Program-made: the position numbers and the translations under genes | Notes under the pieces: generated by a model | Seen by the model: only the letters and a program-made list of their open reading frames with translations | What the model was told of the DNA's origin: nothing | The model's database searches: none | Shown here: positions 1 to 39,438 of the stretch, piece by piece | How the letters are laid out: each line of letters starts with the position of its first letter | Numbering within the stretch: the stretch's first letter is position 1 | Virus record (IMG/VR): IMGVR_UViG_3300038701_002267 | Location: 1-39,438 of that record | DNA length: 39,438 nt | Strand: one strand, 5' to 3' | From: a virus

Positions 1-127
1 ACTAAAGCTCAAGAGGCTATAAAAAGTGAAGATTTTGATTCTTGGAGCAAAGAAAAACAAGAGTATTGGACTCAGCTTTCCGAGGTTGAAACCGTGATAA
101 TGACAGGGGGGCGTGGCTCAGGTAAAT
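1..127. repeat. Terminal direct repeat, left copy
   Basis: Bases 2-127 are identical to 39313-39438; base 1 (a) differs from its counterpart 39312 (c). The terminase reading frame runs through the join without interruption, so this is the overlap of a circular or circularly permuted molecule. A repeat of 126-127 bp is also the size an assembler leaves at the ends of a circular contig, so it need not be a physical terminal repeat. Confidence 0.95.
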
Positions 128-1287
128 CCAAAGTACTTGAAATATCATGTGCTGACAATGCGGATATATATAGCCATCAGGTTTATTATACTAGATTTAC
201 AAACGAAAGTTTATCGGATAGTGTAATAAAAGACTTCGAAGAATCCCTTGAACTTGCGGGAATTGAAGATGCAAAAACCCTAAGTAGGTCAATTAAATTT
301 ACTTCTGGAGGAGAAATATCATTCAGAGGTCTTAAGCGTGGTTCTAAGGCGCAAACAGCGGGAGGTAAGGGTATATCAGCTTATAACTGTCAAGTAGTAG
401 AGGAGGCTGAAGAACACCCAAGTTTAGAGCAGTTCGAGAAGATGCAGCTCTCGATGAGAAACAAGAAGTTTCAAAACTATAGTATTCTAAACTTAAACCC
501 GACTACTAAAGAGCATTGGATTTATAAAGAGTTTTTTGAAGAGAGATCAGTCGATCCCGGATTCAATGGAATTAAAGGAGAAATTCTATACATACACACA
601 ACCTATCTTGATGTTAAGAAGGAGTTTCACACACCTCAAAACTGGAAGAAATATAAGAGATATGAGAAAGCTTATAATTTATACAACTCCACACCTAAAA
701 GCGAAAGAGGTAAACTAACAAACAGAATTGTTAGGCACGCCAATTATTATAAGTTTGAAATATTAGGAGGTTGGAAAGACAAGGCAGAGGGTGTTATTTA
801 TGATAATTGGGAGTATGGAGAATTCCCTGATGATCTTATTGTTGGATTTGGAATGGATTTTGGTTTTAGCCCAGATCCAACAACAATGGTAAAGGTTTCA
901 ATTGACCGTAAAAAAGAAAAGATTTACGTACAAGAATGTTTTTATGAAACAGAACTAAGCACTAAAGAAATTTCACAAAACATTTATAAGTATGCCAATG
1001 AAGATGATTTAATAATTGGCGACAACTCTGAAAATAGGCTTATTAATGAGCTTGCCGATGAAGGCCACAATATTTTAAAATGTAGTAAAAAGGATGGTAT
1101 TGCTAATGGTATTAGAAAAATACATGATTATACTATTGTTGTCTGTGGGGAAAGTCAAAATCTAATAACTGAACTTAACAATTATGTATGGAATGATAAA
1201 AAAGCTTCAATCCCAATAGATGCATATAACCACGCACTGGATGCATTAAGATATATTGTAGAAAGACTTGTTAGGGAACTGGAATAG
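1..1287 (+). CDS. terL: Terminase large subunit, C-terminal part (TerL)
   Basis: ATP-driven DNA-packaging motor and headful nuclease acting at the portal. The gene begins at 39270 at the other end of the window; joined, the protein is about 442 residues, normal for the PBSX/Terminase_3 family. The Walker A motif GGRGSGKS (encoded from about 100) follows directly after the only early ATG at 94. Conserved-looking sequence lies before that ATG, so it is internal and not the start. Walker B is VVEEAEE and the coupling motif is LNLNPT. Nuclease motifs follow: GMDFGFSPDP, IIGDNSEN and DAYNHALDALRY. The portal gene follows 41 bp downstream. The family call rests on motif reading. Confidence 0.95.
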   Translation, partial: TKAQEAIKSEDFDSWSKEKQEYWTQLSEVETVIMTGGRGSGKSKVLEISCADNADIYSHQVYYTRFTNESLSDSVIKDFEESLELAGIEDAKTLSRSIKFTSGGEISFRGLKRGSKAQTAGGKGISAYNCQVVEEAEEHPSLEQFEKMQLSMRNKKFQNYSILNLNPTTKEHWIYKEFFEERSVDPGFNGIKGEILYIHTTYLDVKKEFHTPQNWKKYKRYEKAYNLYNSTPKSERGKLTNRIVRHANYYKFEILGGWKDKAEGVIYDNWEYGEFPDDLIVGFGMDFGFSPDPTTMVKVSIDRKKEKIYVQECFYETELSTKEISQNIYKYANEDDLIIGDNSENRLINELADEGHNILKCSKKDGIANGIRKIHDYTIVVCGESQNLITELNNYVWNDKKASIPIDAYNHALDALRYIVERLVRELE

Positions 1288-1328
1288 TAGTGTTTTAATA
1301 TAAAAATATTTTTGACTATTTTAGCGTT

Positions 1329-2579
1329 ATGAATATAGTGCAAAAGACTCTTTTAAACTTAGCCCTTAAAACAGCAGGCGTTGTATCAGGCTCTAGTTTC
1401 AGCACCCAATTTTTCGGTTTCGACGGTGGGTTTTCATTCTCTGGGCTGTTAAAAGACAATAAATTAGTAAACGAGGGTTATGCGAGTAACACCGACGTTT
1501 ACGCAATTATCAGGCTTATTGTACAGAAGGCAGGAACAGTTCCTTTTAAGCTTTATATTAAAACCTCAGATGGAAAAGAAGAAGTAACGAGTGGCGCACT
1601 ATACGATTTACTTTTAAAGCCAAATGAATCACAAACTCAAAAACAATTCAGAGAAAACGTTCTTGTTTATTCTCTTTTAACAGGAGATAGATTCTACGAC
1701 ATGAAGAAAAACCCTTATTTGGATGATACGGTAAGGGAAATGATTGTTTTACCTTCAAACCTTACGGATGTGGTTGTTAACGCAAACAATGACGTTGTAG
1801 GGTATCAAGAACGACTTCTTAACGGAGTTAAAAAGTATGCTGCTGAAGATGTGTATCACGGAAAATACTTCAATCCGACGGCTAAGGGGATTTATTCACA
1901 TAGAGGTTTAAGTCCTCTCCAAGCTGGGTACAGATCGCTTCAAGCTTCTAACCAATCAATTACTGCAAGAGCTTCTTTTTATAAGAACAGAGGCAAGATA
2001 GGCGTTCTATCATCTGGCACGGATGATGTCCTAACGGATAAGCAGAAGAAAGATCTTCAGGAGGTTTTTGATAAAGACACAGGAGGAGCTGAAAAAGTAA
2101 ACGGTGTTCATTTGTCAAGAGCAAATGTAAAGTTCACACAACTTGGTTCATCCCCTCAAGACCTTGAAATGTTTAAGAGCGTTGCTGTAGATTTGCAGGC
2201 TCTTTGTCGTTTATATGGATTAGACTCTAAGTTGTTAGGGGACCCTAAAGCGAGCACACACAACAACATAATTCAAGCAGAAAAAACATTCTGGACCAAC
2301 GCAGCGTTACCTGCCAACCAAGTAATACTTGATGATTGGGCAGCGTTCTTGTTACCTGGTTGGAGTGAAGAAGACGGTGTTGAATACTTTATTGAACAAG
2401 ACACTTCTGGAATAGAAGCATTACAATCTAACAAGAAGGAAGAAGCCGAAAAGAATAAAATAGTCGTTGATGGCATAAATGCAATACTTACAGCAGAAAC
2501 CTCTGATGCTGCAAAGGTTGCTATGCTTGTAGAATTATATGGAAAAACAGAGGAAGAAGCTAGAGCATTAATATCATGA
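1329..2579 (+). CDS. Portal protein (HK97-type)
   Basis: Dodecameric ring at the capsid vertex through which DNA enters and leaves; it docks TerL and the head-tail connector. At 416 residues it has the usual size of the Phage_portal (HK97 gp3-like) family. Recognisable stretches are the N-terminal NTDVYAIIRLIVQKAGTVPF, the wing region with LLTGDRFYDM, and the stem/clip region with SPLQAGYRSLQASNQSITARA and the LCRLYGLDSKLLGDP motif followed by an NNI..AEKTFW segment. It sits between TerL and the protease, the standard order. Its TGA overlaps the start of the next small gene (ATGA), indicating coupled translation. Confidence 0.93.
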   Translation: MNIVQKTLLNLALKTAGVVSGSSFSTQFFGFDGGFSFSGLLKDNKLVNEGYASNTDVYAIIRLIVQKAGTVPFKLYIKTSDGKEEVTSGALYDLLLKPNESQTQKQFRENVLVYSLLTGDRFYDMKKNPYLDDTVREMIVLPSNLTDVVVNANNDVVGYQERLLNGVKKYAAEDVYHGKYFNPTAKGIYSHRGLSPLQAGYRSLQASNQSITARASFYKNRGKIGVLSSGTDDVLTDKQKKDLQEVFDKDTGGAEKVNGVHLSRANVKFTQLGSSPQDLEMFKSVAVDLQALCRLYGLDSKLLGDPKASTHNNIIQAEKTFWTNAALPANQVILDDWAAFLLPGWSEEDGVEYFIEQDTSGIEALQSNKKEEAEKNKIVVDGINAILTAETSDAAKVAMLVELYGKTEEEARALIS

Positions 2580-2674
2580 AAAAGCCAGAAATAAAAGCGG
2601 TCAAAACTAAGGAAGAAATGAAGAAGCTTAGAGAAGACGCAAAAAATAAAGTAGGTCAAAAAGTAAAGAAATGA
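2576..2674 (+). CDS. 32-residue lysine-rich peptide between portal and protease
   Basis: An ATG at 2576 overlaps the portal stop (ATGA), and its TGA at 2672 overlaps the protease ATG at 2671 (ATGA again). The product is a 32-residue, strongly basic peptide with roughly two fifths lysine or arginine and no cysteine or membrane segment. The double ATGA chain is good evidence of translation, because it fills the gap exactly. I do not recognise the peptide. It could simply be a translational bridge keeping ribosomes on the head operon. Confidence 0.6.
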   Translation: MKKPEIKAVKTKEEMKKLREDAKNKVGQKVKK

Positions 2675-3495
2675 AGTTCATCTGTAAAGAATTAGGGGAA
2701 AGACAATTCTCAACAAAAGACGAACTTCTTCTTGAGTTGAAAAACAACAAGGAGGAGATCATTCGTGTAAAGAAGGCGGAGATCAAGGAGACAAGAAGCT
2801 CTAACCTTCCTCTTCTTGATGGTTTTAAAGGTAAGGTTCCTTTCCCAACTAAAGAAGGATTCTTTTATCCGATCATAAACAGTACTAATATATTGGACTC
2901 TCACAACGATGTTCACTTGTCTAGTATTTGGAATAAGTCGGCACAAGAACAGAATAGAAAAACATTTTATGTAACAGATCACGAATTGAAGATTAACAAC
3001 GTTGTTGCGTATCCTGAAAATGTAAACATTCAGCTTCACCAGACTACGTTCAAAGAGCTTGGTTATGATTTACCGGGTAAAACTACTATTTTAGTATTTG
3101 AGATCAGCATGGACGATGTTGTAAACGAGAACTTCATGAAGATCATTGAGCAGAAAGCACAGGTCGAAAACTCTATTAGAATGGAGTATGTGGACATTGT
3201 TCTTTGTATTAACTCAACTGATACAGATTTTAAAGAAGAAAAAACTGAGTTTGATAGATATATTAACGAGATCAGCAACAAAGACTTAGCTTACGAAAGA
3301 GGTTATTTCTTTGCTGTGAAGGAAGCAAGAATCTATAAAGAAGGTTCTGCTGTTTTGTTTGGGTCCAACCCAGCAACACATATTATCTATCACGATCAAG
3401 ATATTGAGCCGGGTAAAACCACTCAACACAAGGCGCAGGGGCCGTCAGACGACACCTTAAAGCGAAGAAGAAGAGTAATATTGTCAAATTATTAA
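2671..3495 (+). CDS. Prohead maturation protease (divergent HK97/S78-like)
   Basis: Processes the scaffold part of the capsid protein before DNA packaging. The protein has 274 residues. Supporting segments are ILDSHNDVHLSSIWNKS, matching the 'D..gDv....' strand of HK97-type proteases; DHELKINNVVAY as a possible histidine region; VENSIRMEY as a possible catalytic-serine region; and KEARIYKEGSAVLFGSNPAT, matching the conserved 'L.EgSaV..G.N..T' segment near the end of the fold. The C-terminus is basic. Position between portal and capsid protein agrees. Catalytic residues are assigned by analogy only. Confidence 0.75.
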   Translation: MKFICKELGERQFSTKDELLLELKNNKEEIIRVKKAEIKETRSSNLPLLDGFKGKVPFPTKEGFFYPIINSTNILDSHNDVHLSSIWNKSAQEQNRKTFYVTDHELKINNVVAYPENVNIQLHQTTFKELGYDLPGKTTILVFEISMDDVVNENFMKIIEQKAQVENSIRMEYVDIVLCINSTDTDFKEEKTEFDRYINEISNKDLAYERGYFFAVKEARIYKEGSAVLFGSNPATHIIYHDQDIEPGKTTQHKAQGPSDDTLKRRRRVILSNY

Positions 3496-3506
3496 ATCCA
3501 AAAAAA

Positions 3507-4844
3507 ATGAACAAAAAATGGATTCAGGCGAATAAATTCGTCAAGCTTAAGGCATCCGAGGTTGAAGCCTTAACAGAGGAAGAGTACAAAGAGTACATGG
3601 AAGATCTAGCTTCTAATGCAGAAGAAGAGATCAAAGCAAGAGACGCTAAAATCAAAGCTCTTGAAGCTTCCAGTGATGACCACGAAGAAGAGATCAAGAC
3701 TTTAAAAGCTGAGCAAGAAGCTCTAGGTAAGATCGTTGACGCTAAGAGATTAGAGAAAACTTTCAAAGCTGTTGAGTTAATTGGAAAAGACTTAGCTGAA
3801 ATGAAGAGAAACGGTGCTATCTCGCAAGAGTCATTCGAATCTCAATTAAAAGCTGCTTGGGATGATAACTTCTCAGACTTAGAAGAGGCTCTTAAAACAA
3901 GAACATCTTCAAGCTTAGAGGTTGTTAAAGCAACTCAAACGTATGGCGACATAGATTCAGGTTCTGACTTTGCTCAAATGAGACAAGGTGTATATGACAA
4001 GCCTGTTAGAATGCCTCGTTTTAGATCTTTATTTGGAGTTATTCCAGTTAACACTGAATTCTACAAATATAGTGAGCAAGACACAGTTGTTAGAGATGCT
4101 CAAAACGTTGCGAAATGTGCTGCTGTTACTTCTAATACTAAGGAGACAATCAAGGTTAGCTCTATTCAGACTAAAGTAATAAAAGACACGATAGACTTCT
4201 GTCGTCTGTTTGTTGAAGACTATCCTTTCATGCAGTCAAGAATCAACAGATTACTTACTCAGTCTTTAGCGTTAAGAATTGATGCTCAAATCTTATTAGG
4301 TGACGGTATAGGAGAAAATACTTTCTCTATCGATTATTATTCTTCTGAATTCAACGCAGCTAACCCTTCTTGTGATATTTCAGGAGAAGTTCAAGCTGCT
4401 ACTTTAGTAGACCTAATCTTAGGTATGCAAACTCAAATCGTGGAGTTAGGTGAGCAGAACGCGTTTGATCCTGATTATGTAATCGTTAATAAGTGTGATT
4501 GGTTCGTTCAGGTTGAGTCTAGAAAGGATGCTAACAACAACTATCTTGATGGTAGAGTAACTACTGTAAACGGTATTCCTTATATTGGAGGAATGCAGGT
4601 TATCTGGTCTCCAATTGTAGCTCAAAACACTTGTTATGTTATGGACTCAACTAAGGGTGAGATCGTTGACCGTCAAACAGTAAGTCTTGATATTTCTTTC
4701 GAGAACAAAGACAATTGGGAGAAAGAGATTGCAACTCTTAAAGGGTATGAAAGATTAAATCTTTTAGTTCCTAACGAGTGGATCAATGCTTTCATGAAGT
4801 GTAGTGATGTGGCAACTGCAATTGCAGCTATCACAAAACCTTAA
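3507..4844 (+). CDS. Major capsid protein with N-terminal scaffold domain (HK97 fold)
   Basis: Forms the icosahedral shell. Of 445 residues, about 20-130 are a charged, Glu/Lys-rich coiled coil resembling the HK97 delta domain. It would act as internal scaffold and be removed by the upstream protease. The remainder has HK97 features: a 'MPRFRSLFGVIPV' entry to the fold, an N-arm/E-loop region, ALRIDAQILLGDG on the long spine helix, and the late DPDYVIVNKCDWF...GIPYIGGMQVIWS block. No separate scaffold gene is present, which fits the fused arrangement. A stem-loop follows the stop. Confidence 0.93.
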   Translation: MNKKWIQANKFVKLKASEVEALTEEEYKEYMEDLASNAEEEIKARDAKIKALEASSDDHEEEIKTLKAEQEALGKIVDAKRLEKTFKAVELIGKDLAEMKRNGAISQESFESQLKAAWDDNFSDLEEALKTRTSSSLEVVKATQTYGDIDSGSDFAQMRQGVYDKPVRMPRFRSLFGVIPVNTEFYKYSEQDTVVRDAQNVAKCAAVTSNTKETIKVSSIQTKVIKDTIDFCRLFVEDYPFMQSRINRLLTQSLALRIDAQILLGDGIGENTFSIDYYSSEFNAANPSCDISGEVQAATLVDLILGMQTQIVELGEQNAFDPDYVIVNKCDWFVQVESRKDANNNYLDGRVTTVNGIPYIGGMQVIWSPIVAQNTCYVMDSTKGEIVDRQTVSLDISFENKDNWEKEIATLKGYERLNLLVPNEWINAFMKCSDVATAIAAITKP

Positions 4845-4852
4845 GTTTAACC

Positions 4853-4873
4853 GGGGTCTATTAATTAGACCCC
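4853..4873 (+). terminator. Stem-loop after the capsid gene
   Basis: GGGGTCTA (4853-4860) pairs perfectly with TAGACCCC (4866-4873) around a 5-nt loop; AAGT/ACTT outside can extend it with an internal loop. There is no long T run, so it is more likely a partial terminator or an mRNA 3' stabiliser that raises capsid expression over downstream genes. Confidence 0.7.
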
Positions 4874-4892
4874 ACTTTAAATATCTATAGTT

Positions 4893-5165
4893 ATGTACGT
4901 TGTATTTACAAAAGATCACCAGTCTGGATTCAAAAAGGGAGATGTTAGAAATCTTTCTGAGTCTCTAGCAAATCGTTTAATTGAAGAGAAAGTTGCTAAG
5001 AAGTCTTCAAAGGCTGATTACGACAAGCACATTTCGGGACTTAAGCCAAAGAGCACGGATGCTTATGAGGCTAACAAGAAAGCTGTAAACTCTTCTAATG
5101 GAGGTTGTGAAGACTGTGACAAAGAAGACTGCGATGGAGATTGCGGTGAAGAGGCTGCTGAGTAG
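4893..5165 (+). CDS. Small head-region protein with Cys/Asp/Glu-rich tail
   Basis: 90 residues. The first half (MYVVFTKDHQSGFKKGDVRNLSESLANRLIEEKVA) resembles small post-capsid proteins of Bacteroidota phages in which a short beta segment is followed by 'LA.RLIEEGVA'. The last 20 residues form an unusual tail, GGCEDCDKEDCDGDC, with four cysteines spaced C-x2-C-x4-C-x3-C among acidic residues, which could bind metal or form disulfides. The next gene encodes a related core without this tail. A role in the head or connector is inferred from position only. Confidence 0.75.
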   Translation: MYVVFTKDHQSGFKKGDVRNLSESLANRLIEEKVAKKSSKADYDKHISGLKPKSTDAYEANKKAVNSSNGGCEDCDKEDCDGDCGEEAAE

Positions 5166-5317
5166 TGACTACTGAAGTCAAAATATCGGCTTTAAAAAAC
5201 TACAAAAATCTCGAAGAAGGGAAAGAATATACCATGCTTAAGCCTTTGGCTTTGTCATTGGCTGAGCGTGGTATTGTCAAAATTGAATCTGAAATCAAAA
5301 GGAAGGCTAAAAAATAA
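5165..5317 (+). CDS. 50-residue GTG-start protein related to its upstream neighbour
   Basis: A GTG at 5165 overlaps the preceding TAG by one base (TAGTG), and its TAA overlaps the next ATG by one base (TAATG), filling the gap exactly. The product has the pattern V-K-I-x-A-L-K ... EEGKEYTM ... LALSLAERGIVKIE, similar in layout to the 4893 gene (GFKKGD ... LANRLIEEKVAK). This suggests tandem duplication of a small head protein. The function is unknown. Without a GTG start the reading frame would begin mid-protein at a methionine in the middle. Confidence 0.65.
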   Translation: MTTEVKISALKNYKNLEEGKEYTMLKPLALSLAERGIVKIESEIKRKAKK

Positions 5318-5817
5318 TGGGTGAAATCATAAATAGCGACGACTTTAAAGGAAGGTTTGCTATTGCTAGTAATACTCTAACGCAGTCGTATAATAATGAC
5401 TACATAGTTTATTATGAAAAAGAATACCTTTCTATTTTATTGGGCGCAGAGTTGTCACAGATTTTTATCGATGACCTTATTAGCGGTGTACCTCAAGATC
5501 AAAGGTTTAAAGATATATTCGATCCTTTCAAGATAGACGAAGATTGTCACCAGTTACTTTCGAGTGATGGTATAAAGGACATGCTCTTAGGGTTTATTTA
5601 CTTCGAGATATGCAGAAACATAGACATTAAGCGAAATGTTGCAGGAAACGTAAGGAATGTGTCGGATAATAGCTCAAATGTAGGTCAGGGAACTTTGGTT
5701 AACGCTTACAATTTAGCTCAGGATACTTTTGTTGCAATTCAGCAATACATTTGTGATAATGAAAGTGTTTATCCAGAGTTTAACGGTCAGAAACTAGAAA
5801 AGACATCATGGTTATAA
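5317..5817 (+). CDS. Putative head-tail connector/adaptor protein
   Basis: 166 residues, mostly predicted helical, with YYEKEYLSILLGAELSQIF near the start and a terminal 'VYPEFNGQKLEKTSWL'. Proteins of this pattern ('YL..LLG..L...F' and a C-terminal 'yP.f.g') follow the capsid gene in many Bacteroidota phages and are usually taken as head-tail adaptors. It starts directly on the stop of the GTG gene and overlaps the next gene by 10 nt. The function is inferred from position and this pattern. Confidence 0.6.
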   Translation: MGEIINSDDFKGRFAIASNTLTQSYNNDYIVYYEKEYLSILLGAELSQIFIDDLISGVPQDQRFKDIFDPFKIDEDCHQLLSSDGIKDMLLGFIYFEICRNIDIKRNVAGNVRNVSDNSSNVGQGTLVNAYNLAQDTFVAIQQYICDNESVYPEFNGQKLEKTSWL

Positions 5818-6548
5818 GTCCAGACACGGTTTTAATAGTAAGTGAATTAGTCAAGTTAATTACTCCGACTATTCCAATTAAGGAAATTACCGAGTTGGAT
5901 GATGATTGTTTCTTAATTGAAACCTGTAATACTTTCTTCTTGAGGAAAGAATCAAGGGTAACAATAAACGGAACGGTTTATCAAGTAAAAGACTTTGCTT
6001 TAAACGAGTCAATTACTGTTTGTAAGATGTTATCAAGCGATCCAGATCCTTCTGGTGATAGTTTTCAGGTTAATGCTCCTAAGTTCTTTAATGGAACCAT
6101 GCAATCTACTGGCAAAGAACTAAACAAGATAATGGATCCTTATGAGAAGGTTCCAATGGTTTATTTGCATGAGATTTATGAGGAGGAGATCAACCGTGAC
6201 GAGGAGGCAAGAATAGGAATGACTTGTTTGTGCAAGATATTCTTTCTTGACGATACTAACCCAACGAACTTCACAAACTCAGATCAATACGCTCAGGTTT
6301 TAAGACCTGTTCGCCAAATGGTTGACCAGTTTGTTGATTTATTGGATAGAAGAAAAGACATGTTTGGGGAGTTGTCCCAGACGATGAAGTACATCCCAAG
6401 GGTGAACTTCGGTAAATACATGGCTGACAAAGGGAATGTTGGACATTTCTTCGATGGCCATTACAGTGGTTACGAGTTGAGGGTAGCAATACCAGTAACG
6501 AATGACTATTTAGATAGATTAAAGTGTAAAAATTTGTGTAATTGTTAA
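5808..6548 (+). CDS. Putative connector or tail-completion protein
   Basis: 246 residues, not confidently recognised. The N-terminal third is beta-rich (FFLRKESRVTINGTVYQVKDF). The middle contains PMVYLHEIYEEEINRD and CKIFFLDDTNP. The C-terminal third (GELSQTMKYIPRVNFGKY... FFDGHYSGYELRVAIPV) ends in a cysteine cluster, CKNLCNC. Placed between the connector candidate and the tail-tube candidate, it occupies the slot of head-closure or tail-terminator genes. The terminal cysteines match a CKC near the start of the next protein, which may be coincidence or may indicate a contact. Confidence 0.5.
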   Translation: MVISPDTVLIVSELVKLITPTIPIKEITELDDDCFLIETCNTFFLRKESRVTINGTVYQVKDFALNESITVCKMLSSDPDPSGDSFQVNAPKFFNGTMQSTGKELNKIMDPYEKVPMVYLHEIYEEEINRDEEARIGMTCLCKIFFLDDTNPTNFTNSDQYAQVLRPVRQMVDQFVDLLDRRKDMFGELSQTMKYIPRVNFGKYMADKGNVGHFFDGHYSGYELRVAIPVTNDYLDRLKCKNLCNC

Positions 6549-6560
6549 ATAACTAGAAAA

Positions 6561-7499
6561 ATGGGAAAAGTATGTAAATGCGACCAAGGAATGTTAAACA
6601 CAGGCACAGCTTGTACGGTTAACGGTTCAGTTATTCTTTTGAGCTTATTCTTTAGTAAGTATGACTCAAATAATGAACTGGCAGGTATTGACTTCGATGC
6701 TGTTGCGGTAAATGGTGTTATTCCGAAAGCGTTTATCGATGGTAAGTTAAACGCTGCTAACCCGAAAGATAGGTGGTATCCTATCGGTAACTTCAAAAAC
6801 GTTGAGAACGTAAGAGCTGAGGCTGTTACTGAGTCTTTCAATGATGGAGATGTTGCTAAAATCAAGGATGGTATCAAAACTTTTGCGGGAGTTTTACCAA
6901 AAAAGAATCCAAAGTATAAAGCAATCTTAGACTCGTTCGCTTGTAATGATGAGTTGGTTGTTGTTCACGTGGATGTTAACGGAACGATTGTAGGACAAAG
7001 CTTCGATGGAAACTTTGTTCAAGGTCTTGATGTTAATAATGAATCATTTGATCCAAACTACGTTGAGACTACTGATACAACCATCGTTAAGGTAAGCTTG
7101 AATTACTCGTACAAGCAAAATACTGATGACGGTAACTTGTATTTCATTACTGCTGACGGTACTGAAACTGACATGACAAGTGTTAGAGGTCTTAAGGATG
7201 TTGATTTGTTAGAAGAAGTTGCTGCGACAACTACTGAGTTAAGTGTTGAGGCTGTATTGTCTTACAACGCTTCAGCAAACAACAAGTTAACACTTTCGGA
7301 TTTGGTTGTTGGCGACTTCACTCTTATTAATAAAACTCAAGGAGGTACTCCTGTTGCGTTCACATTGGACGATATCGACGCAGCTCAGGGTATTTATAAG
7401 TTGGAGTATACTACTGGTGTTGCTGCTAATGATGAATTAATAGTTGGAGCAACTAAGGCAGGGTACGAAATCAAGAGTATCACAATGACCGCGTCATAA
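6561..7499 (+). CDS. Major tail (tube) protein candidate
   Basis: 312 residues, beta-rich, low in basic residues. The N-terminal part (about 1-200) would be the tube domain. The C-terminal 90-100 residues (from about ATTTELSVEAVLSYNASAN) look like an added Ig-like surface domain rich in Thr, Ala and Asp, common in major tail proteins. N-terminal cysteines occur in KVCKCDQG. It sits after the connector genes and precedes two small genes in the place of tail assembly chaperones. The call is inferred from position and composition. Confidence 0.55.
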   Translation: MGKVCKCDQGMLNTGTACTVNGSVILLSLFFSKYDSNNELAGIDFDAVAVNGVIPKAFIDGKLNAANPKDRWYPIGNFKNVENVRAEAVTESFNDGDVAKIKDGIKTFAGVLPKKNPKYKAILDSFACNDELVVVHVDVNGTIVGQSFDGNFVQGLDVNNESFDPNYVETTDTTIVKVSLNYSYKQNTDDGNLYFITADGTETDMTSVRGLKDVDLLEEVAATTTELSVEAVLSYNASANNKLTLSDLVVGDFTLINKTQGGTPVAFTLDDIDAAQGIYKLEYTTGVAANDELIVGATKAGYEIKSITMTAS

Positions 7500-7500
7500 G

Positions 7501-7686
7501 ATGGCTGACAAGGTTGTAAGAAAATATGGAACCGTTAGTATGGATATATTGGCGGTTCCTACTTCTAAGGCTGAGTTCGTTAAGAAGTACTCAAAGAGGA
7601 TTCCTGATGTAGACAAGGCTTGGAAAGAGATTAGTGCTTTACAAAAGAAGCACGGAGTTGGTAAAGAAAGTAAAAAAGAAGACTAG
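7501..7686 (+). CDS. 61-residue basic tail-region protein
   Basis: A small lysine-rich protein (about a quarter Lys) starting one base after the tail-tube stop and ending in TAGTG, where the next gene starts. I do not recognise it. Position after the tail-tube gene suggests a tail-assembly role, but I see no slippery heptamer or frameshift-type overlap with the next frame. Confidence 0.6.
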   Translation: MADKVVRKYGTVSMDILAVPTSKAEFVKKYSKRIPDVDKAWKEISALQKKHGVGKESKKED

Positions 7687-7901
7687 TGTTTGAACTTAAA
7701 TTGTATACTGGAGGTAGAAGGGCTTTTAATTCTTCTTGGATAAAGGAAGCTATTATTGTAAGTCCAGGTGGTGGCAGTCCTGATTATGTAGTAATATATG
7801 TGGGTGATTTTGATGATCCATCTTTATTGACTCCAATCGATTTAGCATACGAAAACTATGCTCAGATGAGCGAAGACATAAAGTCTAATACTATATTTTA
7901 A
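7686..7901 (+). CDS. 71-residue GTG-start tail-region protein
   Basis: A GTG at 7686 overlaps the previous TAG by one base (TAGTG, the same junction type as at 5163-5167). The protein has 71 residues, is beta-rich at the start (FELKLYTGGRRAFNSSW) and acidic at the end. It is the last gene before the 7900 terminator, so the first tail transcript may end here. The function is unknown. Confidence 0.6.
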   Translation: MFELKLYTGGRRAFNSSWIKEAIIVSPGGGSPDYVVIYVGDFDDPSLLTPIDLAYENYAQMSEDIKSNTIF

Positions 7902-7927
7902 GAGGGGGGTTAGATATAACCCTTCTT
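7900..7927 (+). terminator. Terminator at end of head/tail-tube operon
   Basis: GGGTT (7907-7911) pairs with AACCC (7918-7922) around a 6-nt loop; flanking AAG/CTT can add pairs across a small internal loop, followed by TTTTATTTT. It lies directly after the gene ending at 7901 and before the promoter at 7944, separating two transcription units. Confidence 0.7.
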
Positions 7928-7943
7928 TTATTTTAAATAATAT

Positions 7944-7974
7944 TTGCACAATTCGTGAAGATATATTAATATTG
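7944..7974 (+). promoter_or_regulatory. Promoter with embedded operator (copy 1)
   Basis: TTG at 7944-7946, a 20-bp spacer, then TAATATTG at 7967-7974, close to the Bacteroidota TTG...TAnnTTTG consensus. The spacer begins with CACAATTCGTGAA, part of the element TTGCRC-N5-GTGAA shared with promoters at 26599, 31235 and 35225. From about 7937 through 7956 this copy and the 26599 copy differ at one base. The first ATG (7978) lies only 3 bases past the -7 element, so the mRNA for that gene may be leaderless. Confidence 0.75.
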
Positions 7975-7977
7975 GGT

Positions 7978-8196
7978 ATGGAAAACTTAAACACAAACCA
8001 AAACATAGTTAACGAAGCGGTGATATCACTTGTTTCGTATAGTAAATCATTGAGCTGCACTGTTGACGAAGTTCTTGAACAATCGGTTAAACAGGGTGCA
8101 GAGTTCAATAAAACGCAAGTAAGAAACTACTTGTCAAGACTTGAAAAGAAAGGTTATTTAGAGGTAAATGACGGGATTGTAACTCCTAGTTTGTAA
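7978..8196 (+). CDS. Small winged-helix/HTH-like protein
   Basis: 72 residues. The segment from about 30 to 65 (TVDEVLEQSVKQG...FNKTQVRNYLSRLEKKGYLEVNDGIVTPS) reads as a winged helix: a helical pair, then a short beta hairpin after KKGYLEV. It is the first gene after the operator-type promoter, so it is a candidate regulator of that promoter family. The ATG at 7978 is preferred over an upstream TTG at 7972 that would lie inside the promoter. HTH by inspection only. Confidence 0.6.
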   Translation: MENLNTNQNIVNEAVISLVSYSKSLSCTVDEVLEQSVKQGAEFNKTQVRNYLSRLEKKGYLEVNDGIVTPSL

Positions 8197-8198
8197 AA

Positions 8199-8220
8199 AA
8201 GAGGGGAACCACCCCCTCTC
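8199..8220 (+). terminator. GC-rich stem-loop after the 7978 gene
   Basis: AGAGGGG (8200-8206) pairs with CCCCTCT (8213-8219) around a 6-nt loop, preceded by a run of A and followed by CCTTTC. It is a perfect 7-bp, GC-rich stem immediately after the stop at 8196. The T tract is weak, so it may be an attenuator giving the first gene its own short transcript. Confidence 0.6.
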
Positions 8221-8253
8221 CTTTCATTAATGAAACTAAAATTCAATAATAAC

Positions 8254-8505
8254 ATGAGTAACAAAGATAATAAAAAAAGATTCATATTCGAAAATAACAA
8301 GACGATACTTGATGTAACCACAGAAAAGCGTCATGTTTATGAAGACTTATTTTTAATTGTTGACGAGTCTGGAAGACTTAGAAACATAGGAGACAACAGA
8401 CACCATGCAGTAAACGGATTCTACATGTCGTCAGCTCAAGAGGTAGCTGAAAAACTGTTTGGAACAGTAATAAAATACCAACACATTATAACAATAGCAC
8501 ACTAA
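8254..8505 (+). CDS. Hypothetical protein
   Basis: 83 residues from ATG 8254, which carries the AATAATAACATG initiation context seen at three other genes; an in-frame ATG at 8230 would add 8 residues but sits closer to the upstream stem-loop. The protein is basic at the start and contains HHAVNGFYMSSAQEVAEKLFG, with no motif I can name. Its TAA overlaps the next ATG by one base. Confidence 0.65.
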   Translation: MSNKDNKKRFIFENNKTILDVTTEKRHVYEDLFLIVDESGRLRNIGDNRHHAVNGFYMSSAQEVAEKLFGTVIKYQHIITIAH

Positions 8506-8753
8506 TGGAAGAGAAGGAAGTAATGATCGTCTTTAAAGGGCGACGACTAAAATTTAATGTAGAGTTTCACACTTGGGAGGATGAAGGGCCAATTGGTAAC
8601 AAAAGGATGGAACACGAGATAATAAAAATTGAATATAATGATAAGAATGTCACTAATTCAATAGCTGAAGAAATTATAGACTTGATAGATATCGAGATAT
8701 GTGATTCTATTGGAGATAAGGTTCAGGGCTGGAGAAGAAGAAGGAGGTTTTAA
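8505..8753 (+). CDS. Hypothetical protein with basic C-terminus
   Basis: 82 residues, coupled to the previous gene by TAATG. It is acidic in the middle (NSIAEEIIDLIDIEI) and ends in GWRRRRRF. It is not recognised. The arginine run may contact nucleic acid, but nothing else supports that. Confidence 0.6.
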   Translation: MEEKEVMIVFKGRRLKFNVEFHTWEDEGPIGNKRMEHEIIKIEYNDKNVTNSIAEEIIDLIDIEICDSIGDKVQGWRRRRRF

Positions 8754-8792
8754 AAAATTAAATATGGTACTGAAAAACAAAAACTAAAGATA

Positions 8793-9122
8793 ATGGCGGT
8801 AGTAATGCAGCAATTAAAGGTAGCTAAATGCACCAAACAAGAGCTAAATGATGTAAGAGATTTCTTGCAAAAAATAGATAGTGTACTTGAAGAAAATAAG
8901 CACTATGAAGAAGATGAAGAAATTAACAAGGAAATAGCAGACGTGGCAAGAACACTTCCTTATAGGTCCTTTGTAGTTCCTTTAAATCTTGGGATATTAT
9001 TAGATAACTACCAAGATGAAGAAAGTGAAATATTAGAGCATCCTAAGTGGATAATGGAACTATACGAAAAGATTGAAACACTTGAAAAAGAGGTGCAAGA
9101 ATTAAAGCAGAAAAGTGAGTAG
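8793..9122 (+). CDS. Hypothetical helical protein
   Basis: 109 residues, helical and acidic, with KQELNDVRDFLQKIDSVLEE near the start, RSFVVPLNLGILLDNYQDEES in the middle and a C-terminal coiled-coil stretch (MELYEKIETLEKEVQELK). Similar small proteins occur in Bacteroidota phages as far as I recall, with no known role. It ends just before the first attC-like palindrome. Confidence 0.65.
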   Translation: MAVVMQQLKVAKCTKQELNDVRDFLQKIDSVLEENKHYEEDEEINKEIADVARTLPYRSFVVPLNLGILLDNYQDEESEILEHPKWIMELYEKIETLEKEVQELKQKSE

Positions 9123-9130
9123 ACTTATTA

Positions 9131-9206
9131 CCTATAACGGACTTAGGTATAAATAAGCGATAACGACCCGTAGGGTTATTTATACCCCGTGTTAGCTATT
9201 GGTTGC
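9131..9206 (+). repeat. attC-like imperfect palindrome (site A1)
   Basis: An 11-bp perfect stem, GGTATAAATAA (9146-9156) with TTATTTATACC (9176-9186), lies inside outer arms TAACGG (9135-9140) and CCGTGTTA (9187-9194). The bounding AAC/GTT triplets and unpaired bases recall attC recombination sites. The right end, GTTAGCTATTGGTTGC (9191-9206), is repeated in inverted form after the next gene at 9767-9782 (13 of 16 match), as the core and inverse core of one cassette would be. The strict attC core GTTRRRY is not fully met. Confidence 0.6.
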
Positions 9207-9233
9207 GTAATTTAAGAACGAAAATTTATTGAA

Positions 9234-9767
9234 ATGGAAAAATATAGAGAAATCGAATTTGGCTTTGGAAACATTGAAGAAGCTGTAAAAGAATTGAAAA
9301 GCCACAAGGATTTAGTTTGTGGAATATTTAACGGACAAGTATTGTATTCGGATATTGATGATATTGACTCTGCTTACAAAAAAGTAACTGGAAAAACTAA
9401 AGCCGAATTTGATGAAGCAGAACGAAAAAGGCAAGCTGAATATGAACGTGAAAAGCGAGAACACGAAGCATCTATACCAAGACTTACCGAAGAGTGGATT
9501 GAAAAAGGCAATAAGATATTAGATAAGAAACACCACGATCTTTGGGCTAAAATAGTACCAATTAGATTAAAGGACTTATATAGAGGTTTTGAGCTTGGTG
9601 CTTGCCTTGATATTGTTGAGCAACTGAATAACAACTGTGAATTAAGTGAAGCTAAAACCACTATTGAAGAACAAGGACACTCTGGAATGTCTTTTGGTTT
9701 AGTTTGCTCAATGATACGTGAGTTATGCGATAGAGGTACTGAATTTGTCAATTATGCACGAGCCTAG
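9234..9767 (+). CDS. Cassette-like hypothetical protein
   Basis: 177 residues. A highly charged helical segment (about 55-90) is followed by a conserved-looking C-terminus with DLYRGFELGACLDIVEQL and EEQGHSGMSFGLVCSMIRELCDRGTEF. I recall this ending from hypothetical proteins in Bacteroidota and their phages, with no assigned function. The gene is bracketed by the inverted pair 9191-9206/9767-9782, and its TAG lies at the edge of the right arm. It interrupts the tail operon and is probably cargo, not part of the virion. Confidence 0.75.
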   Translation: MEKYREIEFGFGNIEEAVKELKSHKDLVCGIFNGQVLYSDIDDIDSAYKKVTGKTKAEFDEAERKRQAEYEREKREHEASIPRLTEEWIEKGNKILDKKHHDLWAKIVPIRLKDLYRGFELGACLDIVEQLNNNCELSEAKTTIEEQGHSGMSFGLVCSMIRELCDRGTEFVNYARA

Positions 9768-9873
9768 CAACTTGTAGCTAACGTTATGGCTATAAAGCGT
9801 AGTCAGTAATACGCTTTCAAATTAACAACAAGACCACATTTCTATGCTTTTATAGATTGTGTTGTGTGGCATT
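9767..9873 (+). repeat. attC-like imperfect palindrome (site A2)
   Basis: It starts with GCAACTTGTAGCTAAC (9767-9782), the inverse of the arm before the 9234 gene. CTATAAAGCGTA (9790-9801) pairs with TATGCTTTTATAG (about 9842-9854) with one bulged T. An alternative hairpin is AAAGCGTA with TACGCTTT (8 bp, 9794-9817). The right end, GTTGTGTGGCATT (9861-9873), recurs inverted at 10149-10161 after the next gene (12 of 13). Left TAAC at 9779 and right GTT at 9861 bound an interval of about 85 bp. Confidence 0.55.
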
Positions 9874-9877
9874 TATT

Positions 9878-10150
9878 ATGAAACTAGAATTAAAAATTTA
9901 TAGATGTTTATGCGAAACTGAAACATTTTTAGTAAATGGCATTGATGCAGAACACGAAGATTTTGGAACAAAAGGAGATAATAGCCCTGATACTGCTGAA
10001 GATTATGGGTGTGGAAACATGACATTTACGGGTAGTACTTCAACACCTGAAATATTAGAAAAATATAAAATAAACGAAAGTGAGTACTTAGAAATTGTAA
10101 GTGAGCTAGAAGATAAACTTTCTTTTGGGCGTTGTGGATGGTGTATATAA
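9878..10150 (+). CDS. Cassette-like Cys-containing hypothetical protein
   Basis: 90 residues from ATG 9878; the upstream in-frame TTG at 9857 lies inside the palindrome and is rejected. Features are YRCLCETETFLVNGIDAE, EDYGCGNMTFTG and a terminal LSFGRCGWCI; the paired cysteines suggest metal binding. I recall near relatives ending in 'LSFG.CGWCV' scattered through Bacteroidota chromosomes, which fits mobile cargo. It is bracketed by GTTGTGTGGCATT and its inverse, with the stop (TAA, 10148-10150) touching the right arm. Confidence 0.75.
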   Translation: MKLELKIYRCLCETETFLVNGIDAEHEDFGTKGDNSPDTAEDYGCGNMTFTGSTSTPEILEKYKINESEYLEIVSELEDKLSFGRCGWCI

Positions 10151-10195
10151 TGCCTCACAACGTCTCTGGGTATGGGGTCGGTTTTTTACGGATTA
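10149..10195 (+). repeat. Right end of cassette, half attC-like site (A3)
   Basis: AATGCCTCACAAC (10149-10161) is the inverse of 9861-9873. The rest of the gap to the next gene, about 35 bp containing GGGTATGGGGTCGG and TTTTTTACGG, does not fold into a clear stem, so this site looks incomplete or rearranged. Confidence 0.4.
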
Positions 10196-10208
10196 AATAA
10201 GGAAAATA

Positions 10209-10529
10209 ATGAAAGCAGAAAAGTATTTACAAGAACTAATTGAACAAGAGCAAGACTATTTAGCTGGATATGATGATGGTGAAGAAAAACCAAAAAACCA
10301 CATTAAAAGGTTAAAAGATTTAAAGGAAGCACTAACAGAAGTAAAAAACTGCTCTATACCTATTGTTAGCGTTTTGTTGCCTAATAAAGAAGAGGTGTGT
10401 AAACAGGCAGCTATTTTTGAAGACTTCAAAGGATGGGAGGGTGATATTTCAGCAGCAGAGAAAGACGGAAAAAGAAAGGGATTTGTTAAAGGTGCTGAAT
10501 GGATGAGAGATAAAATTAATAAACGCTAA
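10209..10529 (+). CDS. Hypothetical protein, possible cassette cargo
   Basis: 106 residues, charged and helical. The ending FVKGAEWMRDKINKR contains the 'GF..GA.WMrdk' pattern seen in many small phage proteins. The N-terminal 40 residues are a probable coiled coil. The role is unknown. It is the last gene of the insert, before the terminator at 10586 and the resumption of tail genes. Confidence 0.65.
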   Translation: MKAEKYLQELIEQEQDYLAGYDDGEEKPKNHIKRLKDLKEALTEVKNCSIPIVSVLLPNKEEVCKQAAIFEDFKGWEGDISAAEKDGKRKGFVKGAEWMRDKINKR

Positions 10530-10536
10530 AATTGGC

Positions 10537-10567
10537 ATATCGAGCGTGGTTTACCATGCTCAGATAT
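10537..10567 (+). other. Imperfect hairpin downstream of the insert
   Basis: ATATC-GAGCGTGG (10537-10549) pairs with CCATGCTC-a-GATAT (10554-10567), with one G-T wobble and one bulged A. There is no T tract. It may be a remnant cassette-end palindrome or an mRNA-stabilising hairpin. Confidence 0.45.
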
Positions 10568-10585
10568 AGAATGTTGTTTTTGAAT

Positions 10586-10619
10586 AAAAGGGGTCTATTA
10601 TTATAGTCGCCTTTTTTTT
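10586..10619 (+). terminator. Terminator closing the accessory insert
   Basis: AAAAGG (10586-10591) pairs with CCTTTT (10610-10615) and CTAT with ATAG inside, followed by a run of T to 10619. It lies directly before the tail gene at 10633. TACCTTTA (10621-10628) just after it resembles a Bacteroidota -7 element, but I find no TTG at the right distance, so a promoter there is only a possibility. Confidence 0.65.
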
Positions 10620-10632
10620 GTACCTTTATAGA

Positions 10633-11073
10633 ATGGATGGTCTTATCGGGTTCTTAGAGGGTTTTATTGCTTTAGAGGACAATGCTTTTAAGCTTGTTTT
10701 CGATAGAGAAGACGTAAAAGACGAAATAATTCGACTCGTAACAATTGAACAGCTTTACGAGAAAGGGGTTGATGAAACTGGCCAGTCTATTCAACCTGAA
10801 GGATATGCTCCTTACACAATAACTCAAAAAATACTTACAGGAGAGCGTTACGACCATGTAACATTGAAACAAACAGGACAGTTTTATGACTCATTCGAGG
10901 TAATAGTAACAAACGACGAATTAACTATAACGGCTAATGATTTAAAGGGAGAAAAGCGTCTTTTTAACATTTATGGTAATGAAATTGCCGGGTTAACAGA
11001 CGAAAGCATGGAATCACTTCTTCTTTTTATTCGTGATGTTGTATTTGAAATACTAGAAGGATTAAAAACATGA
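10633..11073 (+). CDS. Phage structural protein, tail or neck
   Basis: 146 residues from ATG 10633; an upstream TTG at 10618 overlaps the terminator T run and is rejected. The segment YEKGVDETGQSIQPEGYAPYTITQK followed by GERYDHVTLKQTGQFYDSF matches a family common in Bacteroidota phages near the tape measure gene, possibly a neck or tail-completion protein. It overlaps the next gene by 4 nt (ATGA). Confidence 0.55.
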   Translation: MDGLIGFLEGFIALEDNAFKLVFDREDVKDEIIRLVTIEQLYEKGVDETGQSIQPEGYAPYTITQKILTGERYDHVTLKQTGQFYDSFEVIVTNDELTITANDLKGEKRLFNIYGNEIAGLTDESMESLLLFIRDVVFEILEGLKT

Positions 11074-11585
11074 TTAAATTATTCAGACCAAAACAACAAA
11101 CTACTATTGTAGCTCCTACGTTTTATGAAAGACTTGCGGATCTACCAATACAAAAATGGATTGACCTTAACGATACTGGTGATCGAGGTCTTCTTTTAAT
11201 ATCTGGAATAGCTACAAAAAAGCAAATAGACAAGGCTTGGCATAATATCAACAACGAATATTTGCAGAAATTCGGGCTTAATGAGGATATAAATAGGACT
11301 ATGAAGACAAAAAAGGAGATAAACCTTAATTTGTCTAAGTTTCTGGAAACAGGTGATCGTCATTACGAAATGGAGGCTAAGCTATTGCAGAATGAGTTGT
11401 TAGAGGAGAATAAAGGATCTAAGACATTCAATTGGAACGACCTTACAACCGACATCGAAAGGTTTATGGGTTTTTCATTAGATTTGGATGTTGTTTCGAC
11501 TGAGAAGTATTATGGTTATGCTAACAAGCTTGAAAAGCATAACAAGAGTTTAATTAAGGCAAACGAAAATGGCAAGAAAGTATAG
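11070..11585 (+). CDS. Putative tail assembly protein before tape measure
   Basis: 171 residues, helical, basic at the C-terminus, not recognised by family. It begins by ATGA overlap with its neighbour and overlaps the tape measure start by 17 nt. In long-tailed phages this slot is commonly held by tail assembly chaperones, which is the basis of the suggestion. The 17-nt overlap uses the tape measure's own ATG, so I read it as coupling and not as a programmed frameshift. Confidence 0.5.
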   Translation: MIKLFRPKQQTTIVAPTFYERLADLPIQKWIDLNDTGDRGLLLISGIATKKQIDKAWHNINNEYLQKFGLNEDINRTMKTKKEINLNLSKFLETGDRHYEMEAKLLQNELLEENKGSKTFNWNDLTTDIERFMGFSLDLDVVSTEKYYGYANKLEKHNKSLIKANENGKKV

Positions 11586-14500
11586 TTCGGAAGATTTTTT
11601 TAGTGGCTCACTGTTTGGTAAAGCCATCGAAGAGGCAAAGGAATTCTTAGGAGTTCTTAAAGATACTATTGCCGTAATTAGAGAGTACGGTAAGGCTACG
11701 AATAAGCAAATAATTGAAACCAACGAACAGACAAGTGAGGGTATTGAGGAGACAAACAAACAATACAAAGACCTTACAAAGACTGTTGAAACATATAACA
11801 AAACACAACAGGACCAGATAAAGCTTGAAAGAGAGCTTACTACTCTAGAAAAGGAGCAGATTAAACTACAGGATAGATTAGCCGAAGGGGCAACTGAACA
11901 AGCTCAAGCCAATGAGATACTAAAGGTTCAGATTCAGCAGCAGAATAAGCTAAGAAAGGAGCAGGCAAAAGATTCTCAAGGATTGACTAGTATTTACCAA
12001 AAAGAATCTAAAAGGCTTAGAGAACTAAAGAATGATTATAAAAACCTTTTTTTAGAAGGCAAAGGAGGTGAAAAAGCAACAAAAGAGCTTAGGCGTGAGA
12101 TTATAGAGTTAGATGAAAGCTTGAAAGATCTTGACAAATCTGTCGGAGATAATTTTAGGGAAGTTGGTAATTATAAAAAAGCTATAGACGAACTAAATGA
12201 TAGGATAGATAACCTTAATCAAACAGTTAAAGGGGCAACTATTATTTTTCTTTTAACAAAAATAGCTGAAGTTTCAACAGACTTTTTTGGGAGTAGTAGA
12301 GAGGCTTCCTTGGAAACGCAAAAGGCAATTGCTAATTTCACGGAAACGGTTAAGGTTTTTGCGTCATCAACAATCCAAGCTTTTTTTGGCCTTAAAGATG
12401 TGGTGGTTGGTGTTTGGGGCATAATTTCAAACAGTGTCTCTAATGCTATTAATTCTATACAAATAAGCATAACAAATCTTTCTTTAAATGCAAATAAAGC
12501 GTTAGCGTTTTTAGGAAGTGAGGGGGCTGCAAAAAACGTTAATGAGCTAACTAAAGAGCTAAATGATCTAGAGTCACAGACATACGATAACACAGAAGCG
12601 AACGAGCAATTAACAAAAGGATTAGAGGCTATTACCGCAGCGTATAATGGAGATATTAAGGCTGTTTCCGATGCAATAGATATAAGAAAGGAACTTCTTC
12701 AAGTTCAACAAGATATTGAGATACAAAACTTGAGACTTCAAAGATCTTTAGTTGGTCTTACGGCTCAGCAAGAAAAGCTTTCTGTAATTACTGATGATGA
12801 CACTAGATCATTCCAAGAAAGGGTAAACGCTTCTCAAGATCTTCTTATTGCCAATCAAAACGTGGCAAATGTTCAGGAGCAGATAGCAGCAAATGAGTTA
12901 AGAATCTCAAGGCTAAGAGTTGCTAGTGATTTAGTTGTTGCAGGTGTTATAGATAGAAATGAGGCTCTAGCATTGTCAGATAAACAATTAGCTAATATTC
13001 TAAGAGAAAAAGACAACGCTTTAAAGGTATCTAGCGAAAATGAACAGGAGTATACGGATGCTTTTATTGCGTATCAAGATGCTAGAAATCAATCACAGTT
13101 AACCGGTCTTGAAACTGAGCAGCAGCTTAGAAAGTTAGAGAGTGACCGTATAGAAAAAAATCTAGATATTTTAATAGACGGAGCTGATAGCCAAAAATCT
13201 ATTAATGAAAGAATTATTTCAGATGAACGTATTAGTCTGGAAAGAAGGCAACAACTTATAAATCAGACTTCTCTAATTATTGAAACAAGCTACGAAAAAC
13301 AAAAGGCAGCCATAATTGAGTTTGGAACTGAACAGATAAGAACAAATTCACTTATAAGTGAAGAGGAAAGAAAAAGACAGCTTGAGGTTCTTAAAGGGGC
13401 TGACCTAGATGAATTAGTGCGTGAAAAGGATGCTACTGCATTGAACGAAAAGATAAGACAACTTGGACTTTCTGAAATATTTGAGGGAAGACTTTTAGAG
13501 GTTATAAGGGAAAGAAGAACCGCAACTCTTGATCTTGCAGAAACTCAAAGAGACTTCAATGATACGCAAAGAGAGTCTGATGAAATTGTTAGAGATATTA
13601 TAGCTCAAGAAGAAGAGTTAGAAAAACTAAGAGGGATAGAAACTCAAGAGGAACTTTTAAGATCTCAAGAAGAATTTGATAAGAAGCGTCAAGAAAATAG
13701 ATTAAAGGCTATTCAAGAAGAACAAGACGAGATTCAAAGAATAAGAGAGGAAAATATTCGACTCTTAGAAGAAGAGCAAGAAACTGCTTCTGAGGAAAGA
13801 CAAAAACAGATAGATGATGAAATTGAGGCTCTTGAAGATGCAAGTAAAAGAGAGTTAGAGCTTAATCAAGAGAAGAATGATATTCTTCTAGACCAAGAGC
13901 GTGAAGCTGCTGAAAAAAGACTTGAGGAAAAGGAAAAGGAGGCAGAAGAAAATGAGGAACTACAGAAAAACTTAATCGAATATCTTAGAAATCAATCTAA
14001 CTTATATTATGATGAACAACTTGATCGAATAGATGAACAGATAGATGCAAGTAAAGAAAGAGAAAGCCAACTTATAGAAGCTTCTGAAGCAGGAGTTCAA
14101 TCCTCCTCAGAAAGTATAGCCTTTGAAAGACAGCAACAAGCAGAATTGGAACAAGAAAGACAAAGAGTTGAACAAGAAAAGGCAAGAGCTGAATTACTTC
14201 TTACCTATTTAGAACTTATCCAGGCAAATGATGGAGATATTGGAGCAGCTACAACTCAATTAATAGGAGCTCAAGCTTTCGCAAAATCATTTCCATTATT
14301 TAAGGAAGGCACCGAAAACACAGGGATAGGGGGTGGCCTTGATCCTGATGGAGGTTTTTTTGCTGTATTACATAGGGGAGAGAGAGTGATGACAGAAGAA
14401 CAAAATCAAATGGTAGGCTCTTTATCAAATGATGAGCTTGCAAATGTTGCTTATATGTACAACACAGGGGCCCTTGAAGCACCTATAGTTAATCATGTTA

Positions 14501-14667
14501 GTACTACATTTAATCCGAATCAAATTGTTAAAGCAATTGAAGATTTACCTAGCAATATGCCAATTAAAGACTTTGACTATGACCCTTTTAATAAAGTTTT
14601 AATTGAGACAATTAAGCAAAGTGGCAGAAAGACCAGAAACTTTCATAGAGTAAACCGTAAATTTTAA
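11569..14667 (+). CDS. Tail tape measure protein
   Basis: Sets tail length and occupies the tube lumen. The protein has 1032 residues with long charged coiled coils (about 60-220 and 520-880, Glu/Gln/Lys/Arg-rich). A hydrophobic stretch lies around 220-310 (GATIIFLLTKIAEVSTDFFG and following). The C-terminal segment GGGLDPDGGFFAVLHRGERVMTEEQNQ matches the GG...LH.GE.V motif typical of Bacteroidota tape measure proteins. At about 0.15 nm per residue it predicts a tail of roughly 150 nm. It is one of the longest genes and is followed by distal tail genes. Confidence 0.88.
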   Translation: MARKYSSEDFFSGSLFGKAIEEAKEFLGVLKDTIAVIREYGKATNKQIIETNEQTSEGIEETNKQYKDLTKTVETYNKTQQDQIKLERELTTLEKEQIKLQDRLAEGATEQAQANEILKVQIQQQNKLRKEQAKDSQGLTSIYQKESKRLRELKNDYKNLFLEGKGGEKATKELRREIIELDESLKDLDKSVGDNFREVGNYKKAIDELNDRIDNLNQTVKGATIIFLLTKIAEVSTDFFGSSREASLETQKAIANFTETVKVFASSTIQAFFGLKDVVVGVWGIISNSVSNAINSIQISITNLSLNANKALAFLGSEGAAKNVNELTKELNDLESQTYDNTEANEQLTKGLEAITAAYNGDIKAVSDAIDIRKELLQVQQDIEIQNLRLQRSLVGLTAQQEKLSVITDDDTRSFQERVNASQDLLIANQNVANVQEQIAANELRISRLRVASDLVVAGVIDRNEALALSDKQLANILREKDNALKVSSENEQEYTDAFIAYQDARNQSQLTGLETEQQLRKLESDRIEKNLDILIDGADSQKSINERIISDERISLERRQQLINQTSLIIETSYEKQKAAIIEFGTEQIRTNSLISEEERKRQLEVLKGADLDELVREKDATALNEKIRQLGLSEIFEGRLLEVIRERRTATLDLAETQRDFNDTQRESDEIVRDIIAQEEELEKLRGIETQEELLRSQEEFDKKRQENRLKAIQEEQDEIQRIREENIRLLEEEQETASEERQKQIDDEIEALEDASKRELELNQEKNDILLDQEREAAEKRLEEKEKEAEENEELQKNLIEYLRNQSNLYYDEQLDRIDEQIDASKERESQLIEASEAGVQSSSESIAFERQQQAELEQERQRVEQEKARAELLLTYLELIQANDGDIGAATTQLIGAQAFAKSFPLFKEGTENTGIGGGLDPDGGFFAVLHRGERVMTEEQNQMVGSLSNDELANVAYMYNTGALEAPIVNHVSTTFNPNQIVKAIEDLPSNMPIKDFDYDPFNKVLIETIKQSGRKTRNFHRVNRKF

Positions 14668-14669
14668 TT

Positions 14670-16370
14670 ATGGATCTTACAAAGTTTAAATTACAGATAA
14701 ATAATAGAGCTGTTTCTTTATTCGAAGAATGGGAGGGAACTCAAATTATAGCATCTATAAGTGAAGACGAAACTCAAGCAAATATAACGACTGAAGAGTT
14801 TGATTTTGTTACAACAGCTAGAAGAGAGATATTAAACCATGTAGACGAAGGTTATTATTTTGAGGGTCCATCTTTTGTGCTTCAATTAAAAAATGGGCCT
14901 CAAAGTTATTCAGCTTTTAGAGGACTTATAAATCTTCAGGATACTCTTATAAACAAATCTAGTGATCGTGTTAGCGCTAAAATTGAGAAGTTAGATGATC
15001 TAACAACTTTCATGCAAAAGCTGTCTGGTATTTCATATGGTTATTTGGATTCTGTTGGATTGGTTGAAAGCAAAGACGTACAATATGTAATAGAGAAAAA
15101 AAACAATTACCTCGAGATTGTAATGACGGGAATAACCATTTATTTAATGGTTAAAGAGCTTATTGAGATTCAAAAGAAGCTTTCGGAAAACATTGGGGAC
15201 GCTGTGGCACTGGCTACAGGAGGAGGTACCACAGGAGGGCTTGGTGCCATTCTTTTACTTGCGGGTAAAATAATAGTAAATGCTACTTTTTCAGTACTTA
15301 TAACAGACGCTTTATTAGAGTTATCTGAACAAATGTTAGAAAACTTTATTAGTAGGGTGAGAAAGTATAAAGTTTGTTCTTATAAAGAATTATTAAGATC
15401 AGCTTGTGAGTTTTTTGGTTATGGTTTTTCTTCAACAATAGAGGAGCTTGATTTCTATCATTTTTTACCAAGTAAACCATATGATGAGGAAATAAAAAGT
15501 GGAGTGCCGAGGACATCGGACCCGGGATATATTTGCTCTGAATTCTTTGAAATATGTAAGAGAATGTTTGCCGCCAATATAGGCATAATAGACAATGTTG
15601 TTTATCTAGAAAACAAAGACAGTAATTTCTGGATAAAGCAATCTACATGGAGAATGCCAGATATATTTATAGAGGCAAGTAGAAGAAATGGGGATGAATT
15701 GGTTGGTACTCGTTTACTTAGTTTTGAAACAGATGTAAACGATGAATGGACTATAAATAATATAAAAGGTACATATTACGAAATAAGAACATTTCAATCA
15801 TCATATAAGAATGGATTTGACTACTTAACAATTGACGCTTTAGATGATCGAATATTCCCTTTCTGTTTAGGTAATAGGAAGGATCGTTTAAATGATCTTG
15901 AAGAATCTTTAAAAGCATTGGCTGAGGTTGTTGATGAGGTTGTTTCTACTCTTGGGGGTACTTCTAACAACGCTTCATTAGTTCAAAACAGAGTTGGAAT
16001 GCTTAAACTTGGGACGGATCAACACTCAATACCAAGGATATTATACTTAAATGGAGGTAAAATGCCATCAAATCATAGAGAACTGTTAAGCGCAAAGGCT
16101 TTATATGAAAAATTTGTAAAAGCTGAATCGTTCGTTTTGAGTGAAAACGGAGGGCAAAAATTAGTTTTTGAAGGTGTTAAGGTTCCGTTTGGGTTTCATG
16201 ATTTTACAGAATTAATTGAAAATGCGTATTTTGTGACTCCAAGTGGAGGAGTTGGAAAGGTCACAAATATTGAATGGACCATAGACGGTGATTTTGCTGT
16301 TTTAGACTATTGGATTAAGGATCCTAATCCAACAGATAAACTTGTTGAACAATATTTAGAGCCATCATAA
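14670..16370 (+). CDS. Distal tail/baseplate protein candidate
   Basis: 566 residues, immediately downstream of the tape measure. The N-terminal part is beta-rich. The middle (about 155-230) holds two hydrophobic segments flanking a Gly/Thr-rich loop (ALATGGGTTGGLGAILLLAG), unusual for a soluble tail protein and possibly membrane-active. The C-terminal part has beta-rich stretches and ends LDYWIKDPNPTDKLVEQYLEPS. Gene order suggests a distal tail or hub protein. I do not recognise a named family. Confidence 0.5.
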   Translation: MDLTKFKLQINNRAVSLFEEWEGTQIIASISEDETQANITTEEFDFVTTARREILNHVDEGYYFEGPSFVLQLKNGPQSYSAFRGLINLQDTLINKSSDRVSAKIEKLDDLTTFMQKLSGISYGYLDSVGLVESKDVQYVIEKKNNYLEIVMTGITIYLMVKELIEIQKKLSENIGDAVALATGGGTTGGLGAILLLAGKIIVNATFSVLITDALLELSEQMLENFISRVRKYKVCSYKELLRSACEFFGYGFSSTIEELDFYHFLPSKPYDEEIKSGVPRTSDPGYICSEFFEICKRMFAANIGIIDNVVYLENKDSNFWIKQSTWRMPDIFIEASRRNGDELVGTRLLSFETDVNDEWTINNIKGTYYEIRTFQSSYKNGFDYLTIDALDDRIFPFCLGNRKDRLNDLEESLKALAEVVDEVVSTLGGTSNNASLVQNRVGMLKLGTDQHSIPRILYLNGGKMPSNHRELLSAKALYEKFVKAESFVLSENGGQKLVFEGVKVPFGFHDFTELIENAYFVTPSGGVGKVTNIEWTIDGDFAVLDYWIKDPNPTDKLVEQYLEPS

Positions 16371-16621
16371 TGAATGATTTATTTAATAATATGAAAAAAA
16401 TGGTTAAAGCAATGGGATCAAACATTGATTTAGCTAATCAGTTAAACGAAGCAACCCAAAAAGATCTTAATCTTAAAATGGATAGTTTAACAGAAGAACA
16501 AAAAGAATTAGTAAAAAAGGAACAGCAAAGGGTTAAAGAATCACTTGAACCTTTGCTAAAAACTATTCCTAAAGAAACAGCTAATAAAATACTTGACTCA
16601 TGGACAAAACTTTCGAGCTAA
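16370..16621 (+). CDS. Small basic helical tail-region protein
   Basis: 83 residues, lysine-rich, wholly helical in appearance. It shares one base with the previous stop (TAATG) and overlaps the next gene by 22 nt. It is not recognised. It may be a tail-assembly chaperone or a minor baseplate component. Confidence 0.6.
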   Translation: MNDLFNNMKKMVKAMGSNIDLANQLNEATQKDLNLKMDSLTEEQKELVKKEQQRVKESLEPLLKTIPKETANKILDSWTKLSS

Positions 16622-19128
16622 GAGAGACTAATATATTTCCTTATCCTCAGTTTAATATAGATAATGGTACAGGTGTCCCAAATGGGATTGAAAAGGTTAG
16701 GTCAAACGTTATGAATTTTGGTTCTATACGTTTAGATTTTGATGTAAATATTTCTTATAAAAAGACAGAGGGGGGAGAGCTTAAAGTAACAGTATTAAAT
16801 GCAGTTCCCACTGCTACTTATAGATTTGAACTTCCTTCAGATTCTAATGAGTTCAAAGAAATGTTTTCTGAAGGGGATACTGTTTCGGTAAATGCTAAAG
16901 GCGGGATGTTTTATCATATTGGAATTGTTCGCTTCTCTGATGAAAGAGTAATGGAACTTGATTTGATTCAACCTAGCATAGGAATAAATGTTTTTGAGGG
17001 ACTTTTCGACCAAGAGGTTCTCTTTAGGAATAGAACAGGCATAAAAAGCATAGATATAAAATATAATCTTAGCCCAAACGACAAAAGCAGTTATTCAAAT
17101 GGATTTGATGGGGGAAATATGATTTTAACAGCTGATACCTCAGCAACATCTACTTTAACGCAGATGACCCCCGCTACTGGATCAGTTAAAAATTGGTTGT
17201 TAGAAGATTATGCTCCAATGGCAGCAAGACAGCCAAATACTAACGACTATGAAATAGCTCCTTTTTATGTAAAAGAGCCTACGATTCAAAGAATATCATT
17301 ATTGGGTATACCCTATATTATTCCGTATTGGAGAGAGGACTTATCAAATTCTTATGAAGATGGAGTTTCACCTTCTGAATTTATAGGTGATAAGTACCTT
17401 AAAATGATTATTGAAGTTAAGTGTTGGAAAAATGCTAATAGAAATCACGAGCCTTTTACCCACCAATTCGAGATAGTAAGTGACACTGGATGGTATGATG
17501 AAAACGGAAATGGTGGTGAGTCTCAAACAATAGTTTCTAGTGTTTCATACAAGAACCTAATCCAGAATGTTGAAACAACAAGCTTTGATATAGCAAATTC
17601 AAATGAATTCACAATTGTATTAAATAAGACATCTGGAAGTTTTGATATTGGAAATAATCTTGGCGCATATATAGCCAAAAAATCAACATTTGAAGAATAT
17701 AATCAAAGCAAAATGGATCATGCTAATACATATTTATTTAGCGCGGCTCAAGTTCCTTGTGATGGTGTTAACTACACACTTCCAAATGTTGTTGGAAAAA
17801 GTGAGATAGAAAACCTTAAAGCTGAAATAAGTAATGGAGGTCAAACACTTACTGTTACAGGTGTTTATACTCCTAAGCCATCCTCTCAGGATAGGCTCGA
17901 TATTGGTGATCCTTATTTATTAAGTGTTTCTATTTATGACTCACCTAATGATCTATCAATTCAATTATTGGCTGATGACAATGTTTATACACGATTTACT
18001 GATGAAGAAGGGCTTATTGAATTGGTTAAGGGGAGAATATATGATCCAGATACGCCAATACCTTTCGATATTGATACAGATGGTTATTCTAACATGGAAG
18101 CTTGGAATGAAGACGGTCTAGCTCTTCAGTATAAGCTAAGGCAACAGCAGGGAATGTTTGGAGAGATAGTTGATTTTTCTTACAATATGATTTCTATACG
18201 AGACGGAGCAATGGACGGTAGAAACGATTTAAGCAATCCAGACGATTATGTTGTAATAGACAGCTATCAGATTCCTTTTGATAAGGTTTCCACTAATAAT
18301 GATGGAATGCCAATTTATGAGGGTAGTATTGATAGGGAATATAACCTTGATGATGACGATCCTTTTAAGTTTGTTAGAGTTTCTACTATGGATAATGGAA
18401 CTCAAACAGAGGTTGATTTATCAATGGCATTCAAGGTTAATTGGAAGTACTGGAACCCTCTTAATAATGTTCCTGACGTTTTCTTTAACCCTTCCGACTC
18501 ATTTAACGGTAGGAATCAAAGAACGTCTAATTATAGTCAAAAACCAATTGGAGCTGCCTCTACTGATACTTACAACACAAGAGCTGCTATATTTATTGAG
18601 TGCCAGAATAGAGAAACTCCATTTACAACCACGTACGTTTTACTTATTCCATGTATAGTTTATGATTACGGTGAGGATAAGTGGACAAGAATTGGAGATT
18701 TCCCAGATTTTACAGGGGAAATATTTACCGAAAAACTAGACGGTATTGATTTAGGGGGATCTTTAATTACTGGTGAACCCACAAAAATAAAGATTCATTG
18801 GATAAATAATGGTAGAGATCCATATGCTATACCTTTTTGGTTTATGGTTAGAATTGAGCCTCAAGAGCAGCCAGGGAATGATATTTGGGAAATAAGTAAT
18901 TTAAGAGAACCAGCAGAAGGTAACTTGTTAGCTCCATTAGATGGCATGATAACATTAAATGTTTATCCAGATGGAGCAAATGGTTGGTGGGTAGAATGTC
19001 AAACTGTTCCAGAGAAATTGGACCCTAACTCAAGTTATAAATTATCCGCAAGAATGGGTTCTAATGAAGCAGGCGTAGGATTAGGATTTGCTTTTACTAC
19101 TGGTTTTAGTACTGGCTTTGATGCATAA
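16600..19128 (+). CDS. Large beta-rich tail structural protein
   Basis: 842 residues, overlapping the preceding gene by 22 nt. It is rich in Asn, Asp, Gly, Ser, Thr and aromatics, with several Ig/fibronectin-like beta stretches and a Gly/Phe-rich end (GVGLGFAFTTGFSTGF). No enzymatic motif is evident. Position between the distal-tail candidate and the fibre suggests baseplate or tip. Confidence 0.55.
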   Translation: MDKTFELRETNIFPYPQFNIDNGTGVPNGIEKVRSNVMNFGSIRLDFDVNISYKKTEGGELKVTVLNAVPTATYRFELPSDSNEFKEMFSEGDTVSVNAKGGMFYHIGIVRFSDERVMELDLIQPSIGINVFEGLFDQEVLFRNRTGIKSIDIKYNLSPNDKSSYSNGFDGGNMILTADTSATSTLTQMTPATGSVKNWLLEDYAPMAARQPNTNDYEIAPFYVKEPTIQRISLLGIPYIIPYWREDLSNSYEDGVSPSEFIGDKYLKMIIEVKCWKNANRNHEPFTHQFEIVSDTGWYDENGNGGESQTIVSSVSYKNLIQNVETTSFDIANSNEFTIVLNKTSGSFDIGNNLGAYIAKKSTFEEYNQSKMDHANTYLFSAAQVPCDGVNYTLPNVVGKSEIENLKAEISNGGQTLTVTGVYTPKPSSQDRLDIGDPYLLSVSIYDSPNDLSIQLLADDNVYTRFTDEEGLIELVKGRIYDPDTPIPFDIDTDGYSNMEAWNEDGLALQYKLRQQQGMFGEIVDFSYNMISIRDGAMDGRNDLSNPDDYVVIDSYQIPFDKVSTNNDGMPIYEGSIDREYNLDDDDPFKFVRVSTMDNGTQTEVDLSMAFKVNWKYWNPLNNVPDVFFNPSDSFNGRNQRTSNYSQKPIGAASTDTYNTRAAIFIECQNRETPFTTTYVLLIPCIVYDYGEDKWTRIGDFPDFTGEIFTEKLDGIDLGGSLITGEPTKIKIHWINNGRDPYAIPFWFMVRIEPQEQPGNDIWEISNLREPAEGNLLAPLDGMITLNVYPDGANGWWVECQTVPEKLDPNSSYKLSARMGSNEAGVGLGFAFTTGFSTGFDA

Positions 19129-19151
19129 TAAAAAAATAACTAACTTTAAAT

Positions 19152-20057
19152 ATGATAATCTTAACGACACCTAATGATAAGCCTCAAATTGAGATTGGAC
19201 AAGCTGTTGCTCAAGATGTACCGATTAAGATTATTCCTACAGTAGTAAAATCTGATTTTTGTCTTTGTGAAATAGGAGTTAAGCTTTGTGATTATATTGA
19301 AAAGGCTTTTTATAGTGATGACAATCCAGACGGTCAGGACTTTACTGATCTTTTTATTAACAAGGTGGATTCTACAGATGAAATAGAATTTATATTGATA
19401 GATAACATTACTGAAGAGGAATTTGTTTTAGATGAAGCAAACGAAAACACTTATGGAAAGTACTCTGAAGACGATAATCATAAGGGTCTTTTTATAGACT
19501 TTACAACTTTACACGACAACTATCCTAATCTAACAGAAATAAGGTTCAGAAAAAAACAGAAGGTTTTCGGTAAAGATCTTGAAGAAGAAACACATGTTTT
19601 TAACTTAATTCCTTATAGTCAGGTAAGAGCTGATGGAACCGTTAGGATTCAGACAGTAAACAACGGAAGAATTGAATCTGGCGCAGACTATGGTGAGTTA
19701 GATTGGAGAAAGTCAATGAGAGTCAAAGGTTTCTTTGGAAATATTGATTTTGAGCCAACAATTGACAATGTAAAAGACGGAAACAGAACAGTAGTACAAA
19801 TACAACCAAAAGTAGAAAGAGTATATTTACTTGAAACTAAACTTCTCCCCCAGGGGATTCTTAACATGATCGCAATGAATGATATTCTTGCAAATGAAAT
19901 TGTAATTTCTGATTACAATATAAACAACACGAACCTAAAAGATGTTAGCGTGAGTTTTGATGAAATGACTACAAAACACTATGCTAAAAACCAAAAGGGA
20001 TCGTTTGAAATGAAATTCAGAGATAGAGTACAAAACATAGTTAAAAGAAATAAGTAA
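19152..20057 (+). CDS. Tail-tip protein of unknown fold
   Basis: 301 residues, acidic N-terminal two thirds and basic C-terminus. Segments such as SDFCLCEIGVKLCDYIEKAFY and the late YNINNTNLKDVSVSFDEM are not assignable to a family. Placement directly before the receptor-binding fibre suggests an adaptor between baseplate and fibre. Confidence 0.5.
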   Translation: MIILTTPNDKPQIEIGQAVAQDVPIKIIPTVVKSDFCLCEIGVKLCDYIEKAFYSDDNPDGQDFTDLFINKVDSTDEIEFILIDNITEEEFVLDEANENTYGKYSEDDNHKGLFIDFTTLHDNYPNLTEIRFRKKQKVFGKDLEEETHVFNLIPYSQVRADGTVRIQTVNNGRIESGADYGELDWRKSMRVKGFFGNIDFEPTIDNVKDGNRTVVQIQPKVERVYLLETKLLPQGILNMIAMNDILANEIVISDYNINNTNLKDVSVSFDEMTTKHYAKNQKGSFEMKFRDRVQNIVKRNK

Positions 20058-20060
20058 GCC

Positions 20061-23000
20061 ATGTCAGGACAAGTATTAGACATAAATCAAGGGATAGACT
20101 CGGTAAATAATAATATTGTTGACAACACAACAAGATTAATAAACCCCGAGATTACAAGAGAGCAATGGATAAACCTTTGGTGCTCTGCTATAAACAGGGT
20201 AACTGATAAGTTGCTTTTAAATCTAAGAACGTACCAAGATAGGCCTTACGAGGTTGGTGAGGGTTGTTTGTTTAATGATGGAAGCTCTACAAAGCTTTAT
20301 GAGTGTATTGTTGCGACATCTGGAGGACCATTTGACCCTACTAAGTGGAATCTTATTGGTGGAGCTTCTGATGCAGCAGATATTTCTTATGATAATACTA
20401 CAAGTGGGTTAAATGCTACGAATGTCCAAGACGCAATTGATGAAGTTAATGCAAAAGTAATACCTGCTGCAACAAAGACTTTTTATGTTGATAGTAATAA
20501 CCCCGCAACAGGTGATGGATCTGTAACAAATCCTTTCAAAACGTTAGACGATTGTGTTAATCATATAATAGGTACTGGAGATAGAGAAAATCCTGAACTT
20601 GTCATCCTAGGTCAAACTGCTAGAATAGAAGTTGCATTAGGTGTTTATTCAACTGGATCCAACCTCGTAATAAATAGGGTTTCTATAAATTATGCAGATG
20701 GTGCTGATGTTACATATACAGGGTCAGACTATTTATATGAGTATACTGATGCTGTTCTTGGTGCTCCTAATGCGTATCAGGGATTTTATGTTACTGGAGC
20801 TGCTATTTATAAGTTAACAAATGGAGGTCTTTGTACTATAGAAAAGAGAAACTCTACTATATACCCTAGGATTGTATTTTTTCAACATGGGTTTATTTAT
20901 GATACATTTATAACAAATGATCCTACATCTAGGCCGGTATTTCAATTAGATGATGGAAACTCTAATGCTAATGCATACAGAGAGCAATTAGTTCTTGATT
21001 CTTTAGCAGAACCTTATATAGATAATGTTCACTTTATTAATGTGGGAACTCTTGGGGGTGTAGTATGGAACGGGAATAACCAGATTGGTAGAGTAGGTCT
21101 CGGAGGCGACACAAATAGCCTTATTAGAATTGTAAATTCTCAAGGGGCAAATATTATAAACATAAAAAATGTTGCTTTATTTGGTTATGGTAGCCAGTAC
21201 TATTATGAATTTGGCGGATCAACTAGATTATTAACATTAGATGGGTTGAAAATAAATGCACCAAGCTCAGGTAATCCTCCATCTAAGTTTATTCATTTTA
21301 AATCTGATTTTGATAATATTGTTTATGTGGCCACTCAGAATAGCACCCATTCGATAGAAAATACATCTTTAATTTATGATCGTTTTGTTGATTCTGAAAT
21401 AATAACAAGTTCGACTGTTGGAGATCTTGAAAGTGTTTTCATGAATAACAACACATTTAGCGGAACTTTATCTTCAAATATAAAGGTTTCAAAATTGGTT
21501 AGTTTTGAAGCAAATCAATTAAATGCAAAGCCATATACTGTTTCAAACATAATTGAAGGTGAAACAATTGTTTATAATGTTAAAGAAAACATAAACAACA
21601 CTAAAACTCTTCAAATCGACGATGAAGGTGTTGTAAGTTATACTGAGTCTAGTGTTTTAGCGGTTAATACTTATTTTGTAAACAGTAATAATACTAATTC
21701 AGGAATTGGAAGTATAACAAATCCTTTTCAATCTATAGATTTAGCTTATAATACAATAGTTGGCACCGGAACTCCTCTTAATCCAGAGTTAGCCCCATTA
21801 GGTACACAAGTAAATATTATAGTGCAAGGGGGTAATTATTCAACTTCTAATAATATTTTAATTAATCGTTGTTCTTGGGATTTTAATCTGGGTGCGGTAT
21901 TAGATTATACCGGTATTGATGCGCTTTTTGCTTTAACGTCTAATGTGTTTCCGGTAAATGAATTTACAACAACTTATGTGTTGGGGTCAGGTAGATTTAC
22001 AACTTCAAGCGGGTCTATTTTTAGAAATGATTTAGGTAATTTAGGGAATGGTGCGTTGCTTGAACTATCTTTCTTAAGAATAGATAGCAATGTTGTAGAT
22101 TCTAATAATATATTACATCCTGTTTTTGATATAGATAAAGCAGCTAATACTATAGCATATAATAGTTGTTTGATGCTTAAGGGTAATAATAAATCAATAG
22201 TTTTTAGTTCTTCTCAAAATATATTCAAAAGTGGGGATAAATTAGCTAACAGAGGAAGAGTACCATATTCAGTTTTTGATTGTTTCTTTATTTTAGGATC
22301 TATTTCATCGCAGTCAACAATTAATGTAGACGCTAGAATAGCAGATATATATAGAACTCAATCATCTTCTTTTAATGATTGTTGGTTTTTGGCTCTTAAA
22401 TCTGATTATTTAATAACTGTAGATGGTGTAACTAGGTCGTGTGTATTTAATAATTGTAGATTCTTAACTTCTGGTAACTCATCAGCTATAAAATCGAAAG
22501 GTATATTACAAGTAGGAGATACTTTTGCCCTTGATGATGATCAAGGAGGGAGCTCCTCAATATTAAGCTTTCAGTTAATAGATTGTATATCGGATGACAA
22601 AAATTTTATAGATACAAATGATTTGATAGTTTATGAGGGTACAGGAGATCTTGAAACTTTATATTTGAATGGGTGTGATTTACAGGGTAATCCTGCATCT
22701 AATATAAAAATAGCTAAATCCATAAGTTTTGAAGGTGATGGAGCTAATCCAAAACCATATGTAGTTATTAATAATTTTGATGGATCTCTAGTTATAAGCA
22801 ATCCAGAGAATAATGGGAGTTCTGTAGCTGGAAAAAAAATATTAGTAAAGGATGAAATTACGGGATCTATAGAAGAAGTAAATCCTGATTTTGCAGGGGG
22901 ATTAACATCATCAGATAATGGATTAAGTGATGATGGTACAACGGTATCTTTGGGAGGTGCTTTGAAGCAGACTACAACTATAAATGGTGGTGGTGCTGCT

Positions 23001-23855
23001 CATGGTTTTAATGTGGGTGATTTTTTCGATAGGGTGGGTTATTTGCAGTTAAATTCAGCTAATGGATTCTTTGCTTCTAACACAGGGGATAACCCGTTTT
23101 TTGGATTCTTTGATATAACATCTTTATCAAGCCCTGACGGTGAAGCATATGGTGTTTTTCAAGCATTGCCAAAGGTTTCGGGGGATCTGTGTAAAGTTTC
23201 CTTTGTAGCTGGGTCTAATACAATAAATGGTGATCATTTCGGGCTGCCTTTTGAGGAAGGACTAGGAGAGATTGATATTTTGGCATATGAGGGCAGCAAC
23301 TCAAATAATAGAGCTACGGTATTTAGAGTGTATGGAACAGATGCTAATTTCTCTACTTTAGGAGTATGGGGTATTGTTCTGGATCCATTAGTTGCTAGAA
23401 CTTTACAGCAAGGTTTTAATATAAATAATGTAGATGGATTTGAGTTTTTTGACTCTAAACTAGGGTTTGGATTAAGATATAATAATAATTCTGTAGATGT
23501 TGCAAATGTTGTATGGGGTGATCCTAATTTTGATAATCATATACCTTGTATAAAACAAATAAGAGACAATATTTCAGGGGCAACTGTTATTTCTGGAGAA
23601 AGTGCAGGTATCACAGGAACTTTAGTTGGAAACACTAATTATACAGCTTCTTTCACTGTTACTGGAGCTGTAGTAGGTGACATGGTTTCATGTGGTTTTA
23701 ATGACGATTTTTATGATGATCTTTTATCATCTGGACAAGATAGTACAATAAGGGCAAAAGTAACTGCGCCTGATACAGTAGAGGTTTTATTTAGAGTTGA
23801 ATCATTCTTAGCTGAGAATACTAACAGAAAAGTTTGGGCAAGAATAGTAAAATAA
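20061..23855 (+). CDS. Tail fibre/receptor-binding protein with duplicated beta-helix domain
   Basis: 1264 residues, the largest gene. An N-terminal attachment part (about 1-135) contains YEVGEGCLFNDGSSTKLYEC...W, which resembles small carbohydrate-binding domains. Two homologous domains of about 395 residues follow, starting near 140 (FYVDSNNPATGDGSVTNPFKTLDD) and near 537 (YFVNSNNTNSGIGSITNPFQSID). Each closes with a copy of SNIKVSKLVSFE.../SNIKIAKSISFE... and a PKPY/AKPY segment. The opening motif is typical of right-handed beta-helix, pectate-lyase-like fibres. The C-terminal part starts near SSDNGLSDDGTTVSLGG. It likely recognises or cleaves surface glycan; catalytic residues were not identified. 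Confidence 0.8.
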   Translation: MSGQVLDINQGIDSVNNNIVDNTTRLINPEITREQWINLWCSAINRVTDKLLLNLRTYQDRPYEVGEGCLFNDGSSTKLYECIVATSGGPFDPTKWNLIGGASDAADISYDNTTSGLNATNVQDAIDEVNAKVIPAATKTFYVDSNNPATGDGSVTNPFKTLDDCVNHIIGTGDRENPELVILGQTARIEVALGVYSTGSNLVINRVSINYADGADVTYTGSDYLYEYTDAVLGAPNAYQGFYVTGAAIYKLTNGGLCTIEKRNSTIYPRIVFFQHGFIYDTFITNDPTSRPVFQLDDGNSNANAYREQLVLDSLAEPYIDNVHFINVGTLGGVVWNGNNQIGRVGLGGDTNSLIRIVNSQGANIINIKNVALFGYGSQYYYEFGGSTRLLTLDGLKINAPSSGNPPSKFIHFKSDFDNIVYVATQNSTHSIENTSLIYDRFVDSEIITSSTVGDLESVFMNNNTFSGTLSSNIKVSKLVSFEANQLNAKPYTVSNIIEGETIVYNVKENINNTKTLQIDDEGVVSYTESSVLAVNTYFVNSNNTNSGIGSITNPFQSIDLAYNTIVGTGTPLNPELAPLGTQVNIIVQGGNYSTSNNILINRCSWDFNLGAVLDYTGIDALFALTSNVFPVNEFTTTYVLGSGRFTTSSGSIFRNDLGNLGNGALLELSFLRIDSNVVDSNNILHPVFDIDKAANTIAYNSCLMLKGNNKSIVFSSSQNIFKSGDKLANRGRVPYSVFDCFFILGSISSQSTINVDARIADIYRTQSSSFNDCWFLALKSDYLITVDGVTRSCVFNNCRFLTSGNSSAIKSKGILQVGDTFALDDDQGGSSSILSFQLIDCISDDKNFIDTNDLIVYEGTGDLETLYLNGCDLQGNPASNIKIAKSISFEGDGANPKPYVVINNFDGSLVISNPENNGSSVAGKKILVKDEITGSIEEVNPDFAGGLTSSDNGLSDDGTTVSLGGALKQTTTINGGGAAHGFNVGDFFDRVGYLQLNSANGFFASNTGDNPFFGFFDITSLSSPDGEAYGVFQALPKVSGDLCKVSFVAGSNTINGDHFGLPFEEGLGEIDILAYEGSNSNNRATVFRVYGTDANFSTLGVWGIVLDPLVARTLQQGFNINNVDGFEFFDSKLGFGLRYNNNSVDVANVVWGDPNFDNHIPCIKQIRDNISGATVISGESAGITGTLVGNTNYTASFTVTGAVVGDMVSCGFNDDFYDDLLSSGQDSTIRAKVTAPDTVEVLFRVESFLAENTNRKVWARIVK

Positions 23856-23862
23856 AAGATAT

Positions 23863-24450
23863 ATGAATTATACAATTTACGCAAAAGACAATCAGGAAAA
23901 TATCGGTGCTGATATAATAACAGGTTCCCCAATTCCATTACTTGATTTAAAATCATTAGATCAAAGTAATTTACATCAGGATTTGTTTTCAAAAGTACAG
24001 AAAGGATCTTTAGTTATAGCATTAAATGGTGTAGATGTAGATAATCAAGTTGAGATTATAGGCACGGTAATACAACTTTTTAGAAAGCATAAAAAGGATA
24101 AAATTTTAGAAGATTATAATGAGAGAATTAGGATTAAGTTTTTAGAATTAACAGATCCTCAAGAAATAGAAATCGACCGCCCATATAATAATAGAATTAT
24201 TATGGGAAATAAATTCTATAGAAAAACAAGAGCTTCATTGCTGTTAAAAGTTAAAAATGGAGAAATGACCTCTGAAAACCTTTTTCAGATTGATAAAAAC
24301 ATAACTAATGCTAAAAATTGTTTAATCTATGGAGATTGGAAAACAGCTCAATACTTTATAGAAGAGAGTGTACCTGAGGGAGCATATACACAAGATATAA
24401 AAGATAATTTTTTACAAGAAATTAAGAACAATATTGCTGATTTATACTAA
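23863..24450 (+). CDS. Possible fibre-associated protein
   Basis: 195 residues starting 7 bases after the fibre stop. The middle is basic and helical, and the C-terminal half (LLKVKNGEMTSENLFQIDKNITNAKNCLIYGDWKTAQYFI) reads as a helical bundle. Small genes right after a fibre are often assembly chaperones or adaptors; that inference is positional only. Confidence 0.55.
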   Translation: MNYTIYAKDNQENIGADIITGSPIPLLDLKSLDQSNLHQDLFSKVQKGSLVIALNGVDVDNQVEIIGTVIQLFRKHKKDKILEDYNERIRIKFLELTDPQEIEIDRPYNNRIIMGNKFYRKTRASLLLKVKNGEMTSENLFQIDKNITNAKNCLIYGDWKTAQYFIEESVPEGAYTQDIKDNFLQEIKNNIADLY

Positions 24451-24454
24451 TGCC

Positions 24455-24688
24455 ATGCAAGATTATTACATAAAAAGAACTAAAGGTACCGAACAGGTAT
24501 ATATAGGTAAAAAGAAGATTCCTAATGAGGGATTATTAATAAATAGATTGAATTCTAAAAAATTGAAATCTATATATCAATTAATAAATTCAAGAACTGT
24601 CTATTTAGAAATTGAAGATAAAGAAATTCCCATATCATTATCCTTGAGAGTAGTATCTGGATTAATTAGAACTAACAAAAAAATCTAA
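24455..24688 (+). CDS. Small basic hypothetical protein
   Basis: 77 residues from ATG 24455; an in-frame TTG at 24434 would overlap the previous gene and is less likely. Very rich in Lys, Ile and Leu, with no named motif. It is the last gene before a 78-bp gap holding a palindrome and a promoter-like sequence. Confidence 0.6.
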   Translation: MQDYYIKRTKGTEQVYIGKKKIPNEGLLINRLNSKKLKSIYQLINSRTVYLEIEDKEIPISLSLRVVSGLIRTNKKI

Positions 24689-24699
24689 AATTTAAAAAA

Positions 24700-24773
24700 T
24701 ACTCAAGAATATTACACTGCAACATTTTGTGAATTAAGAAGTTGCAATAAAACAGTATTTTAGAGTATGATTG
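24700..24773 (+). promoter_or_regulatory. Imperfect palindrome with possible promoter before the lysis genes
   Basis: Inverted pairs TGCAAC (24718-24723)/GTTGCA (24741-24746) and TACTC (24700-24704)/GAGTA (24763-24767) lie in a 68-bp AT-rich gap. TTGCAATA at 24742 matches the start of the promoter at 29542, and TATGATTG (24766-24773) follows after 21 bp. It would then start transcription inside the 24767 gene, near its second Met codon (24779). Candidate lysis-operon control region. Confidence 0.4.
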
Positions 24774-25033
24774 AAGAGATGAAGAAAGAGGACTTTATAA
24801 ATGATGCAAAAGTTTTGTTAGCTTATTTGAGTAGTTTATTGTTATCAGAAGAGTTCAACGGAATGGTTGGGGCTATTGGTTCTATTGTGGCTATTATATA
24901 CGGTATTTATCGTATATATAAACTTCATTTAGATGCTCAAACATCTAAAGAGGAAAGATTGAAATCAAAGGCAGATAGAGAGATTGCTCAGATTAATCTT
25001 GAAAAAGAAAAGAAAAACTTACATAAATATTAA
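24767..25033 (+). CDS. Small membrane protein, holin candidate
   Basis: 88 residues with one clear membrane segment (about 37-54, GMVGAIGSIVAIIYGIYRIY) and a charged C-terminal helix rich in Lys and Glu. A second Met at 24779 is an alternative start. One-TM proteins with a charged tail at the start of a lysis cluster can be holins; no family is recognised. Confidence 0.5.
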   Translation: MIEEMKKEDFINDAKVLLAYLSSLLLSEEFNGMVGAIGSIVAIIYGIYRIYKLHLDAQTSKEERLKSKADREIAQINLEKEKKNLHKY

Positions 25034-25034
25034 T

Positions 25035-25484
25035 ATGAACTATCAAGGACAAAAAATCGATATAAATCGAAAAGAATTCGTTGAATATGCAGAAATTAAA
25101 GATAAAAGTTATAAATCGAGTCCTCTACATCATGTTAATGGTTGGGATTTCGTTATTATGTTTTTCGCTGTGCTTATAAGGTTTGTAGTTGTTGCAAACA
25201 GAAAGATAAAAGAGTATGAGCATAAAGGAGAAGAGTTTGATTACAAGAAGTATTTTGACTTCAAACACATTGTAAGGTGGTCTCTGCATGTTCTTTGTGC
25301 GTTTGTTGGAATATTAGTTCTTCCGGAATTATTTGTCAGCTACATACAGCCAAAATACTTCTCTGGGTTAGAGAGTTGGACAGTGTTTGGGTCTGGTATG
25401 ATTGGCTTTTTAGGTTATGACCTTGTTAGGTGGATTGAGAAGATCACTTTTGCTATTCTTGACAAGATGGGTCTTAAAGTATAA
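25035..25484 (+). CDS. Membrane protein, holin candidate
   Basis: 149 residues from ATG 25035. Three hydrophobic segments: about WDFVIMFFAVLIRFVVVA, HIVRWSLHVLCAFVGILVLPELF and VFGSGMIGFLGYDLV. An in-frame start further upstream at 24984 overlaps the previous gene and is rejected. It sits between the one-TM protein and the spanin-like pair. A holin or antiholin role is inferred from topology and neighbours. Confidence 0.5.
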   Translation: MNYQGQKIDINRKEFVEYAEIKDKSYKSSPLHHVNGWDFVIMFFAVLIRFVVVANRKIKEYEHKGEEFDYKKYFDFKHIVRWSLHVLCAFVGILVLPELFVSYIQPKYFSGLESWTVFGSGMIGFLGYDLVRWIEKITFAILDKMGLKV

Positions 25485-25488
25485 AAAT

Positions 25489-25845
25489 ATGTCTAAGAAC
25501 GTTTTATATGTTGTTATTGTTGTTCTTGTTTTGGCAATTATAGGGGTATCTGTTTATGACAATGATAGGATAAAAGTATCAGAGAGCAAGGCTAAGATGA
25601 TTGAAGAGGAGAATTACAACCTCAAGGAAGACTATGATAGTGTACAGAATGATAATTTCGCACTACTTTTAAACGTAACGAGCCAAGAGATAGAAATTGA
25701 CAGTCTAAAAAAAAGCACAAACGATTTTATATTATTGGTGAAACACTATAAAAATAGATTACATGAAAGTGACCAGAATTATTTTAATAATGCTGACGAT
25801 TCAACTATTATCGGCATTTTCGATCGCACAAACATTACACCCTAA
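25489..25845 (+). CDS. Inner-membrane spanin (Rz-like) candidate
   Basis: 118 residues from ATG 25489 (an upstream in-frame start at 25417 overlaps the previous gene). An N-terminal membrane anchor (NVLYVVIVVLVLAIIGVSVY) is followed by a periplasmic coiled coil rich in Glu, Lys, Asn and Asp. This is the layout of Rz-type inner-membrane spanins, which join an outer-membrane partner to disrupt the outer membrane at lysis. The next gene starts inside its 3' end in another frame, as Rz1 does in Rz. No sequence family was recognised. Confidence 0.5.
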   Translation: MSKNVLYVVIVVLVLAIIGVSVYDNDRIKVSESKAKMIEEENYNLKEDYDSVQNDNFALLLNVTSQEIEIDSLKKSTNDFILLVKHYKNRLHESDQNYFNNADDSTIIGIFDRTNITP

Positions 25846-26200
25846 GCTTATAGACAATCTTTATTGCTTCGACAGTTTGCAGATTAGGTATGTTGCAAAA
25901 GTTATTCATGACGCCTCTTTAAAGGACTCCGTTATCTTTGGGCAAGACAATCAAATAGAAAACCTAAAACTAATAATTGAGAAGAAGGGAGTTGTTATTG
26001 ATACCCTTAAAATGGTGGTTAAAAACGATAGTATTCTGAAGCAAAACCTGCTAACTCAAATAGATAACGAAAAGGAGCTTGGTGAAATAAACGTTGGTAT
26101 AGAAGAGCAAAAGAAAAAAAACAACAAGATAGTTGCCATTATAGCGATTGCTTTGAATATAGTTAAGGATATTTTTATTGTTAGAGAGATTACAAAATGA
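25763..26200 (+). CDS. Exported protein overlapping the Rz-like gene
   Basis: 145 residues. The signal peptide is about 1-22 (RIILIMLTIQLLSAFSIAQ), cleaved by signal peptidase I and not lipidated, because no lipobox cysteine is present. A coiled-coil region follows, then a C-terminal hydrophobic helix (KIVAIIAIALNIVKDIFIV). It overlaps the upstream gene by 83 nt in a different frame. It would serve as the outer partner of a spanin pair, although the C-terminal helix and lack of a lipobox are unlike classical Rz1. It overlaps the next gene by ATGA. Confidence 0.5.
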   Translation: MKVTRIILIMLTIQLLSAFSIAQTLHPKLIDNLYCFDSLQIRYVAKVIHDASLKDSVIFGQDNQIENLKLIIEKKGVVIDTLKMVVKNDSILKQNLLTQIDNEKELGEINVGIEEQKKKNNKIVAIIAIALNIVKDIFIVREITK

Positions 26201-26595
26201 GTCCTCTATTCAAATGCCCAAAATGGCTTTTAAGGTTTTTAGGACAAGAAGACATATTGACCATTAATTGCGCCAATTACCTACGTACAAAACCTGTATT
26301 GTTCCATCATACTTTTAATGAGGGTAAGCGTAGTCGTACTATGCAAATGAAGCTTAAAGGCTTCGGTGTGTTAGAGGGAATTCCTGATTTTTTAATATTC
26401 GAAAGCCGGTATGGTTTTAAAGGTTTGGCTGTAGAGATTAAGGTTGTATATGCTAATGGATCTAAAAACAGACTATCTAAATCACAAATAAAAGTTCAAG
26501 AAGATCTAATTCGTAAAGGTTGGGCGGTTTATACTGTGTGGACATTTGAGGATTTTGAAAAAGTTGTTAATGAGTATCTTAGAAAAGATAAATAA
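26197..26595 (+). CDS. VRR-NUC-type nuclease
   Basis: 132 residues. The PD-(D/E)XK core is visible: D64 in GIPDFLIF, E80 and K82 in AVEIKV, and Q97 in LSKSQIKVQEDLIRKGWAVY, in the order and spacing of the VRR-NUC family. Phage members act as small structure-specific nucleases that may resolve branched DNA; several lack full VRR motifs. Its stop lies three bases before the 26599 promoter, so it ends the lysis transcript, although its function belongs with the recombination genes beyond. Confidence 0.8.
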   Translation: MSPLFKCPKWLLRFLGQEDILTINCANYLRTKPVLFHHTFNEGKRSRTMQMKLKGFGVLEGIPDFLIFESRYGFKGLAVEIKVVYANGSKNRLSKSQIKVQEDLIRKGWAVYTVWTFEDFEKVVNEYLRKDK

Positions 26596-26598
26596 TAT

Positions 26599-26629
26599 TT
26601 GCGCAATTCGTGAACTTATATTATTATTG
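26599..26629 (+). promoter_or_regulatory. Promoter with embedded operator (copy 2), replication operon
   Basis: TTG (26599-26601), 20-bp spacer, TATTATTG (26622-26629). The spacer starts CGCAATTCGTGAA, one base different from the 7944 copy. The first gene of the recombination operon starts at 26652, 22 bases beyond the -7 element. It is the strongest candidate for the early promoter. Confidence 0.75.
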
Positions 26630-26651
26630 CTGTGTACTAAAACAGTAATAC

Positions 26652-27167
26652 ATGAAAGATAAAAAAACACATTGGAGAGAAATTCACAATACAGATTACC
26701 TTGGGGCGCACGATTTAGTCTCGGAAGGAATAGATGATATAGTATTAACAATTAAATCAGCTAAAAAGAAGTCTGTAAAAGACCAGAACGGAAAGGATGA
26801 GATTTGTCTTGTTTGCGAATTCGAAGGGTCAAAACCTATGATAATAAACGCAACAAACAGTAAGGCCATAGAAAAGGTATCGGGAACCCCATTTATTGAA
26901 GATTGGAACGGAACAAGGGTAACTGTTTATATTCAGAAGGGAATTATAGCTTTTGGAAAAAAAGTTGACGGATTAAGAATTAAAGAGTTTGCTCCAAAGG
27001 CTGCTGTATCAGAATCAGATGTAAAAAAAGATCTTGCCTTATTAGGTAGTTCTAAAAGTGTTAAGGATTTAAAAGCGAACTACGAAAAATGTAAGTTCCC
27101 TAGAAACTCAAGGGTAATAGCTGAAAAAGATAGACTTAAAAAAGAATTGCCAAATGATAATTCATAA
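26652..27167 (+). CDS. Recombination-associated protein upstream of YqaJ exonuclease
   Basis: 171 residues. Segments HWREIHNTDYLGAHDLVSE, PMIINATNSKAIEKVSGTPFIEDWNGTRVTVYI and FGKKVDGLRIKEF belong to a family I recognise from Bacteroidota phages, where it sits just before YqaJ-type exonuclease and SSB genes. The N-terminal 130 residues look like a single-strand-binding OB-type fold, but this is not certain. A role with the exonuclease in annealing recombination is inferred from constant neighbourhood. Confidence 0.6.
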   Translation: MKDKKTHWREIHNTDYLGAHDLVSEGIDDIVLTIKSAKKKSVKDQNGKDEICLVCEFEGSKPMIINATNSKAIEKVSGTPFIEDWNGTRVTVYIQKGIIAFGKKVDGLRIKEFAPKAAVSESDVKKDLALLGSSKSVKDLKANYEKCKFPRNSRVIAEKDRLKKELPNDNS

Positions 27168-27813
27168 CATGGAGCAAGGAAGCCTAGAGTGGTTTGAAGC
27201 AAAGCACGGCACAATAGGAGGGACAAGAGCTAAATCTGTAATGGTTGATAAGAAACCAGAAGACAAGGATGTATTTGATTCATTATTAGCAGAGAAAAGC
27301 GAGGATTACGTTCATGAGGATGGCTACGTTTCACCTGCAATGATTAGGGGTATGGAACTTGAACCAATAGCAAGAAAAGAAGCTTGTGAATATACCGGAT
27401 GTGAGTTTGTAGAATATGGGTTGCTTCAGAATTCTAACATAGAAATTGGTGTTTGTAGTCCTGATGGAATGACACAAGATTTTAACTATGCATTAGAAAT
27501 TAAATGCCCAAGTCCAGATACACATATTAGGTATCTTATAAACGATATTGTGCCGAAGGAATATTTCTGGCAATGCATAAACTATTTTGCGGTTAACCCA
27601 ACGCTAGAGACTCTTTACTTCATGTCATACAGACCTGAAAACAAACACAACCCTATTTTCATAAAAGAAATGAAAAGAAATACATTGTTTGAGTATAAGA
27701 TTGGTAGAAAGCCCTATAAGACAACAGTAGATGAAGCTGCAAAAATGCTTAATGAAAGCATATACGAATTGTATCAAGCAGTACAAAATAAATTAGAAGA
27801 ATTAAAGTTTTAA
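27154..27813 (+). CDS. YqaJ/lambda-exonuclease-type recombinase nuclease
   Basis: 219 residues. PD-(D/E)XK exonuclease core: RGMELEP (65-71), SPDG (D104), E115-x-K117 in LEIKCP, and YFWQCINYF as the helix with conserved Gln. An N-terminal 'EQGSLEWF..KHGTIGGT' matches the YqaJ opening. It processes double-stranded ends 5'-3' for single-strand annealing recombination, presumably with the upstream protein and the SSB; a typical RecT or Redbeta gene was not found. It overlaps the upstream gene by 14 nt; an ATG at 27169 is an alternative start. Confidence 0.9.
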   Translation: MIIHNMEQGSLEWFEAKHGTIGGTRAKSVMVDKKPEDKDVFDSLLAEKSEDYVHEDGYVSPAMIRGMELEPIARKEACEYTGCEFVEYGLLQNSNIEIGVCSPDGMTQDFNYALEIKCPSPDTHIRYLINDIVPKEYFWQCINYFAVNPTLETLYFMSYRPENKHNPIFIKEMKRNTLFEYKIGRKPYKTTVDEAAKMLNESIYELYQAVQNKLEELKF

Positions 27814-27815
27814 TC

Positions 27816-28241
27816 ATGGCAGGCGTAAACAAAGTCATTCTTCTGGGTTACTTAGGTAAGGACCCAGAAGTTAAAACCCTTGACAATGGAGTGAAAGTTG
27901 CTCAATTTTCAATGGCAACTACTGAGTCATATAAGGATAAAAACACAGGAGAAAAGATTGACAACACCGAATGGCACAACATTACATTATGGAGGGGTTT
28001 AGCGGAAATAGCTGAGAAATACCTAGAAAAAGGATCTGGGGTTTATATCGAAGGTAAACTTCAAATAAGAAGCTACGAGCAAGACGGTATAACTAAGTGG
28101 TCAACAAGTATTATTGGTAACCATATGAATATGTTGGGAGGAAATGGAGGAAGTAATCACAATATAGCTCCTGAGCCAACTGCTTCAGATGAGCCTGATT
28201 TTTCAGCAGGAGGCAATAACGGAAACGATTTACCTTTTTAA
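27816..28241 (+). CDS. ssb: Single-stranded DNA-binding protein
   Basis: 141 residues. A typical bacterial SSB: opening MAGVNKVILLGYLGKDPEVK, OB-fold signature NTEWHNITLWRGLAEIAEKYL, YIEGKLQIRSYEQDG, a Gly/Asn-rich linker and the acidic tip NDLPF that recruits partner enzymes. It starts 2 bases after the exonuclease stop. Very secure. Confidence 0.97.
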   Translation: MAGVNKVILLGYLGKDPEVKTLDNGVKVAQFSMATTESYKDKNTGEKIDNTEWHNITLWRGLAEIAEKYLEKGSGVYIEGKLQIRSYEQDGITKWSTSIIGNHMNMLGGNGGSNHNIAPEPTASDEPDFSAGGNNGNDLPF

Positions 28242-28243
28242 TA

Positions 28244-28582
28244 ATGGAAAATAAAGATATAAAAGACCTATCTAAGTGTTTTTCTATTTTAGAGAAGGAG
28301 GAAATTAAAAAGTTTTCGGAAAAAATTAATGGTGAAATAAGGGAGCTAAAAACAGGGGTAATTGATATACCTGAATGCTTATTTATTTTAGTTGACGGAA
28401 GAGAAATTTTAAAGATGTGGGTACAATCTTATGATGATGAATACAGGAAACTAAGAATAGAGCTGTTTAGGCCTCACTTCAGGGAACACCACACAATTGA
28501 TAAAATAAACGAACTAACTAAGTTTTTGGAATATGTAAAACGTGTACTCAATGAAAAAGAGTGTAGGAAAGCCAAGAATTAA
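28244..28582 (+). CDS. Hypothetical helical protein
   Basis: 112 residues, charged, starting 2 bases after SSB. No recognisable motif; the region FRPHFREHHTIDKINELTKFLEYVKR is a helical stretch. It overlaps the HTH gene by 32 nt. Confidence 0.65.
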   Translation: MENKDIKDLSKCFSILEKEEIKKFSEKINGEIRELKTGVIDIPECLFILVDGREILKMWVQSYDDEYRKLRIELFRPHFREHHTIDKINELTKFLEYVKRVLNEKECRKAKN

Positions 28583-28736
28583 TATTCAAAATAAATCAGA
28601 CGGGGAGGGGTATACCGCAGATTTATTGGCTAAAATGATAGGATGCTCCAAAAGAACAATTTATAACATGGTTGAAGACGGAAGGGTAACGGTTGACAAT
28701 TCCAAGGGTATAAATTTGTATAAACTAAACGAATAA
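28551..28736 (+). CDS. Excisionase-type HTH protein
   Basis: 61 residues from ATG 28551 (a GTG at 28542 is less likely). GYTADLLAKMIGCSKRTIYNMVEDGRVTVD is a MerR/HTH_17-type helix-turn-helix followed by a short wing. Such proteins act as DNA-binding excisionases or regulators. No integrase is present, so a regulator of the phage operators is the more sensible guess. One of three small HTH candidates in the genome. Confidence 0.75.
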   Translation: MKKSVGKPRINIQNKSDGEGYTADLLAKMIGCSKRTIYNMVEDGRVTVDNSKGINLYKLNE

Positions 28737-28740
28737 TAAC

Positions 28741-29184
28741 ATGAAAACCATTGATGAAGCTAAGATAAAAATGAACAACACCCCTCCGGGTGAAGGGTTT
28801 TGCTGCCCTGTTTGTGATCGTACCGTAATGACGTATAAAAGAAAGCTCTACGCGACGATGGTAAGGGATCTTATTAAATTATACCGACTTGGGGACGGAT
28901 ATCACCATATAAACAAGATAAATAAGTCTAGGGGTGATTTTGCGAAGCTAACATTTTGGGGTTTTATTGAATCCTTATCTAATACGGATGAATCCAAGAG
29001 AACAAGCGGAATGTGGAAAATCACAGGACTGGGCAAATCGTTTGTTGAAAACAGACTTTTAGTTCCAGAGGCGGTATACCTAAGAGATAATAAGCTTAAA
29101 GGTTATGCAGGTAAGGACATAAATGTTACTGTGGCCCTTGGCAAGAAGTTTCATTATCAAGAACTAATGGAGGAGGCGATATGA
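28741..29184 (+). CDS. Zinc-knuckle and winged-helix-like protein
   Basis: 147 residues. FCCPVCDRTVMTY near the start is a Cys-x2-Cys half knuckle preceded by an extra Cys; no second pair is obvious, so zinc binding is uncertain. The middle (DGYHHINKI...FAKLTFWGFIESL...GMWKITGLGKSFVENRLLVPEAVYL) reads as a winged helix. This pattern (C..C, 'K...F.KL..wGLIe', 'G.W.iT..G..Fv....') is familiar from Bacteroidota phages near replication genes. The start carries the AATAATAACATG context. It overlaps the next small gene by ATGA. Confidence 0.7.
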   Translation: MKTIDEAKIKMNNTPPGEGFCCPVCDRTVMTYKRKLYATMVRDLIKLYRLGDGYHHINKINKSRGDFAKLTFWGFIESLSNTDESKRTSGMWKITGLGKSFVENRLLVPEAVYLRDNKLKGYAGKDINVTVALGKKFHYQELMEEAI

Positions 29185-29276
29185 ATTGGACGTATAATTT
29201 TGTGCAAGATTTATTTATATGTTCAATAATTGCTTTGTTTATTCTCGCAATTATAGGATTGTTTAAATCATGGTAG
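29181..29276 (+). CDS. 31-residue membrane peptide
   Basis: An ATG at 29181 overlaps the previous TGA (ATGA) and the peptide ends at TAG 29274-29276, overlapping the next gene. One membrane segment: ICSIIALFILAIIGLF, flanked by an acidic residue before and Lys after. Genuine by its tight coupling on both sides. The role is unknown; tiny membrane peptides in early operons may alter host membrane functions. Confidence 0.6.
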   Translation: MNWTYNFVQDLFICSIIALFILAIIGLFKSW

Positions 29277-29539
29277 CTTGGGATTTTGAGCGCATAAAGA
29301 AAAGTTCTGAAAGGCGCAAAAAGAAAGAATGGAAATCAGAAAGAATGACTTTAGGGTGGAGAAGAAAAAAGCTAATAGATAGGATAAGTACTTCTGAAGG
29401 AGATGAATACTTCAAAATATTAGATGAATGTTTAAAATTTGTCTTTAGAACCACCAAAAAGCATGTAATAGAAAAGGAGCTTCAATGCTTCGGTTTTTCC
29501 GTAGAGGAGATAAGAATAATAAACGGCTTCTACGATTAG
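29270..29539 (+). CDS. Basic hypothetical protein
   Basis: 89 residues, very basic at the start (RIKKSSERRKKKEWKSERMT), helical after. It overlaps the peptide gene by 7 nt and ends 2 bases before the 29542 promoter. No family recognised. Confidence 0.6.
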   Translation: MVAWDFERIKKSSERRKKKEWKSERMTLGWRRKKLIDRISTSEGDEYFKILDECLKFVFRTTKKHVIEKELQCFGFSVEEIRIINGFYD

Positions 29540-29541
29540 GC

Positions 29542-29572
29542 TTGCAATAGAAAAAATCTTAATGTAAGATTG
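29542..29572 (+). promoter_or_regulatory. Promoter for the initiator gene, without the operator dyad
   Basis: TTG (29542-29544), exactly 20 bp, TAAGATTG (29565-29572), matching the spacing and -7 element of the operator-bearing promoters. The spacer (starts CAATAGAAAA) lacks the CRC-N5-GTG dyad, so it is likely not subject to the same regulation. The next start is 29602. Confidence 0.6.
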
Positions 29573-29601
29573 TCTCGAAAACTAAAACTTAATTTTGAAT
29601 A

Positions 29602-30411
29602 ATGGCTGAAAACAAAAAGGGTTTTATTCTCTACGCTGACCAACGTGAGATATTTCAACAAATCCCAGATGAATTAGCGGGTAAACTTATCAAGCATATA
29701 TTCTCTTATGTCAATGATGAGAACCCAGAGGTCGATGACCTAATGTTAAACCTTGCTTTCACGCCCATAAAGCAGGCTCTAAAGAGAGATCTTAAAAAAT
29801 GGAAGGAACAGGTCGAGGGAAAGAAAGAAGGCGCTCAGATCGGAAATTTAAAAAGATGGCACCCTGATCTTTACGATGATTTTAAGAGTAACATCCGATC
29901 ATTAGAAGATTGCATAGCGATCGCAAAGGATCGCAGGACATCGCATAGCGATAAATCGGAGTCGCACCGTGTCGCATCTATCGCTGTTAAAGATAGTGTT
30001 AAAGATAATGATAATGATAATGTAAGTGTCAGTGTTAAAGATAAAGATATAAAGGAGGCAAAGCCTCCAATACACCTAAAGGTGTTCTTTGATTCCGGAT
30101 TAAAAGAATTAGACCTTAATGGTGAATTTTTAGATATGTGGGAGGAGTTCTTTAAAATCAAGAAAAAAGCAAAGGCTTCTTTATCAGAGAAAACTCTTCA
30201 AAGACAAATTAGTAAACTAGGTAAATTGGCAAACAATGACTTTGATAAAATGAAGATAATATTAGCGAAGTCAGTAGATAATGGTTGGAAAGACTTTTTC
30301 CCTTTAAAAGAAGTTGAAAAAGAGAGTAAGTTTGATGAATTTCAAAGTGTTGCTGAGAAGGCAAACAGAATGAGAAAAGAACAGGAAAACCAAAAACAAA
30401 TAGACCTATGA
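29602..30411 (+). CDS. DUF6291-like replication initiator
   Basis: 269 residues. The N-terminal part (KGFILYADQREIFQQIPDELAGKLIKHIFSYVND...WKEQVEGKKEGAQIGN) matches the DUF6291 pattern. A low-complexity Ser/Val/Asp/Lys linker (about 110-155) contains the iteron-like DNA. A C-terminal helical domain (SEKTLQRQISKLGKLANNDFDKMKIILAKSVDNGWKDFF) looks like the DnaD-type C-terminal region that binds DNA or recruits helicase loader. It probably starts phage replication. It overlaps the next gene by ATGA. Identification as initiator is from domain architecture and the embedded repeats. Confidence 0.65.
   Translation: MAENKKGFILYADQREIFQQIPDELAGKLIKHIFSYVNDENPEVDDLMLNLAFTPIKQALKRDLKKWKEQVEGKKEGAQIGNLKRWHPDLYDDFKSNIRSLEDCIAIAKDRRTSHSDKSESHRVASIAVKDSVKDNDNDNVSVSVKDKDIKEAKPPIHLKVFFDSGLKELDLNGEFLDMWEEFFKIKKKAKASLSEKTLQRQISKLGKLANNDFDKMKIILAKSVDNGWKDFFPLKEVEKESKFDEFQSVAEKANRMRKEQENQKQIDL
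29910..30060 (+). other. Candidate replication origin with iterons inside the initiator gene
   Basis: TCGCA occurs at 29921, 29931, 29941, 29962 and 29972, with TTGCA at 29910 and TCGCT at 29981: about 10-bp spacing, so the repeats face one side of the helix. GCATAGCGAT occurs twice (29912 and 29943). Directly after, 29986-30053 is AT-rich (repeated AAGATAATGAT-type units), suitable as unwinding element. A DNA-encoded linker may partly explain it, but the code alone does not need the 10-bp phasing. Confidence 0.55.
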
Positions 30412-31223
30412 GCCAGATACAAAAATTTGAAGGAGAAAATCTAACTATCAAGGAAGAGGTTATTAAGCTTCATTTTGAAACAAGAAAGTTCAAGGATTTT
30501 CAAAATAAGGATTGGGATATATTAGCCGAGCAAATTTCTCAATTGGCTGCTCTTATTGGAATAAAGAACATAGAGCCTGAAGAGATTAACTTCATAATTG
30601 AATATCTAAAACGAAGTAATGATCTTTCTTACTGGGAATTTACAAAGGCTTTGCAGCTTAACATGGACAGGAAGCTTCCAGAATATACTGAGCATTATGG
30701 TGCAATAACAAATTACATAGGAGGTGTAATAGCTCAATATAGAAGGTTTAGGGCAAAGTATTTGGCGCAACACCAGCAAAAGGAACCTGAATTAACGGAA
30801 CAGGAAAAAACTGAGCTTGAAGAAAAGAAAAAGGAGGAGCATAATGAAATAATGCTTGATATATTGAAAGAGTTGGATCAGAACTTTAGAAATGGAACTT
30901 ATTTGTTTTCAGAAGATATCGGTGTTAAATACTACAACTGCCTTAAATATTTTGGTCTTATGCCTGAGTTTAAGGATAAAGAGAGATATCAAAAAGCAAG
31001 ATTGAAACTGATAAGCAAATATGAGAGGAGTTTTGACAAAGATGAGCAGAGAAGAGTTAAATTTTTGAAAGGAGAAGAACATGATCTTGCGCAACACACT
31101 CAAAATATAGTAACCAATCAAGTTTTAAATGTATACAGGGGCTATTTAGTGGAAAGGGTTCTATTAGAGGCAAAGGACGCTTTTGATACTCTTTACGAGT
31201 ACAAAGAATGGAAGGAAAATTAA
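30408..31223 (+). CDS. Replication-associated protein, possible helicase loader
   Basis: 271 residues, helical and highly charged, with a Glu/Lys-rich segment (EPELTEQEKTELEEKKKEEHNEI). It overlaps the initiator by 4 nt, the position of helicase loaders in lambda-type modules. I see no Walker motif, so it is not an AAA+ loader, though lambda P also lacks one. The identification is positional. Confidence 0.45.
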   Translation: MSQIQKFEGENLTIKEEVIKLHFETRKFKDFQNKDWDILAEQISQLAALIGIKNIEPEEINFIIEYLKRSNDLSYWEFTKALQLNMDRKLPEYTEHYGAITNYIGGVIAQYRRFRAKYLAQHQQKEPELTEQEKTELEEKKKEEHNEIMLDILKELDQNFRNGTYLFSEDIGVKYYNCLKYFGLMPEFKDKERYQKARLKLISKYERSFDKDEQRRVKFLKGEEHDLAQHTQNIVTNQVLNVYRGYLVERVLLEAKDAFDTLYEYKEWKEN

Positions 31224-31234
31224 TATAAATATTA

Positions 31235-31265
31235 TTGCGCGAATTGTGAAAATATTGTATTATTG
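31235..31265 (+). promoter_or_regulatory. Promoter with embedded operator (copy 3)
   Basis: TTG (31235-31237), 20-bp spacer, TATTATTG (31258-31265). The spacer begins CGCGAATTGTGAA, a variant of the same dyad with the centre inverted (GAATT for AATTC). It follows the stop at 31223 and precedes the gene at 31283. Confidence 0.7.
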
Positions 31266-31282
31266 TAAAAAACCAATATAAA

Positions 31283-31507
31283 ATGATTGACATAAATAAC
31301 ATGAAAACCGGGTTTCAGAAAACTCGAATAACCCTGAAAGAGGTTAATGAAAAACTAAAGAACGACAACTCTGAAGAAAATCATAATTACTTGATTGAGA
31401 AAAGAAACTTTCTTATTCGTGAATTAGATTCATATACGAGGCAATTTATAATTCTAAAAGACGTATTAGGTCCTAAATATTTATCCCGCGCATTAGATGT
31501 TAAATAG
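31283..31507 (+). CDS. Small coiled-coil protein
   Basis: 74 residues, helical throughout, with heptad-like spacing around FQKTRITLKEVNEKLKNDN and RNFLIRELDSYTRQFIILKDVL. An in-frame ATG at 31301 has the AATAACATG context seen elsewhere and may be the true start (68 residues); 31283 better matches the leader length of sister promoters. The role is unknown. Confidence 0.65.
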   Translation: MIDINNMKTGFQKTRITLKEVNEKLKNDNSEENHNYLIEKRNFLIRELDSYTRQFIILKDVLGPKYLSRALDVK

Positions 31508-31748
31508 AGAGGAAATAGAAATCCTTGGTTTTGTTAAAGAATCGGGGAGAAACAGCATTTATCGATTTCAAAGGAAGGATGATTTCATTAGAATAGAAGC
31601 TTTTGTTGGTTGGTATTATAGCCTTACTCTTTGGCATGAGGAAAAAGGGAAAGAAGAAAGGTTAATCACAATACACTTTGGTCATATTCTGGATAAACAG
31701 AACTTAAAAGATTTATTAACAGTTCATGGAATACAACTTAGAAAATAG
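31497..31748 (+). CDS. Small beta-rich hypothetical protein
   Basis: 83 residues, overlapping upstream by 11 and downstream by 23 nt. RFQRKDDFIRIEAFVGWYYSLTLWHEEKGKEERLITIHFGHI is alternating hydrophobic, typical of a small beta sheet. No named family. Confidence 0.65.
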   Translation: MLNREEIEILGFVKESGRNSIYRFQRKDDFIRIEAFVGWYYSLTLWHEEKGKEERLITIHFGHILDKQNLKDLLTVHGIQLRK

Positions 31749-32139
31749 CTTAGATCGAAAAAAGGCAAAAGTTTACTTTGATAAGCTCATGTCTGGATCT
31801 GGTATTATTGAAATAAAGAAAAAGCAGGCAAAAAGAAGTGTAAGCCAAAATGCTTATGTGCATGTGTGTTTTACTTTATTTGGTATTGAGTACGGATTGA
31901 CCATTGCTGAATCTAAAACGCTTCTTAAAAGAAACTGTTCATTCATGGTATATGACAAGAAAGGAGAAAAGTTTTTAAGAAGCACAAGCGACCTTGACAA
32001 GTATGAAATGACTAATTTCATTGATTGGATTAGAAATTTTGCAGCAGATCACGGTTGCTACATACCAACTCCTGAAGAGTATATCGAAAACAGGGTTGAG
32101 ATTGATAGGGAAATTAAAATGAATCAAACACATACATAA
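31726..32139 (+). CDS. NinB/Orf-like recombination protein
   Basis: 137 residues. Key segments: KRSVSQNAYVHVCFTLFGIEYGLTIAESKTLLKRNC, KGEKFLRSTSDLDKYEMTNFIDWIRNFAADHGCYIPTPEEY. The conserved order (R-S-x-x-Q-N-A-Y, then L-R-S-T-S-D-L-D, then E-M-x-x-F-I-x-W-I) is that of NinB (lambda Orf) recombination mediators in Bacteroidota phages. It would assist strand exchange on SSB-coated DNA. Confidence 0.65.
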   Translation: MEYNLENSLDRKKAKVYFDKLMSGSGIIEIKKKQAKRSVSQNAYVHVCFTLFGIEYGLTIAESKTLLKRNCSFMVYDKKGEKFLRSTSDLDKYEMTNFIDWIRNFAADHGCYIPTPEEYIENRVEIDREIKMNQTHT

Positions 32140-32140
32140 C

Positions 32141-32377
32141 ATGATTAGAATTAGAAAAAATGGCATTTATAAAAACGTATCAACTGGATTTAGTTGGAAA
32201 AGTCTGTTTTTTGGGGTGCTTTATCCGGCAGCAAGAGGAGACTTTAAAGGCTTATTTATTCAATTAGTTTTAGCTGTAATTACAGCAAACGTATCTCAGT
32301 TAATAGTTCCATTTACTTACAATAAGATTTATCTTCAAAGAATGATTGAGTCTGGTTGGAGGGTAGTAAATAAATAA
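32141..32377 (+). CDS. Small membrane protein (DUF2628-like)
   Basis: 78 residues. FSWKSLFFGVLYPAARGDFKGLFIQLVLAVITANVSQLIVPFTYNKIYLQRMIESGWRV has the 'FSW...FFg..p...RGD.k' opening, one hydrophobic helix pair and the 'N..Y...L...G' end of DUF2628-like membrane proteins. Widespread in bacteria and phages, without known function. It starts 1 base after the previous stop. Confidence 0.7.
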   Translation: MIRIRKNGIYKNVSTGFSWKSLFFGVLYPAARGDFKGLFIQLVLAVITANVSQLIVPFTYNKIYLQRMIESGWRVVNK

Positions 32378-32379
32378 CA

Positions 32380-32763
32380 ATGAAGTCTAAATATACATCA
32401 AAAGAGTATAAGCTGAAATTCCTAATGAGGTATTTTGGTAAAAACGTAATTATCAAGGGAAATGGTAAAAGAAAAAGAAGCATAGAAACACTTCTTCCTG
32501 CAATCGAAAAGAATCCAGACCTGATTGAAGAGCTTTCTGTTGAGCTTACGCCTATATCAAAGGTTAAGATAAAAACTTGGGTTGAAATGTTTAACGGAAA
32601 CGAAAAAAAAGCACTAGATCTGTATAATCACGTTCAGGCAGGAGGAGATGTAAGCTTTTCTCATGAGGACGCTGATTTCCTAACAGACAACTTAATTGCT
32701 TTTCCTTATTTCGGGATCAGTCCTTTTGAACAACATAAACTTAAATGGATCAATTTTAAGTAA
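32380..32763 (+). CDS. Hypothetical protein
   Basis: 127 residues, basic N-terminus and mixed helical remainder (SIETLLPAIEKNPDLIEELSVEL). No family recognised. The next 94 bp hold a weak TAAGAT/ATCTTA hairpin and no clear promoter. Confidence 0.6.
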   Translation: MKSKYTSKEYKLKFLMRYFGKNVIIKGNGKRKRSIETLLPAIEKNPDLIEELSVELTPISKVKIKTWVEMFNGNEKKALDLYNHVQAGGDVSFSHEDADFLTDNLIAFPYFGISPFEQHKLKWINFK

Positions 32764-32857
32764 GATAATCCCCTCCCTTTTTGATCTTATAATCTTGACT
32801 AGGGTGTCTATGGAAGTCAGTCGATAGATTTAATTAGCAACTAAAATTTATAATTAT

Positions 32858-33037
32858 ATGAAAAACGAAAAGATTTATTACTACTATCATCCAGAGTCAG
32901 GTGAGCTTTGGATGTCAAACAAGCCTCCTGTAATGGTTGTTGGAACTCCTAGCGATATTCAGGAGATAGACAAAGAGGAAGCTGAAAAGATAGCCACAGA
33001 TCAAGAGATAGAAGTAATCCCTTTAATCAATGACTAA
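32858..33037 (+). CDS. 59-residue acidic hypothetical protein
   Basis: ATG 32858 to TAA 33035-33037. The product has EKIYYYYHPESGELWMSNKPP at the start and an acidic helical end (EEAEKIATDQEIEVIP). It overlaps the next gene by 8 nt, supporting translation. Similar 'YYYHPES..lw' small proteins seem common in phage accessory regions, with no role known. Confidence 0.6.
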   Translation: MKNEKIYYYYHPESGELWMSNKPPVMVVGTPSDIQEIDKEEAEKIATDQEIEVIPLIND

Positions 33038-33425
33038 ATATCAACTTCAATTCATTATCCCGGTAATAGTAATGATTGCTGCGATAATTGAAGCTTGGCG
33101 TGATGCAAAGCTAAACAATCCAGAGCATAACTTTAGCGCCCTTATTAGGGGTGCTTTTGTTATGGGTGTTTGTATTTGGTTGTTCTGGAAGACTTCATTG
33201 TTCTGGTATTGGTCAATCACATATTGGTTTGTTAATATGGGGTTCTTCTGGATTTTGTTTGATCTGGCTTACAACCGATTCAAAGGAAATGATTGGTTTT
33301 ATATTGGAGAAACGTCAAGTATAGATAAGTTAGCAAGAAAGTATATTGGTGCAGGAAATACGTATTTAGGAGTAAAGATTTTACTTACTATTCTTGCTGT
33401 GTGTGCTTATGTTTTATTTGATTAA
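33030..33425 (+). CDS. Multi-spanning membrane protein
   Basis: 131 residues with four hydrophobic segments: QLQFIIPVIVMIAAIIEAW, ALIRGAFVMGVCIWLFW, YWFVNMGFFWILFDLAY and YLGVKILLTILAVCAYVLF. Rich in Trp and Phe. It overlaps its neighbour by 8 nt. It could be a superinfection-immunity or membrane-modifying protein; no family recognised. Its stop TAA opens the TAAC of the first palindrome of the following cassette region. Confidence 0.65.
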   Translation: MTKYQLQFIIPVIVMIAAIIEAWRDAKLNNPEHNFSALIRGAFVMGVCIWLFWKTSLFWYWSITYWFVNMGFFWILFDLAYNRFKGNDWFYIGETSSIDKLARKYIGAGNTYLGVKILLTILAVCAYVLFD

Positions 33426-33452
33426 CGTATCGTGTATGAACTTTTAATTTAA
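33421..33452 (+). repeat. Left end of cassette-like unit (site B1)
   Basis: ATTAACG (33421-33427), GTGTAT (33432-33437) and TTAATTTAA (33444-33452) are repeated in inverted form beyond the next gene as TTAAATTAA (33612-33620), ATACAC (33628-33633) and CGTTAAT (33681-33687). Confidence 0.5.
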
Positions 33453-33458
33453 AACATT

Positions 33459-33620
33459 ATGAAAACAGAAAAGCAAATAAGAGATAAAATATCTGAAATG
33501 AAACAAGAGCTAAAGGTGTTTAAAGAAGAGCTTAGAAAAGACCCTACAAACAAAGATTTCAAAGAGGATGTGTATTACATAAAGCATAATATTAAACACC
33601 TTGAATGGGTTTTAAATTAA
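33459..33620 (+). CDS. 53-residue basic helical protein in cassette-like unit
   Basis: ATG 33459 to TAA 33618-33620, 53 residues, Lys/Glu-rich and helical (KQIRDKISEMKQELKVFKEELRK, then YYIKHNIKHLEWVLN). It is bracketed by inverted repeats on both sides with its stop inside the right arm. Probable coiled coil; function unknown. Confidence 0.65.
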   Translation: MKTEKQIRDKISEMKQELKVFKEELRKDPTNKDFKEDVYYIKHNIKHLEWVLN

Positions 33621-33687
33621 TTGTTTTATACACCTTGTTGTATGTCTTTTTTAATTGCATACAATGTTGAATGTATGAATCGTTAAT
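33611..33687 (+). repeat. attC-like imperfect palindrome (site B2)
   Basis: Perfect 7-bp stem TTGTATG (33638-33644)/CATACAA (33658-33664) inside weaker arms ATACAC (33628-33633)/ATGTAT (about 33671-33676). TGTATGAA recurs here as at the left end (33433), a direct repeat placed just before each of the two following genes. Confidence 0.55.
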
Positions 33688-33690
33688 ATT

Positions 33691-33993
33691 ATGGATGAAT
33701 TAAAGAAACACTTAGAGTCTGATATGTCGGACGAAGAAAAGAAAAAATTAAAAGAAGAATTGGAAGCACCTATAAATAGAGATAGTGACAACCAAAGCAC
33801 TAAATGGAATAATATTAATGATTCCATACATAGTGTTATGGCAAGTTTTGAGGTTGAATGCGAGAAAAGAATGGAGCAACTGAATTTAAAAGCATCAAGA
33901 CAATTCACAAATCCTAATCTACAACAATATACATCTGGACTTGCTGATGGCATACACGAAGCTCTGCAAACTCTTAAAAAGTATTTGCCATAA
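33691..33993 (+). CDS. Cassette-like acidic/helical hypothetical protein
   Basis: 100 residues. The N-terminal half is highly charged (KKHLESDMSDEEKKKLKEELEAP). The C-terminal part SRQFTNPNLQQYTSGLADGIHEALQTLKKYL reads as a helical pair. Its stop TAA forms the TAAC that opens the next palindrome. No family recognised. Confidence 0.65.
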   Translation: MDELKKHLESDMSDEEKKKLKEELEAPINRDSDNQSTKWNNINDSIHSVMASFEVECEKRMEQLNLKASRQFTNPNLQQYTSGLADGIHEALQTLKKYLP

Positions 33994-34057
33994 CTGAAAG
34001 AGTATATGCACCGTATGAGGAACGAATATGGGGTATATATGATGTTACCCACAGTAC
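33991..34057 (+). repeat. attC-like imperfect palindrome (site B3)
   Basis: TAAC (33991-33994) and GTTA (34044-34047) bound 57 bp. Inside, GTATATGCACC pairs with GGGGTATATAT (G-T wobbles and one mismatch). The right end TGTTACCCACAGTAC (34043-34057) is found inverted after the next gene at 34640-34654 (14 of 15), the strongest core/inverse-core pair of the set. Confidence 0.65.
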
Positions 34058-34085
34058 GGATTATTAAACTTAAAACATAAATAAA

Positions 34086-34640
34086 ATGAATACAACAGAA
34101 AAAGCATACAAAGAAATACTGAAAGCACTTAAAAAGTATAAAGCTGAAATAGTGTTTGATGTAAATAGTTTAGAAAGAGAAGCGAAACAACATTTATTTG
34201 GTGTAGAATTAGTGGAAAAATATGGTTTTAATTTAGACCCTAAAACCATACACAGTACAGACTGGCAAAAACTAAAAGAAAATGTATATATAGGTTTTTT
34301 TGATGGTGAACGTAGAAGTATATCTTGGTCTGACGATGGTAGACAGCCAAAAAACGAAACACTCCTTTACATAAGTTATCCAACTGGGGCTTATATTTTT
34401 GGTGGTGATTACCCTACTGAATTTTTTAAAAAGTTCTTTTTAGAGTTGAAAACATACAAGCCAAAATATATTGACTCAGCAAACAAAAGCCTTTACTTTT
34501 CTTTAGATAATGCTGGTAAAATTTATAATGCTTACGATTCCATTATAAAAAGGTATTACGAAGAAAACAAAGAGGATTTGAAGCAACGTAAGATAAAACA
34601 GATGAAATACGAATTATCTAAATTAGAATCACAGTCGTAG
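34086..34640 (+). CDS. Cassette-like hypothetical protein
   Basis: 184 residues, helical and basic at both ends with a beta-rich middle (ENVYIGFFDGERRSISWSDDGRQP, LLYISYPTGAYIFGGDYPTEFFKKFF). It lies between TGTTACCCACAGTAC and its inverse, with the TAG stop (34638-34640) touching the right arm. Unrecognised. Composition does not differ obviously from its neighbours. Confidence 0.7.
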   Translation: MNTTEKAYKEILKALKKYKAEIVFDVNSLEREAKQHLFGVELVEKYGFNLDPKTIHSTDWQKLKENVYIGFFDGERRSISWSDDGRQPKNETLLYISYPTGAYIFGGDYPTEFFKKFFLELKTYKPKYIDSANKSLYFSLDNAGKIYNAYDSIIKRYYEENKEDLKQRKIKQMKYELSKLESQS

Positions 34641-34697
34641 TATTGTGGGTAACACGTTTATATACGTGCGCTTTAGTGCTCGTTATATAAACTGTTA
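34640..34697 (+). repeat. attC-like imperfect palindrome (site B4)
   Basis: A 9-bp perfect stem GTTTATATA (34656-34664)/TATATAAAC (34684-34692), extended inward by CG/CG around a bulged T and outward by TAACA (34650-34654)/TGTTA (34693-34697). Bulged bases in an otherwise long stem and the AAC/GTT boundary resemble attC sites. The left arm (34640-34654) is the inverse of 34043-34057. Confidence 0.65.
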
Positions 34698-34720
34698 TGG
34701 AGCGTTTTAATGCTCCAACA
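34693..34720 (+). terminator. Stem-loop following the last cassette
   Basis: GGAGC (34699-34703) pairs with GCTCC (34712-34716), with TGTT/AACA outside and a 2-nt bulge, then a run of A. It is close to the stronger terminator at 34722 and may be a stabilising hairpin. Confidence 0.45.
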
Positions 34721-34721
34721 A

Positions 34722-34751
34722 AAAAGGGTCTTTCATTCGAGAGACCCTTTT
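34722..34751. terminator. Bidirectional terminator
   Basis: AAAAGGGTCT (34722-34731) pairs with AGACCCTTTT (34742-34751) around a 10-nt loop: A run before and T run after, so it works in both directions. It sits between the plus-strand cassette operon and the minus-strand gene and would end both transcripts. Confidence 0.85.
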
Positions 34752-34769
34752 CATAAACTAAACCATCAA

Positions 34770-35189
34770 CTAAACTATTACGCACCTAATTTGGCTTGTG
34801 GAAAGCCTTGAAAGAGTTAAAACCTTATGAAGGTGTAAGCTGTGTTCTTTAGTTCCTTTGTTGTTTTTTGAATAATTAAAGTTTACTATAAGATCAATTC
34901 CTTTTCCAACATCACAAACAAATCTTGGATTTGTGGTTTTAGTAGAAACAAGTTCATCTATATAGGTACTGTAATCAAAGGCTTCAAACTCTAATGATTT
35001 TCCAACGTCAACTTTAAGGCCAACAATGTTATTCATTTCTGAATTTTTGCCATTAACAACTGCACCGTCTTTAATCTCAGCGTGTTCATACTTTTTCAAG
35101 TATACATTTTCGGTGGTAACGCTGTAACCAACGGCCCCAAACAAGAACAAAAAGCTCAAGCTTAGAATCATGTATAACAACTTTTTCAT
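34770..35189 (-). CDS. Secreted protein, the only minus-strand gene
   Basis: 139 residues from ATG 35187-35189 on the minus strand. Signal peptide: KKLLYMILSLSFLFLFGAVGYS. The mature part is beta-rich (KVDVGKSLEFEAFDYSTYI, NPRFVCDVGKGIDLIVNFNYSK) and ends with Leu/Ser/Arg-rich LHKVLTLSRLSTSQIRCVIV. Longer starts upstream would overlap the divergent promoter. Transcription would begin in the 35190-35230 region; TATATTCG (minus strand, 35200-35193) is a possible -7 element 3 bases before the ATG. It could be an exported moron such as a superinfection-exclusion factor; this is guesswork from topology and orientation. Confidence 0.7.
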   Translation of the reverse strand: MKKLLYMILSLSFLFLFGAVGYSVTTENVYLKKYEHAEIKDGAVVNGKNSEMNNIVGLKVDVGKSLEFEAFDYSTYIDELVSTKTTNPRFVCDVGKGIDLIVNFNYSKNNKGTKEHSLHLHKVLTLSRLSTSQIRCVIV

Positions 35190-35224
35190 AAACGAATATA
35201 GTGAAAAAATATTAAACATAATAT

Positions 35225-35255
35225 TTGCACTCAAAGTGAAAAAATGTTAGTTTTG
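35225..35255 (+). promoter_or_regulatory. Promoter with embedded operator (copy 4)
   Basis: TTG (35225-35227), 20-bp spacer, TAGTTTTG (35248-35255), a perfect Bacteroidota -7 element. The spacer begins CACTCAAAGTGAA: the same CAC-N5-GTG dyad with different centre. AGTGAAAAAAT occurs at 35200-35210 and 35235-35245, a direct repeat 35 bp apart in the divergent region. It decides the downstream start: an ATG at 35244 lies inside the promoter, so translation begins at 35274. Confidence 0.75.
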
Positions 35256-35273
35256 TCTAAAATAAATAATAAC

Positions 35274-35741
35274 ATGAAAACACTAGAAAACATACCAAAA
35301 TCCGTTGAGGAGCGCATATTCTCCATGACGAAATTCAATTACGACATAGAAACGAAAGACAATGAAGACGGAACCGTCAATATTATTTTTGATAGTCTTG
35401 TTGATTCTGATAAGTTTGAAGATTTTCTTAAATTATTCGATGGGAATATAATGACCCACGATTTAAAAATCCAACAGCCTTGTTTTGACGATATATGGGG
35501 AGGAACTAAAACCTTTGAGCTTAGAAAGAACGATAGAGGCTTTCAGGTTGGGGATAATTTAAGACTTAGAGAATACGACCCAAAAACAAAAAAGTATTCT
35601 GGGAATCATATTGCAGCAGAGATCACTTACTTAATTGATGATTTTGAAGGACTCAAAGAAGGTTGGGTTATACTCGGTCTTTTTAGAAGGGTTATGGTTG
35701 CAGGACAAAGTAGTTATGCAAAGGAGGTGAAAGGTGAGTAG
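35274..35741 (+). CDS. DUF3850 (ASCH/PUA-like) protein
   Basis: 155 residues from ATG 35274 (AATAATAACATG context). Residues about 62-137 carry HDLKIQQPCFDDIWGGTKTFELRKNDRGFQVGDNLRLREYD...YSGNHIAAEITYLID...GLKEGWVILG, the full DUF3850 signature, an RNA-binding-type small fold of the ASCH/PUA group. The N-terminal 60 residues are an unassigned extension. DUF3850 proteins are common phage accessory proteins that may act on RNA or translation. Confidence 0.9.
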   Translation: MKTLENIPKSVEERIFSMTKFNYDIETKDNEDGTVNIIFDSLVDSDKFEDFLKLFDGNIMTHDLKIQQPCFDDIWGGTKTFELRKNDRGFQVGDNLRLREYDPKTKKYSGNHIAAEITYLIDDFEGLKEGWVILGLFRRVMVAGQSSYAKEVKGE

Positions 35742-36321
35742 TATCGGAAAAAGGACAGGTTTTGATTTTATAAATCACGATCATAGATTAGAAATCTATA
35801 AAAATAACGAAGGAAAAGAGATTAGGGTTGACCATTTTCAGGTTGGATCTAATAGTACGTTTTATATTCAATTCATAAACACGGATAGGGTTTTGACGGT
35901 AACTGGTGATTTTGGTAACTGGGTATTTTGTAGACCTTTCGTTCCTAGCTCTAAAGGATTTGTTTCAGAGGGTTATTGGATTGAAAAGTTAAAGCTAAAA
36001 AGTTGTCAATCATTTGATAGACTAGATAGTGATGGGATAAGAGAGGAACTAAATAGGTTGTACACCTCTGGACTTAAAGAATATGGTTTGTTCGGGGAGG
36101 AGTTAGAAGATTGCAGAGAATGGATATCAGAGCTTAAAGGGTATTGTGATAATCAAACAGAATATCTGTACCATGCTTTTTACGACCCATACAAACCCGA
36201 TGGATTAGATTTAGAGCTAATTCCTGAATATAAGCATAAGCCTAGGGGGCTAGACTTTGTTTTCGACTCTTTTGATATTATTTGTGAAAGAATGAAAAAG
36301 GGGGAAATTAAAGATGAGTAG
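35734..36321 (+). CDS. Hypothetical protein with consensus ribosome site
   Basis: 195 residues. A GTG start at 35734 is preceded by AAGGAGGTGA (35721-35730), a full match to the bacterial anti-Shine-Dalgarno sequence, rare among these A-rich starts. Beta-rich N-terminus and helical C-terminus (PRGLDFVFDSFDIICERMKK). No family recognised. It overlaps upstream by 8 nt and downstream by 8 nt. Confidence 0.65.
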   Translation: MSSIGKRTGFDFINHDHRLEIYKNNEGKEIRVDHFQVGSNSTFYIQFINTDRVLTVTGDFGNWVFCRPFVPSSKGFVSEGYWIEKLKLKSCQSFDRLDSDGIREELNRLYTSGLKEYGLFGEELEDCREWISELKGYCDNQTEYLYHAFYDPYKPDGLDLELIPEYKHKPRGLDFVFDSFDIICERMKKGEIKDE

Positions 36322-36802
36322 AGAAATACAAAACCCAGAAATGACTCGAAAGGAAGGCAAAGTCCATCCTAAAGAATGTCCTTGCTGCTCTGCTGAAGGT
36401 GTTGAAAACATAGTAGTAGTTCCAAGCGATCCCAAAAGTTGGCTTTGGCATTACGAGTGTAAAAACTGCGGATCAGAAATGAATTACATGCCTAGTGATA
36501 TGGGGCAATCAATTTCTGTGTTAACGGTAACTAAAGCTACAAGCAACTTAATTCATGTTATTCAGAAGGCAAAAACAGAGTATATAATTGAACACAAAGG
36601 ATTAAAAACCCCTTTTTATGCTATAATCAATAAGGGTCAGTTTGAAGACTTTATTGAGTTTTTCGGACTTGAACGCGGTAAGGAGAATAAGATTCTAGAT
36701 ATGATTATAATAGACACTCCTTTAATAGAAAATAATCGAGTTGTATTAGCGGAAAAAATTTATCCTTATGAGACTATTAATGACTATAAAAAGATAAAAT
36801 GA
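36314..36802 (+). CDS. Lar-like zinc-ribbon protein
   Basis: 162 residues. HPKECPCCSAEGVENIVVVPSDPKSWLWHYECKNCGSEM (about 19-55): a C-P-C-C knuckle and CKNC about 25 residues later, separated by a 'W.YeC' turn. This matches the restriction-alleviation (Lar-like) zinc ribbon of phages. The C-terminal 90 residues are a second, unrecognised domain. It may counter host defence, as Lar proteins are thought to do, but only the ribbon is seen. Confidence 0.6.
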   Translation: MSREIQNPEMTRKEGKVHPKECPCCSAEGVENIVVVPSDPKSWLWHYECKNCGSEMNYMPSDMGQSISVLTVTKATSNLIHVIQKAKTEYIIEHKGLKTPFYAIINKGQFEDFIEFFGLERGKENKILDMIIIDTPLIENNRVVLAEKIYPYETINDYKKIK

Positions 36803-36924
36803 GAAACTACAGATTAAAAAAGAAGTGGTTTATAGAGCACTGCTATAAAAGACATATTGACTTACATAGATTAATTGATAAAGATCTTGCTTTTAATGTT
36901 AACAAAGTACCAAAAAACGATTAG
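36799..36924 (+). CDS. 41-residue basic protein
   Basis: ATG 36799 overlaps the previous TGA (ATGA); the product is 41 residues, rich in Lys, Arg and His, ends at TAG 36922-36924. No motif. Counted as real for its overlap and because it fills the gap. Confidence 0.55.
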   Translation: MRNYRLKKKWFIEHCYKRHIDLHRLIDKDLAFNVNKVPKND

Positions 36925-36926
36925 TT

Positions 36927-37166
36927 ATGATTAACAGCGCTATTCAAACCATTGAGAATGCTATTCACGGGCTAAAAATAGAGATTAGAATTTGGAGCGA
37001 CCCAAGAAACTATCATGACAATATCCTTAAAGTCTGTAAGAAAGAATTAATTGAGCATGAAACTGCTCTTGAAATATTAAAAGAAGCACAAAAAACGAAT
37101 AGTCACAGAAACACACAAATTAATAATTGTAATGATGGGAGTATTAAAAGGAAGCCGTCTAATTAA
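36927..37166 (+). CDS. Hypothetical helical protein
   Basis: 79 residues, helical start (INSAIQTIENAIHGLKIEIRIW) and a polar, Asn-rich end. It overlaps the next gene by 35 nt in another frame. Unrecognised. Confidence 0.55.
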   Translation: MINSAIQTIENAIHGLKIEIRIWSDPRNYHDNILKVCKKELIEHETALEILKEAQKTNSHRNTQINNCNDGSIKRKPSN

Positions 37167-37470
37167 ATTTGAAAACGATCAATTAGATTACTGGAATGGA
37201 TATGAAGTTTGCAGAATGAATTTAGAGGCGTTCTTAGGGTTTAGATCAAAAGACTATGAACAAGACAGCATGATAGCAGAGAAGAATGGATACGTGTTTA
37301 CAATTAATCTATTCAAAGGCGGTGAAGTGTTGGTATACAAGTCAAAAAAAGAGGGTTATTACTTAAAAATTATTGCGTCTATTTACGATACAGAGAAGCC
37401 AAACCTTAATCAAGTTGTTCAGCACCTAAACTATTTAGGGTTTTTTAATGACGAATTAGATAAAGAATGA
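37132..37470 (+). CDS. Hypothetical protein
   Basis: 112 residues (ATG 37132, or 37135 by the adjacent Met). GYVFTINLFKGGEVLVYKSKKEGYYLKIIASIY is beta-rich. Its stop TGA overlaps the truncated gene at 37467 (ATGA). Unrecognised. Confidence 0.6.
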   Translation: MMGVLKGSRLIKFENDQLDYWNGYEVCRMNLEAFLGFRSKDYEQDSMIAEKNGYVFTINLFKGGEVLVYKSKKEGYYLKIIASIYDTEKPNLNQVVQHLNYLGFFNDELDKE

Positions 37471-37544
37471 AAAAGTGTTACATATCCGGAAAGATAACGG
37501 GACTTGAGTCATGTGTCTTAAATATCGTATATTTAACACTATAA
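37467..37544 (+). pseudogene. Truncated DUF4406-like gene
   Basis: MKKCYISGKITGLE at 37467 is the characteristic opening (YISGkITG) of DUF4406, a nucleoside-deoxyribosyltransferase-like family normally about 90-120 residues. Here the frame stops after 25 residues at TAA 37542-37544, followed by the terminase gene. Probably the stump of a gene cut off by rearrangement, whose remaining DNA now holds the terminase promoter. Alternatively a 25-residue peptide is still made; its start is ATGA-coupled. Confidence 0.6.
37504..37535 (+). promoter_or_regulatory. Promoter for terminase/head operon
   Basis: TTG (37504-37506), 21-bp spacer, TATATTTA (37528-37535), near the TAnnTTTG consensus, with the small terminase ATG at 37558. 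Lacks the CRC-N5-GTG dyad of the other promoters, as expected if it is a late promoter under different control. Confidence 0.5.
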
Positions 37545-37557
37545 CAACTTAGATATT

Positions 37558-38163
37558 ATGGCAGCTCCATCTGGAAACCAATATTGGAAACTAAGAGACA
37601 AACACGGTAGAGATAAGGTTTTTTCTTCTCCCGAGGAAATGGCTCATGCTTTCGAAGAATACATTGAATTCACAAAAAACAGAACCGACTTTAACAAAGT
37701 TAGAGTTAAGAAAAACGTGATTAAACCACAAAATGAAGATTGTGATTTGTTGAGTCAAGACGAAATTGAAGTAATTACAAAAACAGTAGGAGTAGAGGAG
37801 CATACGGTTGAGGAAAGCCCAGTTCCGCTATCAGTAGGAGGGTTTTGTCTTCATGTGGGAGCTAGTAGTGCCTTTCTTAAGAATTTCGTGCTTAGGATAA
37901 ACGACGAAAAAGAAGGATTAGACCCTAATGATGACAAGGAAAAGGTAGAAGAAATTGAAGATTTTCTTGCTGTCATTGAGGTAATTAAAGAGGTTTGTCT
38001 TTACGATCAGCTTAATGGAGCTATGACAGGGGCTTATAAAGAGAACATTGTAGCCAGAATTAACAATATAACAGACGGGCTTGACAATAACATTGTAACT
38101 AAAAACAAAAGAGTAAGAAGGTTCTTTGATCCTGAAGGTCAGGAGATGGGAGACTTTGAATAA
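37558..38163 (+). CDS. terS: Terminase small subunit (gp3-like packaging protein)
   Basis: 201 residues. 'SGNQYWKLRDKHGRDKVFSSPEEMAHAFEEYIEFTKN' matches the opening of the phage DNA-packaging protein gp3 family; the middle 'PLSVGGFCLHVGASSAFLKNF' is the HTH-like part, and a helical C-terminus (YDQLNGAMTGAYKENIVARINNITDGL) is the oligomerisation and TerL-binding part. It recognises the packaging site and recruits TerL. Three small genes lie between it and terL, slightly unusual. Confidence 0.85.
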   Translation: MAAPSGNQYWKLRDKHGRDKVFSSPEEMAHAFEEYIEFTKNRTDFNKVRVKKNVIKPQNEDCDLLSQDEIEVITKTVGVEEHTVEESPVPLSVGGFCLHVGASSAFLKNFVLRINDEKEGLDPNDDKEKVEEIEDFLAVIEVIKEVCLYDQLNGAMTGAYKENIVARINNITDGLDNNIVTKNKRVRRFFDPEGQEMGDFE

Positions 38164-38181
38164 TTTTAAACAAATAATAAC

Positions 38182-38631
38182 ATGGAAAATAAACTAGAAC
38201 TAAAACACTTAGCCCCTTACTTGCCTTATGGGTTAAGATTATTAGCGCACAATGAAGAACTCAAGCTTACAGGAATAACACCGCATTGTGGTGACATAAA
38301 ACTTTCTCTACTTACAATAAATAGTGGGATAGAGTATTGGTGCTATATTGAGTACGCAAAACCTACCCTAAGACCTTTGTCGGATTTGAATGAAGAAATA
38401 ACGCACAACGGGAAGACTTTTAAGCCTTATGTTGAGTTATTGAGAGCTTCTAATTTTGACGTTGATAACATGCACCAACAAGAGTTAAATAGGTTTAAAT
38501 GGAACACTCAAGACCATATAGAAATAAAGTCCTATTATGAAATGGAGCTTATATTTGAATGGCACTTCGACGTATTCGGCTTAATAAAGAAAGGACTTGC
38601 AATAGATGTTAAGGAGGTGAAAATATGGTAA
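38182..38631 (+). CDS. Bacteroidota phage conserved hypothetical protein
   Basis: 149 residues. 'LAPYLPYGLRLLAHNEELKLTG', 'PTLRPLSDLNEEI' and 'YYEMELIFEWHFDVFGLIKKGLAIDV' form a pattern I recognise from many Bacteroidota phages, function unassigned. AATAATAACATG start. It overlaps the next gene by 7 nt. Confidence 0.75.
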   Translation: MENKLELKHLAPYLPYGLRLLAHNEELKLTGITPHCGDIKLSLLTINSGIEYWCYIEYAKPTLRPLSDLNEEITHNGKTFKPYVELLRASNFDVDNMHQQELNRFKWNTQDHIEIKSYYEMELIFEWHFDVFGLIKKGLAIDVKEVKIW

Positions 38632-38897
38632 AGTTTTTTAAATGGTATTTTAGACCTAACTGGTGGCATATATTGTGTTTGACATTAGTATATGTTTGGC
38701 TTTGCGTTTCTATTAGAGGTCTTAAATCTGAACATGATGAGGATGTTATATACATGTATGACTACCAAAAATTAATATCTAATCTAGTTGTGAAGAACGA
38801 TTCATTGATTGGTGTGTTAGCTAAAAACAAATTAGCATCTGATTCGGTTATATTATCTAATAGAGAAAGGATAAAAAAAATTGAAAAGAATGACTAA
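38625..38897 (+). CDS. Single-pass membrane protein
   Basis: 90 residues. Hydrophobic N-terminal helix (WHILCLTLVYVWLCVSI) and a charged, partly coiled C-terminal part. Ribosome site AAGGAGGTGA (38612-38621 region), as at 35734. Layout is like an inner-membrane spanin but its place next to terminase makes that doubtful. Confidence 0.65.
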   Translation: MVKFFKWYFRPNWWHILCLTLVYVWLCVSIRGLKSEHDEDVIYMYDYQKLISNLVVKNDSLIGVLAKNKLASDSVILSNRERIKKIEKND

Positions 38898-39267
38898 ACA
38901 AGAAAAAGAAAGGTTTTTTGCTCTTTATTGGGGGCAAGAAGTGTTTTGTCTTGATAAAGATCATCAATCAGGAGACATTAAACATTATATTAATGACGAT
39001 TGGTCAGAGTCTTATCTAGAACTTTATTCTTTAGAAGATATTACTGAGGAAGATTGGAATTGGATAGATACGTATTCTGGTGATGTGTTTTCTGATAAGG
39101 ATTTTATATTGGAAAGGTTTGAAAATGGATATAGTTTAAACAATGTTTCAAGCGGCTCAACATTGATAATTTCGGACTATCTTAGATCAAAAGGTTACGC
39201 ATTACCTTGGATGGGATTGTCAGTAGAAGATATGGTTGAAGTAGGGTGGATTAAACTTAAGGGATAA
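38890..39267 (+). CDS. Bacteroidota phage conserved hypothetical protein
   Basis: 125 residues from ATG 38890 (a TTG at 38881 would add 3). The pattern 'ERFFALYWGQEV', 'LIISDYLRSKGYALPWMGLSVEDMVEVGWIKL' is familiar from Bacteroidota phages, no function known. It ends 2 bases before the TTG start of terL. Confidence 0.75.
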   Translation: MTKQEKERFFALYWGQEVFCLDKDHQSGDIKHYINDDWSESYLELYSLEDITEEDWNWIDTYSGDVFSDKDFILERFENGYSLNNVSSGSTLIISDYLRSKGYALPWMGLSVEDMVEVGWIKLKG

Positions 39268-39269
39268 AT

Positions 39270-39438
39270 TTGTCTTGGTTCTCCTTAAAATATAAGCCAC
39301 TATTCGACCTTCCTAAAGCTCAAGAGGCTATAAAAAGTGAAGATTTTGATTCTTGGAGCAAAGAAAAACAAGAGTATTGGACTCAGCTTTCCGAGGTTGA
39401 AACCGTGATAATGACAGGGGGGCGTGGCTCAGGTAAAT
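39270..39438 (+). CDS. terL: Terminase large subunit, N-terminal part (TerL)
   Basis: The frame opens after TAA 39258-39260; the first plausible start is TTG at 39270, giving LSWFSLKYKPLFDLPKAQEA, of which 'KYKPLF' is a usual terminase opening. It continues in frame into base 1 of the window. No ATG or GTG occurs before the internal Met at 94. AAGGGA at 39258-39263 may serve as ribosome site. Residue 15 is Pro here and Thr in the left copy, because of the single mismatch at 39312/1. Confidence 0.85.
   Translation, partial: MSWFSLKYKPLFDLPKAQEAIKSEDFDSWSKEKQEYWTQLSEVETVIMTGGRGSGK
39312..39438. repeat. Terminal direct repeat, right copy
   Basis: 39313-39438 equals 2-127 exactly. See the left copy; together they close the circle at about 39.3 kb. 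Confidence 0.95.

Follow-up and report, generated by a model that had tools for sequence, protein, structure and literature searches.

Gene cassettes in a phage tail operon point to an integron-like system of Bacteroidota and their phages linked to a separate clade of tyrosine recombinases

Two consecutive genes in the tail operon of a phage are each enclosed by inverted repeats that match within the gene unit: what are these units, and what moves them? The window in which they lie, the whole stretch of DNA analysed, comprises the 39,438 nucleotides of IMG/VR record IMGVR_UViG_3300038701_002267, and a preliminary description had read the two genes as integron-like cassettes. Integrons have been reported to be rare in Bacteroidetes (IntegronFinder 2.0, PMC9024848), and integron activity is held to require the domain specific to the integrase IntI (Messier and Roy 2001, as cited in PMC9668308). 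Here, we compare the window with other phages and with Bacteroidota chromosomes, and conclude from sequence evidence that its genes are very probably mobile cassettes, part of an integron-like system found in Bacteroidota as well as in their phages and presumably run by a recombinase family that we call A2. A cassette in this proposal would consist of a gene between a GTT core and an inverse AAC core, together with an attC-like hairpin.

All features of the window described below lie on the plus strand. Cassette 1 extends from core to core over 9191–9782 (GTTAGCTATTGGTTGC ... GCAACTTGTAGCTAAC) and contains a gene for a 177-aa protein (9234–9767); its arms, at 9191–9206 and 9767–9782, are 81% complementary. 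Cassette 2 (9861–10161, GTTGTGTGGCATT ... AATGCCTCACAAC) contains a gene for a 90-aa protein (9878–10150), with one arm starting at 9861 and the AAC core of the other at 10159–10161. Both pairs of repeats are thus present where they had been described. Arm scores within the cassettes are 17.5 for cassette 1 and 20.5 for cassette 2 in its correct register, and pairings across the two cassettes score only 4 and 0.5, so the claim that core and inverse core match inside a cassette and differ between neighbours is borne out. A random GTT/AAC pair of the window has a chance of 0.0006 of reaching the score of cassette 1 and of 0.0018 of reaching that of cassette 2 (in a register shifted by two bases, scoring 16.5), which is modest to weak support because the pairs had been picked in the preliminary description.

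Upstream of each gene lies an attC-like imperfect palindrome with an unpaired spacer that could fold as a single strand: site 1 (AACG ... GTGTT, 9136–9193) before gene 1, with a DNA fold z of −2.6 to −2.8, and site 2 (9780–9863) before gene 2. We searched the whole window on both strands with R1, a covariance model trained on 60 sites from elsewhere, phages as well as genomes, with the window excluded. Site 2 ranked first (26.5 bits, E 4.9e-4) and site 1 second (24.6 bits, E 1.3e-3), both on the predicted strand, and the next best position reached 16.3 bits. A second model, R2, derived from 150 sites of other phages, gave 29.5 bits (E 6e-4) for site 2 and just 19.4 bits (E 0.07) for site 1. 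The window sites are short and their scores modest, site 1 missing E 0.05 with R2, and model E-values are rough; the site detector and R1 presuppose AAC/GTT ends, and R1 was also tried on loci outside its training set. A plain hairpin detector with neither arm matching nor a model proved too noisy and was dropped.

The long palindromes that had been proposed for the gaps hold for these two, the top two R1 matches, and not for the gap after gene 2. There, AACGTCTCTGGGTATGGGGTCGG (10159–10182) resembles the left part of another such site, the third, that has been truncated and has lost its right half; it carries TATG at the same offset as the A3 consensus and gives no covariance-model match. The window cores GTTAGCT, GTTGTGT and GTTACCC do not fit the classical GTTRRRY/RYYYAAC consensus, to which the preliminary description had seen a partial fit. 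A search of the window phage with PF00589 returned no matches, in agreement with the preliminary description: the window itself holds no integron integrase. It has no attI either. Orphan attC clusters (CALINs) are defined by two or more attC sites with no integrase close by; the window has two sites and no integrase, but these sites are of the R1 family rather than classical attC. An empty site would appear as a tail operon joining TTATTACCTATAAC to the sequence past 10161; we found no relatives of the window tail proteins in IMG/VR in which to look for it, and megablast of the first 20 kb of the window against INPHARED gave no match.

Related cassettes occur, as had been anticipated, in Bacteroidota contigs and in phages. 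For the gene of cassette 1, the closest relative at the DNA level is in a contig of a Flavobacteriaceae metagenome-assembled genome (MAG; L013), 85% identical over window positions 9190–9782, that is from core to core, where the homology ends. Its arms, GTTACCTACTGGTTGC/GCAACTTGTAGGTAAC as against GTTAGCTATTGGTTGC/GCAACTTGTAGCTAAC in the window, carry a compensatory double change (GTTACCTA/TAGGTAAC in L013) on the two sides of a 560-bp gap. Relatives of the 177-aa protein, a recurrent cassette cargo in Bacteroidota phages, were found in L002–L011 and L013–L015. In L005 and L014 the gene is enclosed by other cores that match each other, and it belongs to arrays of four to nine boundary-matched palindromes in three contigs from phages and in one from a Bacteroidota MAG; a tyrosine recombinase adjoins all three of those phage arrays. 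Flanking arms are absent in L006, L007 and L010; none of these was found to be a related phage with the gene in the corresponding position, which is what the preliminary description had named as contrary to its reading. The protein has no Pfam match above the curated cut-off; its AlphaFold model is confident (pLDDT 92.6), and a fold search returned no PDB match at E ≤ 0.001 and one uncharacterised viral match. The 90-aa protein has a single viral relative (L012, 53% amino acid identity), with no arms flanking the gene.

A second cassette region, overlooked in the preliminary description, lies at 33424–34696 and comprises three sites and a gene for a 184-aa protein. Cassette 3 (34044–34653, GTTACCCACAGTAC ... 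GTATTGTGGGTAAC, gene at 34086–34640) is preceded by an attC-like site at 33992–34046 (R2, 23.7 bits, E 0.009, second in the window; R1, 15.3 bits) and followed by a short attC-like hairpin of 46 nt (AACACGTTTATAT...ATATAAACTGTT, 34651–34696). The same cassette is present in two other phages, with 92% DNA identity over 34034–34653 (L277) and 85% over 34027–34655 (L278); homology stops at the cores or at most 17 nt from them, and the flanks differ and do not align. Further upstream, at 33424–33639, is a candidate site (hairpin score 28.5) with a complete 53-aa open reading frame inside its loop; open reading frames start in site loops elsewhere too, for example in L036.

The recombinase beside such arrays is related to IntI and separate from it. 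TIGR02249, the integron integrase family, scores 138–211 bits on the five A2 proteins tested, short of its cut-off of 265, and ranks above XerC/D; the best NCBIfam match is NF040815. In the alignment, A2 lacks the IntI-specific insertion, the integron-specific additional domain. Trees place IntI, A2 and XerC/D apart, with A2 as one clade at an SH-aLRT of 84–91, under 95. Many chromosomal A2 proteins have an N-terminal extension of about 75–190 aa that contains a W..WYLP-like motif and matches nothing in Pfam (for example L136:4015-5058 and L023:1276-2676).

Scanning IMG/VR with A2 yielded 270 encoding contigs, of which we analysed the best 80; among these at least L254–L256 and L228/L232 resemble duplicates. 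R1 sites occur at 48 of the 52 phage A2 loci with at least 2 kb upstream, and all 243 listed R1 matches, from 78 phage loci, are on the strand of the integrase, as are all chains of at least three sites (34 of the 80 loci). Just before the integrase gene, AACTATTATATAT is found with at most two mismatches at 64 of 74 phage A2 loci, compared with 19 of 1478 background windows. The cassette ends that precede this motif differ among loci, and a constant AACTATTATATAT behind varied cassette ends is what an attI predicts; most of these A2 phages have an attI-like site beside the integrase gene.

The sites have a defined polarity. On the strand of the phage cassette genes they read AACG, 4–7 unpaired nucleotides, stem, loop, stem, 2–3 unpaired nucleotides and GTT, and canonical attC sites beside true IntI have the same shape on the strand opposite their genes. 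Genes are accordingly inverted relative to the site in the phage arrays, the array of L014, Polaribacter phage P12002L and the window. They run in the canonical direction in chromosomal A2 arrays, and in 32 of 33 true IntI arrays. Phage cassette genes face the attI, the reverse of the classical arrangement, and in chromosomes the integrase faces the array in most A2 cases. We can only guess that the inversion would let an upstream phage promoter read the cassettes with the operon. We discarded an alternative layout that placed a hairpin 3′ of each gene and the attI on the left, since the array end on the integrase side is a simple core without a hairpin, both in the first three phage arrays and in the chromosomal arrays inspected. 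Within the family, 16 of 17 pairs show two-sided compensation across the 60 R1 sites, and the irregularities of the hairpin include conserved G-T positions, one pair being G-U in 45 of the 60 sequences.

Could these instead be classical integron cassettes, with ordinary attC sites that a host-encoded true IntI mobilises, and A2 merely an unrelated neighbour? We examined 247 genomes of Bacteroidota, the phylum of the MAG with an array, scoring R1 on at most 14 candidates per genome and calling A2 at a best E ≤ 1e-60, where scores split from XerC/D; 81 genomes were positive. In favour of this alternative, true IntI scores above the curated cut-off in 70 of the 247, more than the survey of complete genomes suggests (PMC9024848), and R1 sites share the asymmetry of canonical attC on the other strand. 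Yet R1 sites, present in 130 genomes, go with A2: they occur in 72 of the 81 genomes in which A2 was called and in 58 of the other 166 (Fisher p 1e-16). Their association with IntI is not positive (29 of 70 genomes with IntI, 101 of 177 without). Chains of at least three matched sites occur in 10 of 40 A2 regions and in none of 20 XerC/D regions, and most of the remaining A2 regions contain R1 matches. Conversely, canonical Bacteroidota attC arrays beside true IntI reach just 22–29 bits with R1, on the opposite strand, and the attI-like motif is located at A2 genes. The 58 genomes that have R1 sites and no detected A2 count against an A2 explanation.

The classical reading also draws on published phage CALINs. 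Orphan attC clusters have been described in phages including P12002L, and IntI1 was active on five of six sites tested (Qi 2023, PMC9892861). P12002L has three R1 matches and an array of the type seen here at 37.9–39.3 kb; on the minus strand, 37950–39330 holds a DNA methyltransferase cassette with arms of about 29 nt that is likely the published CALIN. One member of the family may therefore already be known under a classical name. The site P12002L_attC2, which is reported to have recombined with IntI1 (PMC9892861), may be one of the R1 sites of this phage. That study found sites with classical attC models and tested them with IntI1, and its accessible part does not describe A2, the site family or the attI-like motif. 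We consider movement by a host IntI improbable, also in light of the phage isolates below, and regard the sites as a Bacteroidota family linked to recombinase clade A2 rather than classical GTTRRRY attC. What stands of the integron-cassette claim for the window is that its genes are cassettes bounded by attC-like sites; the sites do not belong to the classical IntI set, and the genes are inverted relative to them.

Cassette gain and loss can be followed in Polaribacter phages Freya_1 to Freya_10, isolated on one host (PMC8776804). Across its full 43,978 nt, Freya_1 matches Freya_10 with 100% identity, and Freya_10 has in addition a single 4,942-bp cassette block directly upstream of the integrase gene. 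Intermediate states exist in Freya_5, 6, 8 and 9: an internal block is missing from Freya_8, the unit nearest the integrase is missing from Freya_9, and Freya_6 has a unit of its own at that position. All five breakpoints among the isolates compared fall just after an AAC core, and the junction on the integrase side is invariably AAC followed directly by ACCCCTATAACAAC, a comparison that indicates recombination of whole cassettes at the core. With 186 bits, the integrase of Freya is divergent for A2, but the tree places it with that clade, and the Freya annotation contains no IntI; cassettes here change at an attI-like site beside an A2 integrase, contrary to what movement by a classical IntI would lead one to expect.

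Phage genomes are mosaic, and hairpins can favour template switching. On that ground, cassette-like units might be shuffled without a dedicated recombinase, through homologous or illegitimate recombination between hairpins that resemble each other, but the Freya breakpoints all lie at AAC although neighbouring hairpins differ in sequence, a constant attachment motif occupies a fixed place before the recombinase gene, and the arms of the L013 cassette have coevolved; we give this explanation very little credence. That the repeats arose by chance in AT-rich phage DNA, together with terminators of transcription, has next to no probability, for while arm scores of 16–25 do arise elsewhere in the window by chance, R1 places exactly these two spots first and second and the homology with L013 starts and stops at the cores, which already contradicts such a reading.

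Each Freya unit includes its hairpin, located upstream of the gene. One cassette can nevertheless have unlike hairpins beside it in different phages, as a comparison of L277, L278 and L013 with the window illustrates. This counts against the proposal, and hairpins either evolve fast or are exchanged.

We therefore return to the A2 system and its presumed mechanism. Arrays, attI-like motif, linkage to the recombinase and the exact gains and losses in Freya are all seen in the sequences compared. The A2 tyrosine recombinase would insert and remove cassettes at GTT/AAC cores, its partners being the hairpin sites and the attI-like site beside its own gene (AAC followed directly by TATTATATAT in most phages). 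A2 is the putative catalyst, and the structure of the sites suggests a folded single strand as its substrate. The window phage has no recombinase of its own, so the enzyme of a host or of a co-infecting phage probably placed the cassettes in secondary sites, as orphan clusters like CALINs.

The system shares with integrons an integrase gene with an attachment site alongside, single-gene cassettes that form arrays and whose core and inverse core match, imperfect palindromes that include an unpaired spacer, and breakpoints at the GTT/AAC core. Unlike integrons, it has an integrase without the IntI-specific insertion, does not require GTTRRRY, has conserved G-T positions in the hairpin, has phage cassette genes inverted with respect to site and attI, and in most chromosomal cases has an integrase that faces the array. 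That last orientation recalls the reverse integrons of Treponema, which use true IntI, whereas A2 lacks its insertion. A2 belongs to the same fold family as XerC/XerD and archaeal XerA, with NF040815 its best NCBIfam match, but the 20 XerC/XerD regions examined lack cassette arrays, and XerC/XerD fall apart from A2 in the tree. Modules here end in hairpins; Xer-dependent pdif modules have 28-bp XerC/XerD sites at their ends. The system resembles the phage CALINs (PMC9892861) in its orphan clusters, present in virulent phages and loaded with methyltransferase cargo. We found no description of the A2 system in the open-access papers searched.

Taken together, these features likely define another lineage of integrons, the second: a clade of recombinases separate from IntI and devoid of the "necessary" domain, with its own attI and attC-like families, inverted phage cassettes and a turnover fast enough to show among isolates of one phage. 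On this reading the A2 system is probably present in about a third of the Bacteroidota species sampled and in hundreds of phage contigs. A widespread relative lacking the IntI domain would, if confirmed, change both the statement that integrons are rare in this group and the statement that the domain is necessary, and the origin of hairpin recognition would become testable. The integrases of Polaribacter phages Freya and Leef and of Cellulophaga phage Ingeline have been taken as signs of a possible temperate life style (PMC8776804); the Freya gene sits at a variable cassette attachment site, which suggests that a phage "integrase" need not imply a temperate life style. If the proposal is right, phages would bear accessory genes, methyltransferases among them, and trade them cassette by cassette.
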